A DNA stretch of 45,056 nucleotides, taken from positions 1 through 45,056 of the forward strand of contig JASGUC010000026.1 of the NCBI GenBank assembly GCA_030057915.1. The letters run 5' to 3'. Below are positions 1 through 45,056 of this stretch, piece after piece (positions within the stretch are counted from its first letter, which is position 1; each line of letters opens with the position of its first letter). The translations under genes and the position numbers were made by a program. Under the pieces are notes generated by a model. The model ran no database searches, was not told where the DNA came from, and was given only the letters and a program-made list of their open reading frames with translations. The DNA is from Pseudomonadota bacterium (lineage in GTDB: Bacteria; Desulfobacterota; Syntrophia; Syntrophales; UBA8958).

Positions 1-154
1 GGCTGATGATCACCATGCCTCCCACGATCAGGCAGCCAAGCTGGAAGTAGGGGAAGTTTGCCGCGCCCGCCGCCGCATACTCGGCCAGGGCGAAGGTTCC
101 GGTGCAGAGCACCACCGCGATTGCCGCTACCATCGTTCCTAATGTCTTTTTCAT
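1..154 (-). CDS. small exported/membrane protein, 5' part only
   Basis: The gene runs off the left edge and only the first 51 codons are visible. The ATG at 154 is preceded by a strong AAGGAGG ribosome site (164-170). The protein starts MKKTLGTMVAAIAVVLC and continues through an Ala-rich stretch (LAEYAAAGAANFPY) into a second hydrophobic segment (LGCLIVGGMVIIS). That is a signal peptide, or first membrane helix, ending near residue 24, followed by a second helix. A signal-peptide-bearing ATP synthase subunit c or a small inner-membrane protein would both fit, but the diagnostic part lies outside the window, so no function is assigned. Confidence 0.7.
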   Translation of the reverse strand, partial: MKKTLGTMVAAIAVVLCTGTFALAEYAAAGAANFPYFQLGCLIVGGMVIIS

Positions 155-642
155 TGTCTGTGTCCTCCTTTTATTTTTATTATTTTTTATTGGCTTCCGT
201 TTGACTTTAGATATTGCGAGGAGCGTGCCAACCGCGGGCGACCGCATGGCGGCATGGCATATGTGCTTGAATTGAATAGTCTAATTACGGAATCGCCCGA
301 TTGGGGCGCCGGCTTTTGCCGCCGGGAGGGCCGCCTCTGATGGAACGAATCATTAAAAACCTTGAACGAAATGTACCAGGGAGGCAGGCGGTCCCCTGAG
401 GCGAAGAGCGACGGTTTCCATAGCCAGCCCTCCGGCGGGGCGGTGGACCGACAAGTCCGCCGCGGCCGCGCCCGGAAAAGGTCACAACGGGCAGGCAATC
501 TCGTCTCGCTCGTGAAACCGTTGCCAAAATCGGGATGGTTCAGAAGAAGATCCTCGAAAGGGCGGGAAGTGGCTGTTGAAGACGAACGCCACATTGCCGG
601 CGGAACAGGTTGACCGCAGGTATTGGGAGGGAGAAAAACCTC

Positions 643-671
643 TTGACCCAAGAAGATAGCTTCCCTATACT
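643..671 (+). promoter_or_regulatory. sigma70-type promoter
   Basis: TTGACC at 643-648 and TATACT at 666-671 are separated by exactly 17 bases. The predicted start, near 678, lies about 65 bases before the AGGAGGT-ATG of the tiny ORF at 743. This is one of the best promoter matches in the window, yet no full-length gene follows. Confidence 0.5.
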
Positions 672-742
672 CCTTCCCTATTAAGGTCGGGCCAGGCTTG
701 ATGTATCCAACGGACCCATTCATGGAACCAGGAGGTGCCAAC

Positions 743-787
743 ATGAACAAAATCTTCATCGTCGTCAAGGGCGGCAAGACAAACTGA
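743..787 (+). CDS. 14-codon ORF with strong ribosome site, possibly a gene remnant
   Basis: An AGGAGGT sequence sits 6 bases before the ATG at 743. The frame reads MNKIFIVVKGGKTN and stops at a TGA (785-787). If the TGA is ignored the frame continues for 23 more codons. A good promoter and ribosome site ahead of so short a frame suggest a truncated gene start, a leader peptide or a genuine microprotein. No homology is claimed. Confidence 0.25.
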   Translation: MNKIFIVVKGGKTN

Positions 788-905
788 AACATTCCCGCCA
801 TGATGTGCGCCGCCGGCGCTCGGTTCGTCGTCATTCCGCCGTGGACGTCGAGTGCCTGACGCCGGAAATAGCGGCGCGCAATCCACTCAGATTAGATTAA
901 CTACC

Positions 906-933
906 TGAATACAAAGGATAATTATTGTATTCA
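906..933. promoter_or_regulatory. 9-bp inverted repeat over a -10-like box, candidate operator for the RM island
   Basis: TGAATACAA (906-914) and TTGTATTCA (925-933) form perfect 9-bp arms around a 10-base spacer. GATAAT at 917-922 could serve as a -10 element inside it. The site lies 56 bases upstream of the first gene of the restriction-modification island, the usual place for a control box. The 96-residue product that follows has no obvious helix-turn-helix, so the binding protein is unknown. Confidence 0.4.
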
Positions 934-988
934 CCTGCTTCTGGACGCTTAGTCGGCCCTTTAAAGGCGCCAGAAAAGGACGTAAACA

Positions 989-1279
989 ATGGATCGGGGC
1001 GACTTGAAAAAACGCTATGAGGCGCTGACGCCACTCCCGGAAACGGCAATCGGTGATTACACCTGGGTTGACCGGCTGCGAACTTGGGAGGATTTTCTTG
1101 AAAAGGGGAACACGGTCGCTGTCGGATTACGTCAATTGCAGATCAGCGCAGCCAATTATGCAGGTTTTCGTAACTTGGCCCCCGAACTGCACGATCTCCT
1201 CATGGAGGCATTCCCGGTTACGCCGGAAATTCAGGCGGAACTGGACGAATGGAAAGCGGAACTCGGCTTTATCGAGTGA
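989..1279 (+). CDS. hypothetical protein, first gene of RM island
   Basis: A 96-residue acidic, soluble protein starting MDRGDLKKRYEALTPLPE. No signal peptide, membrane segment or helix-turn-helix is visible. It lies 22 bases upstream of the methyltransferase on the same strand and shares that island's more balanced base composition, so it was probably acquired with it. Possible roles are a small regulator or accessory subunit of the restriction-modification system, but nothing in the sequence identifies one. Confidence 0.6.
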   Translation: MDRGDLKKRYEALTPLPETAIGDYTWVDRLRTWEDFLEKGNTVAVGLRQLQISAANYAGFRNLAPELHDLLMEAFPVTPEIQAELDEWKAELGFIE

Positions 1280-1301
1280 CACAGGTGGGTAGAATGGGCC
1301 A

Positions 1302-2366
1302 ATGAGCAAGACTGGCGCGACACAAGTTCATCTATTCTCTGGTTGGAGGGGCCACGAACGTGAACCCGTGATCGGTGATGTTTACAATCGAGGCAACGTC
1401 TCCATCCACTTCAATCATGCGGAAAAATTGTACCCCGACTGGCCGACGCCCACGTGCATTATTTCTGATGGACCGTATGGCGTCAGTGGCTTTCCTGGGG
1501 ATAACCATAAGGCCGAATCCTTAGCCGAGTGGTATGAGCCACACATAAAAGCCTGGAGCCAATATGCCACGCCGGAGACTACACTGTGGTTCTGGGGTAC
1601 CGAGGTTGGATGGGCAACGGTTCATCCCCTCCTGATTTCTAACGCGTGGGAGTATCGCTGCTGTAACATTTGGGACAAAGGGCTCGGCCATGTCGCGGGC
1701 AATGCGAATACTCAGACACTGCGCAAGTTTCCCGTGGTAACGGAGGTCTGTGTGCACTACGTCAAGGCTGCGGTATTCAAGGTCGGCAACCAATCCTTGA
1801 CCATGCAAGATTGGCTTCGCCACGAGTGGCAGCGAACTGGCTTGCCATTCCGCCTGGCAAATGAGGCGTGTGGGGTGCTCAATGCAGCGACCAGAAAATA
1901 CCTTACGGCGGACCACCTTTGGTACTACCCGCCGGTTGACGCCTTCGTAAGGCTGGCCAAGTACGCGAACGAACATGGGGACCCGGCGGGCAAACCTTAT
2001 TTCAGCATTAACGGGAAGTCCTCCATATCCGGCTGCCAGTGGGCGAAACTGCGAGCCAAATTCACCTGCGATGTAGGTATCACCAACGTATGGCGTGAGC
2101 CCCAGGTCAGCGGATCGGAACGAATCCAAGGAATAAGGAGCGGCATGAAGTACAAGTTCAGCAGCCTTCATGGGAGCCAGAAGCCGCTGAAGTTCATCGA
2201 TTTGACGATCCGGGCCTCTACGGGAAAAGGTGATGTCGTCTGGGAACCGTTCGGAGGCCTCTGTCCTGGTGCCGTAGTCTCGCATTACTTAAACCGAACA
2301 TATCGCGCTGCGGAGATTATCCCGGAATTCTATTCCGCGGCGGTAGAAAGGCTTGCCATGTCATGA
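1302..2366 (+). CDS. type II DNA methyltransferase, beta-type motif order
   Basis: A 354-residue protein. The catalytic motif IV appears near the N-terminus as S-D-G-P-Y-G (residues 55-60), a DPPY/SPPY variant. The AdoMet-binding motif I appears near the C-terminus as EPFGG (315-319). This motif IV before motif I order is that of the beta class of amino-methyltransferases, which make N6-methyladenine or N4-methylcytosine, with the target recognition region between them. It probably protects host DNA from the endonuclease whose ATG overlaps its stop codon by 4 bases. Ribosome site is weak (AGGTGGGTAG). The recognition sequence cannot be deduced. Base composition is less GC-rich than surrounding genes, consistent with horizontal transfer. 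Confidence 0.85.
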   Translation: MSKTGATQVHLFSGWRGHEREPVIGDVYNRGNVSIHFNHAEKLYPDWPTPTCIISDGPYGVSGFPGDNHKAESLAEWYEPHIKAWSQYATPETTLWFWGTEVGWATVHPLLISNAWEYRCCNIWDKGLGHVAGNANTQTLRKFPVVTEVCVHYVKAAVFKVGNQSLTMQDWLRHEWQRTGLPFRLANEACGVLNAATRKYLTADHLWYYPPVDAFVRLAKYANEHGDPAGKPYFSINGKSSISGCQWAKLRAKFTCDVGITNVWREPQVSGSERIQGIRSGMKYKFSSLHGSQKPLKFIDLTIRASTGKGDVVWEPFGGLCPGAVVSHYLNRTYRAAEIIPEFYSAAVERLAMS

Positions 2367-3283
2367 CCAAGAGACCCACGGAAGTCGCGCCAAGCAGAGT
2401 CTTGCCCCAACCTGGGGATGATCATTGTCAACTCTACAAGAACATACGCGAAGCCATCTCCTCCCTGCCGATCTACTTCCGGACGGAGACTCACATTTCA
2501 AGCATCATGGCGACGGACCTTCACACGCTCAATACCGTTCTCGGAGCGACGATTGAAGAGCAGGTGGTTCGTACCTTGAATCTGATCCGCAACACGTGGG
2601 ATTCGGAGGAGAAGTACGCCCTCTACAGCTTTGTCAGGCAAGCACAAACGTTCCCTGACGTGCTCCTGCGCAAGAGTTCCACGGATGAGATTCTATTGGG
2701 AATCGAACTCAAGGGGTGGTACCTGCTGGCAAAGGAAGCCGAGCCCAGCCTGCGTTTTCAAGCCACCGCCGCCGCCTGTGCAAAGCGGGACTTGATCGTG
2801 GTCGTACCCTGGGTCCTTGGGAACGTGATAAGCGGCTCTCCCATTCTCTTCGAACCATTCGTCGAATCAGCGAAATATGCGGCGGACTACCGCAACTACC
2901 ACTGGCAATGTATCCGGAGGACCAAGCAAGATACTCGGATCGAGATTCCCAGCGGCATTGGGCCGTATCCATCGAAGGCGGATCAAATTCTAGATAGGCC
3001 GAGTTCGGATGGAGGCGGAAACTTCGGTCGTTTGGCGCGCACCGGCATGATGGACGCCTACATGCGGAAGCTAAACGACGTGCGACTGTGTGGAATCAAA
3101 ACCATCTACTGGCGGCAGTTTCTAAAGGCGTTTCAGGAAAGCACGACAGACGTCGAGGCGCGTTTGGCTCTGGAGCGATTGCGGCATCGAGTACAGCAGG
3201 CGACCGATATCCCCTCACCGAAAGCTCAGGCAACACTGGCGATCATCGCGGAACTTGAACGTTTACTTGACCTAGGCGAATAA
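2363..3283 (+). CDS. type II restriction endonuclease, PD-(D/E)XK fold
   Basis: A 306-residue protein translationally coupled to the methyltransferase (ATGA overlap). A catalytic core is visible as P98-D99, then a strand and E115-L-K117 in LLGIELKGWY, the PD-(D/E)XK arrangement of many restriction enzymes. Asp99, Glu115 and Lys117 would bind magnesium and cleave the DNA. The rest resembles no subfamily I can name. Position and coupling make it the restriction partner of the upstream enzyme. No frameshift or internal stop is seen, so the system looks intact. Confidence 0.8.
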   Translation: MTKRPTEVAPSRVLPQPGDDHCQLYKNIREAISSLPIYFRTETHISSIMATDLHTLNTVLGATIEEQVVRTLNLIRNTWDSEEKYALYSFVRQAQTFPDVLLRKSSTDEILLGIELKGWYLLAKEAEPSLRFQATAAACAKRDLIVVVPWVLGNVISGSPILFEPFVESAKYAADYRNYHWQCIRRTKQDTRIEIPSGIGPYPSKADQILDRPSSDGGGNFGRLARTGMMDAYMRKLNDVRLCGIKTIYWRQFLKAFQESTTDVEARLALERLRHRVQQATDIPSPKAQATLAIIAELERLLDLGE

Positions 3284-3400
3284 CGAGAATGCCGCACTTA
3301 CGATCATCGCGTTACGTTGCCTTGCCGCCAGCTCCGGCAAAATGGCTCCGATGGCTGCGAGGGACCATGCCTTCATCTCTCGGGACGCTTGCCGCGGCGT

Positions 3401-3474
3401 ACCTATGCCGGCGCGCCGGCATAGGTAAAGTGCCTGTAATTATAGGTGGAATCGACGACGGTCAAAAAGTTTTC
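3401..3474 (-). repeat. palindrome-plus-tail intergenic repeat, copy 1
   Basis: A perfect 26-bp palindrome (half-site ACCTATGCCGGCG) at 3401-3426 is followed, after 16 bases, by a segment at 3443-3473 whose complement begins AAAACTTTTTGACCGTCG. The same two modules occur at 44368-44440. The tail with its extension (GTCGATTCCACCTA) recurs at 45021-45052. It lies downstream of the endonuclease gene. It could be a REP-like element or a relic of a small transposable unit. Confidence 0.65.
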
Positions 3475-3663
3475 ATGTGAAAATTTCCGCCCGCATCGGG
3501 GCATCTTCAGCCTTCGTTCCGTCCGGCCACGGGCAGGGGTGTCATAGTCGCGGATACAGCTTGGCTTCCCGTTTTATCGCCCTATGATTTCGGCCATTTT
3601 TGTCGCCGTCGCTCCTGGGCGCGGGGCGCGGGGGCGTCGATCACCCTCTTTTGCCCCCGTATC

Positions 3664-3796
3664 GAGACCTTCGCAAAACCCCGCTGTGTCCTCCATATGG
3701 TCCTTCCCGGGAAAGTGGGCATCCGGTGTTTTCAAGTATCTTCTCGATGCCGGGTCAAGCCCGACAGGCCACGGGCGGAGGTTTTTCAAGGGTCTC
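3664..3796. repeat. 133-bp GAGACC inverted-repeat element
   Basis: The ends GAGACCTTCGCAAAAC and GTTTTTCAAGGGTCTC are imperfect inverted repeats bounding 133 bp. The interior has a CCGGTGTTTTCAAG motif shared with the copy at 10239-10371. It occupies the gap (3284-3848) between the endonuclease gene and the minus-strand DUF4410-like gene; apart from this and the palindrome at 3401, that gap shows no gene. Confidence 0.6.
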
Positions 3797-3848
3797 GGAA
3801 GGATTATCGGCGGGCCACGGTTGCCGGCGAGCCTTCCGCCCGGCCCCT

Positions 3849-4553
3849 TCAAGGTCGAGGCGCGGCCGTCTTTCCCTCGATGGCGTCGGCCAGGGCTGTG
3901 GCGATCCGCATACCAAGCTTCTTCACCTCGCGATCCGGCGCCGTTTTGGTTATGACGAATTTGGTCCCCGCCACGTAGGGGTTCTTCGTCAGGACCGCTC
4001 CTGGCATTCTGTTCTTCTTGCCGCCCACTGTGGAGTCGAACAGGCGCCTCAACCCGCTGTCGGTCACTTCGCTCACCTTCATCAGGACCTCCATGTCCGC
4101 CGCGCCACTGCCGAAGCCAATGATGGTCCTTTTCAGTCTGTCTCCCTCGTCGTACTCGACGAATTCGCCCTCCAGGAGCCAACTGTGGAGGGGCGGCCTG
4201 GTCCCTGCCGAGCATCGTACCGCCTGGAAGTTCCTTTCGTTCAGCCCCTGGACGATCGATTGGGCCAGCATATCGACAACCTGGCGGGCTTTGTCCTGAC
4301 GGCTCTCCCGGGTCTGAGGAAGGAGTCTGTCATGCGCCCTCTTTCTCACCTGGAGGGGGCCGGGGCTTTCATTGGCGCCGTCTTCCACATGGAGCGTGAA
4401 ATCGGCCACGTAAACCACCAACGGGCGCTCCGGCGATTGCCTGCCCGCCTGTTTTCCTTCCTCTATTCCGGCGGTCGATGCGAGGGGAGGCAAAGCGAGA
4501 ATAACGACGCAGATGGCGAACAGTCGGGCGATGAACGATGATCTCTTGTCCAT
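3849..4553 (-). CDS. exported DUF4410-like protein
   Basis: A 234-residue protein starting MDKRSSFIARLFAICVV, with a clear signal peptide ending near residue 25 (hydrophobic core then PPLASTA). The mature part has a short strand-rich start (VVYVADFTL), then LLEGEFVEYDEGDR and a Gly-rich turn (IIGFGSGAADMEV), a pattern I associate with the DUF4410 family of predicted periplasmic or outer-membrane proteins. Its function is unknown. An upstream in-frame start at 4658 would place 35 residues before the signal peptide and overlap the tRNA edge, so the ATG at 4553 is preferred. It is followed only by repeats. Confidence 0.65.
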   Translation of the reverse strand: MDKRSSFIARLFAICVVILALPPLASTAGIEEGKQAGRQSPERPLVVYVADFTLHVEDGANESPGPLQVRKRAHDRLLPQTRESRQDKARQVVDMLAQSIVQGLNERNFQAVRCSAGTRPPLHSWLLEGEFVEYDEGDRLKRTIIGFGSGAADMEVLMKVSEVTDSGLRRLFDSTVGGKKNRMPGAVLTKNPYVAGTKFVITKTAPDREVKKLGMRIATALADAIEGKTAAPRP

Positions 4554-4658
4554 GTGCTCTATCCCGGGCCTTCTCTTTCGTCCCAGCGAGGGTGACGAAT
4601 CGATCTCCAAAGGCAAAAGGGGGCAACCAAGCTCTCCGGTTAACCCCCTTGTTTTCAC

Positions 4659-4734
4659 TGGAGCCGATGGGCAGGTTCGAACTGCCGACCTGCTGATTAC
4701 GAATCAGCTGCTCTGCCGGCTGAGCTACATCGGC
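4659..4734 (-). tRNA. tRNA-Thr(CGU)
   Basis: The minus strand folds into a full cloverleaf: 7-bp acceptor stem (GCCGATG/CATCGGC), anticodon stem-loop GCTGA-TTCGTAA-TCAGC with anticodon CGT, a standard T-arm (GGTTCGAACC type), discriminator U and an encoded CCA. It reads ACG threonine codons. A good promoter lies directly upstream (4748-4776). Confidence 0.95.
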
Positions 4735-4747
4735 CAACGCCCGGAAT

Positions 4748-4776
4748 TCTTATCCCAACATCGTCGCCTTGTCAAG
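4748..4776 (-). promoter_or_regulatory. promoter of tRNA-Thr
   Basis: On the minus strand TTGACA (4776-4771) and TAAGAA (4753-4748) are spaced by 17 bases. The predicted start is a few bases before the mature tRNA 5' end. It faces away from the promoter at 4957-4985, with a MITE copy between them. Confidence 0.6.
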
Positions 4777-4834
4777 ATATAAGGCATCTTCCCGGTGCGG
4801 CCACGGTCAATTTATCCTCTTGGTCCGGCGCGGC

Positions 4835-4938
4835 CAGGGTAAATTCGTTCTATCTCTAAGTGGCTGAAAACAGGACGTGCCTCAGTTTTAGGAGCCCATT
4901 CAAGATCAACTACTTACATTGAGGACAAATTTACCCTG
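4835..4938 (+). mobile_element. 104-bp MITE, copy A
   Basis: The element begins CAGGGTAAATTCGTTC and ends GACAAATTTACCCTG, giving terminal inverted repeats of about 16 bp. The interior carries CTCTAAGTGGCTGAAAACAG and GATCAACTACTTACATTG blocks that recur in the copies at 20416 and 44129. Near-identical 10-bp direct repeats flank it (CCGGCGCGGC at 4825-4834, CCGGTGCGGC at 4939-4948). It has no coding capacity, so it would need a transposase supplied elsewhere. It sits between the divergent promoters of tRNA-Thr and the cyclase gene. Confidence 0.85.
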
Positions 4939-4956
4939 CCGGTGCGGCCATTTACC

Positions 4957-4985
4957 TTGACAAGACCGGGTGGTTTATTTAGAAT
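4957..4985 (+). promoter_or_regulatory. promoter of CHASE2 cyclase gene
   Basis: TTGACA (4957-4962) and TAGAAT (4980-4985) are 17 bases apart, close to the sigma70 consensus. Transcription should start near 4992, which argues for translation starting at the ATG at 5010 or 5016. It begins 18 bases after the end of MITE copy A. Confidence 0.65.
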
Positions 4986-5009
4986 CGCCACTCCTTGTTG
5001 AACGTTTGG

Positions 5010-7172
5010 ATGGCCATGAAATTCTCGCTAAAAAACATCTGGACCCTATCGGCGCTGAAGATAACCATCGTCCTGGTGCTTCTTGCCCTGGTCGTGTTTT
5101 TTCTGGATCCGAAATTTCTGCGTTTTATGGAATTGAAGACATTGGACCTGCGGATGGTCTCCCGGGGACAAACACCGACCAGCGGCCAGGTGATCATCGC
5201 GACGGTGGATGAAAAGAGCCTCAGCGAGATCGGCCGTTGGCCCTGGTCGCGGACGAAGATCGCGAGACTGGTGGATACCCTCAAGGGATACGGCGCCAAG
5301 GCGGTGGGCTTCGATGTCGTGTTTGCCGAGCCGGAGCGGGGTTCCGGCCCGTCCGCCGACGCCGTTCTGGCCAAGGCCGTGCGAGAGGCGGGGAACGTCA
5401 GCCTGGGCTATTTTTTTCATACCTCCGAGAAAGATGTGGAATTTCTCCGCGAGGAAGACATTGCCGCCTCCCGGTCCCTCATCGGCGGCTCCATGTATTC
5501 CATGGTGCGGGAAAAGGGTCATGACGGCATATACAATATCATCCGGGCCCACGCCCCGGTCACCAGTATCAAGGAGATCGCGGAGTCAGGAGAGAACTGC
5601 GGTTATTTCAACGCCTTTCCTGATCCCGACGGGGTCATCCGCTGGTCGCCCCTGGTCATGAAATTTCAGGACGATTATTATTTTTCCCTCCCCATCGCCC
5701 TGCTTATGCAATATCTCGAATATCCCATGATCGTCCTGAATCTGGCCGAGTTCGGCGTTGACGGCATCACGCTGGGAGACATGCGGATCCCCACCGATGA
5801 AAGCGGCCGAATGCTGATCAATTATCTGGGACCAGCCAAGACCTTTCCCCATTATTCCATCTCCGACATCATGGCGGGACGCCTCTCCCCCGAGCAGATC
5901 GAAGGGAAGATCGTCGTCGTCGGGGCCACCGCCACAGGCATCTACGATCTCCGGGTCACCCCCTTCAGCCCCGTCTATCCGGGGGTGGAACTCCATGCCA
6001 CGGTGGTGGAGGACATCCTACAGGGCAATTTTCTGGAGCAATCCGCCTGGACGACCTTCATGGATATCTGCAATATCATTCTCTTCGGCATGGTCATCGG
6101 CATCGCGATCCCCAGGTTTACGGCCCTCTCCGGAATTATTCTCGCCGTTGTTCTCCTGGGCGGCTTTGCAGTCGGCAACACCCTCGTCTTCGCCAGATAC
6201 AATATCTGGCTCAACATGGTTTATCCCGTCATGACCATGATGACGATCTATCTGGTCGTCACCGTCTATCGATATTTTACGGAAGAACGGGAAAAGAAGA
6301 AGATCCGCGGGGCCTTTCAATACTATCTGACGGCCTCGGTCATCAATGAACTGCTCAAGGATCCGTCCAAGCTGAAACTGGGGGGAGAGAAGAAGGAACT
6401 CACCGTCATGTTTTCCGATGTTCGTGGCTTCACCACCATCTCGGAAAGGTTGACCCCGGAACAACTCGTCCATCTCCTCAATGAGTATCTGACGGCCATG
6501 ACCGATATCGTCTTCAAGTACGACGGCCTTCTCGACAAATACATCGGCGACGCCATCATGGCGGTTTACGGCGCCCCCATGGAGCAGCCCGACCATGCCC
6601 TGCGGTGTTGCCGGACCGCCCTGGAGATGATGAGGACCCTGAAGGGGTTGCAACAAAAATGGGCGGCGGAAGGATGGCCTTATGTGGACATCGGCATCGG
6701 CATCAACAGCGGCGAAATGGTCGTGGGCAACATGGGTTCCAACATGCGTTTCGATTATACCGTCATGGGCGACAACGTGAATCTCGGCGCCCGTCTCGAG
6801 GGGATCAACAAGGAGTACGGGACCCATATCGTCATCAGCGAATATACCTATGAGGCGGTAAAGGCGGAGTTGTTCTGCCGGGAGCTGGATGCGGTGCGCG
6901 TCAAGGGGAAGAAGCTGCCCGTGAGGATCTATGAGTTGATTGGCGAGCGGCGTGATGCGGCGGATCATGAGGAATACGTCCGGCGTTTCCATGAGGGGCT
7001 GGGGCATTACAAGGCCGCCCGCTGGGATGAAGGCGTCGCGGCCTTCCAGGGCGTTCTGGAAATTCGTCCCGACGATCCGCCGGCGAAACTTTACATCGAG
7101 CGCTGCCGGGAACTGAAGGACCATCCTCCGGAAGGGGAATGGGACGGCGTGTTCACCATGACCAGAAAATGA
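5010..7172 (+). CDS. CHASE2-domain class III adenylate/guanylate cyclase
   Basis: About 720 residues. One N-terminal membrane helix (ITIVLVLLALVVFF) precedes a large extracytoplasmic CHASE2 sensor domain (roughly residues 40-340). Three closely spaced helices follow, then a cytoplasmic class III cyclase domain (about 455-640). Metal-binding aspartates are seen in MFSDVRGFT and KYIGDAIMAVYG, and the transition-state Asn and Arg in MGDNVNLGARLEG, so it should be active. A TPR-like repeat ends the protein. It presumably turns an envelope signal into cAMP or cGMP; the signal is unknown. Start is ambiguous among TTG 4995, ATG 5010 and ATG 5016; ATG 5010 fits the promoter. The stop overlaps the next gene by 4 bases. 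Confidence 0.9.
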   Translation: MAMKFSLKNIWTLSALKITIVLVLLALVVFFLDPKFLRFMELKTLDLRMVSRGQTPTSGQVIIATVDEKSLSEIGRWPWSRTKIARLVDTLKGYGAKAVGFDVVFAEPERGSGPSADAVLAKAVREAGNVSLGYFFHTSEKDVEFLREEDIAASRSLIGGSMYSMVREKGHDGIYNIIRAHAPVTSIKEIAESGENCGYFNAFPDPDGVIRWSPLVMKFQDDYYFSLPIALLMQYLEYPMIVLNLAEFGVDGITLGDMRIPTDESGRMLINYLGPAKTFPHYSISDIMAGRLSPEQIEGKIVVVGATATGIYDLRVTPFSPVYPGVELHATVVEDILQGNFLEQSAWTTFMDICNIILFGMVIGIAIPRFTALSGIILAVVLLGGFAVGNTLVFARYNIWLNMVYPVMTMMTIYLVVTVYRYFTEEREKKKIRGAFQYYLTASVINELLKDPSKLKLGGEKKELTVMFSDVRGFTTISERLTPEQLVHLLNEYLTAMTDIVFKYDGLLDKYIGDAIMAVYGAPMEQPDHALRCCRTALEMMRTLKGLQQKWAAEGWPYVDIGIGINSGEMVVGNMGSNMRFDYTVMGDNVNLGARLEGINKEYGTHIVISEYTYEAVKAELFCRELDAVRVKGKKLPVRIYELIGERRDAADHEEYVRRFHEGLGHYKAARWDEGVAAFQGVLEIRPDDPPAKLYIERCRELKDHPPEGEWDGVFTMTRK

Positions 7173-9133
7173 CCATGTCCTACCGGGAATTCCACAAGTA
7201 TCGAAGCTGGGTGGAGGTCGATCTCGACCATTTCGCCCGGAACTGGAAGGAGATGAAGCGCCTGATCCGGCCGGGCGTCAAGATCCTCCAGGTGGTGAAG
7301 GCGGATGCCTACGGTCACGGGGCCATCGAAATCGCCGAGGCGGCCCTGAAAAACGGGGCCGTCTATCTGGGGGTCGCCAACGCCGACGAAGGGGTGCAGC
7401 TCCGGGTGGGCGGACTCATGGCGCCAATCGTCATCCTCAGCCCCTCGCCGGAAGGAGAAATCGGCGAGATCGTCAAGTACAATCTCACCCCTTCCGTCTC
7501 CGATCTCCATTTCGCCCGGACCCTGCAGGAGAGCTGCGCCCAGGCCCACGTTCGGCTTCCCGTCCACATCGAGGTGGATACGGGGATGGGGCGGGGCGGA
7601 ACGCTTTATTACGAGGCCCGGCGGACGATAAAGGATATCCTCGCCCTTCCGGACCTCATTGTCGAAGGGGTTTTCACCCATTTGGCGGCCAGCGAAACCC
7701 CTGATGACTACAATGAATCCCAGGCGGAGCTGTTCCACCGCCTGCTGGCGCAACTGGCCGAGGAGGGTATCCGCATCCCCATCCGGCACATGTCCAACAG
7801 CGGCGCCATCCTGAACTATCCCCGGTTCAACCTGGACATGGTGCGGCCGGGGCTCATGTCCTATGGGATCTATCCCTCCCCGGAAACGAAGGACAAGGCG
7901 GATCTCCTGCCGGTGATGTCCTTCAAGACGCGCATCGTGCTTCTGAAGGATTTCCCCGAGGGTTACAGCATCGGCTACAACCGCACCTACGTCACGACGA
8001 GACCGACCCGGATCGCCACGATTCCCGTTGGCTACGGCGACGGTTACGGCGTCATCCTCTCCAACCGGGGGGAGGTGCTGATCCGGGGAAAACGGGCGCC
8101 CGTGGTCGGGCGGGTTTCCATGGACATGTGCACCGTGGATGTGAGCGATATCCCCGAGTGCCAGGTTGATGACGAGGTGGTTCTCATGGGGCGCCAGGGG
8201 CATGAGGCGATCTCCGCCAATGAGATCGCCAGGAGGGTGGGAAGCATCAGCTACGAAATCCTTTGTGCGGTTGGCAAACGGGCCCCCCGGCTCTTTCTCC
8301 ACAAGGGAAGGGCGGACAGCGTCCTACCCCGGCTCCGGCGGATCTATGTCCCCGGAGAGGAGCGTTCCATCGGCCGGATCGACAGCATCATACGTCAGTG
8401 TTTTCAGACCCGGGCCCGGAGCGAGGAGCTGGGAAACGCCATTTACTATGAGATGTTCGAGAACCTCTTTGGCAAGGAGGACCGCCAGTTGGAGTTGCGG
8501 GAAGACTTCCGGTATGATATCACCGTGTCCGAATCGGCAAAGAAGGATGACTTAAACGCCGGCCGCCGCGACGACTCCCTGGATGTCACCACCCGGGTGG
8601 CCTACCGGAAGACGCTCAGAGACGACACCTTCCTGATCGGCTGCGCCTTCGACGAAGAGCAGTTGGCGGCGTTTTTCGAGGATCCCCGTTGCGAATACCG
8701 CTGGCTGATGAGCAAGGGAGAGAATCCGGTCATGGAGCGTGATTTCCGGGTTGCCGGGGTTGCCGTGGATGGCGAGGAGGCGCCCATCATCCGCACGGAG
8801 ATGACCTCCCGGGGCTACGAGGTCTGGTGCGGCAGCGACGGCCTGCGGGACAAGCTCAACGCCGAGGTGGAGATCGCCATCGAGATCTTCACGAAAAAAT
8901 CGCGGACGAACAACATCTTCTCCGTCTATATCGTTTATCCGACCCGGGGTCTCGATATTTCCTTCAATTACGAGCGAACGGGGCTTCGTCACGTTCGGGA
9001 GGTGAGTTTCTTCGCCGGCAAGCAGCCGTATCCGGAGGTGATCAGGGAAAAGGACCGATATATACGACTGCGGGTTCCCAGTCACGCCTGGGTCTTCCCA
9101 ATCAGCGGCGTCACCTTCATCTGGGATTCATAA
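7169..9133 (+). CDS. alr: alanine racemase with long unidentified C-terminal extension
   Basis: Residues 1-380 are a standard PLP-dependent alanine racemase, making D-alanine for peptidoglycan. The PLP lysine is K44 in VVKADAYGHG, and the second catalytic base is the Tyr of SIGYNRTY (about residue 270). MDMCTVDV and the C-terminal beta domain are also typical. The protein is 654 residues, whereas racemases usually have about 370. The extra 270 residues after RAPRLFLHKG are soluble, beta-rich towards the end and finish in a VFPISGVTFIWDS motif; I do not recognise the domain. The start at 7169 overlaps the cyclase stop (ATGA); a longer frame from 7139 is rejected because it would overlap further. 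Two ddl-like genes follow, so a cell-wall precursor operon is likely. Confidence 0.9.
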   Translation: MTMSYREFHKYRSWVEVDLDHFARNWKEMKRLIRPGVKILQVVKADAYGHGAIEIAEAALKNGAVYLGVANADEGVQLRVGGLMAPIVILSPSPEGEIGEIVKYNLTPSVSDLHFARTLQESCAQAHVRLPVHIEVDTGMGRGGTLYYEARRTIKDILALPDLIVEGVFTHLAASETPDDYNESQAELFHRLLAQLAEEGIRIPIRHMSNSGAILNYPRFNLDMVRPGLMSYGIYPSPETKDKADLLPVMSFKTRIVLLKDFPEGYSIGYNRTYVTTRPTRIATIPVGYGDGYGVILSNRGEVLIRGKRAPVVGRVSMDMCTVDVSDIPECQVDDEVVLMGRQGHEAISANEIARRVGSISYEILCAVGKRAPRLFLHKGRADSVLPRLRRIYVPGEERSIGRIDSIIRQCFQTRARSEELGNAIYYEMFENLFGKEDRQLELREDFRYDITVSESAKKDDLNAGRRDDSLDVTTRVAYRKTLRDDTFLIGCAFDEEQLAAFFEDPRCEYRWLMSKGENPVMERDFRVAGVAVDGEEAPIIRTEMTSRGYEVWCGSDGLRDKLNAEVEIAIEIFTKKSRTNNIFSVYIVYPTRGLDISFNYERTGLRHVREVSFFAGKQPYPEVIREKDRYIRLRVPSHAWVFPISGVTFIWDS

Positions 9134-9154
9134 TCGAGGAGGTTCCGGCAGCGG

Positions 9155-10210
9155 ATGGAAAAACTGAGAGTGGGAATTATCCTGGGCGGCATGTCCTCGG
9201 AGCGGGAGGTGTCCCTCAACAGCGGCCGGAATGTCCATGACAATCTCGATCCGGAGTTCTTTCAGGGGGTCCCCCTGTTCATGGACGCCTCCGGCGGCAT
9301 CTGGGAGATCCCCTGGCAGCTCGTCTCCCAGAACACGACGGTGGATATCGCCGAGCGGCTGACCGCCGAGGCCCGACGGATTCCCTACGAGGATCTCAAG
9401 GGACGGATCGATTTTGCCTTCATATCCCTCCATGGCAAGTACGGCGATGACGGCTGCATCCAGGGCCTGCTCGAACTCCTCGGGATTCCCTACACGGGGC
9501 CCGGGGTTCTGGCCTCCGCCCTGGGAATGGACAAGCATATCCAGCAGAAGATCCTCGCGGCGGCGGGGATAGGGGTGCCGGCAAGCATGGCGGTGCATGA
9601 CGGGGAATGGCGACGGGCGCCGGAAGCGGTGACGGAAAGGCTCCTCCAGAACTTCGCGCTGCCCTTCTTCATCAAACCGGCCCGGGAGGGATCGAGCGTC
9701 GGCGTGGGCAAGGTCGCGGCGGCGGACGAGATAGCCGGGGCCCTCGAGGAGGCCTTCCGCTGGGACCGGGTCGCCCTGGCGGAGGAATTCCTGACCGGCA
9801 TCGAGTTTTCCGCCATCATCCTGGAACGGGACGGGGAAATCGCGCCCCTGGACCTGACGGAGATCCATCCCCAGAGTGAATTCTATACCTATGACGACAA
9901 GTACATGCCCGGCCGCTGCCGGAAGTTCACCCCGCCAAAAAACATCCCCCCGGAGGCCGCCGACCGGATCAAGCAGGAGGCCCGTCGGGCCTTCGAAGCG
10001 CTGGGGTTTCGTTCCTACGGCCGCATCGACGGCTTTTATCTCCCCGACGGACGGATTCTCATCACCGATCCGAATTCGTCTTCCGGGATGGCCCCCTCCT
10101 CGTTTTTCTTCGAGCAGGCCGCCGCCGCCGGGATGTTGCCGGCCATGATAATCGCCGTGTTGATCGAGAACGCCCGGGCTATCCACCGGGAGAAGAAAGG
10201 GCCGTTGTGA
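9155..10210 (+). CDS. ddl: D-Ala-D-Ala ligase paralogue 1 (divergent)
   Basis: A 351-residue ATP-grasp protein, 21 bases after alr, with GAGGAGG upstream. It has the N-terminal GGMSSEREVSL motif, the ATP-binding IKPAREGSSVGVG loop and RIDGF. It departs from the ligase signatures in two places: HGKYGDDG where family members have G-E-D-G, and ITDPNSSSGM where they have the E-x-N-T-x-P-G motif, so one metal ligand Glu is Asp and the Pro is Ser. It may still join D-alanines, or may use another substrate. A second, more canonical ligase follows after an intervening repeat. Confidence 0.8.
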   Translation: MEKLRVGIILGGMSSEREVSLNSGRNVHDNLDPEFFQGVPLFMDASGGIWEIPWQLVSQNTTVDIAERLTAEARRIPYEDLKGRIDFAFISLHGKYGDDGCIQGLLELLGIPYTGPGVLASALGMDKHIQQKILAAAGIGVPASMAVHDGEWRRAPEAVTERLLQNFALPFFIKPAREGSSVGVGKVAAADEIAGALEEAFRWDRVALAEEFLTGIEFSAIILERDGEIAPLDLTEIHPQSEFYTYDDKYMPGRCRKFTPPKNIPPEAADRIKQEARRAFEALGFRSYGRIDGFYLPDGRILITDPNSSSGMAPSSFFFEQAAAAGMLPAMIIAVLIENARAIHREKKGPL

Positions 10211-10238
10211 GACGGGCCGTTGTGAGACGGGCGGTGGA

Positions 10239-10371
10239 GAGACCTTTGAAAAACGCCGTCTCCGACTCTCTGTCGCCCTGCCCGCGGAGGCTGGAATACG
10301 GTGTTTTCAAGGTGTCCCGGAACGCTTTTCTTTGCCGGGGCGACAGGAGGGGGTGGATTTCCAAGGGTCTC
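10239..10371. repeat. 133-bp GAGACC inverted-repeat element
   Basis: It is bounded by GAGACCTTTGAAAAAC and TTTCCAAGGGTCTC, imperfect inverted repeats, and is exactly 133 bp, like the copies at 3664 and 40106. It lies between the two ligase genes, within what is probably one transcript. A short 14-bp tandem duplication (GAGACGGGCCGTTGT) directly precedes it. Confidence 0.65.
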
Positions 10372-10388
10372 GGGGAGGAGAGGTTTCC

Positions 10389-11477
10389 ATGAGGACGGAG
10401 TCGATTATGACGGAGCAGACGGGAGCGGAAAAACTCAGGGTCGCGGTTATCATGGGGGGGGTCTCCTCGGAAAAGGAGGTATCCCTGGAGAGCGGACGGA
10501 ATATCTTCAGTAAGATGGACCGGAAACGTTTCGCGCCCCTGGCCGTGTTCATGGACTCCCAGGCGCGGCTCTGGGCTATCCCCCTGAAACTCCTCATGAG
10601 GAACAGCACCCGGGACATCGAGGACGACCTGGAAGCCGAGGCGCAACGCCTCCCCTATGAAGCCCTGAAGGAAAAGGCCGATTTGGTCTGCCTGGGGCTC
10701 CATGGCAAATACGGCGAGGATGGCTGCATGCAGGGTCTCCTGGAGCTGCTGGGAATTCCCTATACGGGATCGGGGGTCCTCGGTTCCGCTCTCGGCATGG
10801 ACAAATACGTCTGCCGCCGGGTCCTGGCCATGAACGGCATCGATGTTCCGGCAACCATCCCCGTTTATCGCCGGGTCTGGGACGGTGACGACCGGGAGGA
10901 AATCCTGGCCCGGGTGGAGCGGGAGATCGGCTTCCCCTGCGTGGTCAAACCCACCCGGGAGGGATGCAGCACCGCCGTCAAGAAGGTCGTGTCCGGAGCG
11001 GGGGTGGAGGCGGCGATCCTGTCCGCCCTGGAGTGGGACAACGTGGCCCTGGTGGAGGAGTTTCTCTCGGGAACGGAGGTCACCTGCGGCGTCCTGGACG
11101 ACGATCCCCCCCTGGCCCTTACCCCCTCGGAGACGATCCCGACGGCCGAAATCCTCTCCCTGGAGGACAAGTTCCTCTACGGCCAGGGAGAGAACAAGAC
11201 CCCGGCCCGCTTGCCCGAGGCGCTCCTGAAGAGGATTCAGGATACGGCCCTGGCGGTCTTTGCCGCCCTGGACCTCAAAGGCTACGCCCGCATCGATATG
11301 TTTGTGAGGACCGATGGCCGCGTGGCGGTTCTCGAGCCCAACACCCTCCCGGGGATGACCCCGTCCACGGTATTGTTTCATCAGGCGGCGGTGGCGGGCA
11401 TTACCCAGACCGAACTGATCAGCCGGATCATCGACGCCGCCCTGCGGGCCCACCGTGCCAAAAGGGGCCCGCTGTAG
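10389..11477 (+). CDS. ddl: D-Ala-D-Ala ligase paralogue 2 (near canonical)
   Basis: A 362-residue ATP-grasp ligase expected to make the D-Ala-D-Ala dipeptide of peptidoglycan. It has GGVSSEKEVSLESG at the N-terminus, the full HGKYGEDGCMQG signature, RIDMF and a C-terminal VLEPNTLPGM motif with metal-binding Glu and Asn. The ATP-loop reads KPTREGCSTAV, less standard than GSSVGV. The ATG at 10389 follows a GGGGAGGAGAGG ribosome site; an upstream in-frame start at 10332 lies inside the repeat and is rejected. It is clearly related to the preceding gene along its whole length, so the pair arose by an old duplication. Confidence 0.85.
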   Translation: MRTESIMTEQTGAEKLRVAVIMGGVSSEKEVSLESGRNIFSKMDRKRFAPLAVFMDSQARLWAIPLKLLMRNSTRDIEDDLEAEAQRLPYEALKEKADLVCLGLHGKYGEDGCMQGLLELLGIPYTGSGVLGSALGMDKYVCRRVLAMNGIDVPATIPVYRRVWDGDDREEILARVEREIGFPCVVKPTREGCSTAVKKVVSGAGVEAAILSALEWDNVALVEEFLSGTEVTCGVLDDDPPLALTPSETIPTAEILSLEDKFLYGQGENKTPARLPEALLKRIQDTALAVFAALDLKGYARIDMFVRTDGRVAVLEPNTLPGMTPSTVLFHQAAVAGITQTELISRIIDAALRAHRAKRGPL

Positions 11478-11615
11478 CAGGGCGGGGGAGGCGGTTTTGC
11501 AAAGGCCTCGCAGGGCGCGGAAGCCGATAAATGCCATTTATTCTTGAGTCCATCTTGCCTGGGAGCGGCCTATTTGAAAGGGTGTCGCAATTGACGCGAA
11601 CGGGAGAAATAATGC

Positions 11616-11643
11616 TTGACAAGGTGGGAAAAATGCATAAATT
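11616..11643 (+). promoter_or_regulatory. sigma70-type promoter
   Basis: TTGACA (11616-11621) and TAAATT (11638-11643) are spaced by 16 bases in a stretch richer in A+T than its surroundings. It could drive the HELVH/FmdB gene pair through a 250-base leader, or a transcript confined to the intergenic region. Confidence 0.45.
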
Positions 11644-11783
11644 GCCGCCACAAGCGTGAAGTATTGCCCAGGAAACGAACAAGGGCGCGGGCGGGGCGCC
11701 CGTCGCCGGCAATCGCCGGCCACCGCAGCGAGGGTTTTAACAGTTTGCTTGTAATCTGAAAAATATGGCCGTGAGTTCCCCGG

Positions 11784-11873
11784 TGTCAGCCTGTGGAGAG
11801 GCAAGGCTCTGGCGGTGGGCGCAGCAAGTCCGCCGTGAAACCGGCCTTAAGTGAAGCAGGAAGTCAGCTTTGA
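11784..11873 (+). pseudogene. possible TnpB C-terminal relic with right end
   Basis: The 420-base gap between ddl and the HELVH gene contains a frame ending GRSKSAVKPALSEAGSQL then a stop, preceded by CQPVERQG. The GTGAA-GCAGGAA style tail resembles the variable C-terminal tails and right-end RNA scaffold of IS200/IS605-type TnpB genes. The phrase CAGCTTTGAGT is repeated at 11865 and 11885. No catalytic part remains. The rest of the gap (11478-11783) holds half of a GAGACC-type repeat near 11493-11512 and the promoter at 11616, but no gene. This is a weak, memory-based resemblance. Confidence 0.25.
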
Positions 11874-11899
11874 GTCTGTATAAGCAGCTTTGAGTAGGT

Positions 11900-12442
11900 A
11901 TGACGGAACGGACCATGAGACGGTACTTCAATGCCGCACAGATAACCTTGGCGAATTCGGCGTTTCACCACGCGGAGAGGCTCATCGGCGATTATTTTCG
12001 GATGAGCCTGGAGAAGATCCGAAACCACCGCTATGACGTGCGGACGCTGGCCTATCTCGATACCCATGAGGTGAAAGAGGGGGCCTTCGCCCATCTGTGC
12101 AAGTATCGTTACGGCAAGGACGAAGAGACGGAGAGGGACAGGTTGCACTTCTACCGGATCTGCCTCCAGGACAACCGGATCCTCGACGCCGTGGAGAGGG
12201 CCCACTCTTTCATCAAGCTCGGCCCCCTGCTGCTCTACATCGCCGCCCACGAACTGGTGCACGTGGTGCGGTTTGACAATGGCGAGAGTTCCTTCGAGAT
12301 GTCGCTGGCGGAGAAACGGGAGGAGGAGGAAAAGGTCCACGGGATAACCCGCGAGGCGTTGAAGGCGGCGATGAGGCCGGATCTGAGTCTGGTTTTGGAT
12401 TGCTTCAGCAATCGCTATCAACTGGGAGATATATACGGATAA
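11900..12442 (+). CDS. hypothetical protein with HELVH zinc-protease-like motif
   Basis: A 180-residue soluble protein whose one striking feature is AAHELVHVVRF, an HExxH motif (H117, E118, H121) typical of zinc-dependent metallopeptidases, set in a hydrophobic helix after LGPLLLY. A third zinc ligand cannot be assigned, though later acidic stretches (EKREEEEKVHG) offer candidates. The likely partner is the FmdB-type zinc ribbon gene 23 bases downstream. Start is uncertain: ATG 11900 has a poorly spaced ribosome site and ATG 11915 (MRRYFNAAQ) is equally plausible. It could be a protease or a structural relic of one. Confidence 0.65.
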   Translation: MTERTMRRYFNAAQITLANSAFHHAERLIGDYFRMSLEKIRNHRYDVRTLAYLDTHEVKEGAFAHLCKYRYGKDEETERDRLHFYRICLQDNRILDAVERAHSFIKLGPLLLYIAAHELVHVVRFDNGESSFEMSLAEKREEEEKVHGITREALKAAMRPDLSLVLDCFSNRYQLGDIYG

Positions 12443-12465
12443 AATCGAGATTGGGAGGGTGTTTT

Positions 12466-12744
12466 ATGCCAATTTATGAGTACAAATGCAAGAAATGCGG
12501 CAAGGACTTTGAAATGTTTCAGCGGATCACCGATCCGGCGATCACATCCTGCCGGTTCTGCAAGGGACCGGTGACGAAGCTGATGTCCCTTTCCTCGTTT
12601 CACCTGAAGGGAAGCGGCTGGTATGTGACCGATTACGGAGGAGCGAAGGCGCCCCACAGCGAAGCGAAACGCGAGGCTTCCGCGACGGCCGGGACGGAAA
12701 AGGTGGAATCCGCCGCCTCCGACGACGCCAAGGCTTCCGAATAA
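12466..12744 (+). CDS. FmdB-family zinc ribbon protein
   Basis: A 92-residue protein starting MPIYEYKCKKCGKDFE, with a second CRFCKG pair, that is Cx2C...Cx2C, the zinc ribbon of the FmdB/CxxC_CxxC_SSSS family. The first 60 residues are the family domain, ending in LMSLSSFHLKGSGWYVTD. The tail is low-complexity, Ala/Glu/Ser-rich. Family members are thought to act in regulation or in handling metal cofactors, without a proven reaction. GGGAGG before the ATG supports the start. It is probably co-transcribed with the HELVH protein. Confidence 0.9.
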   Translation: MPIYEYKCKKCGKDFEMFQRITDPAITSCRFCKGPVTKLMSLSSFHLKGSGWYVTDYGGAKAPHSEAKREASATAGTEKVESAASDDAKASE

Positions 12745-12770
12745 CCGGCAGCGCGACAAACAGTCATATC

Positions 12771-12973
12771 GATACCTTTGAAAATCCACGATTTTCCGCC
12801 GCCCCGATATAATCCGGGGTCGGGAATACCCTGAAAGCACCGTATTCCGGCGGCCACCGGGAAGGCGAGGAGGACATAGTCATTTCGACCGAAGGGAGAA
12901 ATCTTCAACAAGCTGCCATGATGAGGATTTCTCGTCACTCGTGCTCCTCGAAACGACATTTTTCAAAGGTCTC
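12771..12973. repeat. composite GAGACC-type repeat
   Basis: The ends GATACCTTTGAAAATC and TTTTTCAAAGGTCTC are inverted repeats about 200 bp apart. The right half holds TCATTTCGACCGAAGGG and CGTGCTCCTCGAAACGAC, which are the reverse complement of blocks in the copy at 38142-38250. It looks like two repeat units joined, and it fills the gap between the FmdB gene and the MFS gene. Confidence 0.6.
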
Positions 12974-12988
12974 ATATCATGAAAAGAT

Positions 12989-13025
12989 AACCGGGGATGA
13001 GCCCATGAGGCCGTCTCCGGTTTTT
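12989..13025 (+). terminator. terminator-like hairpin just before the MFS start
   Basis: AACCGGGGA (12989-12997) pairs with TCTCCGGTT (13014-13022) with one G-U pair and a 16-base loop, followed by TTT (five T in a row from 13021). It ends 11 bases before the MFS start codon. It may end transcription from the FmdB side, or act as an attenuator in the MFS leader. Confidence 0.45.
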
Positions 13026-13035
13026 CGTTTGACCC

Positions 13036-14190
13036 ATGGAGAAATTCCAGAACAAAGCCATGTATTCCTATCTCATGGTGCTCGTTATCTGCGCCAGCGC
13101 CGGGTTGCAGGGGTGGATGGCCTTGTTCACCAATTTCGCCAAGGAGGTCGTGGGCGTAAATGGTTTTCAGATCGGGGCGGCCCAGGCGGTCCGGGAGATT
13201 CCCGGCTTCCTAACCTTTCTGGTGATGTACGCGCTGACGATCATCCCGGAACACCGCCTGTCGGCCTGGTCCGTGGTGTTGCTGGGGATCGGCATCGGGG
13301 CCACCGGCTTTTTCACCACCTTTCCGGGCCTGCTGATGACCACCATGGTGATGTCCATCGGTTTCCATTATTTCGAGACCACGAACAAATCCCTCACGGT
13401 TCAGTATTTCGATCGCCATGACGCGCCCATCGTCTTCGCCCGCCTGCGGGGATACGGCGCCCTGGCCAATATCACCGTCGGGGCGGCGGTCTGGATCCTT
13501 TCCTTCTTCGTTCCCTACCGCGGCAACTTCCTCCTGCTGGGGATCTTTGTGGGCCTGACGGGCGTCTATATGCTCACGAAGAATCCGGTGGAGGGGGAGG
13601 GACAGCGCCGTCAGAACAAGATCGTCCTGCGCCGGAAATACTGGCTGTACTATGCCCTGAACTTCCTGAGCGGCGCCCGCCGGCAGATCTTCATCGTCTT
13701 TGCCATCTTCCTCCTGGTGGAGAAGTACCGCCTCGCCGTCAGCGCCATCGCCGGCATCTATGTCCTCAACTATGTCCTGACCTTCATCACCAACAGGCAT
13801 ATCTCCCGGGCGATCAACGTCTATGGGGAACGGGTCGTCCTGTCCCTGGAAAGCGCCAGCCTCTTCGTCCTGTTTCTGGGTTACGCATTCATCGAGAATG
13901 CCTGGGTGGCCGTGATCCTCTATCTCCTGGACAGCGTTTTCTTCAACTTTTCCATTGGCCTGAACACTTATCTCCAGAAGACGGCCGACCCCGGGGATCT
14001 CTCCCAGAGCACCGCCGTGGGATTCACGATCAACCACATCTCCGCCATCGTGATCCCCCTGATCGGCGGCAGCCTGTGGCTGTTGAACTGGCGACTGCCC
14101 TTTCTTATCGGCGCGGGTCTGACGGTGGTTTCGCTCTATTTCACCCAAAAGATCAGGGTTACGCCGCCGGTTGCCGCCGCAACGGGGTAG
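13036..14190 (+). CDS. MFS transporter
   Basis: A 384-residue integral membrane protein with about eleven or twelve hydrophobic helices and a central cytoplasmic loop (NPVEGEGQRRQNKIVLRRK), the usual 6+6 layout of the major facilitator superfamily. The substrate cannot be told from sequence. Neither ATG 13036 nor 13060 has a good ribosome site, and an in-frame stop at 13030-13032 rules out a longer start. It converges on the DHH/selD operon, so no shared function is implied. Confidence 0.8.
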   Translation: MEKFQNKAMYSYLMVLVICASAGLQGWMALFTNFAKEVVGVNGFQIGAAQAVREIPGFLTFLVMYALTIIPEHRLSAWSVVLLGIGIGATGFFTTFPGLLMTTMVMSIGFHYFETTNKSLTVQYFDRHDAPIVFARLRGYGALANITVGAAVWILSFFVPYRGNFLLLGIFVGLTGVYMLTKNPVEGEGQRRQNKIVLRRKYWLYYALNFLSGARRQIFIVFAIFLLVEKYRLAVSAIAGIYVLNYVLTFITNRHISRAINVYGERVVLSLESASLFVLFLGYAFIENAWVAVILYLLDSVFFNFSIGLNTYLQKTADPGDLSQSTAVGFTINHISAIVIPLIGGSLWLLNWRLPFLIGAGLTVVSLYFTQKIRVTPPVAAATG

Positions 14191-14191
14191 C

Positions 14192-14308
14192 CCGCGGGAA
14201 AAACCCGCGGCGGCCTTTGGAAAACCCGCTTTTCCGGGGTTCGCACGCAACGCAATCGATGGCTTGCGGGAAGCGGCGGCATGGAGGCGCTGGTTTTTCA
14301 AAGGTCTC
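14192..14308. repeat. hairpin plus GAGACC-type repeat between convergent genes
   Basis: CCGCGGG-AAAAA-CCCGCGG (14192-14210) is a perfect 7-bp hairpin just after the MFS stop. It is followed by an element starting GGCCTTTGGAAAAC and ending TTTTTCAAAGGTCTC (14308). The hairpin lacks a T-run, so it may only weakly terminate transcription in either direction. Confidence 0.5.
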
Positions 14309-14408
14309 TCCCAAAGGTTGCGGGAGGGGCCTCATGCCTCGGGGAGCGCCGCAAGGATGGATGATCGGGATTAGCCGCGGAGGGATGACCCCCGGGGCCG
14401 CCGGATGA

Positions 14409-15497
14409 TCATAAGTCGAGGTTGCCGGGCGCCTTGGGGGTCCCTTTACGGGCCTTCTTCGTCTTTGCCGGGCGTTTCTGGCGGAGGCGCTGGACGAGAA
14501 ACTGTTCCACCGCTTCCTGGGTCCAATCCCCCGACAGGACCTCTCTGAGCGTTTCCAGGGGGATTTCCACCCGGGCCGCGCTCTTGTGCCCGCCGGCGCC
14601 GCCGTATTTCCCGAAGGCCGCTGATGCGATGTAGCCGCAGTCCTGGCGGTAGCCGTCTCCCCTAAAGACGATGATCAGCCTGTCTTTAACGATCCCGGCA
14701 ATTACCACGTAATAGACGTCCACAATGCGCAGATAGAAATCGGCTACCTGAACGCATACGTCGAGGCTGTCCACCCGGCCCAGGAAACTGGTGATCCGGT
14801 CGCGGTAACGGCGGCGGTGGAAATAGGCATGTTCGAAAAACTTCAGGTAGCGCTCGGGAATCTGATTCAGCTCGATGCGGCGCACAAGCTCCCGATTGGC
14901 CCGGACCGAGGTCAGGTAATAGGCCCCGATATCCTCGAGGATCGAATCCCGTTCGAAGTTGTTGGTGTCGCTCTTGATGCCGTACAGCAGGGCGGTATAG
15001 AGCAGTTTGGGGATTCGGACCCGGGCGGCGAGGAGATATTCCATCATGATGGTGGAGAGGGCGCCGTACTGGGGGCGGACATCGGCCAGCTCGGCATGCC
15101 AGGGGGCCGTAACGGGATGGTGGTCGATGACGATCTGGGGCCGGATAAGATCGTCGGTCTTCCCGAAGAAGGTGGGCTGGGCGTCCACGAGGGCGACGAG
15201 TCGATAAGCCTGGAGGTCTGTCTTGCTCAGAAGCTGAATATCCACCTTCATGGCCCGGATGAATTCCCGGTTCTGCTGGCGGAGCACCCCTTCCGTGGCG
15301 ACGAAGGCGAATTGTTTCAGCCCCGCCGTCTGTCGCATGATCTCCCGCAGGGCCATCGCCGAGGCGACGGCATCCGGATCGGGGCTGCCGAACATGAGCA
15401 CCGCCATGGTATCCTCCGGTCGGGCCATGGAGCGCAGCTTGAAGACGTTGAAGAGGGTTTCCTCCTTTTTGACCAGAAGCGATTCGATGCGTTTCAT
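14409..15497 (-). CDS. DHH-family phosphoesterase (NrnA-like)
   Basis: A 362-residue protein with the DHH superfamily motifs: GSPDPDAVASAMAL (motif I, with Ser-Pro where His is more usual), VDAQ, IDHHP (the DHH motif) and a C-terminal DHHA1 segment GGAGGHKSAARV that binds substrate. Relatives degrade short oligonucleotides or pAp, or cyclic dinucleotides. The C-terminus is Lys-rich. The start ATG at 15497 overlaps the selD stop by 4 bases, giving translational coupling; a longer frame to 15677 is an artefact inside selD. The altered motif I leaves its exact activity uncertain. Confidence 0.8.
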   Translation of the reverse strand: MKRIESLLVKKEETLFNVFKLRSMARPEDTMAVLMFGSPDPDAVASAMALREIMRQTAGLKQFAFVATEGVLRQQNREFIRAMKVDIQLLSKTDLQAYRLVALVDAQPTFFGKTDDLIRPQIVIDHHPVTAPWHAELADVRPQYGALSTIMMEYLLAARVRIPKLLYTALLYGIKSDTNNFERDSILEDIGAYYLTSVRANRELVRRIELNQIPERYLKFFEHAYFHRRRYRDRITSFLGRVDSLDVCVQVADFYLRIVDVYYVVIAGIVKDRLIIVFRGDGYRQDCGYIASAAFGKYGGAGGHKSAARVEIPLETLREVLSGDWTQEAVEQFLVQRLRQKRPAKTKKARKGTPKAPGNLDL

Positions 15498-16549
15498 GGC
15501 CGGACGATAATCCTTCCCTTTCCGCCCTCGGTGACCCGACCGATACACGCGGCGGCGTCGAGCCCCGCACGGCGGAGTTTGTCCAGTAGCCGTTCCGCTT
15601 CCTGGGGGGCCACGGCGACGAAGAGCCCCCCGGCGGTTTGCGGGTCGAAGAGGACATCCGCCCGCCACTCCGGACATCCCGGGTCTATCTCGACCCGATC
15701 TTCCCGGAATTGACGGTTGCGGTGGAGACCGGCGGGCAGCACCCCCAGCTCGGCGATTTCCCGCAGGCCACTGAAGAAAGGCACGGCGGCGGCATTGATC
15801 TCCATGCCTACCCGGTCTCCCTCGATCATCTCGCAGGCGTGCCCCAGGAGACCGAACCCGGTGATATCTGTGCAGGCATGGACCTCCGGCGTCTCCATAA
15901 GGACTTGCGCTCCCGACTTGTTCAGGGTCGTCATGGCGCGGACCGCTTCCTCGATCTGCCTCTCCGCGGCCATGCCTACCTTTGCGGCGGTGCTGACTAT
16001 CCCCGTGCCGAGGGCCTTGGTGAGGATGAGACGGTCTCCCGGCCGGGCGCCTCGGTTGAAGAGGATCCGCTCGGGATGGGCTATTCCCGTTACGGCGAGG
16101 CCGTATTTCGTCTCGTCGTCTTCGACGCTGTGCCCGCCCACCAGGAGGACGTCCGCCTCCCGCATCTTGTCCAGGCCGCCCCGGAGAATATCCCGGAGGA
16201 TGGCAATATCGAGTTTATTGATGGGGAAGCAGACGATGTTCATCGCCGTGAGGGGCTTGCCCCGCATCGCATAAACGTCGCTCAAGGCGTTGGTCACGGC
16301 GATTTGTCCGAAGGTGTAGGGATCATCGACGATGGGGGTGAAGAAATCCACCGTCTGGATGATCGCCAGATCGTCGTGGAGTTTATAGACGCCCGCGTCT
16401 TCCGAGTGTCCCATCCCCGCCAGGAGGCGGGGATGGGTCATGAGAGGCAGATCTTTCAGCGCTTCGTGAAGGTCCCCCGGACCTATCTTGCAGGCTCAGC
16501 CGGCGCCGCGGACGGTCTGGGTCAGGCGCGGGCGGTTTTCTTTCGTCAT
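15494..16549 (-). CDS. selD: selenide, water dikinase, selenocysteine-containing
   Basis: It makes selenophosphate from selenide and ATP, the donor for selenocysteine tRNA. Conventional reading starts at 16441, but an N-terminal extension is needed for activity and lies upstream in the same frame: ATG 16549 (after AGGGG) gives MTKENRPRLTQTVRGAG, then TGA at 16498-16496, then ACKIGPGDL. Family members have Cys or Sec here (in G-x-G-C/U-A-x-K), so the TGA is read as Sec18. A SECIS-like hairpin follows 12-26 bases later. The rest (GGHSVEDDETKYG, DITGFGLLGHA, FDPQTAGGL) is typical; length is 351 residues. It is coupled to the DHH gene. Confidence 0.93.
16470..16484 (-). promoter_or_regulatory. 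bacterial SECIS-like hairpin in selD
   Basis: On the minus strand AGGTCC-GGG-GGACCT forms a perfect 6-bp stem with a three-G loop, starting 12 bases after the UGA codon and with the loop about 18 bases after it. Bacterial SECIS elements are small hairpins just downstream of UGA with a guanine in the apical loop, recognised by SelB. Confidence 0.7.
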
Positions 16550-16942
16550 TTTCGAATCCCCTGGCGGCAGTTAGGGAGGTTAATGAATCCTCGGCGGCGA
16601 TTATCCGTTGAAAACCCCTTTCTGTCAATCGTGAAGATGACGACGCCGTGGATTCCGGCCCGCTCTGGTCATCGTCCTCGGGGGAGGGGGGGGTGGTTGG
16701 CCGAGAAGGCGCTTGACAGGGGGGGAGAGGGAAGGTAAACCTTTCCCGGAGATTTGAAACGCTCCGGTTTTTACGACGCCGCCGGAGACCGGAATTGAGC
16801 GCTTCGCGAGACCAGCGGGCGGCGATCCCGGTCCGGCGGAGCGTTCGTTCCAGAGCGAAATAACCAAACCATTTGGCCCTCCCTCCCGGGGAGGCGGCCT
16901 CCCGGTTGTCGGACCAGACGCCCGTGGGGACAGGAGCCGGAA
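16550..16942. other. divergent intergenic region selD / thrC
   Basis: This 390-base gap should contain both promoters. It is very GC-rich, with a G-run near 16680-16695 and inverted stretches such as CCCGGGGAGG near 16896. No convincing -35/-10 pair, leader peptide or T-run terminator was found. A partial GAGACC-type repeat (TTGAAAACCCCTTTC) may lie at 16607-16621. Confidence 0.4.
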
Positions 16943-18337
16943 ATGTCGATGCCGATTCGTTATTACAGCACCAATAGAGATACAGACCTGGGTGGGGGCG
17001 GAAAAGCGTTCCGGGAAACGGTCAGCTTCCGGGAGGCGCTCCTGATGGGCCAGGCCCCGGACGAGGGGCTGTTCATGCCGGAGAGGATTCCCATCCTCTC
17101 CCCCGCGGCTATCGCCGCCCTGAAGGGCCGTCCGTATGTGGAGGCCGCGTGGCTCGTGCTCAGCGGCTTTCTCGCCGGCGAGGTGGATCCGGATAGCCTG
17201 CGCCGGGCAGTGGAGGATGCCTACAACTTCGCCGTGCCCCTGGAGCGGGTGGCGGGAACGCGCTTTGTCCTGCGCCTCGATCAGGGGCCCACGGCCTCTT
17301 TCAAGGACTTCGCCGCCCGGATGATGGCCCGTCTCATGGGTCTGCTCCGGCCGGCGGATAAATGCCTGAATGTTCTCGTGGCGACGTCGGGGGATACGGG
17401 AAGCGCGGTGGGGGAGGCCTTCAAGGGGGTTCCGGGCATAGAGGTGACGATTCTCTATCCCCGGGACGAAGTCAGCGCCCGCCAGCGGAAACAGCTCGAC
17501 ACCATCGGGCAAAACGTTCAGGCGGTTTCCATCGCCGGCAAATTCGACGACTGCCAGAACATGGTGAAGCAGGCCTTCGCCGATCCCTCCCTGGCGGAAC
17601 TCAATCTGACGTCGGCCAATTCCATAAATTTCGGGCGCATCCTGCCCCAGACGATCTACTACTTCCATGCCTACGCCCAGTTGGCCCGCGGGGAGGCGGG
17701 AGAAGAAATCGTCTTTTCCGTGCCCTCCGGCAATTTCGGCAACGCCCTGGGCTGTGAATACGCCCGCCGCATGGGGCTGCCGGTGCGGATGCTCGTGATG
17801 CCCACCAATGAAAACGACGAGTTTCCCCGTTTTCTCGCCACCGGGAGCTACGAGAAGGTTTCGCCATCCCGGGCCTGTCTTTCCAATGCCATGAACGTGG
17901 GTCATCCCAGCAATCTGGCCCGATTCTTCGATCTCTACGGCGGGACCGTGGACCGCAACGGCTCGGTCCACCGGTATCCCGACCGGGAGGAAATGCGCCG
18001 ACGCATCCACTCCGTGAGCATTACGGATGAGGAAACGAAGCGGACCATAAAGAGGATCTACGAGACCCACGGGGTCCTGCTGGAGCCCCACGGCGCCGTG
18101 GGCTGGCGGGGGTTGGAGGACTATCTGGAGAAAAGCGGCTACGGGGGGCTGTGCGTATCGCTGGAGACGGCCCATCCGGCCAAGTTCCCGGCGGAGATCA
18201 GGGAACTGCTGGGAATCGATCCCGAACTGCCGCCAAGCATGCAGGGCCTGGATGCCCGGACGGGGGAACCGGTCCTCCTCCCGGCGGACAACGATGTCTT
18301 CCGGACCTATCTGTGGGAGCGCCTGAAGAGATCCTGA
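16943..18337 (+). CDS. thrC: threonine synthase
   Basis: A 464-residue PLP enzyme converting O-phosphohomoserine to threonine. The PLP lysine is K121 in PTASFKDFAARMM, the phosphate-binding loop is ATSGDTGSA, and SGNFGNALGC and HGAVGWRGLEDY fit the family. Length and the N-terminal YYSTN start match the classical form. The ATG follows AGGAG (16935-16939). Threonine also feeds isoleucine through threonine deaminase, yet this organism additionally has citramalate synthase downstream at 20766. It is monocistronic as far as can be seen. Confidence 0.95.
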   Translation: MSMPIRYYSTNRDTDLGGGGKAFRETVSFREALLMGQAPDEGLFMPERIPILSPAAIAALKGRPYVEAAWLVLSGFLAGEVDPDSLRRAVEDAYNFAVPLERVAGTRFVLRLDQGPTASFKDFAARMMARLMGLLRPADKCLNVLVATSGDTGSAVGEAFKGVPGIEVTILYPRDEVSARQRKQLDTIGQNVQAVSIAGKFDDCQNMVKQAFADPSLAELNLTSANSINFGRILPQTIYYFHAYAQLARGEAGEEIVFSVPSGNFGNALGCEYARRMGLPVRMLVMPTNENDEFPRFLATGSYEKVSPSRACLSNAMNVGHPSNLARFFDLYGGTVDRNGSVHRYPDREEMRRRIHSVSITDEETKRTIKRIYETHGVLLEPHGAVGWRGLEDYLEKSGYGGLCVSLETAHPAKFPAEIRELLGIDPELPPSMQGLDARTGEPVLLPADNDVFRTYLWERLKRS

Positions 18338-18403
18338 AAAAGGCCTGCCGCGCCTCCGTCGCGGTCATATTTACCCGCCGCGGCCCTTCAGCGCCGCCGG
18401 CGG

Positions 18404-18512
18404 GAGAAAACGGGCGGCCACCAAAGCGGCGCGGGGACAAAGCCTGTGAGAAACAGGCTCGCCGAAAACCTAAGGTGGAGAAAATGGGCGGCCGTCAAAG
18501 CGGCGCGGGGAC
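18404..18512. repeat. 35-bp direct repeat in thrC 3' region
   Basis: A block starting GAGAAAACGGGCGGCC recurs 74 bases later (18404-18438 and 18478-18512) with 32 of 35 bases identical. Between them AGCCTGT-GAGAA-ACAGGCT (18441-18459) is a 7-bp hairpin without a T-run. The rest of the 18338-18645 gap shows no gene. Confidence 0.6.
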
Positions 18513-18563
18513 GGGGGTGGGTTGTGCCCGTGGAAGGCGGTCACTACGGTGGGACCGCCCCTC

Positions 18564-18670
18564 GGCCCCCTTCATTTCGTCAGCACGAATTTCTGCACCA
18601 CCATGTCCAGCCTTTTGCCCATGAGAAATTCCACCTTGGCCCCCTTCATTTCGTCAGCACGAATTTCTGC
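18564..18670. repeat. 33-bp duplication of the substrate-binding protein gene tail
   Basis: A perfect 33-bp repeat (18564-18596 and 18638-18670) covers the stop and last codons of the adjoining minus-strand gene. Downstream of the true stop the copy reads, in frame from a GTG, VEFLMGKRLDMVVQKFVLTK then TGA. So the gap contains what looks like the last 20 codons of a second version of the gene end. Confidence 0.75.
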
Positions 18671-20361
18671 TCTTCCTTGGGAACGTGCCACTTGATGAAG
18701 TTGTGGGTGATCCCCTGGGGGGCCGGATCGACGCCCCGGAACCGGGCGCTGATGATGGGCAGGGCGTCAGGGACATACAGGAAGAGGTAGGGCTGCTCCT
18801 CGGCCAGGATCTCCTGGATCCGATCATAGCACTTCTTACGTTCCTTCTCGTCGAAAACCTCCCGGCCCCGCTCGATGAGTCGGTCCACCTCGGCGTTTTT
18901 ATAGGAGATGAAGTTCAGCTCATCGGGCCCGGTCTTGCTGGAATGCCAGACGTCGTGGAGGTCTGGATCCTGGGGGATCGACCAGCCGAGAATCGTCGCC
19001 TCGAAGCGCCGCTTGTTGATGAAATCGTTCACGAAGGCCGCCCATTCCAGGATCCGGATCTTGACCCTGATCCCCACATCGGCCAGTTGCTTCTGGATGA
19101 TCTCGGCGCATTTCGCCCGTATTTCGTTGCCCTGGTTGGTGATGATTTCGAAGGCGAAGGGTCTGCCGTCCTTGTCCAGGATGCCGTCGCCGTCGCTGTC
19201 TCTCCAGCCCGCCTCCGCCAGGAGGGATTTGGCCCGTCCGGGATCGTAGGGATAGGTACGCACCTGATCGTTGTAGGCCCAGGTCCCGGGCTTGTACGGC
19301 CCCGTCGCCGGCTGCCCCAGACCCAGCAGCACCCCCCGGATCATCTCCTCCTTGTTGACGGCGTAGGCGATGGCCTGCCGGACGCGCTTATCGGCGAAGA
19401 GGGGATTCTTCAGATTGTAGCCCATATAGACGTAGGAAAAGGAAAGATAGCGGTATTTGCGGTAATTCTTGCGGAAGAGGTTGTTTTCCGTCTGCCGGGT
19501 GTACTGGAGAGGCGTCAGTCCCATCTGATCGATGCCGCCGGCCCGCAATTCGAGAAACATCGTGGCCGTGTCGGGGATGATTCGCATGATGTAGCCATCG
19601 AGGTAGGGTCGGCCCTCGAAGTAATCGGGATTGGCGGCCAGGACGATCTTTTGCCCCGCCACCCATTCCCGGAACCGGTAGGGTCCCGTGCCGATGGGCC
19701 GCCGGGAAAGGGGCGAGGCGGCGATGTCCCGGCCGGACAGAAGATGGCGGGGCAGGATGGCGGCGCCCCAGCTCATGAGGGCCGGGGCGAAGGGCTTGTC
19801 GTAGGAGATGCGGAGGGTGTGATCGTCCAGGATCGAGACCTTCCTGACCTTCAGGAAATCCCCGGAGTAGGCGGTGGGCGTCTTGGGATCGATGGTGACC
19901 TGATAGGTATATAGGACGTCCCGGGCGGTGAAGGGTTCGCCGTCGTGCCACTTTACCCCTTTGCGGAGGCGGAAGAGGATGTGGAGCCCGTCGGGCGACA
20001 CCTCCCATGATTCGGCCAGATCGCCGACAATCTTCAGGTTCCGGTCGTATTTCACCAGGCCGTTGTAAACCAGGCCGCCAATCTGGTGGGAGGTGGCGTC
20101 GCTGGAGAGGAGGGGGATGAGGTTGCTGGCATCGCCGATGGAACCCTCGACGATGATGTCTCCGTATGCCGGCGCCGCCCCGGTGACGGCGTGCGGGGGG
20201 GGCTCCGGCGCCTCTTTCCCGCAGGCAAACAGAAACGGCAATGCGCTGATCATGACGGCTGCCGCCATGAGGCGGCGAAGGAATGACCGGGTAGTACCCC
20301 TTTCCCCTGTCCTGGTCCCGGGCGTCTCCGCGGGTGAAAGCGTATAACTGCGGGCTGACAT
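18646..20361 (-). CDS. peptide/nickel-type ABC transporter substrate-binding lipoprotein
   Basis: About 571 residues. A basic N-terminus, a hydrophobic stretch (AAAVMISALPFLF) and the lipobox FACG with Cys47 indicate a lipid-anchored periplasmic binding protein. The body is a family 5 solute-binding protein (DppA/OppA type): LAESWEVSPDG, FRLRKGVKWHDGEPFTA, and NPDYFEGRPYLDGY are characteristic. The ligand could be peptides, nickel or something else. No permease or ATPase genes are next to it, so it is an orphan here. The start is uncertain: ATG 20361 gives a long leader, and an internal ATG 15 codons before the lipobox Cys gives a normal one. MITE copy B lies upstream. Confidence 0.85.
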   Translation of the reverse strand: MSARSYTLSPAETPGTRTGERGTTRSFLRRLMAAAVMISALPFLFACGKEAPEPPPHAVTGAAPAYGDIIVEGSIGDASNLIPLLSSDATSHQIGGLVYNGLVKYDRNLKIVGDLAESWEVSPDGLHILFRLRKGVKWHDGEPFTARDVLYTYQVTIDPKTPTAYSGDFLKVRKVSILDDHTLRISYDKPFAPALMSWGAAILPRHLLSGRDIAASPLSRRPIGTGPYRFREWVAGQKIVLAANPDYFEGRPYLDGYIMRIIPDTATMFLELRAGGIDQMGLTPLQYTRQTENNLFRKNYRKYRYLSFSYVYMGYNLKNPLFADKRVRQAIAYAVNKEEMIRGVLLGLGQPATGPYKPGTWAYNDQVRTYPYDPGRAKSLLAEAGWRDSDGDGILDKDGRPFAFEIITNQGNEIRAKCAEIIQKQLADVGIRVKIRILEWAAFVNDFINKRRFEATILGWSIPQDPDLHDVWHSSKTGPDELNFISYKNAEVDRLIERGREVFDEKERKKCYDRIQEILAEEQPYLFLYVPDALPIISARFRGVDPAPQGITHNFIKWHVPKEEQKFVLTK

Positions 20362-20415
20362 AACGCCGCCGATCCTAATGGAAGAAGCCGACATTTGCAA
20401 TGGCTAAGATCGCCA

Positions 20416-20519
20416 CAGGGTAAATTTGTTCTCAATGTAAGTAGTTGATCTTGAATGATCTACTAAAACTGAGGCACATCCTGTTTTAAGCCACTTAGAG
20501 ATAGAACAAATTTACCGTG
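20416..20519 (-). mobile_element. 104-bp MITE, copy B
   Basis: It starts CAGGGTAAATTTGTTCTC and ends AACAAATTTACCGTG and is the same element as at 4835 and 44129, in opposite orientation. The flanks are 10-bp direct repeats with one mismatch (AAGATCGCCA at 20406-20415, AATATCGCCA at 20520-20529). It lies between the binding protein gene and the cimA leader, 18 bases before a TTGACA. Confidence 0.85.
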
Positions 20520-20537
20520 AATATCGCCACATTTATG

Positions 20538-20563
20538 TTGACAAAAGATCCGTAACGGATTAA
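20538..20563 (+). promoter_or_regulatory. probable promoter of cimA leader
   Basis: TTGACA at 20538-20543 is a consensus -35 box. The -10 is poor: GATTAA (spacing 14) or TAAGGG (spacing 17). The position, 40-50 bases before the leader peptide start, suits the attenuator, but the -10 cannot be fixed by eye. Confidence 0.35.
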
Positions 20564-20590
20564 GGGGAGCGACCGGATAAGGAATGTACC

Positions 20591-20671
20591 ATGAACGGCA
20601 GGAAACTGAACACGATCGTCGGCATCATTATTATCATCGGCATAATTAGGCCGGAAAATACCGGGGCCTGA
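20591..20671 (+). CDS. isoleucine-rich leader peptide (cimA attenuator)
   Basis: A 26-codon ORF with AAGGA 7 bases upstream of its ATG. It encodes MNGRKLNT followed by IVGIIIIIGII, then RPENTGA and stop: eight isoleucines, seven of them within an eleven-residue run. The stop overlaps CCGGGGCCTGAT (20661-20672), which can pair with the 5' arm and loop of the terminator downstream. A ribosome waiting for charged isoleucine tRNA in the run would leave that segment free to form an antiterminator. This is the design of ilv and leu leader peptides, here placed before citramalate synthase. Confidence 0.85.
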   Translation: MNGRKLNTIVGIIIIIGIIRPENTGA

Positions 20672-20711
20672 TCGTGGTTTAGTGTCTGGACAAGAAATAG
20701 GAAAACTCACA

Positions 20712-20749
20712 AAATCCGCTATCAGGTTCCCTGGTAGCGGATTTTTTTT
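20712..20749 (+). terminator. attenuator terminator before cimA
   Basis: A 15-bp stem (AAATCCGCTATCAGG / CCTGGTAGCGGATTT, one G-U pair) with loop TTC is followed by eight T in a row (20742-20749). It ends 16 bases before the cimA start codon and just before its GGGAGGA ribosome site, so it must be bypassed for expression. The sequence 20721-20734 can instead pair with 20661-20672. Confidence 0.9.
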
Positions 20750-20765
20750 CGGGAGGAAGACAGTT

Positions 20766-22355
<1,590 letters not shown>

Positions 22356-22772
22356 CGACCGCTGACGACCGCCGACTCGGTTCGCCGCGGGGCTATGTCC
22401 CCGCGGTCGCCCGCGAACATTCCCCTCTTCCCCGGGGGGAGGACAGGCAAGTCGGTTTCCTGCTTCGACTCCTTTTTTGTCAGCCCCGAATGTTACCGTC
22501 GGGTATCGATGACATCTCCCGGATGCCCGCCAGGGGACTGGGCGAATGACGAAAGGGGCTGCCGCATCCCTGCCTTCGCGGCAATGACGAGAGTTGGTCC
22601 TCCCCTTGAAGGGGAGGAAAAATGATTAGTGAAGGAAGACAAGTACATAGGAACGCATTTTCAGGCGAAAGGAGAGAATGCCCGCCGGACGCGGCGATGA
22701 TATTTCGTTGCTAATCTGCACCGTTTCTGCTACAGGACGCCCGGTTATGGAAAAACTGCCCGAGAAAAGAAG
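22356..22772. other. intergenic region with hairpins, no gene
   Basis: After cimA there is a doubled CGCTGACGAC, then a perfect 8-bp hairpin CCGCGGGG-CTATGT-CCCCGCGG near 22384-22405, a repeat-like stretch (CTTCGCGGCAATGACGAG, 22572-22589) and CCTCCCC/GGGGAGG near 22601-22619. None has a T-run on the plus strand. No supported coding frame is present. Confidence 0.45.
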
Positions 22773-23381
22773 ATGCTGGTCGCGATCAACAACCAGAATC
22801 CCCAGCCGCGCCTGATCAGGAAGGCCGTGGAGATCCTCCGGGACGGGGGGATCATTATCTACCCCACCGATACGGTCTATGGTTTGGGTTGCGACCTCTT
22901 CAATAAAAGAGGCATAGAAAAGATTTACGAAATCAAGAAACGAAACAAGAAACAGCCCTTCAGCTTTGTCTGCGCCGACCTCAAGGACATCAGCAAATAC
23001 GCCTTCGTGACGGATTACGCCTACCGCACCATGAGACGCCTGTTGCCGGGACCTTATACCTTCGTCCTGCGGGCCTCACGACTCGTTCCCAAGATCATCC
23101 TACCCAAGCGCCAGACGACGGGCATCCGCGTCCCGGATCATCCCATCTGCCTGGCCCTGGTCAAGGAACTGGGGCAGCCGATCATCAGCACCAGCGTCAA
23201 GGGCGAGGACGGGGAGACCCTGAACAACCCGGTCTTGATCCGGGAACGCTTCGGGCATTGCGTGGATCTGATCATCGACGGCGGCGTCTGTCCGGGGGGA
23301 CAGTCCACGGTGATCAGTCTGGAAGAGGATGTCGTGGAAATCATCCGGCTGGGACGGGGCGACGTTTCGGCCTTCGAATAG
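22773..23381 (+). CDS. YciO/Sua5/YrdC-family protein
   Basis: A 202-residue protein of the YrdC fold. IIIYPTDTVYGLGCD, the KKRNKKQPFSF basic nucleotide-binding motif, LLPGPYTFVL and TTGIRVPDH are family hallmarks. YrdC/Sua5 members make threonylcarbamoyl-AMP for the t6A modification of tRNAs reading ANN codons. The single-domain length and sequence are closest to the YciO branch, whose in vivo role is less clear. A second bona fide TsaC may exist elsewhere. It sits 19 bases before the RNase E/G gene and probably shares a transcript. Confidence 0.85.
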   Translation: MLVAINNQNPQPRLIRKAVEILRDGGIIIYPTDTVYGLGCDLFNKRGIEKIYEIKKRNKKQPFSFVCADLKDISKYAFVTDYAYRTMRRLLPGPYTFVLRASRLVPKIILPKRQTTGIRVPDHPICLALVKELGQPIISTSVKGEDGETLNNPVLIRERFGHCVDLIIDGGVCPGGQSTVISLEEDVVEIIRLGRGDVSAFE

Positions 23382-23400
23382 AACATTTCAGGTATAATAC

Positions 23401-26004
23401 ATGGGAAAACAAATGCTTATCAACGCGGTCCATCCGGAGCAAAAACGGATGGCCATCGTGGATGACGGCAAACTCTTGGATTACAATATCCAGATGGCCG
23501 TGAAAGAGCCCATAACGGGCAACATCTACAAAGGCATCGTCATGAAGGTCGAACGTGGTCTCCAGGCGGCCTTCGTCAACTATGGGGGAAAGAAGGACGG
23601 CTTTCTTCCCCTCCGGGACGTGAGCCAGGACTATTTTACCGAGCGGCGGGAGGGAGAGACCACGCCGGAAGGCGGTCATGGCCATGGCCGGTCGTTCTTG
23701 AAGGTCGGTCAGGAAGTCGTCGTCCAGGTCATGCGAGAGGTGAGCGAGCGCAAGGGGGCGTTGCTTACCTCCTATATCTCCCTGCCGGGGCGTTATCTCG
23801 TCCTGATGCCGAACAAGCAGGGCGGCGGCATCTCCCGGAAGATCGAGGACGAGGAAGACCGGAAACGCCTCAAGGAAATCATGGACCAGATCAAGCTGGA
23901 AGAGGGGATGGGATTCATCGTCCGCACGGCGGGAATGAGCCGGACCAAGCAGGAGCTGTCCAGGGACTACCAGCATCTCTCCCGGCTCTGGAAAGAGATT
24001 CAGAAGGCCGCGGCGGCCACTCCCGCGCCGACGGTCATCTATCAGGAGAGCGACTTCGGCGTCTGTTCCCTCCGGGATTATTTCACCTCGGAGATCGAGG
24101 AGATTCTGGTGGACGATACGGAGACCTTCCGGAAGATGCGGGCCTATTGTAAAACCGTATCGCCCCGCATGGTGAAAATCATCAAGCTCTACAAGGATAT
24201 GGTTCCCCTCTTCGACCGGTACAGCCTCGAGGATCAGATCCGGGTCATCTATCAGGAACGGGTCGATCTCAAATCGGGAGGCTACCTGGTCATCAATCCC
24301 ACGGAGGCGATGATCACCATCGACGTCAACTCCGGCCGGGGGTCGAATAAGCGGAATGTAGAGGAAACCGCCTTCCGCACCAACCTCGAGGCGGCGGAGG
24401 AAATCGCCCGCCAGTTGCGTCTCAGGGACCTTGGAGGGCTTATCGTCATCGACTTCATCGACATGATGGATCGCCAGCATCAGCTCGAGATCGAGCGCAC
24501 CTTCAAGAAGGCCCTGAGCGTGGACCGCTCCCGAATTCAAATGTCTAAGATCTCGAAATTCGGCATGCTCGAGCTGTCCCGGCAGAAGAAACAATCGACC
24601 ATACAGGAGATAAGCTACACCGCCTGCCCATACTGCAAGGGCACCGGTTTCCGGCCGTCTCTGGAATACATCGCCCTGAGCGCCTTCCGGAAAATCGAGT
24701 CCCAGGCGGTGAAGAGGATCTACTCGGGGCTCAAGGTAAGCCTGCCCCATGCGGTGTCCGATTATCTCCTGAACCAGAAGCGCCTGGAGATAAGCAGGCT
24801 CGAATCCATGTGCGAGATGTCCATTCATATCTCCGGGCATGCGGACATGCCCTGGGACGATGTCCGGATGGAATCCGTGCCCCGGGAAGGGACGCCGGAG
24901 GGCGTCGCGGAGAAGGATCGACATGCCGAGATGGCCCGGGAGCGTCATCCCGGCGGCCCGGGGAAACCCCGGGAGCGGGAACCCCAGCGGGGGAATAAAG
25001 GCGCCTCCCCCGGGAAGGGGACCGACGGGACGGGTCCGGTGCCGGCGGGGGGAGCAACGGCAGGTCCGAAGGCAGGCCCGGCGGCGGGACCAGCGGCGGG
25101 ATCAGTGACAGGTCCGAAGGCGGGAACGGCGGCGGATCAGGCGGCGGTGCCATCCACGGGAACGGCGGCGGGCCCGGCAGTGGAAACGGCGGCGGGATCG
25201 ACGCCTCCGCCCGCCGAGACAGCCAAGAAGAAACCGCGACGGCGCTCGCGGCACCGACGGAAGAAAACCGCCCCCGAGGCGTCGTCCTCCGCCGCGGATA
25301 AGGGGACGGCGCCTGGGGAAGCGGCCGCTTCGACGCCGGCGTCGCTCGTGGAGACGGACGCCGACGCCTTCGGCGCCTCCGCCGACCGCGGCTCCTCCGC
25401 CTTGGGCGCCCCCGCCGACCGCGACACCCCCATCGACCGTGACGCCTCCGCCGACCGCGGCTCCTTCGCCAACCGCGACGCCTCCGCCGACCACGCCGAC
25501 GCCGCCGGACCGGCGGTGGAAAACGCTTCTCCCGTCGTCCCGGAGAGGACGCCGGCGCCGAAGACGGAGCGGCAAGCGGCGCCCGGGGGATCGGACGCCG
25601 GAGCGGCGGCGAGGGGCGCGGCCCAAGCCCCGGAGCTGGCGGAGGAGGAACGGAAGAACGTAAAACCGCCGTCAAAAAGGACGCGGTCGCGGAGAACGGC
25701 GAAGGCCCCCGTTGCGGCAACGACGCCGGCCTCCGAGGGTTCCCCGCCCGCGGAGGCGGCGGGGGGCCAGCCGAAGAAGGAAACGCCCGCCGTCAAGGCG
25801 TCCCGGGGGAAAGGACGGAGCACAAGCCGACCCTCTCCGCGCCGGCAGCCGACGGTCGAATCTTCCGAAGTCCCGGCAGCCGACGGCGATAAAACGCCCG
25901 TCGCGGCGATCCCCGCGGGGTTTCCCCACGGCGAGGATGAAACGCCGCCGTCATTGCCCTCCCCCCGGCAGGTGGGGCCGGAGGGAGACGGAAGCGATGC
26001 TTGA
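23401..26004 (+). CDS. RNase E/G family endoribonuclease with long disordered tail
   Basis: An 867-residue protein. Residues 1-490 are the catalytic RNase E/G core: S1 RNA-binding domain (NIYKGIVMKVERGLQAAFVN onward), DNase-I-like domain with metal-binding aspartates in TIDVNSGRG (near 306) and VIDFIDMMD (near 350), and a zinc-link CPYCKG (near 409). It cuts single-stranded mRNA and rRNA precursors. From 490 on the sequence is low-complexity: AGPKAGPAAG-type repeats, a basic block KKKPRRRSRHRRKK, then ADRG/ADRD-type acidic repeats and a second basic block. Such tails in RNase E anchor other degradosome proteins. No membrane segment is seen. The ribosome site is poor. Confidence 0.93.
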   Translation: MGKQMLINAVHPEQKRMAIVDDGKLLDYNIQMAVKEPITGNIYKGIVMKVERGLQAAFVNYGGKKDGFLPLRDVSQDYFTERREGETTPEGGHGHGRSFLKVGQEVVVQVMREVSERKGALLTSYISLPGRYLVLMPNKQGGGISRKIEDEEDRKRLKEIMDQIKLEEGMGFIVRTAGMSRTKQELSRDYQHLSRLWKEIQKAAAATPAPTVIYQESDFGVCSLRDYFTSEIEEILVDDTETFRKMRAYCKTVSPRMVKIIKLYKDMVPLFDRYSLEDQIRVIYQERVDLKSGGYLVINPTEAMITIDVNSGRGSNKRNVEETAFRTNLEAAEEIARQLRLRDLGGLIVIDFIDMMDRQHQLEIERTFKKALSVDRSRIQMSKISKFGMLELSRQKKQSTIQEISYTACPYCKGTGFRPSLEYIALSAFRKIESQAVKRIYSGLKVSLPHAVSDYLLNQKRLEISRLESMCEMSIHISGHADMPWDDVRMESVPREGTPEGVAEKDRHAEMARERHPGGPGKPREREPQRGNKGASPGKGTDGTGPVPAGGATAGPKAGPAAGPAAGSVTGPKAGTAADQAAVPSTGTAAGPAVETAAGSTPPPAETAKKKPRRRSRHRRKKTAPEASSSAADKGTAPGEAAASTPASLVETDADAFGASADRGSSALGAPADRDTPIDRDASADRGSFANRDASADHADAAGPAVENASPVVPERTPAPKTERQAAPGGSDAGAAARGAAQAPELAEEERKNVKPPSKRTRSRRTAKAPVAATTPASEGSPPAEAAGGQPKKETPAVKASRGKGRSTSRPSPRRQPTVESSEVPAADGDKTPVAAIPAGFPHGEDETPPSLPSPRQVGPEGDGSDA

Positions 26005-26020
26005 CGAACGGGGCGGCGCT

Positions 26021-26833
26021 TCAGCCCCCCAGGGCCTGGGAACGTAGGGTGGCCGCTTCCACCGCGGCCATGAGGGCGCCCCGGAGCTTGCGGTCCTCCA
26101 GGGCCCTGATCCCGGCGATCGTCGTTCCTCCCGGCGAGGTTACCATGTCTTTCAACTGGCCGGGATGCCTCTCTCCGGAGAGGAAGAGCCGGGCCGCGCC
26201 CTGCAGGGTCTGCGCGGCCAGGATGAGGGCCGTATCGCGGCTGAGGCCCATGTGGACCCCGCCATCGGCAAGGGCCTCGATCATGATGAAGGCATAGGCG
26301 GGGCCGCTGCCGCTCAAACCGGTCACCGCGTCAAGTTGCTCCTCCTTGACGACCACGGTTTTCCCCACGGCGTTGAAGATATGGAGGGCCGTCTCCATGT
26401 CCTCGCCCGTCGCTCCCGGCCCGGCCGCCAGGGCGGTCATCCCTTCCCCGATTAGGGCCGGGGTGTTGGGCATGGTGCGGATAATCCGCACCCCCGGCGC
26501 GAGTCGTTCGGCGATGAACCGGATGGGGATGCCGGCGGCGATGGAGATGACGAGCTTGGATTCGTCCACCGCCCCGGAGAGGCCTCCCAGGACCTCGGCC
26601 ATGTTCTGCGGCTTCACGGCCAGGATGATGATCCGAGCCGCTTCGGCGGCCTGACGGTTATCGCCCGTGGTCGCAACCCCGTGCGTCTTGCCCAGCTCCT
26701 CAAGCTGTCTTTTGTCCACGTCGGCCACGATCACCGCCTCCGCGGGAACGAGCCGATGGGCGAGGATGCCGCCGATGAGCGCCCCTCCCATCTTGCCGCC
26801 TCCGATTACCCCGATCCTTTTTCCTTTCAACAT
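26021..26833 (-). CDS. proC: pyrroline-5-carboxylate reductase
   Basis: A 270-residue enzyme making proline from pyrroline-5-carboxylate with NAD(P)H. The N-terminal Rossmann motif is GVIGGGKMGGALIGG; AVKPQNM, RTMPNTPA and the C-terminal signature region GLSGSGPAYAFIMIEALADGG and MVTSPGGTT are typical (these strings are split across the dimer domain). GGGGGAG precedes the ATG. It converges on the RNase E/G gene with only 16 bases between the stops, so a shared bidirectional terminator would be needed; none is obvious. Confidence 0.95.
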   Translation of the reverse strand: MLKGKRIGVIGGGKMGGALIGGILAHRLVPAEAVIVADVDKRQLEELGKTHGVATTGDNRQAAEAARIIILAVKPQNMAEVLGGLSGAVDESKLVISIAAGIPIRFIAERLAPGVRIIRTMPNTPALIGEGMTALAAGPGATGEDMETALHIFNAVGKTVVVKEEQLDAVTGLSGSGPAYAFIMIEALADGGVHMGLSRDTALILAAQTLQGAARLFLSGERHPGQLKDMVTSPGGTTIAGIRALEDRKLRGALMAAVEAATLRSQALGG

Positions 26834-26971
26834 GACGTCTCCCCCCTTGATGAAATGATGAATGGGGCAACCTGTAATCCTTTTTTTGGCCTGGTGTCAA
26901 TAGGCAGGGGAAAATACCCGGTTGCGGAACCCGAGGAAGATGTGTTACGAAATGTCCGCCGAGCGTGGATC

Positions 26972-27047
26972 GAGACCTTTGAAAAACGACCTGTCTTGCC
27001 CTCGAGACGACGGCGGGGGTTGGCGGCGGCGTTTTTCAAGGACCTCG
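26972..27047. repeat. short GAGACC-type inverted-repeat element
   Basis: GAGACCTTTGAAAAACGACC and GCGTTTTTCAAGGACCTCG bound a 76-bp copy, a shorter form of the family seen at 10239 and 40106. It lies in the 26834-27140 gap between proC and the hydrolase, where no other feature was found. Confidence 0.6.
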
Positions 27048-27140
27048 GGTTTCAAGGGTTTCGCGGCCGGTTTTTCTTTCCCGGCGGCGGCAATGCCGTC
27101 ACGGGGCATCCGGCAACGGTCAAGCGCCGGGGAGGTGGAA

Positions 27141-27914
27141 ATGCTAAGGAAAAGGGAGATCGACGGCATCCGGATCGCCGGATGGACCAGCGGCGAGCGG
27201 TGGCGGGACGGCCTTCGCCATCTCGTCTTCATCCATGGCTCCGGGGGGGATCACACCCACTGGGCCTATCAGTTAGACGACCTGAAGAAGGATTTCAACG
27301 TGCTGGCCGTGGATCTGCCCGGGCACGGGCAATCGGCGGGGAAGGGGGAGCGGAGCGTAGAGGCTTACGTGGAATGGATACGCGGGATCCTGGCGGCCTT
27401 CGAGGTCGAGAAACCCATTCTCGTCGGGCACTCCCTGGGGGCCGCCATCAGCCTCTCCTTCGCCATCCGCTACGGGGACCTGTCGTCGGGCATTGTCCCC
27501 GTGGGCGGCGGCGCGGTCATGTGGGTCAATCCGACGATCCTCGCCGGTCTCCTGGAGGATCCGCGGCCCATAATAGAAATGGCCGCCCGGCTCTCCCTGG
27601 CCAGGGGGAACCGAGAGAGGTTCGAGAAGGTCCTCGCGTCGGGTTTCGCCAGGGCGAATCCCGTGGTGATGCAGGGCGATTTCTCCGCCTGCAACGACTT
27701 GAACCTGACCGCGGAGGTGAAGAAGATAGCAATCCCCACGCTGGTTGTCTGCGGAACGGAGGACCGGATGATGCCGCCGGAGCATTCCCGGTTCCTGAAG
27801 GATAATATCCCCGGCGCCCGGATGGCGTTGATCGACAATGCCGGGCATCTGGTCATGATGGAAGACCCGGAGACATTCAACCGACATATCCGGGAATTTG
27901 CCGGATCCCTGTAG
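27141..27914 (+). CDS. alpha/beta hydrolase
   Basis: A 257-residue alpha/beta-fold hydrolase. FIHGSGGDHTHW forms the oxyanion loop, GHSLGAA holds the nucleophile Ser, CGTEDRMM the acid and NAGHLVMME the His. The substrate is unknown; esterase and thioesterase activities are common in the group. GGAGG precedes the ATG at 27141; an upstream in-frame start at 26922 would translate the repeat and is rejected. It is followed after 23 bases by yggT, suggesting an operon. Confidence 0.9.
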   Translation: MLRKREIDGIRIAGWTSGERWRDGLRHLVFIHGSGGDHTHWAYQLDDLKKDFNVLAVDLPGHGQSAGKGERSVEAYVEWIRGILAAFEVEKPILVGHSLGAAISLSFAIRYGDLSSGIVPVGGGAVMWVNPTILAGLLEDPRPIIEMAARLSLARGNRERFEKVLASGFARANPVVMQGDFSACNDLNLTAEVKKIAIPTLVVCGTEDRMMPPEHSRFLKDNIPGARMALIDNAGHLVMMEDPETFNRHIREFAGSL

Positions 27915-27937
27915 AATCGCTGCCGGAGGATGCCGCC

Positions 27938-28237
27938 ATGTTCGTAATAGGTAATCTCATCGTCGCGCTCGCCAAGATCATCGATCTGGCCCTTGGCGTC
28001 TATGTCTGGATAATCATCCTCCGGGCCGTCGTCTCGTGGGTCAATGCCGACCCCTACAATCCTATCGTCAATTTCCTGTACCGGGCCACGGAGCCGGCGC
28101 TGGCGCCCATTCGCCGCTGGTTGCCCTTCGGCGGCGCGGGGATTGACGTCTCGCCCATCATCGTCATCCTCATCGTTTACTTCCTCCAGTTTTTCCTCGT
28201 GAAGACGATGATCCAGGCGGCCATGTATTTCCACTGA
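27938..28237 (+). CDS. YggT family membrane protein
   Basis: A 99-residue protein with two or three hydrophobic helices and the YggT motif LRAVVSWVNADPYNPIV, with a second segment IDVSPIIVILIVYFLQ. Family members are inner-membrane proteins linked to osmotic stress or to cell division site assembly, with no proven mechanism. GGAGGA precedes the start. The stop overlaps the next start by one base (TGATG). YggT and DUF167 next to each other is a frequent arrangement. Confidence 0.92.
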   Translation: MFVIGNLIVALAKIIDLALGVYVWIIILRAVVSWVNADPYNPIVNFLYRATEPALAPIRRWLPFGGAGIDVSPIIVILIVYFLQFFLVKTMIQAAMYFH

Positions 28238-28569
28238 TGATTCGGGAAACGCCGGAAGGCTTTCTGCTGGACATAAAGGTCCTGCCCCGTTCCTCCCGGT
28301 GCGGCATCTGCGGCATTCAGGGCGACGCCCTGAAGATCAAGGTGACGGCGCCTCCGGTGGACGGCCGGGCTAATGAAGAGATCGTGGCCTTCCTGGCGGA
28401 CGTTCTGGGGATAAGGAAGGGCCAGGTGACCATAACGGCGGGGCGTAACGCCACGAGGAAGGTTGTTGCCGTAACCGGCTGCGGCCGCCGGGATCTGGAA
28501 CGTCTGATAGGGGGAGAGGGACGGGCCGATCGGACGCCGCTCCTGCCGCCGGAACCGTCCGGACGCTGA
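28237..28569 (+). CDS. DUF167 (YggU-like) protein
   Basis: A 110-residue protein. DIKVLPRSSR, ALKIKVTAPPVDGRANEE and ITAGRNATRKVVAV are the core strands of the DUF167 family, small soluble proteins of unknown function. The C-terminal 25 residues are an unstructured, Pro/Arg-rich addition. It is translationally coupled to yggT. A GGGGCG-TTTTT-CGCCCC hairpin lies at about 28585-28601 after its stop. Confidence 0.92.
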   Translation: MIRETPEGFLLDIKVLPRSSRCGICGIQGDALKIKVTAPPVDGRANEEIVAFLADVLGIRKGQVTITAGRNATRKVVAVTGCGRRDLERLIGGEGRADRTPLLPPEPSGR

Positions 28570-28667
28570 GCCTCCCCCCGCCGGGGCGTTTTTCGCCCCC
28601 GGGCCTCCCCGGCCAGGGAGGGCGAATCCCGGATGTCCCCTCTGGTGGGAGAGAGAAGCATCGGCCC

Positions 28668-30260
28668 ATGTCGCAGCCGTTGAAACGAAGCAGGGAAAAC
28701 GAAAATGTCGCCAAGGCGGCGGGGGTGGTCGGACTGGCGACGATGCTGAGCCGGGTCTTCGGCTTCATCCGCGACATGGTCGTGGCGGGCCTCTTCGGCG
28801 CCGGCGTGGTTACCGATGCCTTCTTCGTCGCCTTTCGGATCCCCAACCTCCTGCGCCGCCTCCTGGCGGAAGGATCCCTGACGGTTTCCTTCGTTCCCGT
28901 ATTCACGGAATACTTGAAAAGACGCTCCCGCGAGGAAGCCCTGGAACTCGCCGATGTAACCTTCACCTTCCTCTCGGCGCTCCTGGTCGCGGTTTCCATC
29001 GCCGGCGTCCTGCTCGCGCCGTATATCGTCGCCGTCATGGCCCCGGGATTCGTCAAGCATGACGCCCAATACGAACTGACGGTCCTGCTCACCCGGTTCA
29101 TGTTCCCCTATATCTTCTTCATATCCCTGGTGGCCCTCTGCATGGGGATCCTCAATTCCCTGCGCCACTTCGCGGCCCCAGCCCTGTCGCCGGTGGTTCT
29201 GAACATCTCCATGATCCTAGCTGCCCTACTGCTCCGGGACTTCTTCTCCGAACCGATCTTCGCCCTGGCCGTGGGGGTCATGGTCGGCGGCGTCCTCCAG
29301 TTGGCCATGCAGTGGCCGTTTCTTCTCAAGATGGGGATTCGCCTCCGCCCGAATTTCCGCCTCCGTCACCCGGGGCTGAAGCGGATCGGTCTCCTGATGA
29401 TGCCCGCGGCCTTTGGGGCGGCCATCTATCAGATCAATGTCTTCATCGGGACCGTCTTGGCCTCCCTCCTCCCCAAGGGGAGCGTTTCCTACCTTTACTA
29501 CGCCGATCGCATCGTCGAGCTGCCCCTGGGGGTCTTTGCCATCGCCGTGGGGACGGCGGCGCTCCCCAGCTTTTCCGACCAGGTGGCCCGGGGGGAGTTC
29601 GAGGATTTCAAGAGGACCCTCTCCTTTTCCCTGCGGCTGATCCTCTTTATCACCGTTCCCGCCACCGTGGCCCTGCTGGCCCTCCGGGAGCCGATCCTCT
29701 CGGTGCTCTTTCAGCGGGGGGCCTTCGATGCCGCCGCCACCGTCGCGACCGCCGAAGCGCTGCTCTATTACACCCTGGGGTTGTGGGCCTTTTCGGTGAT
29801 CCGGGTCATCGTTTCGGCCTTCTACTCCCTCCAGGATGCCAAGATGCCCATGAAGGCGGCGATCGTAGCGCTGATCGTCAATGTCGCCGCCAGCATCGCC
29901 CTCATGGGGCCGATGCGTCACGGAGGCCTGGCCCTCGCGACCTCTCTCGCCTCGGTGGTGAACGTCCTCATCCTCGGGTTCGTCTTGAGAAGGAGGATCG
30001 GTTCTTATCTGAACCGGGATTTTTACCGCTCCTTGGGGAAGATGGCCGCCGCTTCCCTGGTGATGTGGCTCTCCATCATGCTGGTGGAGGCGATCTTTCC
30101 CTGGCGGATCGCCGATGCCTTCGATCGCCGGCTCCTGTTTCTGACCGCGAGCGTGACCTTCGGTCTGACGACATATTTTGCCGCCTCCTGGGCTTTGAAG
30201 AGTCCGGAGATGACGATGGCGATCCGGACGGCCAAGGCAAAGCTGGGCGGCAAAGGATAA
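28668..30260 (+). CDS. murJ: lipid II flippase MurJ (MviN)
   Basis: A 530-residue polytopic membrane protein of the MOP superfamily with about 14 helices, moving lipid II across the inner membrane for peptidoglycan assembly. The N-terminal MLSRVFGFIRDMVVAGLFG and TDAFFVAFRIPNLLRRLLAEG are diagnostic and contain the conserved Arg residues of the central cavity; the later LFQRGAFDAAAT block is also typical. GGGAGAGAGAAG lies ahead of the ATG. It ends 74 bases before serS. Confidence 0.95.
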   Translation: MSQPLKRSRENENVAKAAGVVGLATMLSRVFGFIRDMVVAGLFGAGVVTDAFFVAFRIPNLLRRLLAEGSLTVSFVPVFTEYLKRRSREEALELADVTFTFLSALLVAVSIAGVLLAPYIVAVMAPGFVKHDAQYELTVLLTRFMFPYIFFISLVALCMGILNSLRHFAAPALSPVVLNISMILAALLLRDFFSEPIFALAVGVMVGGVLQLAMQWPFLLKMGIRLRPNFRLRHPGLKRIGLLMMPAAFGAAIYQINVFIGTVLASLLPKGSVSYLYYADRIVELPLGVFAIAVGTAALPSFSDQVARGEFEDFKRTLSFSLRLILFITVPATVALLALREPILSVLFQRGAFDAAATVATAEALLYYTLGLWAFSVIRVIVSAFYSLQDAKMPMKAAIVALIVNVAASIALMGPMRHGGLALATSLASVVNVLILGFVLRRRIGSYLNRDFYRSLGKMAAASLVMWLSIMLVEAIFPWRIADAFDRRLLFLTASVTFGLTTYFAASWALKSPEMTMAIRTAKAKLGGKG

Positions 30261-30265
30261 AGATA

Positions 30266-30294
30266 TTGACTTGAATCGGCGAAAGTGATAGGCA
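30266..30294 (+). promoter_or_regulatory. probable serS promoter
   Basis: TTGACT (30266-30271) and TAGGCA (30289-30294) are 17 bases apart in the short AT-rich gap between murJ and serS. The -10 is imperfect. Confidence 0.35.
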
Positions 30295-30334
30295 TTTTAA
30301 GCTGTTATCGAAAAAAAACCAAAGGACGCAAACC

Positions 30335-31615
30335 ATGCTGGACATCAAATTCATTCGCCAAAACACGGAACTGGTAAGAAGAAAGATGCTGGAGCGGGGA
30401 CAGGAGATGGACATGACCCCGTTTCTCGACCTGGATGCGCGCCGCCGGGACATCCTTCAGGAGGTGGAAAGGCTTCGTAACGACCGCAATACCGTCTCCA
30501 AGGAGATCGGCGAGAAAAAGAAAAAGCGGGAAGACGCCGCGGAACTGATTGCCCGCATGGGGGAGGTTTCCGCCCGGATCAAGGCCCTGGACGAGGAGTT
30601 GAAGAAGGTGGAAGAGGATCTCCATCGCCTGGTCATGGTCATCCCCAACATCCCCCACGAGACAGTGGAGTATGGCGCCTCTTCGGAAGACAACCCGGTG
30701 ATCCGGACCTGGGGGGAGATGCCGGTCTTTTCCTTTCCACCCAAGCCGCACTGGGATATCGGCGAAGCCCTGGGCATTCTGGATTTCGAGCGGGGGGCCA
30801 AGATCGCCGGCGCCCGCTTTACCGTTTACAAGGGGCTGGGGGCCATGCTGGAGCGGGCCATCCTGAACTTCATGCTGGATCTGCACATCTTTCAACACGG
30901 CTATACGGAGGTGCTCACACCGTTCCTGGTCAACCGGGCCAGCATGACCGGCACGGGACAGCTTCCCAAATTCGAGGAAGACCTGTTCCGGGTGGACGCG
31001 GTGGATTATTTTCTCATCCCCACGGCGGAGGTCCCGGTGACCAATATCCACCGGGACGAGATCCTGAGTGAGAAGGCCCTGCCCATCTATTATGTGTCCT
31101 ACTCGCCCTGCTTCCGGGCCGAGGCGGGTTCCTACGGCAAGGACACCCGGGGATTGATCCGTCAGCACCAGTTCAACAAGGTGGAGATGGTGAAGTTCTC
31201 CAAGCCCGAGACATCCTATGACGAGCTGGAAAAGCTCACGGACAACGCCGAAGAGGTCTTGCGTCTCCTGAATATCCCCTACCGGACGGTGAGCCTCTGC
31301 ACGGCCGATCTGGGGTTCTCCGCCGCCAAGACCTACGATGTGGAGGCCTGGCTGCCGGGCCAGGACGCCTATCGGGAGATATCGTCGTGCAGCAACTTCG
31401 AGGACTTCCAGGCCCGGCGCGCCGCGATCCGCTTCCGCCGGGAGGAATCGGGAAAGATCGAATTCGTCCACACCCTAAACGGCTCGGGGCTGGCGGTGGG
31501 GCGAACGGTGGTGGCCGTCCTGGAGAATTGTCAGCAGGCCGACGGCAGCGTCGTCATCCCGGAGGCGCTGCGCCCCTACATGAAAGGGATTGACAAGATT
31601 ACGGCAATAGGGTAA
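30335..31615 (+). CDS. serS: seryl-tRNA synthetase
   Basis: A 426-residue class II synthetase charging tRNA-Ser, and through it tRNA-Sec. The N-terminal 110 residues form the long antiparallel coiled coil ([11 protein letters not shown] to [10 protein letters not shown]) that grips the long variable arm. Motif 2 is [14 protein letters not shown] with HQFNKVE, and motif 3 is [21 protein letters not shown] is the serine-binding TxE. AAAGGA precedes the ATG. Two tRNA-Ser genes begin 28 bases after its stop. Confidence 0.97.
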
Positions 31616-31642
31616 GCCCCGCCTACAAGTCAAGACGGCAAC

Positions 31643-31728
31643 GGAGGGATGGCCGAGCGGTCTATGGCGGCGGTCTTGAAAACCGTTGGGCGAAAGCCTC
31701 GCGGGTTCGAATCCTGCTCCCTCCGCCA
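31643..31728 (+). tRNA. tRNA-Ser(UGA)
   Basis: Acceptor stem GGAGGGA/TCCCTCC, anticodon loop CTTGAAA with anticodon TGA, a class II long variable arm, T-arm GCGGGTTCGAATCCTGC and encoded CCA. It reads UCA and related serine codons. Confidence 0.96.
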
Positions 31729-31744
31729 GATAAGGAACGGCTGC

Positions 31745-31838
31745 GGAGAGATGGCTGAGTGGTCGAAAGCGATCGCCTGCTAAGCGATTGTACGCCCTAA
31801 AAGGTGTACCGCGGGTTCAAATCCCGCTCTCTCCGCCA
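31745..31838 (+). tRNA. tRNA-Ser(GCU)
   Basis: Acceptor stem GGAGAGA/TCTCTCC, anticodon loop CTGCTAA with anticodon GCT, an extra-long variable arm (TGTACGCCCTAAAAGGTGTACC) and encoded CCA; 94 nt. It reads AGC/AGU serine codons. Confidence 0.96.
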
Positions 31839-31852
31839 TTATTTGCCCATAC

Positions 31853-31929
31853 GCGCCCGTAGTTCAGCTGGATAGAGCGTCAGACTACGAATCTGAAAGT
31901 CGCACGTTCGAATCGTGCCGGGCGCGCCA
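31853..31929 (+). tRNA. tRNA-Arg(ACG)
   Basis: Acceptor stem GCGCCCG/CGGGCGC, anticodon loop CTACGAA with anticodon ACG (A34 normally deaminated to inosine), T-arm GCACGTTCGAATCGTGC and encoded CCA. It reads CGN arginine codons. It closes a three-tRNA run after serS. Confidence 0.96.
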
Positions 31930-31943
31930 ATAAAAATAAAAAC

Positions 31944-31975
31944 AAGGGCTTAGGCAAACGCGGCTTAAGCCCTTT
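31944..31975 (+). terminator. terminator hairpin after tRNA cluster
   Basis: AAGGGCTTA (31944-31952) and TAAGCCCTT (31966-31974) form a perfect 9-bp stem with a 13-base loop, 14 bases after the tRNA-Arg end. The following T-run is short (TTTCC), so it is a plausible but weak intrinsic terminator. Confidence 0.6.
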
Positions 31976-32491
31976 CCGTTCGTGCGGCCCTTCGGTCCGC
32001 CCGGCCGCCAAAGCCGCAGACGTTGGGACACGACATGGCCCCCGTCTTTTTCATGGCTCATGCCTCCCCTCTATAGCTTGGCAATTAATGCTACAGGCCT
32101 CGACAACCCGTCATAACGCGGCGGCCGGCGCCGTTTCTCGCTATGGTTTTCCCCAGGATGTCTCGCTCGGGCCTGAACTCGATTCTCTGGATGCCCCCGC
32201 TCATCATGGTCTTTTGCCTCCTTTCTCTTTCTTTCGGCCTTAAGATAATCCCGAGGACTCTTTTCGACAATCGGCGTAAGGATGATTGTGGGATGGGAGA
32301 AAGGCGGCCCCGCCGGTCAGGTTAGGAGGGAGGGCCAGGTCGGGTTTTGTCCCATGGAGCGGCGGTTCTTTTCACCTGGAAATGCGCCTCTGGATTTTTG
32401 TAATAATTGCCTCCGGAAAAATCCAAGGGAGATCATGCACTTACATGCCGCTCTCTGTCGGGGGCCGGGGATTTGAGCGTGGAGCGGCGGT
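31976..32491. other. intergenic region, no supported gene
   Basis: About 515 bases between the tRNA terminator and the convergent ZIP gene. Short open frames (for example from 32143) have no ribosome site or motif. One notable item is a 22-bp near repeat of the ZIP gene end: TGGAGCGGCGGTTC at 32355 and again at 32480, with 20 of 22 bases matching overall. Confidence 0.45.
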
Positions 32492-33394
32492 TCATTTCAT
32501 CAGCAGGAGGCTCAGGGCCATGACCAGCATTCCCGCGACCAGCCCCAACAGGCTGTCGTGACCCTTTCCATAGGCCCGGCTGGCGGGCAGCAGTTCGTCC
32601 AGACTGATGTAAACCATGATCCCGGCTATCCCGCCGAACATGAAGCCCATGAGGGAGGGAGGAATCGCCCCGCCCTGGCCGCCCAGGAAGGTCAGGATCG
32701 CCAGATAGCCCACGGCGGCCCCCACCGGTTCGGCCAGACCGCTGATCAGAGAGTAAAAAAATGCCTTCCGGCGGCTGCCCGTGGCATAGAAGATCGGCAC
32801 GGAAACACTTATCCCCTCGGGTATGTTGTGCAAGGCGACAGCCAGGGCGGTGACGATCCCCAGCGACGGGTCCTCCAGGGCCGCGAGGAAGGTGACCATG
32901 CCCTCGGGAAAGTTATGGATGCCGATGGCCAAGGCGGTGAACAGGCCAGCGCGCATCAGGCCATGATCGGGACGACGGTGGTCGTGGAAGCCGTCGGCGG
33001 CCCGTTTCGGACCGGAAAAGACGGCGGCCCATTCCGGCGGCGAGGCCGTCGGGTCATGGAGCGGTCTGGCCTCCGCTTCGGCGTGGGACTCATGGGGGTT
33101 CACCGCAGCCGGGACCAGCGTGTCGATCAGGCCGATGATCAGCATCCCGCCAAAGAACGCGGCGACGTTGTACCAGGGGCCCCGCTGACTGCCGTAGTGC
33201 ATGGTGAGGGCGGCCAGGCCGTCGGGAAAGATCTCCACGAAGGATACATAGAGCATGATCCCGGCGGAGAAGCCCGTGGCCACGGAGAGGAAGCGGTAAT
33301 TGGTCCGTCTGGCCATGAAGGCGATGAGGCTCCCCAGCCCCGTGGCCATGCCGGCCAAAAAGGTCAGACCCATCGCCATCCAGAATCCGTTCAT
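32492..33394 (-). CDS. ZIP family divalent metal transporter (ZupT-like)
   Basis: A 300-residue, eight-helix membrane protein importing zinc, iron or similar cations. The metal-binding signatures are [12 protein letters not shown] in helix 4 and [12 protein letters not shown] in helix 5. Between helices 3 and 4 is a cytoplasmic loop with several His ([18 protein letters not shown]), as in other ZIP proteins. The start codon at 33394 is 9 bases downstream of the stop of the EamA gene, so it is the last gene of a run on the minus strand. Confidence 0.92.
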
Positions 33395-33403
33395 GCCCTG
33401 TCG

Positions 33404-34381
33404 CTATCCCCCTTGCTCATTGGTTTTCCCATGTTCGGGCCTCTTTGGCCTGGCCAGGTACAGACCGACGAAGATCAGCGTCCCGCCCAGCACATGATAG
33501 AGGTAGATCTCCTCTCCCAGAAAACCGAAGGAGAGAAAGGCGGCAAATATAGGCAGTAGATACGAGAACATGGCCGCCGTGCTCGGGCCGACCTCGGCGA
33601 CGCCGACATTCCAGAGCAGGTAGGCCAGTATGGAGGGGAAGAGCCCCAAAAACAGGAACACCGGCAGCGCCTTTACACTGAAACTCGAGGCGCCGGTAAG
33701 GATGATCTCCCCGAGATAGAAAGGGGCGATGAACAGCAGCCCCAGGGATATGGTCATGGTCAGGAGGCTCAGGGGGTGCAGGACGATCCGGAATTTCCGC
33801 AGAAAGACGGAATATAGGGACCAACTCGCCACGGATCCCACCACCAGCAGATCCCCACGGTTGAAGACCAGGTTCATTACGTTCTCCGGGGAACCCTGGA
33901 AGACGATCCAGAGCATCCCCGTTGTGGAGATGACCACACCCAGGAGTTGGAAGATCAGCGGCCGTTCGTGGATGATGAGCCAGGCGGCGACAATGGTCAT
34001 GGCCGGCATGGCGGAAGTGACGATGGACATGTTGTTGGCCGTGGTGAAATGGGCGGCGACGTACAACAGGGAGTTGTAAACGGCGACGCTGAAGAAGGAG
34101 AGCACGACGAGAGACAGCTTGTTGTCGGCGATTACGGTCAGTTCCCTCCTTACATGGGGCAATCCAAAGGGGAGTATCATGACCAGGGCGAAGACCCAGC
34201 GCCAGAAGGAAAGGGCCAGGGGGTTCACCTCCCGGATGACGCCCCGGGCCAGGACGGTGTTGGCGGCCCAGCACAGGACGGCGAAGGCCAGACCGGCATA
34301 GGCGATGAGTCGCCTTCTCTCCTGCCGGTCCGGTGCGGTCGGGAGGGGCCTGCCGGTGTCGATTCCATCCTGTTTAATCAT
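33404..34381 (-). CDS. EamA/DMT family transporter
   Basis: A 325-residue protein with ten predicted helices arranged as two EamA repeats (AYAGLAFAVLCWAANTVLARG begins the first; the second begins GDLLVVGSVASWSLYSVF). These drug/metabolite transporters usually export amino acids or small metabolites; the substrate is unknown. AGGCGGG lies ahead of the ATG. The hydrophilic N-terminal 25 residues are unusual but have no recognisable motif. It precedes the ZIP gene with a 9-base gap. Confidence 0.88.
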   Translation of the reverse strand: MIKQDGIDTGRPLPTAPDRQERRRLIAYAGLAFAVLCWAANTVLARGVIREVNPLALSFWRWVFALVMILPFGLPHVRRELTVIADNKLSLVVLSFFSVAVYNSLLYVAAHFTTANNMSIVTSAMPAMTIVAAWLIIHERPLIFQLLGVVISTTGMLWIVFQGSPENVMNLVFNRGDLLVVGSVASWSLYSVFLRKFRIVLHPLSLLTMTISLGLLFIAPFYLGEIILTGASSFSVKALPVFLFLGLFPSILAYLLWNVGVAEVGPSTAAMFSYLLPIFAAFLSFGFLGEEIYLYHVLGGTLIFVGLYLARPKRPEHGKTNEQGG

Positions 34382-34534
34382 CCATGCCCGCCTTTGTCTC
34401 TATCTTATCCGGTTGCCAATACCCTCTGGTCAGCGCCGCACGACCCGGGAAACGCCGCGTTTGCCGGAGAAAATTGCCCGCCGCCGCGATTATTCTCCAT
34501 CCCTCCGGGGGCGGTGCAGGCGCCGTCGTCCCGG

Positions 34535-35125
34535 TCAGCGTATGGGGGCGACGACGAAGATACAGGCGCTCCAGAGGGAATGGGAAACGATCACCATGCC
34601 CAGATCGCGCCGCCAGAGATACAGCCCGCCCCAGAAGACCCCGGCCGTCAGGGCGGCCAGAACCAGCATGAGATTGAGGGAGAAGGCATGGACCCCGCCG
34701 TAGATCAGGGTGGTCAGGGCGAAGCCCCGGCCTGGGCCCCACCGGTCCACGAGCCTCCCCTGCAGAAAACCACGCCAGAAGATCTCCTCGCCCGGGCCGG
34801 TGACCAGGCACAGGAGCAGAAAAACGAGCGCCCGCGGCGTGCCGGCGCCCAGGGCGTGGATTTCCCCCACCTGTCCCTGGGCGCCGGGGACGATATAGGG
34901 CGCCAGGGCGTTGCCAACGCCGAATATCCCGTAGAGGACCGCCGCCGCCAAAACGCCCGCCGCCACCGATCCCGGCGTGAGGTTCAGGGTCGGCCTTTCC
35001 CATCTCAGGGAGTAGAGGCAGACCACGATGACGGAGGCGCTGATCTTGAGCCAGAAATTTCCCCAGGGGAGGGCGAAGGTGAAGGCCCAGCACAGGCCCG
35101 CAAGGAAAACCGCCGTGGAAATCAA
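34535..35125 (-). CDS. CPBP family intramembrane protease
   Basis: A 196-residue membrane protein of the CAAX-protease and bacteriocin-processing family. The motifs are GPGEEIFWRGFLQG (EExxxR), YGGVHAFSLN (FxxxH-like) and VSHSLWSACIF (HxxxN/B-like). These form the glutamate/histidine active site within the membrane. Substrates are unknown; relatives act in immunity to peptide toxins or protein maturation. It starts with TTG overlapping the stop of the prenyltransferase gene (TTGA), so the two are translationally coupled. Confidence 0.85.
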   Translation of the reverse strand: MISTAVFLAGLCWAFTFALPWGNFWLKISASVIVVCLYSLRWERPTLNLTPGSVAAGVLAAAVLYGIFGVGNALAPYIVPGAQGQVGEIHALGAGTPRALVFLLLCLVTGPGEEIFWRGFLQGRLVDRWGPGRGFALTTLIYGGVHAFSLNLMLVLAALTAGVFWGGLYLWRRDLGMVIVSHSLWSACIFVVAPIR

Positions 35126-36018
35126 CAGATCACCAGGTTTTCCAGAAACAGGGCGAGGAGCAGAAGGACCCCGAAGGCCATATTGAACTGGGCCGCCAGG
35201 GCGTCTGCCATGTCGGGTATCTTCTCCCGGAAGGTCTTGATCAACTTGATCGCCTGGGGGAGGGACAGGAGGATCAGGAGCCCCCAGAGGCTGATGACCC
35301 CGGCGGCGATCATGGCGATGACGTAAAAGAATGCCCCCGCGATCATGAGGGTGAAGAGGTGATGGCTCTTGGTTTGGCCCAAAAGGATGCCGAGCGTCCG
35401 GACCTCATGGCGTGAATCGTAGGCGATGTCGCGGAAGTTGTTGGCGAAGAGGACCAGGGCGACCAGCAGGCCGAAGGGGACGGACACATAAAGGGCCTTC
35501 ATGGACAGGGCCTGACGTTGCACCGCATAGGCCCCTTCCACCATCAGGGGACCCCACATCGTGAATACGGCCAGCTCTCCCAGGGCGCGATACTTGAATT
35601 TGACGGGTCCCGCCGTGTAAAAGACGCAGGTCAGCATCCCCACGAGGCCGATCCAGAGGATGTGAAAGGAGCGTAGAGCCGAGGCCGCCAGACCGATGGC
35701 GACGGCCAGGGCCAGGAGGACGATCCCCTCCCCGAGGAGCTGCCGGGGGGTGAGCATCCCCGACAGGATGGGGTGGGTGCGGTATTTGGCCGTGGGGGAG
35801 TCGGTTTCATCGACCTGATAGCGGGTGTCGAAGTAGTCGTTGAACACATTGGCCCCGGCGTGAACACAAACGATGCCCAGGATCGTCAAGGCGAACCAGG
35901 GATAGGAGACGGCGCCGTCGGCGGCGGCCAGCAAGACGCCCACCGTCACGGAGATAAGGGACATGGTGAAGGACCAGGGGCGGGTGGCGATGAAGTACCT
36001 TTTAAGTAGGTCGGTCAT
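35122..36018 (-). CDS. menA: UbiA-family prenyltransferase, MenA-like
   Basis: A 298-residue polytopic membrane enzyme. The two Asp-rich prenyl-diphosphate motifs are NDYFDTRYQVDETDS and NNFRDIAYDSRHEVRT. The order, spacing and the RPWSFTMSLI start match MenA, which attaches a polyprenyl chain to 1,4-dihydroxy-2-naphthoate in menaquinone synthesis. No other men or mqn gene is in the window, so another UbiA substrate is possible. GGAGGAAG precedes the ATG. It is followed by the coupled CPBP gene. Confidence 0.85.
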   Translation of the reverse strand: MTDLLKRYFIATRPWSFTMSLISVTVGVLLAAADGAVSYPWFALTILGIVCVHAGANVFNDYFDTRYQVDETDSPTAKYRTHPILSGMLTPRQLLGEGIVLLALAVAIGLAASALRSFHILWIGLVGMLTCVFYTAGPVKFKYRALGELAVFTMWGPLMVEGAYAVQRQALSMKALYVSVPFGLLVALVLFANNFRDIAYDSRHEVRTLGILLGQTKSHHLFTLMIAGAFFYVIAMIAAGVISLWGLLILLSLPQAIKLIKTFREKIPDMADALAAQFNMAFGVLLLLALFLENLVIC

Positions 36019-36140
36019 GGTTGGGGTCTTCCTCCGGGGGTCGTGGGAAATCGTCGGGTTCCTTTCGTTGCGCCATACCCCAGGAAGGCGTTTTTTGTCA
36101 ATGGTCGGGGCGGGGGATAAATCAGCCCTTCCCGCAGGCT

Positions 36141-36402
36141 ACCGTTTGCCTGGAACGGGTCATCGATCATCGTGGTCGAAGACGTAACCGACGGATCGCA
36201 GGCTTTGGAAATATTGTGGCCTCTGCGGGTTGGCCTCGAAATACTTGCGAAAGCGGACGATGAAGTTGTCCACCGTTTGTCTGGAACGGGTCATCGATCA
36301 TCGTGGTCGAAGACGTAACCGACGGATCGCAGGCTTTGGAAGTATTGTGGCCTCTGCGGGTTGACCTCGAAATACTTGCGAAAGCGGACGATGAAGTTGT
36401 CC
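36141..36402. repeat. 131-bp tandem duplication of response regulator 3' end
   Basis: Positions 36141-36271 and 36272-36402 are tandem copies of 131 bp differing at three positions seen by eye. The unit junctions all start ACCGT, which also begins the next segment (36403), suggesting slippage or recombination between short homologies. The right copy forms the last 37 codons and stop of the response regulator; the left copy is non-coding debris. Confidence 0.93.
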
Positions 36403-37043
36403 ACCGTCCTTGTGGGGGTGGCGCCGACGTATCCCCAGCCCATCTCCAGCAGCTCGCTCCGGCTCAGGGGCTTGCCCCGATTGGCGATGAAGACCTTCAG
36501 AAGGCGCATCTCCTGCTCCGTGAGCTTGACCTCGCCGCGGAATCCGTGGGCGGTGAAGGTATCGAAATGGATCGTGTTCCCGCCGAAGCGGTAGCTGTCC
36601 CCCAGCTTGGCGATACCTGCGCCCTCCCGGCCCTCCCGATCCTCCCGCTTCGCCTCGTGATTCCACGCCGACCGGGTCAGGAGCCGCTCCACCCTCAGGA
36701 GGAACTCGTCGAGATGAAACGGTTTGGAGAGGTAATCGTCAACGCCGTAGGAGAGGCCCTTCACGCGGTACTCCGGTTCGCTCTTCGCGGAGAGGATGAG
36801 GATCGGCAGTCTTTCGTCCTCGATGCGGATATGGCGAAGGACCGCCAGCCCGTCGATGCCGGGGAGCATGATGTCCAGGACGATAAGCTGCGGCCGCCAG
36901 TTTCGCCACTCCCGGAGCGCCGCCATGCCGTCGGCGACGATCGACGCCTCGTGGCCCTTGATGGTCAGATTCAGCCGCAGACCCTCCGCGATGTGGGGAT
37001 CGTCCTCCACGATGAGGATCCTTTTCCGGGGCTGGGCCTTCAT
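36291..37043 (-). CDS. OmpR/PhoB-family response regulator
   Basis: A 250-residue regulator. The receiver domain (1-120) has acidic residues D14-D15, the phosphorylated D57 in VLDIMLPG and K107 in YLSKPF. The C-terminal winged helix (about 150-245) includes TEQEMRLLKVFIANRGKPLSRSELLE and RTVDNFIVRFRKYFE, RSVGYVF. The linker is rich in Glu/Arg (AKREDREGREG). Its ATG overlaps the stop of the kinase gene by 4 bases, so the pair is coupled. Its 3' end has been tandemly duplicated downstream. The regulated genes are unknown. Confidence 0.93.
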   Translation of the reverse strand: MKAQPRKRILIVEDDPHIAEGLRLNLTIKGHEASIVADGMAALREWRNWRPQLIVLDIMLPGIDGLAVLRHIRIEDERLPILILSAKSEPEYRVKGLSYGVDDYLSKPFHLDEFLLRVERLLTRSAWNHEAKREDREGREGAGIAKLGDSYRFGGNTIHFDTFTAHGFRGEVKLTEQEMRLLKVFIANRGKPLSRSELLEMGWGYVGATPTRTVDNFIVRFRKYFEVNPQRPQYFQSLRSVGYVFDHDDR

Positions 37044-38011
37044 GCCGCCTCCACGCCGCGGACCGCCGGTGGCATTCTCAGGATGAAGGTCGAGCCCCTG
37101 CCCGGCCCCGGGCTCTCCGCGGCGACCCGGGCCTGATGGATCTGGGCAACCTGCGCGACGAGATAAAGCCCCAGACCCGTGCCCTTCGCCGTCATGTCCT
37201 CGGGGCGTCCCGCCTGGTAGAACTTGCGGAAGATCTTTTTCGTTTCCCCCTTTTCGATCCCCATGCCGTTGTCGGCGATGCGGATGTCGAGGCCGTTCTT
37301 ACGCTCCACGAAGGCGATCTCGATCCGGGGGTGGTCGGATTGATTGTATTTGATCGCATTGGTGAACAGGTTCATGAGGAGCATTTCGAACAGCGGCCTG
37401 TTGATCCAGTAACAGGGACGAGAACGGGAGGGATTGTGGATGGCGATATCGCACCCCCGGAACAAATCGGCGTTATGCTCGCAGAATTCCTCGACCATCC
37501 CGACGATTTCCACGCATTCCCGCTCCTTTTGGCAATTTCCCGACTCGATCCGGGCCAGATCGAGGATCCGGTCGATATTCGCCAGCAGGCGGTCCACGTC
37601 GTGGCTCATGAATTCCAGGTAGCGGAGTTGGTCTTCCCGGGGCAGGTGATAGCGGCAGAAGGTGTCGAGATAGAGCCGCAGGGACGCCACGGGGGTCTTC
37701 AGCTCGTGGGTGAAGCTGTTGATGAAGTTCCGTTGCATCCGGTAGAGGCGCTGGGTCTTCTCGTTATAGACGAAGATCGTGAACACCCCGGTCAGGATGA
37801 GGCCGACAAGGATGGAGAGCACCACGATGACCACCCAGGTCTTGATCTCGAAAAACTGGGCCGGATCGAGGCCGTATTTCATGATTATCCTTTGTAAACC
37901 GGTACTTACCTCCAGATACCAATAGATGTACAAAAAGAGGGACGCCCCCAGCGCCGCGATGGACAGGATGAAGATCAACACCGGATGGACAAACCATTTT
38001 ACCCGTTTCAT
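37040..38011 (-). CDS. sensor histidine kinase
   Basis: A 323-residue inner-membrane kinase. Two helices (about 11-31 and 59-81) bracket a very short periplasmic loop of about 27 residues, so it may sense within the membrane or through a partner. The phospho-accepting His is H102 in SFTHELKTPV. ATP-binding boxes are N (NLFTNAIKYN), G1 (ADNGMGI) and G2 (GTGLGLYL). It should phosphorylate the coupled response regulator. There is no HAMP or PAS domain. The start has no clear ribosome site. Confidence 0.93.
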   Translation of the reverse strand: MKRVKWFVHPVLIFILSIAALGASLFLYIYWYLEVSTGLQRIIMKYGLDPAQFFEIKTWVVIVVLSILVGLILTGVFTIFVYNEKTQRLYRMQRNFINSFTHELKTPVASLRLYLDTFCRYHLPREDQLRYLEFMSHDVDRLLANIDRILDLARIESGNCQKERECVEIVGMVEEFCEHNADLFRGCDIAIHNPSRSRPCYWINRPLFEMLLMNLFTNAIKYNQSDHPRIEIAFVERKNGLDIRIADNGMGIEKGETKKIFRKFYQAGRPEDMTAKGTGLGLYLVAQVAQIHQARVAAESPGPGRGSTFILRMPPAVRGVEAA

Positions 38012-38141
38012 AAGCGTGAGGATTAGCTACACCAGCGCCGTCGAACTGTCAATGCCGGATGCTCGCCGCCTTTGGCCCCCTTTGTAAAAGTAATGTAAAA
38101 TCAATGATCAGGGCTTTCCTTTCCTCTCCCGATCCCGTATG

Positions 38142-38250
38142 GAGACCTTTGAAAAAATGTCATTTCGAGGAGCGCGAGCCTACCCGGATGTCAGATCCCT
38201 CATGGCCTTCGGGACATGGATTTCCCCCTTCGGTCGAAATGACAAAAATG
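38142..38250. repeat. GAGACC / CATTTCGAGG dispersed repeat
   Basis: It starts GAGACCTTTGAAAAAATG and continues TCATTTCGAGGAGCG, ending CCCTTCGGTCGAAATGAC; the last two blocks pair as a long imperfect hairpin. The reverse complement of both appears at 12880-12958. It occupies the divergent gap (38012-38318) between the kinase and the radical SAM gene, where no promoter could be named with confidence. Confidence 0.6.
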
Positions 38251-38318
38251 GCGGTGATTCCAAGCTCTCGTATGAGGATCACCATCGCACCAAAAATCAA
38301 GAACCGAGGAGATTCATC

Positions 38319-40049
38319 ATGGTCGGTCACAAAGTCCCCATCCACCCCCTGCGCGCCAATGCCAACGTCCTTCTCGCCAGTGTTTTCGGCCCCTACGCCC
38401 AAGACGACCAGTATGGGAGCCGCAAGAACAACCCGATGGAACTGTATCACAACCAGGTCACCCGGGTTCAGGGAGGGTTTTCCCTCCGGATGTTTCACCG
38501 GTCTTTTGGGCTCCTCATGATCCAGGCCAATATCGACGCCCCCTGCACGGTCCTGGATTTTCCCCGCCGGGAAGAATTCATCCGGGAGCTGCAAAGCAAC
38601 GAGTACGACATCATCGGGATCGGTTCGATCCTCGTCAATATCGGCAAGGTGCGGGAGATGTGCTCCCTGATCCGTCGCTATCAGCCCGGGGCGACCATCG
38701 TCGTGGGAGGTCACATCGCCGCCCTGGAGGATCTGCATCGTCGGATAGACGCCGATTACGTCGTCCGCGGAGACGGGATCCGCTGGTTCCGCCGGTTTCT
38801 CGGGCAGGACGAGGAGGCGCCCATCAACCATCCCCTGGTTCTTTCCGCTTTCGACGCCCGTATGATGGGCATCGATCTTCCCAATGGGAGGGGACACACC
38901 GCCGCCATCCTGATCCCCTCGGTCGGCTGTCCAGTGGGATGCAATTTCTGCTCGACCTCGGCCTTCTTCGGGGGCAAGGGGAATTTCGTAAACTTCTACG
39001 AGACCGGCGACGAACTCTTTTCCATCATGTGTCGTATGGAGGAGAAGCTTTCCGTCCACTCCTTCTTTGTCCTGGACGAAAACTTCCTCCTCCACCGCCG
39101 TCGGGCCCTCCGCCTGCTGGAACTCATGGAGGAACACGGCAAGTCCTGGTCCCTCGACGTCTTCAGCTCCGCCCGGGTCATCCAGTCCTATCCCATCGCG
39201 CAACTGGTGCGCCTGGGCGTCAGTTGGGTCTGGATGGGCCTGGAGGGGAAGGAAAGCGCCTATGCCAAGCTCGACGGCGTGGATACCCGCCGTCTGGTAA
39301 AGACACTCCAGGCTCATGGCATCCGGGTGCTGGGTTCTTCCATAATCGGCCTGGAGGGGCACCGTCCCGAGGACCTGGAGGAGATCATCTCCTACGCCGT
39401 TTCCCACGACACGGATTTTCATCAGTTCATGCTCTACACCCCCAATCCCGGCACGCCTCTCTACCACCGGCATCTGGAGGAGGGCGATATCCTAACCGAA
39501 GCGGAGCTGCCCCTGGCCGACCGACATGGGCAGTACCGGTTCAACTATCGTCACCGTCATATCCCCGGGGGCCAGGAAGAGGAGATGCTGCTTCGGGCGT
39601 TCCGCCGGGATTTCGAGGAAAACGGCCCCAGTCTCTACCGACTCATCCGCACCATGCTCCAGGGCTGGCGGCGTTACGGGGACCACCCCGATCCGGCGGT
39701 GCGGGACCGTTGCGCCCGGGAGAACGCTCCGTTGCGCGTCGCTTATGCGGGAGCGGTCTGGGCCATGAGGAAGTGGTACGAGGAGGACCCCCTCATGAGG
39801 GCCAAGCTGGACGAACTCCTGCGGGATCTATGCCGGGCCTTTGGCCTGAGGACCCGCCTGTTGGCCCCCGTCGTGGGCAGGTTCGCCCTGATGCGGCTCC
39901 GCCGGGAGGAGCGGCGCCTGAAGCAGGGCCGGGCTTACGAACCTCGTTCGTTCGTCAACAAGAACGAGGCGGCCCTGGCCCGGAAGCAATCCCGCCGTTT
40001 CCGCGTGGAGATCGCCGCGCCGGCGCCGGCGCCCCACGGCATCCGGTAA
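38319..40049 (+). CDS. B12-binding domain radical SAM protein
   Basis: A 576-residue protein. Residues 10-190 look like a cobalamin-binding Rossmann domain (IIGIGSILVNIGKVREM, ATIVVGGHIAAL). The radical SAM core follows with the cluster motif C204-x3-C208-x2-C211 in SVGCPVGCNFCSTSAFF. The C-terminal 200 residues are helical and basic. Such enzymes do methylations or rearrangements in lipid, cofactor and natural product pathways. No neighbour indicates the substrate. GAGGAGA precedes the ATG at 38319; the longer frame from 38139 translates the repeat and is rejected. Confidence 0.88.
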   Translation: MVGHKVPIHPLRANANVLLASVFGPYAQDDQYGSRKNNPMELYHNQVTRVQGGFSLRMFHRSFGLLMIQANIDAPCTVLDFPRREEFIRELQSNEYDIIGIGSILVNIGKVREMCSLIRRYQPGATIVVGGHIAALEDLHRRIDADYVVRGDGIRWFRRFLGQDEEAPINHPLVLSAFDARMMGIDLPNGRGHTAAILIPSVGCPVGCNFCSTSAFFGGKGNFVNFYETGDELFSIMCRMEEKLSVHSFFVLDENFLLHRRRALRLLELMEEHGKSWSLDVFSSARVIQSYPIAQLVRLGVSWVWMGLEGKESAYAKLDGVDTRRLVKTLQAHGIRVLGSSIIGLEGHRPEDLEEIISYAVSHDTDFHQFMLYTPNPGTPLYHRHLEEGDILTEAELPLADRHGQYRFNYRHRHIPGGQEEEMLLRAFRRDFEENGPSLYRLIRTMLQGWRRYGDHPDPAVRDRCARENAPLRVAYAGAVWAMRKWYEEDPLMRAKLDELLRDLCRAFGLRTRLLAPVVGRFALMRLRREERRLKQGRAYEPRSFVNKNEAALARKQSRRFRVEIAAPAPAPHGIR

Positions 40050-40105
40050 GATCCGCGGGTCGCCACGGGGTTCCCTCGTCGCCAACGCCTCCGCATGGTC
40101 CGGAC

Positions 40106-40238
40106 GGGACCTTTGAATAACGACCTGTCCTGTCATGCCAGGCCTGAATAGGCATTCGGAAGATGCTCGAAAACACCGGAGTCCCGCTTTCGCGGGAATG
40201 GCAAAAGGAGGTTTTCTGGGCAATTATTCAAAGGTTTC
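40106..40238. repeat. 133-bp GAGACC inverted-repeat element
   Basis: It starts GGGACCTTTGAATAACGACC and ends AATTATTCAAAGGTTTCCG, imperfect inverted repeats 133 bp apart, the same length as at 3664 and 10239. Inside are GCATTCGGAAGATGCTCG and a CCCGCTTTCGCGGG hairpin. Confidence 0.65.
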
Positions 40239-40359
40239 CGGACGGCAATGAGCGACCCTATCCAGGCAGAATCCCAGGACGTTGTCGGGCCTCAACGGCG
40301 CCGACTATTCCCCCTTCGGCACCGCCTCCACGGGGGTCATGATCCCCTGGGACGAATCC

Positions 40360-40680
40360 CGCGGCCCACCCCGTGCGGGCTGCCCACCTCACGCACAGGC
40401 TGCCCCTGCGCATGCCGCCCCCCCCGCACGGCCCGCGCCCTCACGTACAGGCTGCCCCCGCCACGGCATGCCGAGCCCCCTCACACAGACAGTGCCCCCG
40501 CGCATGCCGCGCCCGGTATCGCGACGATGTTGACCCTCTCAATATGTGGGCCGCCCCGCCCCCCGCCGCAAGCAGCTCCCCACACATGACGCCCACCTCA
40601 CGTACAGGCTTCCCCCGCACGGGCCGCGCCCCCACATATGCCCCCCCCCGGCATGCCACCTCCACGCGGACCGTCAGGCC
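40360..40680. repeat. C-rich degenerate repeat island
   Basis: About 320 bases very rich in C on the plus strand. The phrase CCTCACGYACAGGCT followed by CCCCYGC and GCATGCCG recurs imperfectly near 40386, 40438, 40480 and 40596. Open frames through it encode Pro/Arg/His-rich sequence without motifs or ribosome sites. The remaining parts of the gap 40239-40898 show nothing recognisable. Confidence 0.55.
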
Positions 40681-40898
40681 TGCCCGGCCCTCGAGCTTGC
40701 CGGGGCTACGATTTCCCACGTCTTCGGGAAGCGGCTGGCATCCTTTTTCCCTCACTCCTGACGGTGAACCTCCCCTAAGCGACCGCTCCGTTCCCCCCGT
40801 GATCGTCGGAAGAGCGGCGGGGGCCATGGGAGAGAGGGGCGAAAAAGATGCGCAATCTATTTGCCTTGACGTTTATTTTTTGTTAAACACCAAAGGGC

Positions 40899-41189
40899 AT
40901 GGAGAAACTTACGGAAAAAATCGACGCGATCCTCGACATCAAATACGAGGCCCTGTATCTTCATGAACGCCTCCTGGGCGGCGAGCCGGCGGTCTATGGG
41001 GAGCTGGAGAGACAGTTCGAGGAATTGGCGGATCGCCTCTACAGGGAAAACGACGACGCGATCACCCCGCGGCAGTATCGTACGGCTCGGGATAATTACG
41101 AATTTTTTATGGTTCTCGTTGAACTGGTCCTCAATAAATACCGGGAGCAGGCAGTAAAAATCACAGATGCAGCAGGGGAGGAACAATGA
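40899..41189 (+). CDS. hypothetical protein, helical
   Basis: A 96-residue, acidic and probably all-helical protein (MEKLTEKIDAILDIKYEALY...). It contains no Cys and no membrane segment. AAAGGG lies 2-3 bases before the ATG. It overlaps the next gene by 4 bases, so the two are made together. I do not recognise the family. Confidence 0.7.
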   Translation: MEKLTEKIDAILDIKYEALYLHERLLGGEPAVYGELERQFEELADRLYRENDDAITPRQYRTARDNYEFFMVLVELVLNKYREQAVKITDAAGEEQ

Positions 41190-41461
41190 CGGATTACTGG
41201 GTGAAGATTACCGAAAAAGAAGAAGAGGAGATCCGCCGCCACCACTATCTGGTGACGGCGGAGAATATCAAGGATGCCCGAAAGGTGGCGCAGGAGTTCA
41301 TCAAACACTTCTGCGACGAGGACGACGAACCGGAGGCCATAGAAGAGGGGTTCGCCTTCTGCAACCGGGCGATAACGGTTCATATCGCCGATATCCGGGA
41401 GACCACCAAGGAGGAGTTCAAGGATTTTCTTCTGAAAACCCATACCATAGATTGGCAGTAG
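41186..41461 (+). CDS. hypothetical protein
   Basis: A 91-residue acidic protein beginning MTDYWVKITEKEEEEIRRHHY. A strand-helix pattern (YWVKITE, HHYLVTAENIKDARKVAQEFIKHF) resembles small alpha/beta domains that bind partners, and it carries an acidic cluster CDEDDEPEAIEEG. The family is not recognised. It is coupled to the preceding gene (ATGA overlap) and ends one base before the convergent transglutaminase-like gene. Confidence 0.75.
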   Translation: MTDYWVKITEKEEEEIRRHHYLVTAENIKDARKVAQEFIKHFCDEDDEPEAIEEGFAFCNRAITVHIADIRETTKEEFKDFLLKTHTIDWQ

Positions 41462-41462
41462 C

Positions 41463-42185
41463 TTACCGCCGGTCGCTTTCCGCTTCCCGATCGAAGGCGC
41501 CGGCGGCGACCGGCTTTTCCTTCTGAAAATAAACCCCGTAATGGGTCTTGAACATCTCGATTATCGTGTCGTAGGGCACGTCGGCGAACGGCCCATGATC
41601 CGTTACATATTCCATGTGCCGCCGCCCCTCCATATCGTAGGGGTGTAAGATGGCATCGCTCTCGCCATCGAAATCCAGTGGTTTAACCCGGAAGCGGGCG
41701 CACAAGGAGCTGTTGAAGGTGGGCGTTGCCTTGATCCACCGCCCCCCCAGGAGGAACTCCGTATAGCCGTGATAAATGAACAGGTCCGTCTTCATAAGCC
41801 TTCTGAGCCGTTCCGTCGTCAGGTGATTCCGCACGTCGGCAAAGCGCAGGCGGCTCGGAATGCCCGCATGGCGGCCGACCGCGGCCAGGACGATGGCCTT
41901 GGCCACGCAGTAGCCGTAGCCTTTGCCGATGATGGTGGAGGCCCGGAAGTCAAGGCGGGTGAAATCGATGCGGTAGGGGTCATACTGGATGCCATCCCGC
42001 ACGGCGGTGTACAGACGGATGGCCTTTTCCCTGTCCGTTCCGGCGTCGGCTATCGCCTGGCGGGCATAGGCGGCGACCACCGGGGAATCGCTGTCGATGA
42101 ACTCGGTTGGCTGTAGATATATGGAAAGGTCTTCCTCTTCGGGGGTCTTCGGCCTGTCCTTCGCTTGCGTGGCGTCGTTTTTCAC
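41463..42185 (-). CDS. transglutaminase-like cysteine protein
   Basis: A 240-residue protein of the transglutaminase-like fold. The nucleophile is C93 in GKGYGYCVAKAIVLAAVGRHAGIPSRL (written in part; the AGIPSR segment is characteristic) and the His is H139 in FIYHGYTEF. In the usual W-x3-D-P-T-x-N motif this protein has WIKATPTFN, so the third catalytic residue, Asp, is Thr. Activity is therefore uncertain; some bacterial members are proteases and some are non-catalytic. Its start is GTG at 42185, with a closely placed GGAG. No export signal is seen. Confidence 0.85.
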   Translation of the reverse strand: MKNDATQAKDRPKTPEEEDLSIYLQPTEFIDSDSPVVAAYARQAIADAGTDREKAIRLYTAVRDGIQYDPYRIDFTRLDFRASTIIGKGYGYCVAKAIVLAAVGRHAGIPSRLRFADVRNHLTTERLRRLMKTDLFIYHGYTEFLLGGRWIKATPTFNSSLCARFRVKPLDFDGESDAILHPYDMEGRRHMEYVTDHGPFADVPYDTIIEMFKTHYGVYFQKEKPVAAGAFDREAESDRR

Positions 42186-42246
42186 CTCTCCATCCCTCCG
42201 CTGATTCCCGCCGGCATCCCACCGCGCCCATCTTCATCACTGATGT

Positions 42247-43974
42247 TCATGGCGTGCCCCGCGTTTCGGGTTTAAATAGTTGTGGATACAGCCGCCTCTT
42301 GCAATCCGGGCAGAGGCTGTGGCTGAACTCGGCTTCGGAGCGATCACGGATATAAACCTCGATCTGCTCCCAGTAACCTTCGTCATTACGGATCTTTTTA
42401 CAGGAAGCACAAATGGGCAACATGCCGCTGAGTGTTTTGATCTTGGCCAGGGCCTCCCGGAGTTCATGGATGAGCCTTTCCCTTTCCGCCTCCGCCTCTC
42501 TCCGTGCGCTTATGTCGTGAATGATCGAAAAAAGCAGCCTTTTGCCTTTCAAGTCCACTGCGCCGCTGTAAACCTCCACCGGACGAACGCTGCCGTCGGC
42601 CAGACGGTGCTGAAAAAGGAAAAACCCGCGTTGACCCGACTCCGCACGCCTCATTTCCTCGCTGGTCTCGGCAGTTGAAATGGTGTTGATGTCGAAGATA
42701 TGCATTTCCCTCAGCTCCTCGACGGCATATCCGTAATAGCGGGCGGCGGCGGGATTGGCATCGACGATCCTGCCGTCCGCCGGGTCGATGAGGAGCATTG
42801 TGGCATTACTATCTTGGATGATTTTGCGGTACCTCTCCTCGCTCTCCTGAAGCTTCCTTTCCATTTCGGCGCGTTCCCGAGCCTTGTCTTCCAGACATGC
42901 CGCCATGCCGTCGAAGGATTTGGCCATTTGTCCCATTTCGTCGGCCGTGTGGGGCAGGCCGGTGCGGACGGACAGATCCCCGCCGCCAAATTTGCCGACG
43001 GCCGTAAGGAGCGTCCTGATCGGTTTCGTGAAGAAGAGGTGGCCGGCAAGCCAAGCCAGGGACATCAATAGCAAGGTGACGCCGCTCAAGGCGGCCAAAC
43101 TGACGGCCAGACGCCTGTTGGCCGCGTCGAGAAGCTGTTGTTTGGGGATGCCGACGAAGACATAGAGATACGGATCCTTATGTCCCGCGAGGCGCAGCTT
43201 CTTGTAGGCATAGATGCGATAGACCCCATCGTCCGCCGTCCGCTCGTAGAATCCCTCTTCGCGAGGACCGAAGATGTTTTTCTTCACTTCCTCGGCGACG
43301 CCAAGGCCGGGTTTGGCGTTTGGGTGTTCCGGCGTCCGGTATATCCGAACGCCCCGACGGTCCGTGATCACGACGGTAGAGCCCGGGGAAAGATCGGCCT
43401 TCGCGATGAAATCGGCGTATTTGTCCAGTCTGAGTCCGGCAACCACAACCGCGATAAGTTCATTGTCCTTGCCCAGGACCGGATAGCCGTAGTTGATGAC
43501 CGGCATATGAGTAAAGCGACCCGTGACATATTCCCCGGCGGAAAACTCCCTGGACCGGATCACGGCGCGGAAATATTCGCGATCGGCTATCTGGAGGTTT
43601 CCGGAAGGGGAGGGCAGGGAGGAGGCGAAGAGCCTGCCGTCCGGTGTGGCGGCGGCGATAATGGAATAGTTGTCGTTTTTTCTTGCCACCTCGGTAAAGA
43701 GGCGCCGGCAGGCGGCGGCATCCCTGCTTTGCACCTCCGGCAACTGGGCGAGGGTGCTGAGCATTTGCCTCGTTCCGACGGCGATCTGCTCCTGCTGCGC
43801 CGCGATGCTCTCGGTCATGAAAAGAGCATTGTGTCTCTCGAATTGAATGCTGTGTTCCCGCTCCCTGAGACTGGCAACGCCAATGGCCACCGCCGCCGGC
43901 AGTAAGGCTATTATCACCAGCAGGATCAGTTTTTTCCGAATGGATAGGGTATTTAGCGTCTCTTTTATGCCCAC
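42247..43974 (-). CDS. Cache-HAMP-PAS sensor protein lacking an output domain
   Basis: A 575-residue membrane sensor with a GTG start at 43974. An N-terminal helix (LILLVIIALLPAAVAIGV) and a second near residue 290 enclose a periplasmic Cache-type domain. HAMP follows (FFTKPIRTLLTAVGKFGGGDL), then a short coiled coil and a PAS domain (SEERYRKIIQDSNATMLLID). It ends in a Cys-containing tail (LPICASCKKIRNDEGYWEQI, HSLCPDCKRRLYP) that I know from many PAS proteins in this phylum. No kinase, cyclase or GGDEF domain is present, so output must go through a partner. The Cys pairs may bind metal. Confidence 0.88.
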   Translation of the reverse strand: MGIKETLNTLSIRKKLILLVIIALLPAAVAIGVASLREREHSIQFERHNALFMTESIAAQQEQIAVGTRQMLSTLAQLPEVQSRDAAACRRLFTEVARKNDNYSIIAAATPDGRLFASSLPSPSGNLQIADREYFRAVIRSREFSAGEYVTGRFTHMPVINYGYPVLGKDNELIAVVVAGLRLDKYADFIAKADLSPGSTVVITDRRGVRIYRTPEHPNAKPGLGVAEEVKKNIFGPREEGFYERTADDGVYRIYAYKKLRLAGHKDPYLYVFVGIPKQQLLDAANRRLAVSLAALSGVTLLLMSLAWLAGHLFFTKPIRTLLTAVGKFGGGDLSVRTGLPHTADEMGQMAKSFDGMAACLEDKARERAEMERKLQESEERYRKIIQDSNATMLLIDPADGRIVDANPAAARYYGYAVEELREMHIFDINTISTAETSEEMRRAESGQRGFFLFQHRLADGSVRPVEVYSGAVDLKGKRLLFSIIHDISARREAEAERERLIHELREALAKIKTLSGMLPICASCKKIRNDEGYWEQIEVYIRDRSEAEFSHSLCPDCKRRLYPQLFKPETRGTP

Positions 43975-44128
43975 GTCGCTTCCGCTTCCGCAAGGCTTAA
44001 GCCCGCATATATGTATCCGCCGGGCCGCCTCCCGTTTCGTCGTCGTTCCGATTCTTCAGCCAAGCCCTGTAGTTCGCCGACACCATACAACAATTTTCTT
44101 TATCCGGCAACAGCGACATGGTTATATC

Positions 44129-44232
44129 CAGGGTAAATTTGTTCTATCTCTAAGTGGCTGCAAACAGGACGTGCCTCAGTTTTTGTGGATCATTCAAGAT
44201 CAACTGCTTACATCGAGAACAAATTTACCCTG
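44129..44232 (+). mobile_element. 104-bp MITE, copy C, with perfect 9-bp target duplication
   Basis: It begins CAGGGTAAATTTGTTCT and ends GAACAAATTTACCCTG, giving terminal inverted repeats of about 16 bp. It is flanked on both sides by GGTTATATC (44120-44128 and 44233-44241), a perfect 9-bp direct repeat expected from transposition. It is the best preserved of the three copies. Confidence 0.9.
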
Positions 44233-44315
44233 GGTTATATCCCGTTTGGAGGCCAGGACGGCGGCGATCTGAGCGACATAATGCGCAATGACCTGAATCA
44301 TTTGATTTCGCCCAT

Positions 44316-44371
44316 TGCCGCGGCAAAAAATCCACCGGCAAATGCCGCGGCAAAAAAATCCCACCGGCAAA
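44316..44371 (+). repeat. two-copy tandem repeat
   Basis: TGCCGCGGCAAAAAA followed by TCCACCGGCAAA is present twice (44316-44342 and 44343-44371), the second with two extra bases. The TTGCCGCGGCAA core is itself palindromic. Confidence 0.6.
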
Positions 44372-44440
44372 ACTTTTTGACCGTCGGTTATTCAGCATAT
44401 AAAATCAATATGTTATCCTATGCCGGCGCGCCGGCATAGG
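44368..44440 (+). repeat. palindrome-plus-tail intergenic repeat, copy 2
   Basis: CAAAACTTTTTGACCGTCG (44368-44386) is followed 30 bases later by a 24-bp perfect palindrome (half-site CCTATGCCGGCG, 44417-44440). It has the same modules and order as the copy at 3401-3474 read on its minus strand, but with a different spacer. Confidence 0.65.
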
Positions 44441-45020
44441 TGCCGGGCACTTGCCTTTGGATCGTGGCCTTCTCTCCCTCTCGCCATGCGCCTCGTAGGC
44501 ATCCTGACGGATAAGAACCGACGCCGTCCTGACTCGCCCATCACCGAGCGCGGAGGCCCGACAGGCCGTGGCCCTTGATGCCCATGCCTGGGGCAGGCCG
44601 GGCGAAAGATGAAAATATTCACCTCCGCCCTGCCTCAAGACTTCCAAGTAATACGTAAGTAACTAATTGGATTCATTAGGTACGTGTGACAGTCTTGGGC
44701 CGGTTTCATGGCGCGGACTCGACTTGCTTCATTTATACAGGCCCGCCAGTCGGCGGGAAGGGACGCTGATAGGTTGTTTTTCCATCCAGGATGTTCAAGA
44801 CGACAACAGAATGGCCAGACTGTTAGCATCGGTGAGATTGTCCCCCTTTTTCATCGGTTGTAGATGCCCCCCGTGGTTGGAGGAAGTTGCTGATGAGGCG
44901 CACTTATCCATTGATGGGTTATGGGTCAGCACCGGCCAGGAACAGGGCCAGTTTCACCGGAATAAAAGGGGGCCATTTCCAGCCTGCGCCGCAGGGAAAT
45001 AGGGGGGTGATTTCCGGAGG

Positions 45021-45056
45021 CAAAACTTTTTGACCGTCGTCGATTCCACCTATGAT
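45021..45056 (+). repeat. palindrome-plus-tail repeat, copy 3, cut by window edge
   Basis: CAAAACTTTTTGACCGTCG followed by TCGATTCCACCTA matches the copy at 3443-3473 over 31 bases before the window ends. The palindrome would be expected just beyond the edge. Confidence 0.6.

Follow-up and report, generated by a model that had tools for sequence, protein, structure and literature searches.

The systems closest to the repeats described here are bacterial MITEs and the insertion sequences that share their ends. In Anabaena sp. 90, 147 MITEs have been reported, 132 of them intergenic, and the type I elements have been hypothesized to be mobilized by an IS that shares their ends (PMC3542288). Frameshift motifs are present in IS3 and IS5 elements, a transframe product having been reported only for IS1 and IS3 (PMC3281130). 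The DUF4338 domain, which recurs below, has been termed a GNAT domain in the context of another fusion (PMC10853773); the accessible part of that article does not describe a fusion of DUF4338 with a transposase.

Here, we analyze a MITE family first noticed in a stretch of 45,056 nucleotides (the window), which is contig C26 of the GC-rich 2.85-Mb genome of an uncultured bacterium, assembled in 64 contigs. The family has spread to many sites of this genome, and the candidate for the enzyme that moved it comes from elsewhere.

The Elements and Their Movement

The window holds three copies of the element, each exactly 104 bp long as the initial annotation had it: copy 1 at 4835..4938 on the plus strand, recognized by the end 17-mer and a match to the internal block; copy 2 at 20416..20519 on the minus strand, inverted relative to copy 1 and recognized by the end 17-mer and by an empty site in the sister species G009; and copy 3 at 44129..44232 on the plus strand, in which the end 17-mer CAGGGTAAATTTGTTCT is perfect on both sides. 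In the window, this 17-mer is matched six times with at most three mismatches, where shuffles predict 0.04, and the terminal inverted repeats described earlier stand with one correction, the left end of copy 1 actually reading CAGGGTAAATTCGTTCT. All three copies lie between direct repeats that can be read from the sequence. Copy 1 is flanked by CCGGCGCGGC (4825..4834) and, with one mismatch, CCGGTGCGGC (4939..4948); copy 2 by AAGATCGCCA (20406..20415) and, again with one mismatch, AATATCGCCA (20520..20529), the identity being 9/10 in both cases; and copy 3 by nine exact bases, GGTTATATC, on the left (44120..44128) and on the right (44233..44241). To the left of copy 1, a third copy of its duplication (CCGGTGCGGC, 4792-4801, plus strand) stands directly before a solo end that has decayed (CACGGTCAATTTATCC, 4802-4817, plus strand). 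Both are missing from the sister genomes in the alignment, and the segment 4792-4824 that contains them is apparently what is left of another insertion into this site.

At the level of the whole genome, the internal block has 85 matches compared with none for the control, and the end sequence, with up to three mismatches allowed, has 212 compared with five for the reversed pattern. The three copies in 45 kb that had been annotated thus belong to a family of at least 85. All 85 internal-block matches were located in the fetched sequence; 77 copies have both ends recognizable, and the other eight are cut, truncated, nested, or decayed. The two-ended copies are very uniform in length (104 bp in 64 of them, 105 bp in nine, and 103 and 110 bp in two each) and far too small to encode a transposase. 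The ends of the consensus are inverted repeats of 17 bp, identical at 16 positions, and the 104-bp copies diverge from the consensus at a mean of 4.05 of the 104 positions, so that no recent burst of the MITE is evident.

Direct repeats of 10 bp flank the two-ended copies exactly in 39 cases out of 77 and with at most one mismatch in 65, while pairing the flanks of different copies gave expectations of 0.00 and 0.01, respectively. The target duplication is therefore real, and the earlier length of "9-10 bp" can be narrowed to 10 bp genome-wide, an exact 9-bp repeat in the 9-bp register being found at only one of the 77 copies. Comparison of the 65 duplications revealed no strong target consensus. 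The insertions are almost wholly intergenic, since a codon-usage model called only four of the 77 sites coding and 73 noncoding, whereas it called 71% of 1209 control positions taken from these flanks coding; in a check of the model, coding calls amounted to 91% inside long open reading frames of the window and 3% in chosen gaps. The element itself can form a strong hairpin (-31.1 kcal/mol, z -4.85).

The joined flanks of copy 2 were searched against the 10 other genomes of the family. The single full-length match was in G009 (83% over 1-636), where a gapless alignment of 165 bp spans the junction, so what G009 lacks is precisely the element together with one of the two duplicates. For copy 1, the query was matched over its whole length by G009 (78%) and G005 (67%), and both genomes lack the element; here, however, the empty site is not the exact one that had been anticipated, as a further 33 adjacent bases, holding the third duplication copy and the decayed end, are also gone. 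With flanks duplicated across the genome, duplications that differ between copies, and one exact empty site in a sister species, the repeats are well supported as a genuine MITE family moved by transposition, as had been proposed from the window.

A Candidate Source of the Transposase

The window contains no cognate transposase, in agreement with the initial annotation. Within the family (11 genomes), the 104-bp elements were found only in the genome of the window; G009 has one element of 101 bp with the same ends and a different interior. More broadly, a search of the class found the exact end core CASGGTAAATTTGTTC in nine genomes out of 155, and one of the phylum found the exact 17-mer CASGGTAAATTTGTTCT in 12 out of 395; the two sets overlap, and the reversed-pattern control gave zero in every row. 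Eight loci (L092, L110, L113, L121, L138, L139, L140, and L148) have MITE-like end pairs around other interiors, L110 and L113 being one insertion seen in two genomes and L138-L140 one 184-bp family; six of the eight, L110 and L113 again representing one insertion, show a 10-bp duplication with at most one mismatch. Further matching regions have a single end, often at the end of a contig. The elements at L138, L139, L140, and L148 are 184-bp MITEs of distant genera, with 17-bp ends of the same type and unrelated interiors, and three of the four have 10-bp duplications (at most one mismatch). Between genera, the interiors of the MITEs are weakly to moderately similar, with z up to 6.2 between different sequence families, and we do not take this similarity as proof.

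In relatives, the same 17-mer, CACGGTAAATTTGTTCT, forms the 3' end of insertion sequences of 1.9 kb that have 10-bp duplications. A complete element in G064 (L114:2962-4880, 1917 bp) has the ends CACGGTAAATTTGTTCT and CAGGGTGAATTTATTCT and encodes a transposase in which a domain scan found DruA (PF14236) at the N terminus, followed by an ISAs1 transposase (PF13808, PF01609, and NF033564). Another complete element, in G235 (L147, transposase at 1179-2992), and one in G129 (L125, 2126 bp, transposase at 368-2187), located through the transposase family, are assigned by their alignment with L114 (64-70% identity). The scan placed DruA before ISAs1 also in L161, L154, L124, and L165; in L161 and L165, PF01609 lies past the frameshift, outside the scanned part. 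Within the class, ISAs1 transposases were found in seven genomes out of 154, with no match in the seven other genomes of the genus and the three others of the family. A scan of named genomes for the fused protein returned 34 loci. Metagenome assemblies of the Desulfobacterota type account for most of them and the isolate Desulfoferrobacter suflitae DRH4 for four, and DFZJ01000185.1 (Syntrophaceae bacterium UBA4059) is another. Of the 813 plasmid records matching the fused protein, only two cover at least 80% of it.

We examined 16 two-ended DruA-ISAs1 elements, drawn from the scan loci, G129, and two plasmid copies of Thiodictyon (Gammaproteobacteria). Nine have a 10-bp duplication with at most one mismatch, eight of them exact, and such duplications are present at all four copies of D. 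suflitae DRH4 and at both Thiodictyon copies; at the remaining seven, all from draft or metagenome assemblies, there is no duplication. On the 3' side, many elements end in the exact 17-mer (L114, L147, L151, L154, L156, L158, L159, and L161-L163) and most others in a near-exact form of it, and the 5' end shows more divergence (CAGGGTGAATT...). Both ends start with CAGGG in the Thiodictyon copies, and an Azospirillum plasmid element annotated as ISAzs22 has inverted repeats with the same start near its coding region. The CAG end of the MITE (CAGGGTAAATTTG) is nearer to the 3' end of the insertion sequences than to their usual 5' end (CAGGGTGAATTYR), and beyond the 17-bp ends the MITE interior has no convincing similarity to the DruA-ISAs1 insertion sequences. 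One element of about 1.03 kb (L137:3001-4033) has the same ends and only a fragment of DruA, and it is possibly an internal-deletion intermediate between an insertion sequence and a MITE.

The transposase of these elements (L147, L114, L125, and L149-L166) is divided between two reading frames. In 14 of the 14 elements checked, the frames meet at the -1 slippery heptamer A_AAA_AAG. It is read as CAA AAA AAG in frame 0, always at one and the same codon of the DDE domain, and past it a conserved KKVG(T/S/A)(L/I)P motif follows in the -1 frame. The zero frame stops immediately after the heptamer in L155 and L161, and in G129 the heptamer is likewise followed by a stop; in L153 and L166, the frame followed from the start of the match reaches an earlier stop; and in L154, one extra A places both halves in a single frame of 611 amino acids. 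The conservation of this arrangement suggests that programmed -1 frameshifting may make the full-length transposase.

The N-terminal domain matches DruA/DUF4338 (PF14236) with E values of about 1e-23 to 1e-28, and Pfam gave a sub-threshold match to Mom. The AlphaFold model of the fused L154 protein (28 rows) is of middling quality (mean pLDDT 68.7, pTM 0.39), and we interpret the DruA part alone. Sequence search against solved structures gave no match for this domain; in a Foldseek comparison with the PDB, the best matches were mainly GNAT acetyltransferases (for example, 9mto with a TM-score of 0.65 by target length and 11% identity), from which a GNAT acetyltransferase fold is predicted for DruA/DUF4338. 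The PADLOC defense models matched none of the three fused proteins scanned. As a guess, the GNAT domain might serve transposition by acetylating DNA or protein or by helping to evade defense.

Mobile Elements in the Host Genome

MITEs usually, though not necessarily, share their genome with an autonomous element that has their ends; in the assembly studied here, the search for ISAs1-type transposases returned no candidates. The genome encodes one IS4-family and one IS1634-family transposase. The IS4-family element (DUF4372 + DDE; L031:993-2324) has a perfect 18-bp inverted repeat, TCACGCCTGTCCGGTTAA, and both transposases were rejected as partners of the MITE as neither locus contains a match to the MITE ends. 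The contig-end sequences joined to MITE halves in the pairs C12/C41 and C50/C7 were also considered as the autonomous element and rejected: the contigs break inside other insertion sequences that are nested in MITE copies. The insertion sequence at the starts of C12/C41 (L084, L089) has the inner ends CCCAAGTTCATGAT and a CTAA duplication, and that at the starts of C50/C7 (L085, L088) has the ends CTTGAGAGTCCAAAGTTT and a CTACTTA duplication. Outside the nested elements, the duplications of the interrupted MITEs, ATTGGCGCCC and TGCCGATGAT, can still be paired between the two contigs of each pair. Where the listed end matches fall near contig ends, the nested elements account for them.

The right junction of the C12/C41 nested element with MITE sequence appears again at C42 (L068), and given this recurrence, the CCCAAGTTCATGAT-ended element either targets that MITE site or moved together with the MITE. 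A further element of about 100 bp, with the ends TTCCTATTCGCA / TTCCTTTTTGCA and a TAA duplication, has three copies in the genome (L053, L074, and L200), two of them at the same position of the MITE in opposite orientations and the third elsewhere.

Discussion

Taken together, the comparisons make it very probable that the MITE family was mobilized in trans by a transposase of the DruA-ISAs1 type. According to this explanation, the MITEs are gene-less DNA transposons of 104 bp for which a DDE transposase was provided in trans. The enzyme would recognize the 17-bp ends CA(C/G)GGTAAATTTGTTCT and cut its targets, which show no obvious consensus, with a stagger of 10 bp, the filling of the gaps producing the 10-bp duplications. 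It would consist of a DruA/DUF4338 (GNAT-fold) domain and an ISAs1 DDE domain, reaching its full length through a -1 frameshift at A_AAA_AAG, and its autonomous source, not detectable in the genome, would be either lost or unassembled. With no ISAs1 candidates in the genome itself or in the seven other genomes of its genus and the three others of its family, the tie is an indirect one, through the 17-mer and duplication length that the copies share with ISAs1 elements elsewhere. On these sequence features, the transposase can be assigned to family level, as ISAs1 and, within it, the subgroup fused to a DruA/GNAT domain. As the partner is not detectable in the genome, the MITE copies are probably fossil or dormant.

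The same explanation could hold with a partner that is still present and active and has merely been collapsed out of the 64-contig assembly, and the contigs that end in other multicopy insertion sequences (C12/C41 and C50/C7) show how this might happen. We nevertheless regard such a hidden partner as rather unlikely: no ISAs1 candidate was found anywhere in the assembly, nested elements explain the ends that lie near contig ends among the matches listed, and the mean divergence of the copies gives no sign of a recent burst. A second alternative concerns the identity of the enzyme. Duplications of about 10 bp are made also by other families, such as IS4 or IS1, and a DDE transposase from one of these could have moved the MITE in a genome that does encode IS4 and IS1634 transposases, the 17-mer being then shared with ISAs1 by convergence. 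That is very improbable, as the IS4 and IS1634 loci contain no MITE ends and the repeat of the former is TCACGCCTGTCCGGTTAA, and several independent DruA-ISAs1 elements have the 17-mer, unaltered, as their 3' end, with zero matches for the control. Least credible of all is the idea that the elements are REP/BIME-like or regulatory hairpins, dispersed by recombination or by a Y1 transposase and retained because they serve transcription: the strong hairpin and the 73 noncoding sites among 77 would fit it, but purifying selection also leaves an intergenic bias, elements spread in these ways, including the RAYT-borne REP/BIME, to our knowledge make no target duplications, and the 10-bp duplications at 65 of 77 copies and the empty site lacking exactly one duplicate contradict it, a later co-opted role of single copies being possible.

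Returning to mobilization by a DruA-ISAs1 transposase, one may picture, tentatively and with more doubt than confidence, a whole superfamily of MITEs across Desulfobacterota-type bacteria, with unrelated interiors of 101-104 and 184 bp, that would be served by frameshifted DruA-ISAs1 transposases. In such a system, the GNAT domain might, in the course of transposition, modify DNA or protein, or else protect the element against host defense, and the MITEs might out-compete their parent by having the well-conserved 3'-type end on both sides.

In the literature searched, which took in only the smaller part of the subscription papers, we found no description of a DruA/GNAT-ISAs1 fusion or of a conserved -1 frameshift site inside the ISAs1 DDE domain, and nothing on the ISAs1 family in connection with target site duplication. 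This is weak evidence that the DruA/GNAT-fused, frameshifted ISAs1 subgroup is novel, and we find it more interesting than the MITE. The value of the MITE is in what it points to: the 17-mer and the duplication length, which are independent of each other, connect an orphan, high-copy family to a family of transposases, and the search leads on to an ISAs1 subgroup with a DruA/GNAT fusion and a conserved putative -1 frameshift site in the DDE domain.

Compared with known systems, the family resembles other bacterial MITEs in being short, in having no transposase gene, and in its inverted repeats, target duplications, and many intergenic copies, but differs in that its ends match a specific IS family undetected in the same genome. 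With the ISAs1 family (NF033564; PF13808 + PF01609), it shares ends starting with CAGGG/CACGG and the 10-bp duplications; the partner elements of relatives carry the DDE transposase of that family, whereas the MITE codes for none, and the partner subgroup adds the N-terminal DruA/GNAT domain and a reading frame split in two at A_AAA_AAG. This added domain is in turn like the DruA (DUF4338) of Druantia, as judged by the PF14236 match, but the latter sits in a defense operon, while the DruA of the partner is fused to a transposase, and a DruA inside a transposase is a simple system for asking what the protein does outside the Druantia operon. The MITE is thus of a kind already known, a high-copy and probably dormant family of what appears to be the ISAs1 type.

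Follow-up and report, generated by a model that had tools for sequence, protein, structure and literature searches.

Ribosome-mediated transcription attenuation is a known mechanism for the control of his, leu, thr and ilv genes. In the gammaproteobacterial his, thr, leu and ilvGMEDA attenuators, a leader peptide carrying control codons, a set of alternative 1:2, 2:3 and 3:4 pairings and a terminator are found before the first gene of the pathway. In PMC3766115 amino-acid attenuators are treated as largely gammaproteobacterial, and isoleucine/valine attenuators are missing from its Rfam set. For Corynebacterium ilvBNC and other actinobacterial ilv and leu operons, a branched-chain leader peptide followed by a terminator is also reported to precede the biosynthetic genes (PMC11857589, PMC10272879, PMC1262725), the target in Corynebacterium being ilvB and not cimA as in the present case. 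In a class related to that of the organism studied here, leuA of Geobacter and Pelobacter, which belongs to the same enzyme superfamily as cimA, is likewise controlled by tRNA charging, but through a leucine T-box, in which the RNA binds the tRNA directly and without a leader peptide, and the target is again leuA and not cimA (PMC2494555).

The locus analyzed here lies within a stretch of 45,056 nucleotides (the window), and a preliminary description of it had proposed an isoleucine attenuator upstream of its cimA gene. The citramalate route to isoleucine, which starts with CimA, replaces threonine deaminase in many anaerobes, and CimA and LeuA are often confused by automatic annotation. The anatomy of the locus is that of the gammaproteobacterial systems, but whereas these have ilvG/ilvB, leuA or his genes as targets, here the target is cimA, the leader is nearly Ile-only and the lineage is a different one. 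No cimA attenuator was found described in open-access full text, and an earlier prediction is possible in Lopatovskaya et al. 2010 (Mol Biol 44:128, cited in PMC4833913). The mechanism is known, whereas the cimA target and the lineage appear undescribed in the literature searched.

The cimA gene and its surroundings

The features of the region are the following:

18646–20400, minus strand: oligopeptide-binding lipoprotein gene, divergent from cimA
20538–20566, plus strand: likely promoter, TTGACA (20538–20543), 17-nt spacer and TAAGGG (20561–20566), assigned from the sequence and from relatives
20579–20583, plus strand: Shine-Dalgarno-like AAGGA of the leader ORF, assigned from the sequence, 7 nt 5' of the ATG
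20591–20671, plus strand: leader peptide ORF, ATG to TGA, 26 codons, MNGRKLNTIVGIIIIIGIIRPENTGA
20615–20647, plus strand: control codons, 8 Ile in 11 residues (four ATC, three ATT, one ATA)
20599–20688, plus strand: segment 1:2 hairpin (anti-antiterminator) of the ribosome-free RNA, in the MFE and centroid structures
20661–20677, plus strand: segment 2, at the end of the leader ORF, resembling the terminator 3' arm (CCTGAT) and pairing with segment 3
20711–20726, plus strand: segment 3, the terminator 5' arm, with segment 2 (pairing through 20735) or segment 4 as partner
20711–20749, plus strand: intrinsic terminator, 16-bp stem, 3-nt loop and eight-T tract (20742–20749)
20751–20758, plus strand: Shine-Dalgarno of cimA, GGGAGGAA in the sequence
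20766–22355, plus strand: cimA, (R)-citramalate synthase, 529 aa (TIGR00977)

The product of cimA scores 744.9 bits against the NCBIfam model TIGR00977 (cut-off 450), and only 240.3 bits against the LeuA model TIGR00973, below its cut-off of 598.7; every LeuA model scores it far under the respective cut-off. The preliminary description had taken the leader as confirmation that the enzyme is CimA and not LeuA; the identity is supported, but it rests on TIGR00977, and the leader simply agrees. The gene is present in a single copy in the window's genome, and the closest named CimA record is that of a metagenome-assembled Syntrophus aciditrophicus (L004), with 81% identity, so that the organism is probably a Syntrophus-like representative of the Syntrophales. 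No threonine deaminase (IlvA) reaches the TIGR01127 cut-off of 378.75 in this genome, where the best match has 53.8 bits, and because of this citramalate is probably the sole route to 2-oxobutyrate, and hence to isoleucine, in such a way that cimA would be the only entry to the pathway, which fits its control by Ile.

LeuA (TIGR00973) was not detected above cut-off in the window's genome, nor in 6 of the 7 other members of the genus searched, nor in several other members of the order. One member of the genus (G074) has a LeuA, but nothing in it matched CimA at E ≤ 1e-100. The window's genome also encodes a protein of 629 aa (L002:979-2868, in G000:C22) whose N-terminal domain is homocitrate/isopropylmalate-synthase-like and which has additional sequence at its C-terminus; it lies under all NCBIfam cut-offs, has similar-scoring relatives in most genomes searched, and could be a Re-citrate synthase.

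Just 5' of the cimA promoter, positions 20416–20519 hold an element of around 104 bp that is bounded by terminal inverted repeats, the 27-nt arms of which are 81% complementary. The genome contains at least 40 more copies of it, 93–97% identical and dispersed, several of them flanked by imperfect direct repeats of around 9–11 bp, so that the element looks like a recently amplified MITE.

Leader peptide, terminator and alternative pairings

The 26-codon leader that had been proposed to stand immediately before cimA was found as such, with ATG, TGA and a Shine-Dalgarno-like site at a distance of 7 nt. Its 11-residue core, IVGIIIIIGII, is the Ile run noted before, although it contains eight Ile and not seven. 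The −10 hexamer of the likely promoter is weak, and a generic promoter/terminator scan listed neither this promoter nor the terminator, the T tract of which overlaps the stem. Of 83 relatives, 79 have a TTGAC[ATG] motif followed by a spacer of 16–18 nt and a −10 of the form xAxxxx at a fixed position 5' of the leader, and in 72 the spacer is exactly 17 nt.

The terminator arms (20711–20726 and 20730–20745) pair with 94% Watson-Crick pairs plus one G-U. The eight T of the preliminary description were recovered, and the stem measured 16 bp instead of 15. The competing pairing described between 20661–20672 and 20721–20734 is also real and somewhat longer, as it extends over 20661–20677 with 20717–20735; this 2:3 antiterminator duplex has a calculated energy of −28.0 kcal/mol, compared with −23.2 kcal/mol for the terminator hairpin, and that of the 1:2 duplex is −25.6 kcal/mol. 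The RNA from 20591 to 20760 folds with z = −4.0, and none of 200 shuffled sequences was equally stable.

Folding was modelled in three states, in which the ribosome was stalled on the Ile run, had reached the stop codon or was absent. For the stalled state, RNA polymerase was placed at 20733 and the A-site at 20615, 20624, 20630, 20636, 20642 or 20645. Both expected conformations were obtained: with the stalled ribosome, the probability of the 2:3 pairing was 0.94–1.0, whereas a ribosome at the stop codon covered segment 2 and gave the terminator with a probability of about 1, and in the absence of ribosome the 1:2 hairpin formed and then the terminator, also with a probability of about 1. In the full-length RNA at equilibrium the model favours the terminator whether or not a ribosome is stalled, and therefore the switch needs kinetic control, with 2:3 forming first, as is also the case for canonical attenuators.

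Retention and codon content of the leaders in related genomes

The cimA loci of relatives were anchored by their best-scoring tblastn match. The search for an Ile-rich ORF plus terminator upstream of orthologous cimA genes, suggested in the preliminary description as a check, gave a positive answer: of the 87 cimA genes in the order, 74 are preceded by an Ile/Leu/Val-rich leader and a terminator, a number that rises to 78 if the cut is loosened slightly. In most of the others the Ile run is thinner, the contig is truncated or the leader has been deleted. Ile-rich cimA leaders are general in the order of the window's genome. A few neighbouring families in the phylum carry mixed Ile/Leu/Val leaders upstream of cimA, and the scan used detected no leader before the remaining cimA genes sampled from the same and other phyla. 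In two loci (L124 and L157) the promoter-like site and the terminator are kept upstream of cimA while the leader ORF is gone, which may be an assembly error or a natural deletion; by the attenuator model, strong termination is expected in them.

Such an arrangement is hardly produced by chance. None of 435 dinucleotide-shuffled upstream regions contained an Ile/Leu/Val-rich ORF followed by a terminator. Of 2992 other windows taken from the same loci as background, 4 did, and three of these are Leu leaders before leuA. As assessed by codon-run pattern searches over all frames and both strands, five consecutive Ile codons occur once in the 2,848,064-base genome, in the cimA leader. A second match from another codon-run search (C57) is not a leader, and overlaps the end of a cysteinyl-tRNA synthetase-like gene.

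The pairings were retained as well. Among 81 related loci, the 2:3 complementarity had a median z of −3.5, with z below −2 in 91% of them, whereas the 1:2 complementarity was weaker (median −1.7; below −2 in 42%). In an alignment of 76 distinct sequences, analyzed with column-shuffled and slid controls, the 2:3 helix was paired in 89.1% of the cells and the 3:4 helix in 90.9%, compared with 85.5% after shuffling in both cases (with a maximum of 86.6% for 2:3); compensatory changes were found in both helices, and both were far above the slid controls.

Regarding codon content, the leader cores of the order add up to 484 Ile, 35 Leu and 10 Val. At 83 related loci, 31% of the Ile codons in the leaders are ATA, compared with 16% in the cimA genes, an excess that suggests that the rarer isoacceptor is preferred. 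When cimA is followed by tsaC (n = 45) or leuC (n = 9), the leader is close to Ile-only; leaders gain Leu codons when leuA directly follows cimA, and Val and Leu codons when ilvD does so. A leuA gene located 300–480 nt away is preceded by a Leu-rich leader of its own, together with a second terminator (L164, L167, L170, L173 and L175), and the stand-alone leuA genes of the order have Leu leaders too. The ilvB gene of the window's genome (G000:C31:57504, L210) is preceded by the leader MKNKLIVPGMVVVVVVPGGTAARCF and a terminator, an anatomy equal to that of cimA but with six Val codons instead of Ile, and in control of acetolactate synthase; no other six-Val-codon run is present in this genome.

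The rule that partner codons are present when the partner gene has joined the operon holds in 75 of the 79 loci on the CimA tree. With leader type scored by a terminator-anchored label, 3 independent contrasts were supported, 2.6 of them in the same direction and 0 in the opposite one (sign test, p = 0.25). Because there are only three phylogenetically independent contrasts and they are not significant, these sequence comparisons leave the dependence of leader codons on the operon partner as suggestive and unproven. Still, we lean towards a picture in which the attenuators are branch-specific (Ile for cimA, Leu for leuA, Val for ilvB) and in which the codons of the cimA leader are rewritten when leuA or ilvD joins the operon.

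Attenuation model and alternative explanations

All the mechanical parts of an attenuator are present upstream of cimA, exclude each other in the folding models and are retained in related genomes, the 1:2 pairing less clearly than the others. These data support that the leader is a ribosome-mediated transcription attenuator which couples cimA expression to charged tRNA-Ile, a reading to which we assign a probability of around 0.93. Stalling, termination, read-through and the response to isoleucine in the cell are what we infer from them, as follows. When Ile-tRNA is plentiful, the ribosome would pass the Ile codons and reach the stop codon, covering segment 2, in such a way that the 3:4 terminator would form and transcription would end before cimA. 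When it is scarce, the ribosome would stall on the Ile run and cover segment 1, so that segments 2 and 3 could pair ahead of the synthesis of segment 4; the terminator would then not form and cimA would be transcribed. In a leader that is not translated, 1:2 would form, followed by the terminator.

Given its hydrophobic Ile run and its ribosome-binding site, the ORF could encode a functional small hydrophobic (membrane) peptide and be followed by a plain intergenic terminator. We consider this very unlikely, as the peptides diverge almost wholly, even within the order, and keep only their Ile density, their composition varies with the operon partner, and in almost every locus the end of the ORF shows complementarity to the terminator arm. 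In addition, no plain terminator is needed at 20711–20749 because the upstream gene (18646–20400, minus strand) diverges, and there is no incoming transcript. Even less probable is that a T-box (tRNA-binding) or a metabolite riboswitch governs the terminator and the ORF is incidental, although leuA is under T-box control in two other deltaproteobacterial genera, Geobacter and Pelobacter (PMC2494555). The leader RNA has only about 180 nt, filled by the ORF and the 1:2, 2:3 and 3:4 pairings, and the runs of Ile codons are retained. Moreover, no Rfam family matched at gathering score, and up to an E value of 10 there were only sub-threshold matches to leaders, those of his (RF00514, 28.8 against a gathering score of 49) and thr (RF00506, 17.6 against 55), with neither the leu leader (RF00512) nor the T-box (RF00230) being listed.

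A different question is whether sensing by the leader extends to all branched-chain amino acids (Ile, Val and Leu) instead of being limited to Ile. The peptide does hold one Val and one Leu besides its 8 Ile, and the homologous leaders outside the order are Ile/Leu/Val mixtures; on the other hand, 8 of the 11 core residues are Ile here, and Ile-only cores are the usual ones where cimA is found without leuA or ilvD, so that general sensing seems unlikely for this locus.

The attenuator proposed for cimA would link the citramalate route to the charging of Ile-tRNA in a syntrophic lineage for which little is known about regulation, and its leader peptides could be of aid in separating CimA from LeuA. 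As leader composition is diverse across related operons, comparisons among them can be used to test how attenuator specificity has evolved, and, if the branch-specific picture is true, these leaders would be natural experiments on how such specificity evolves.
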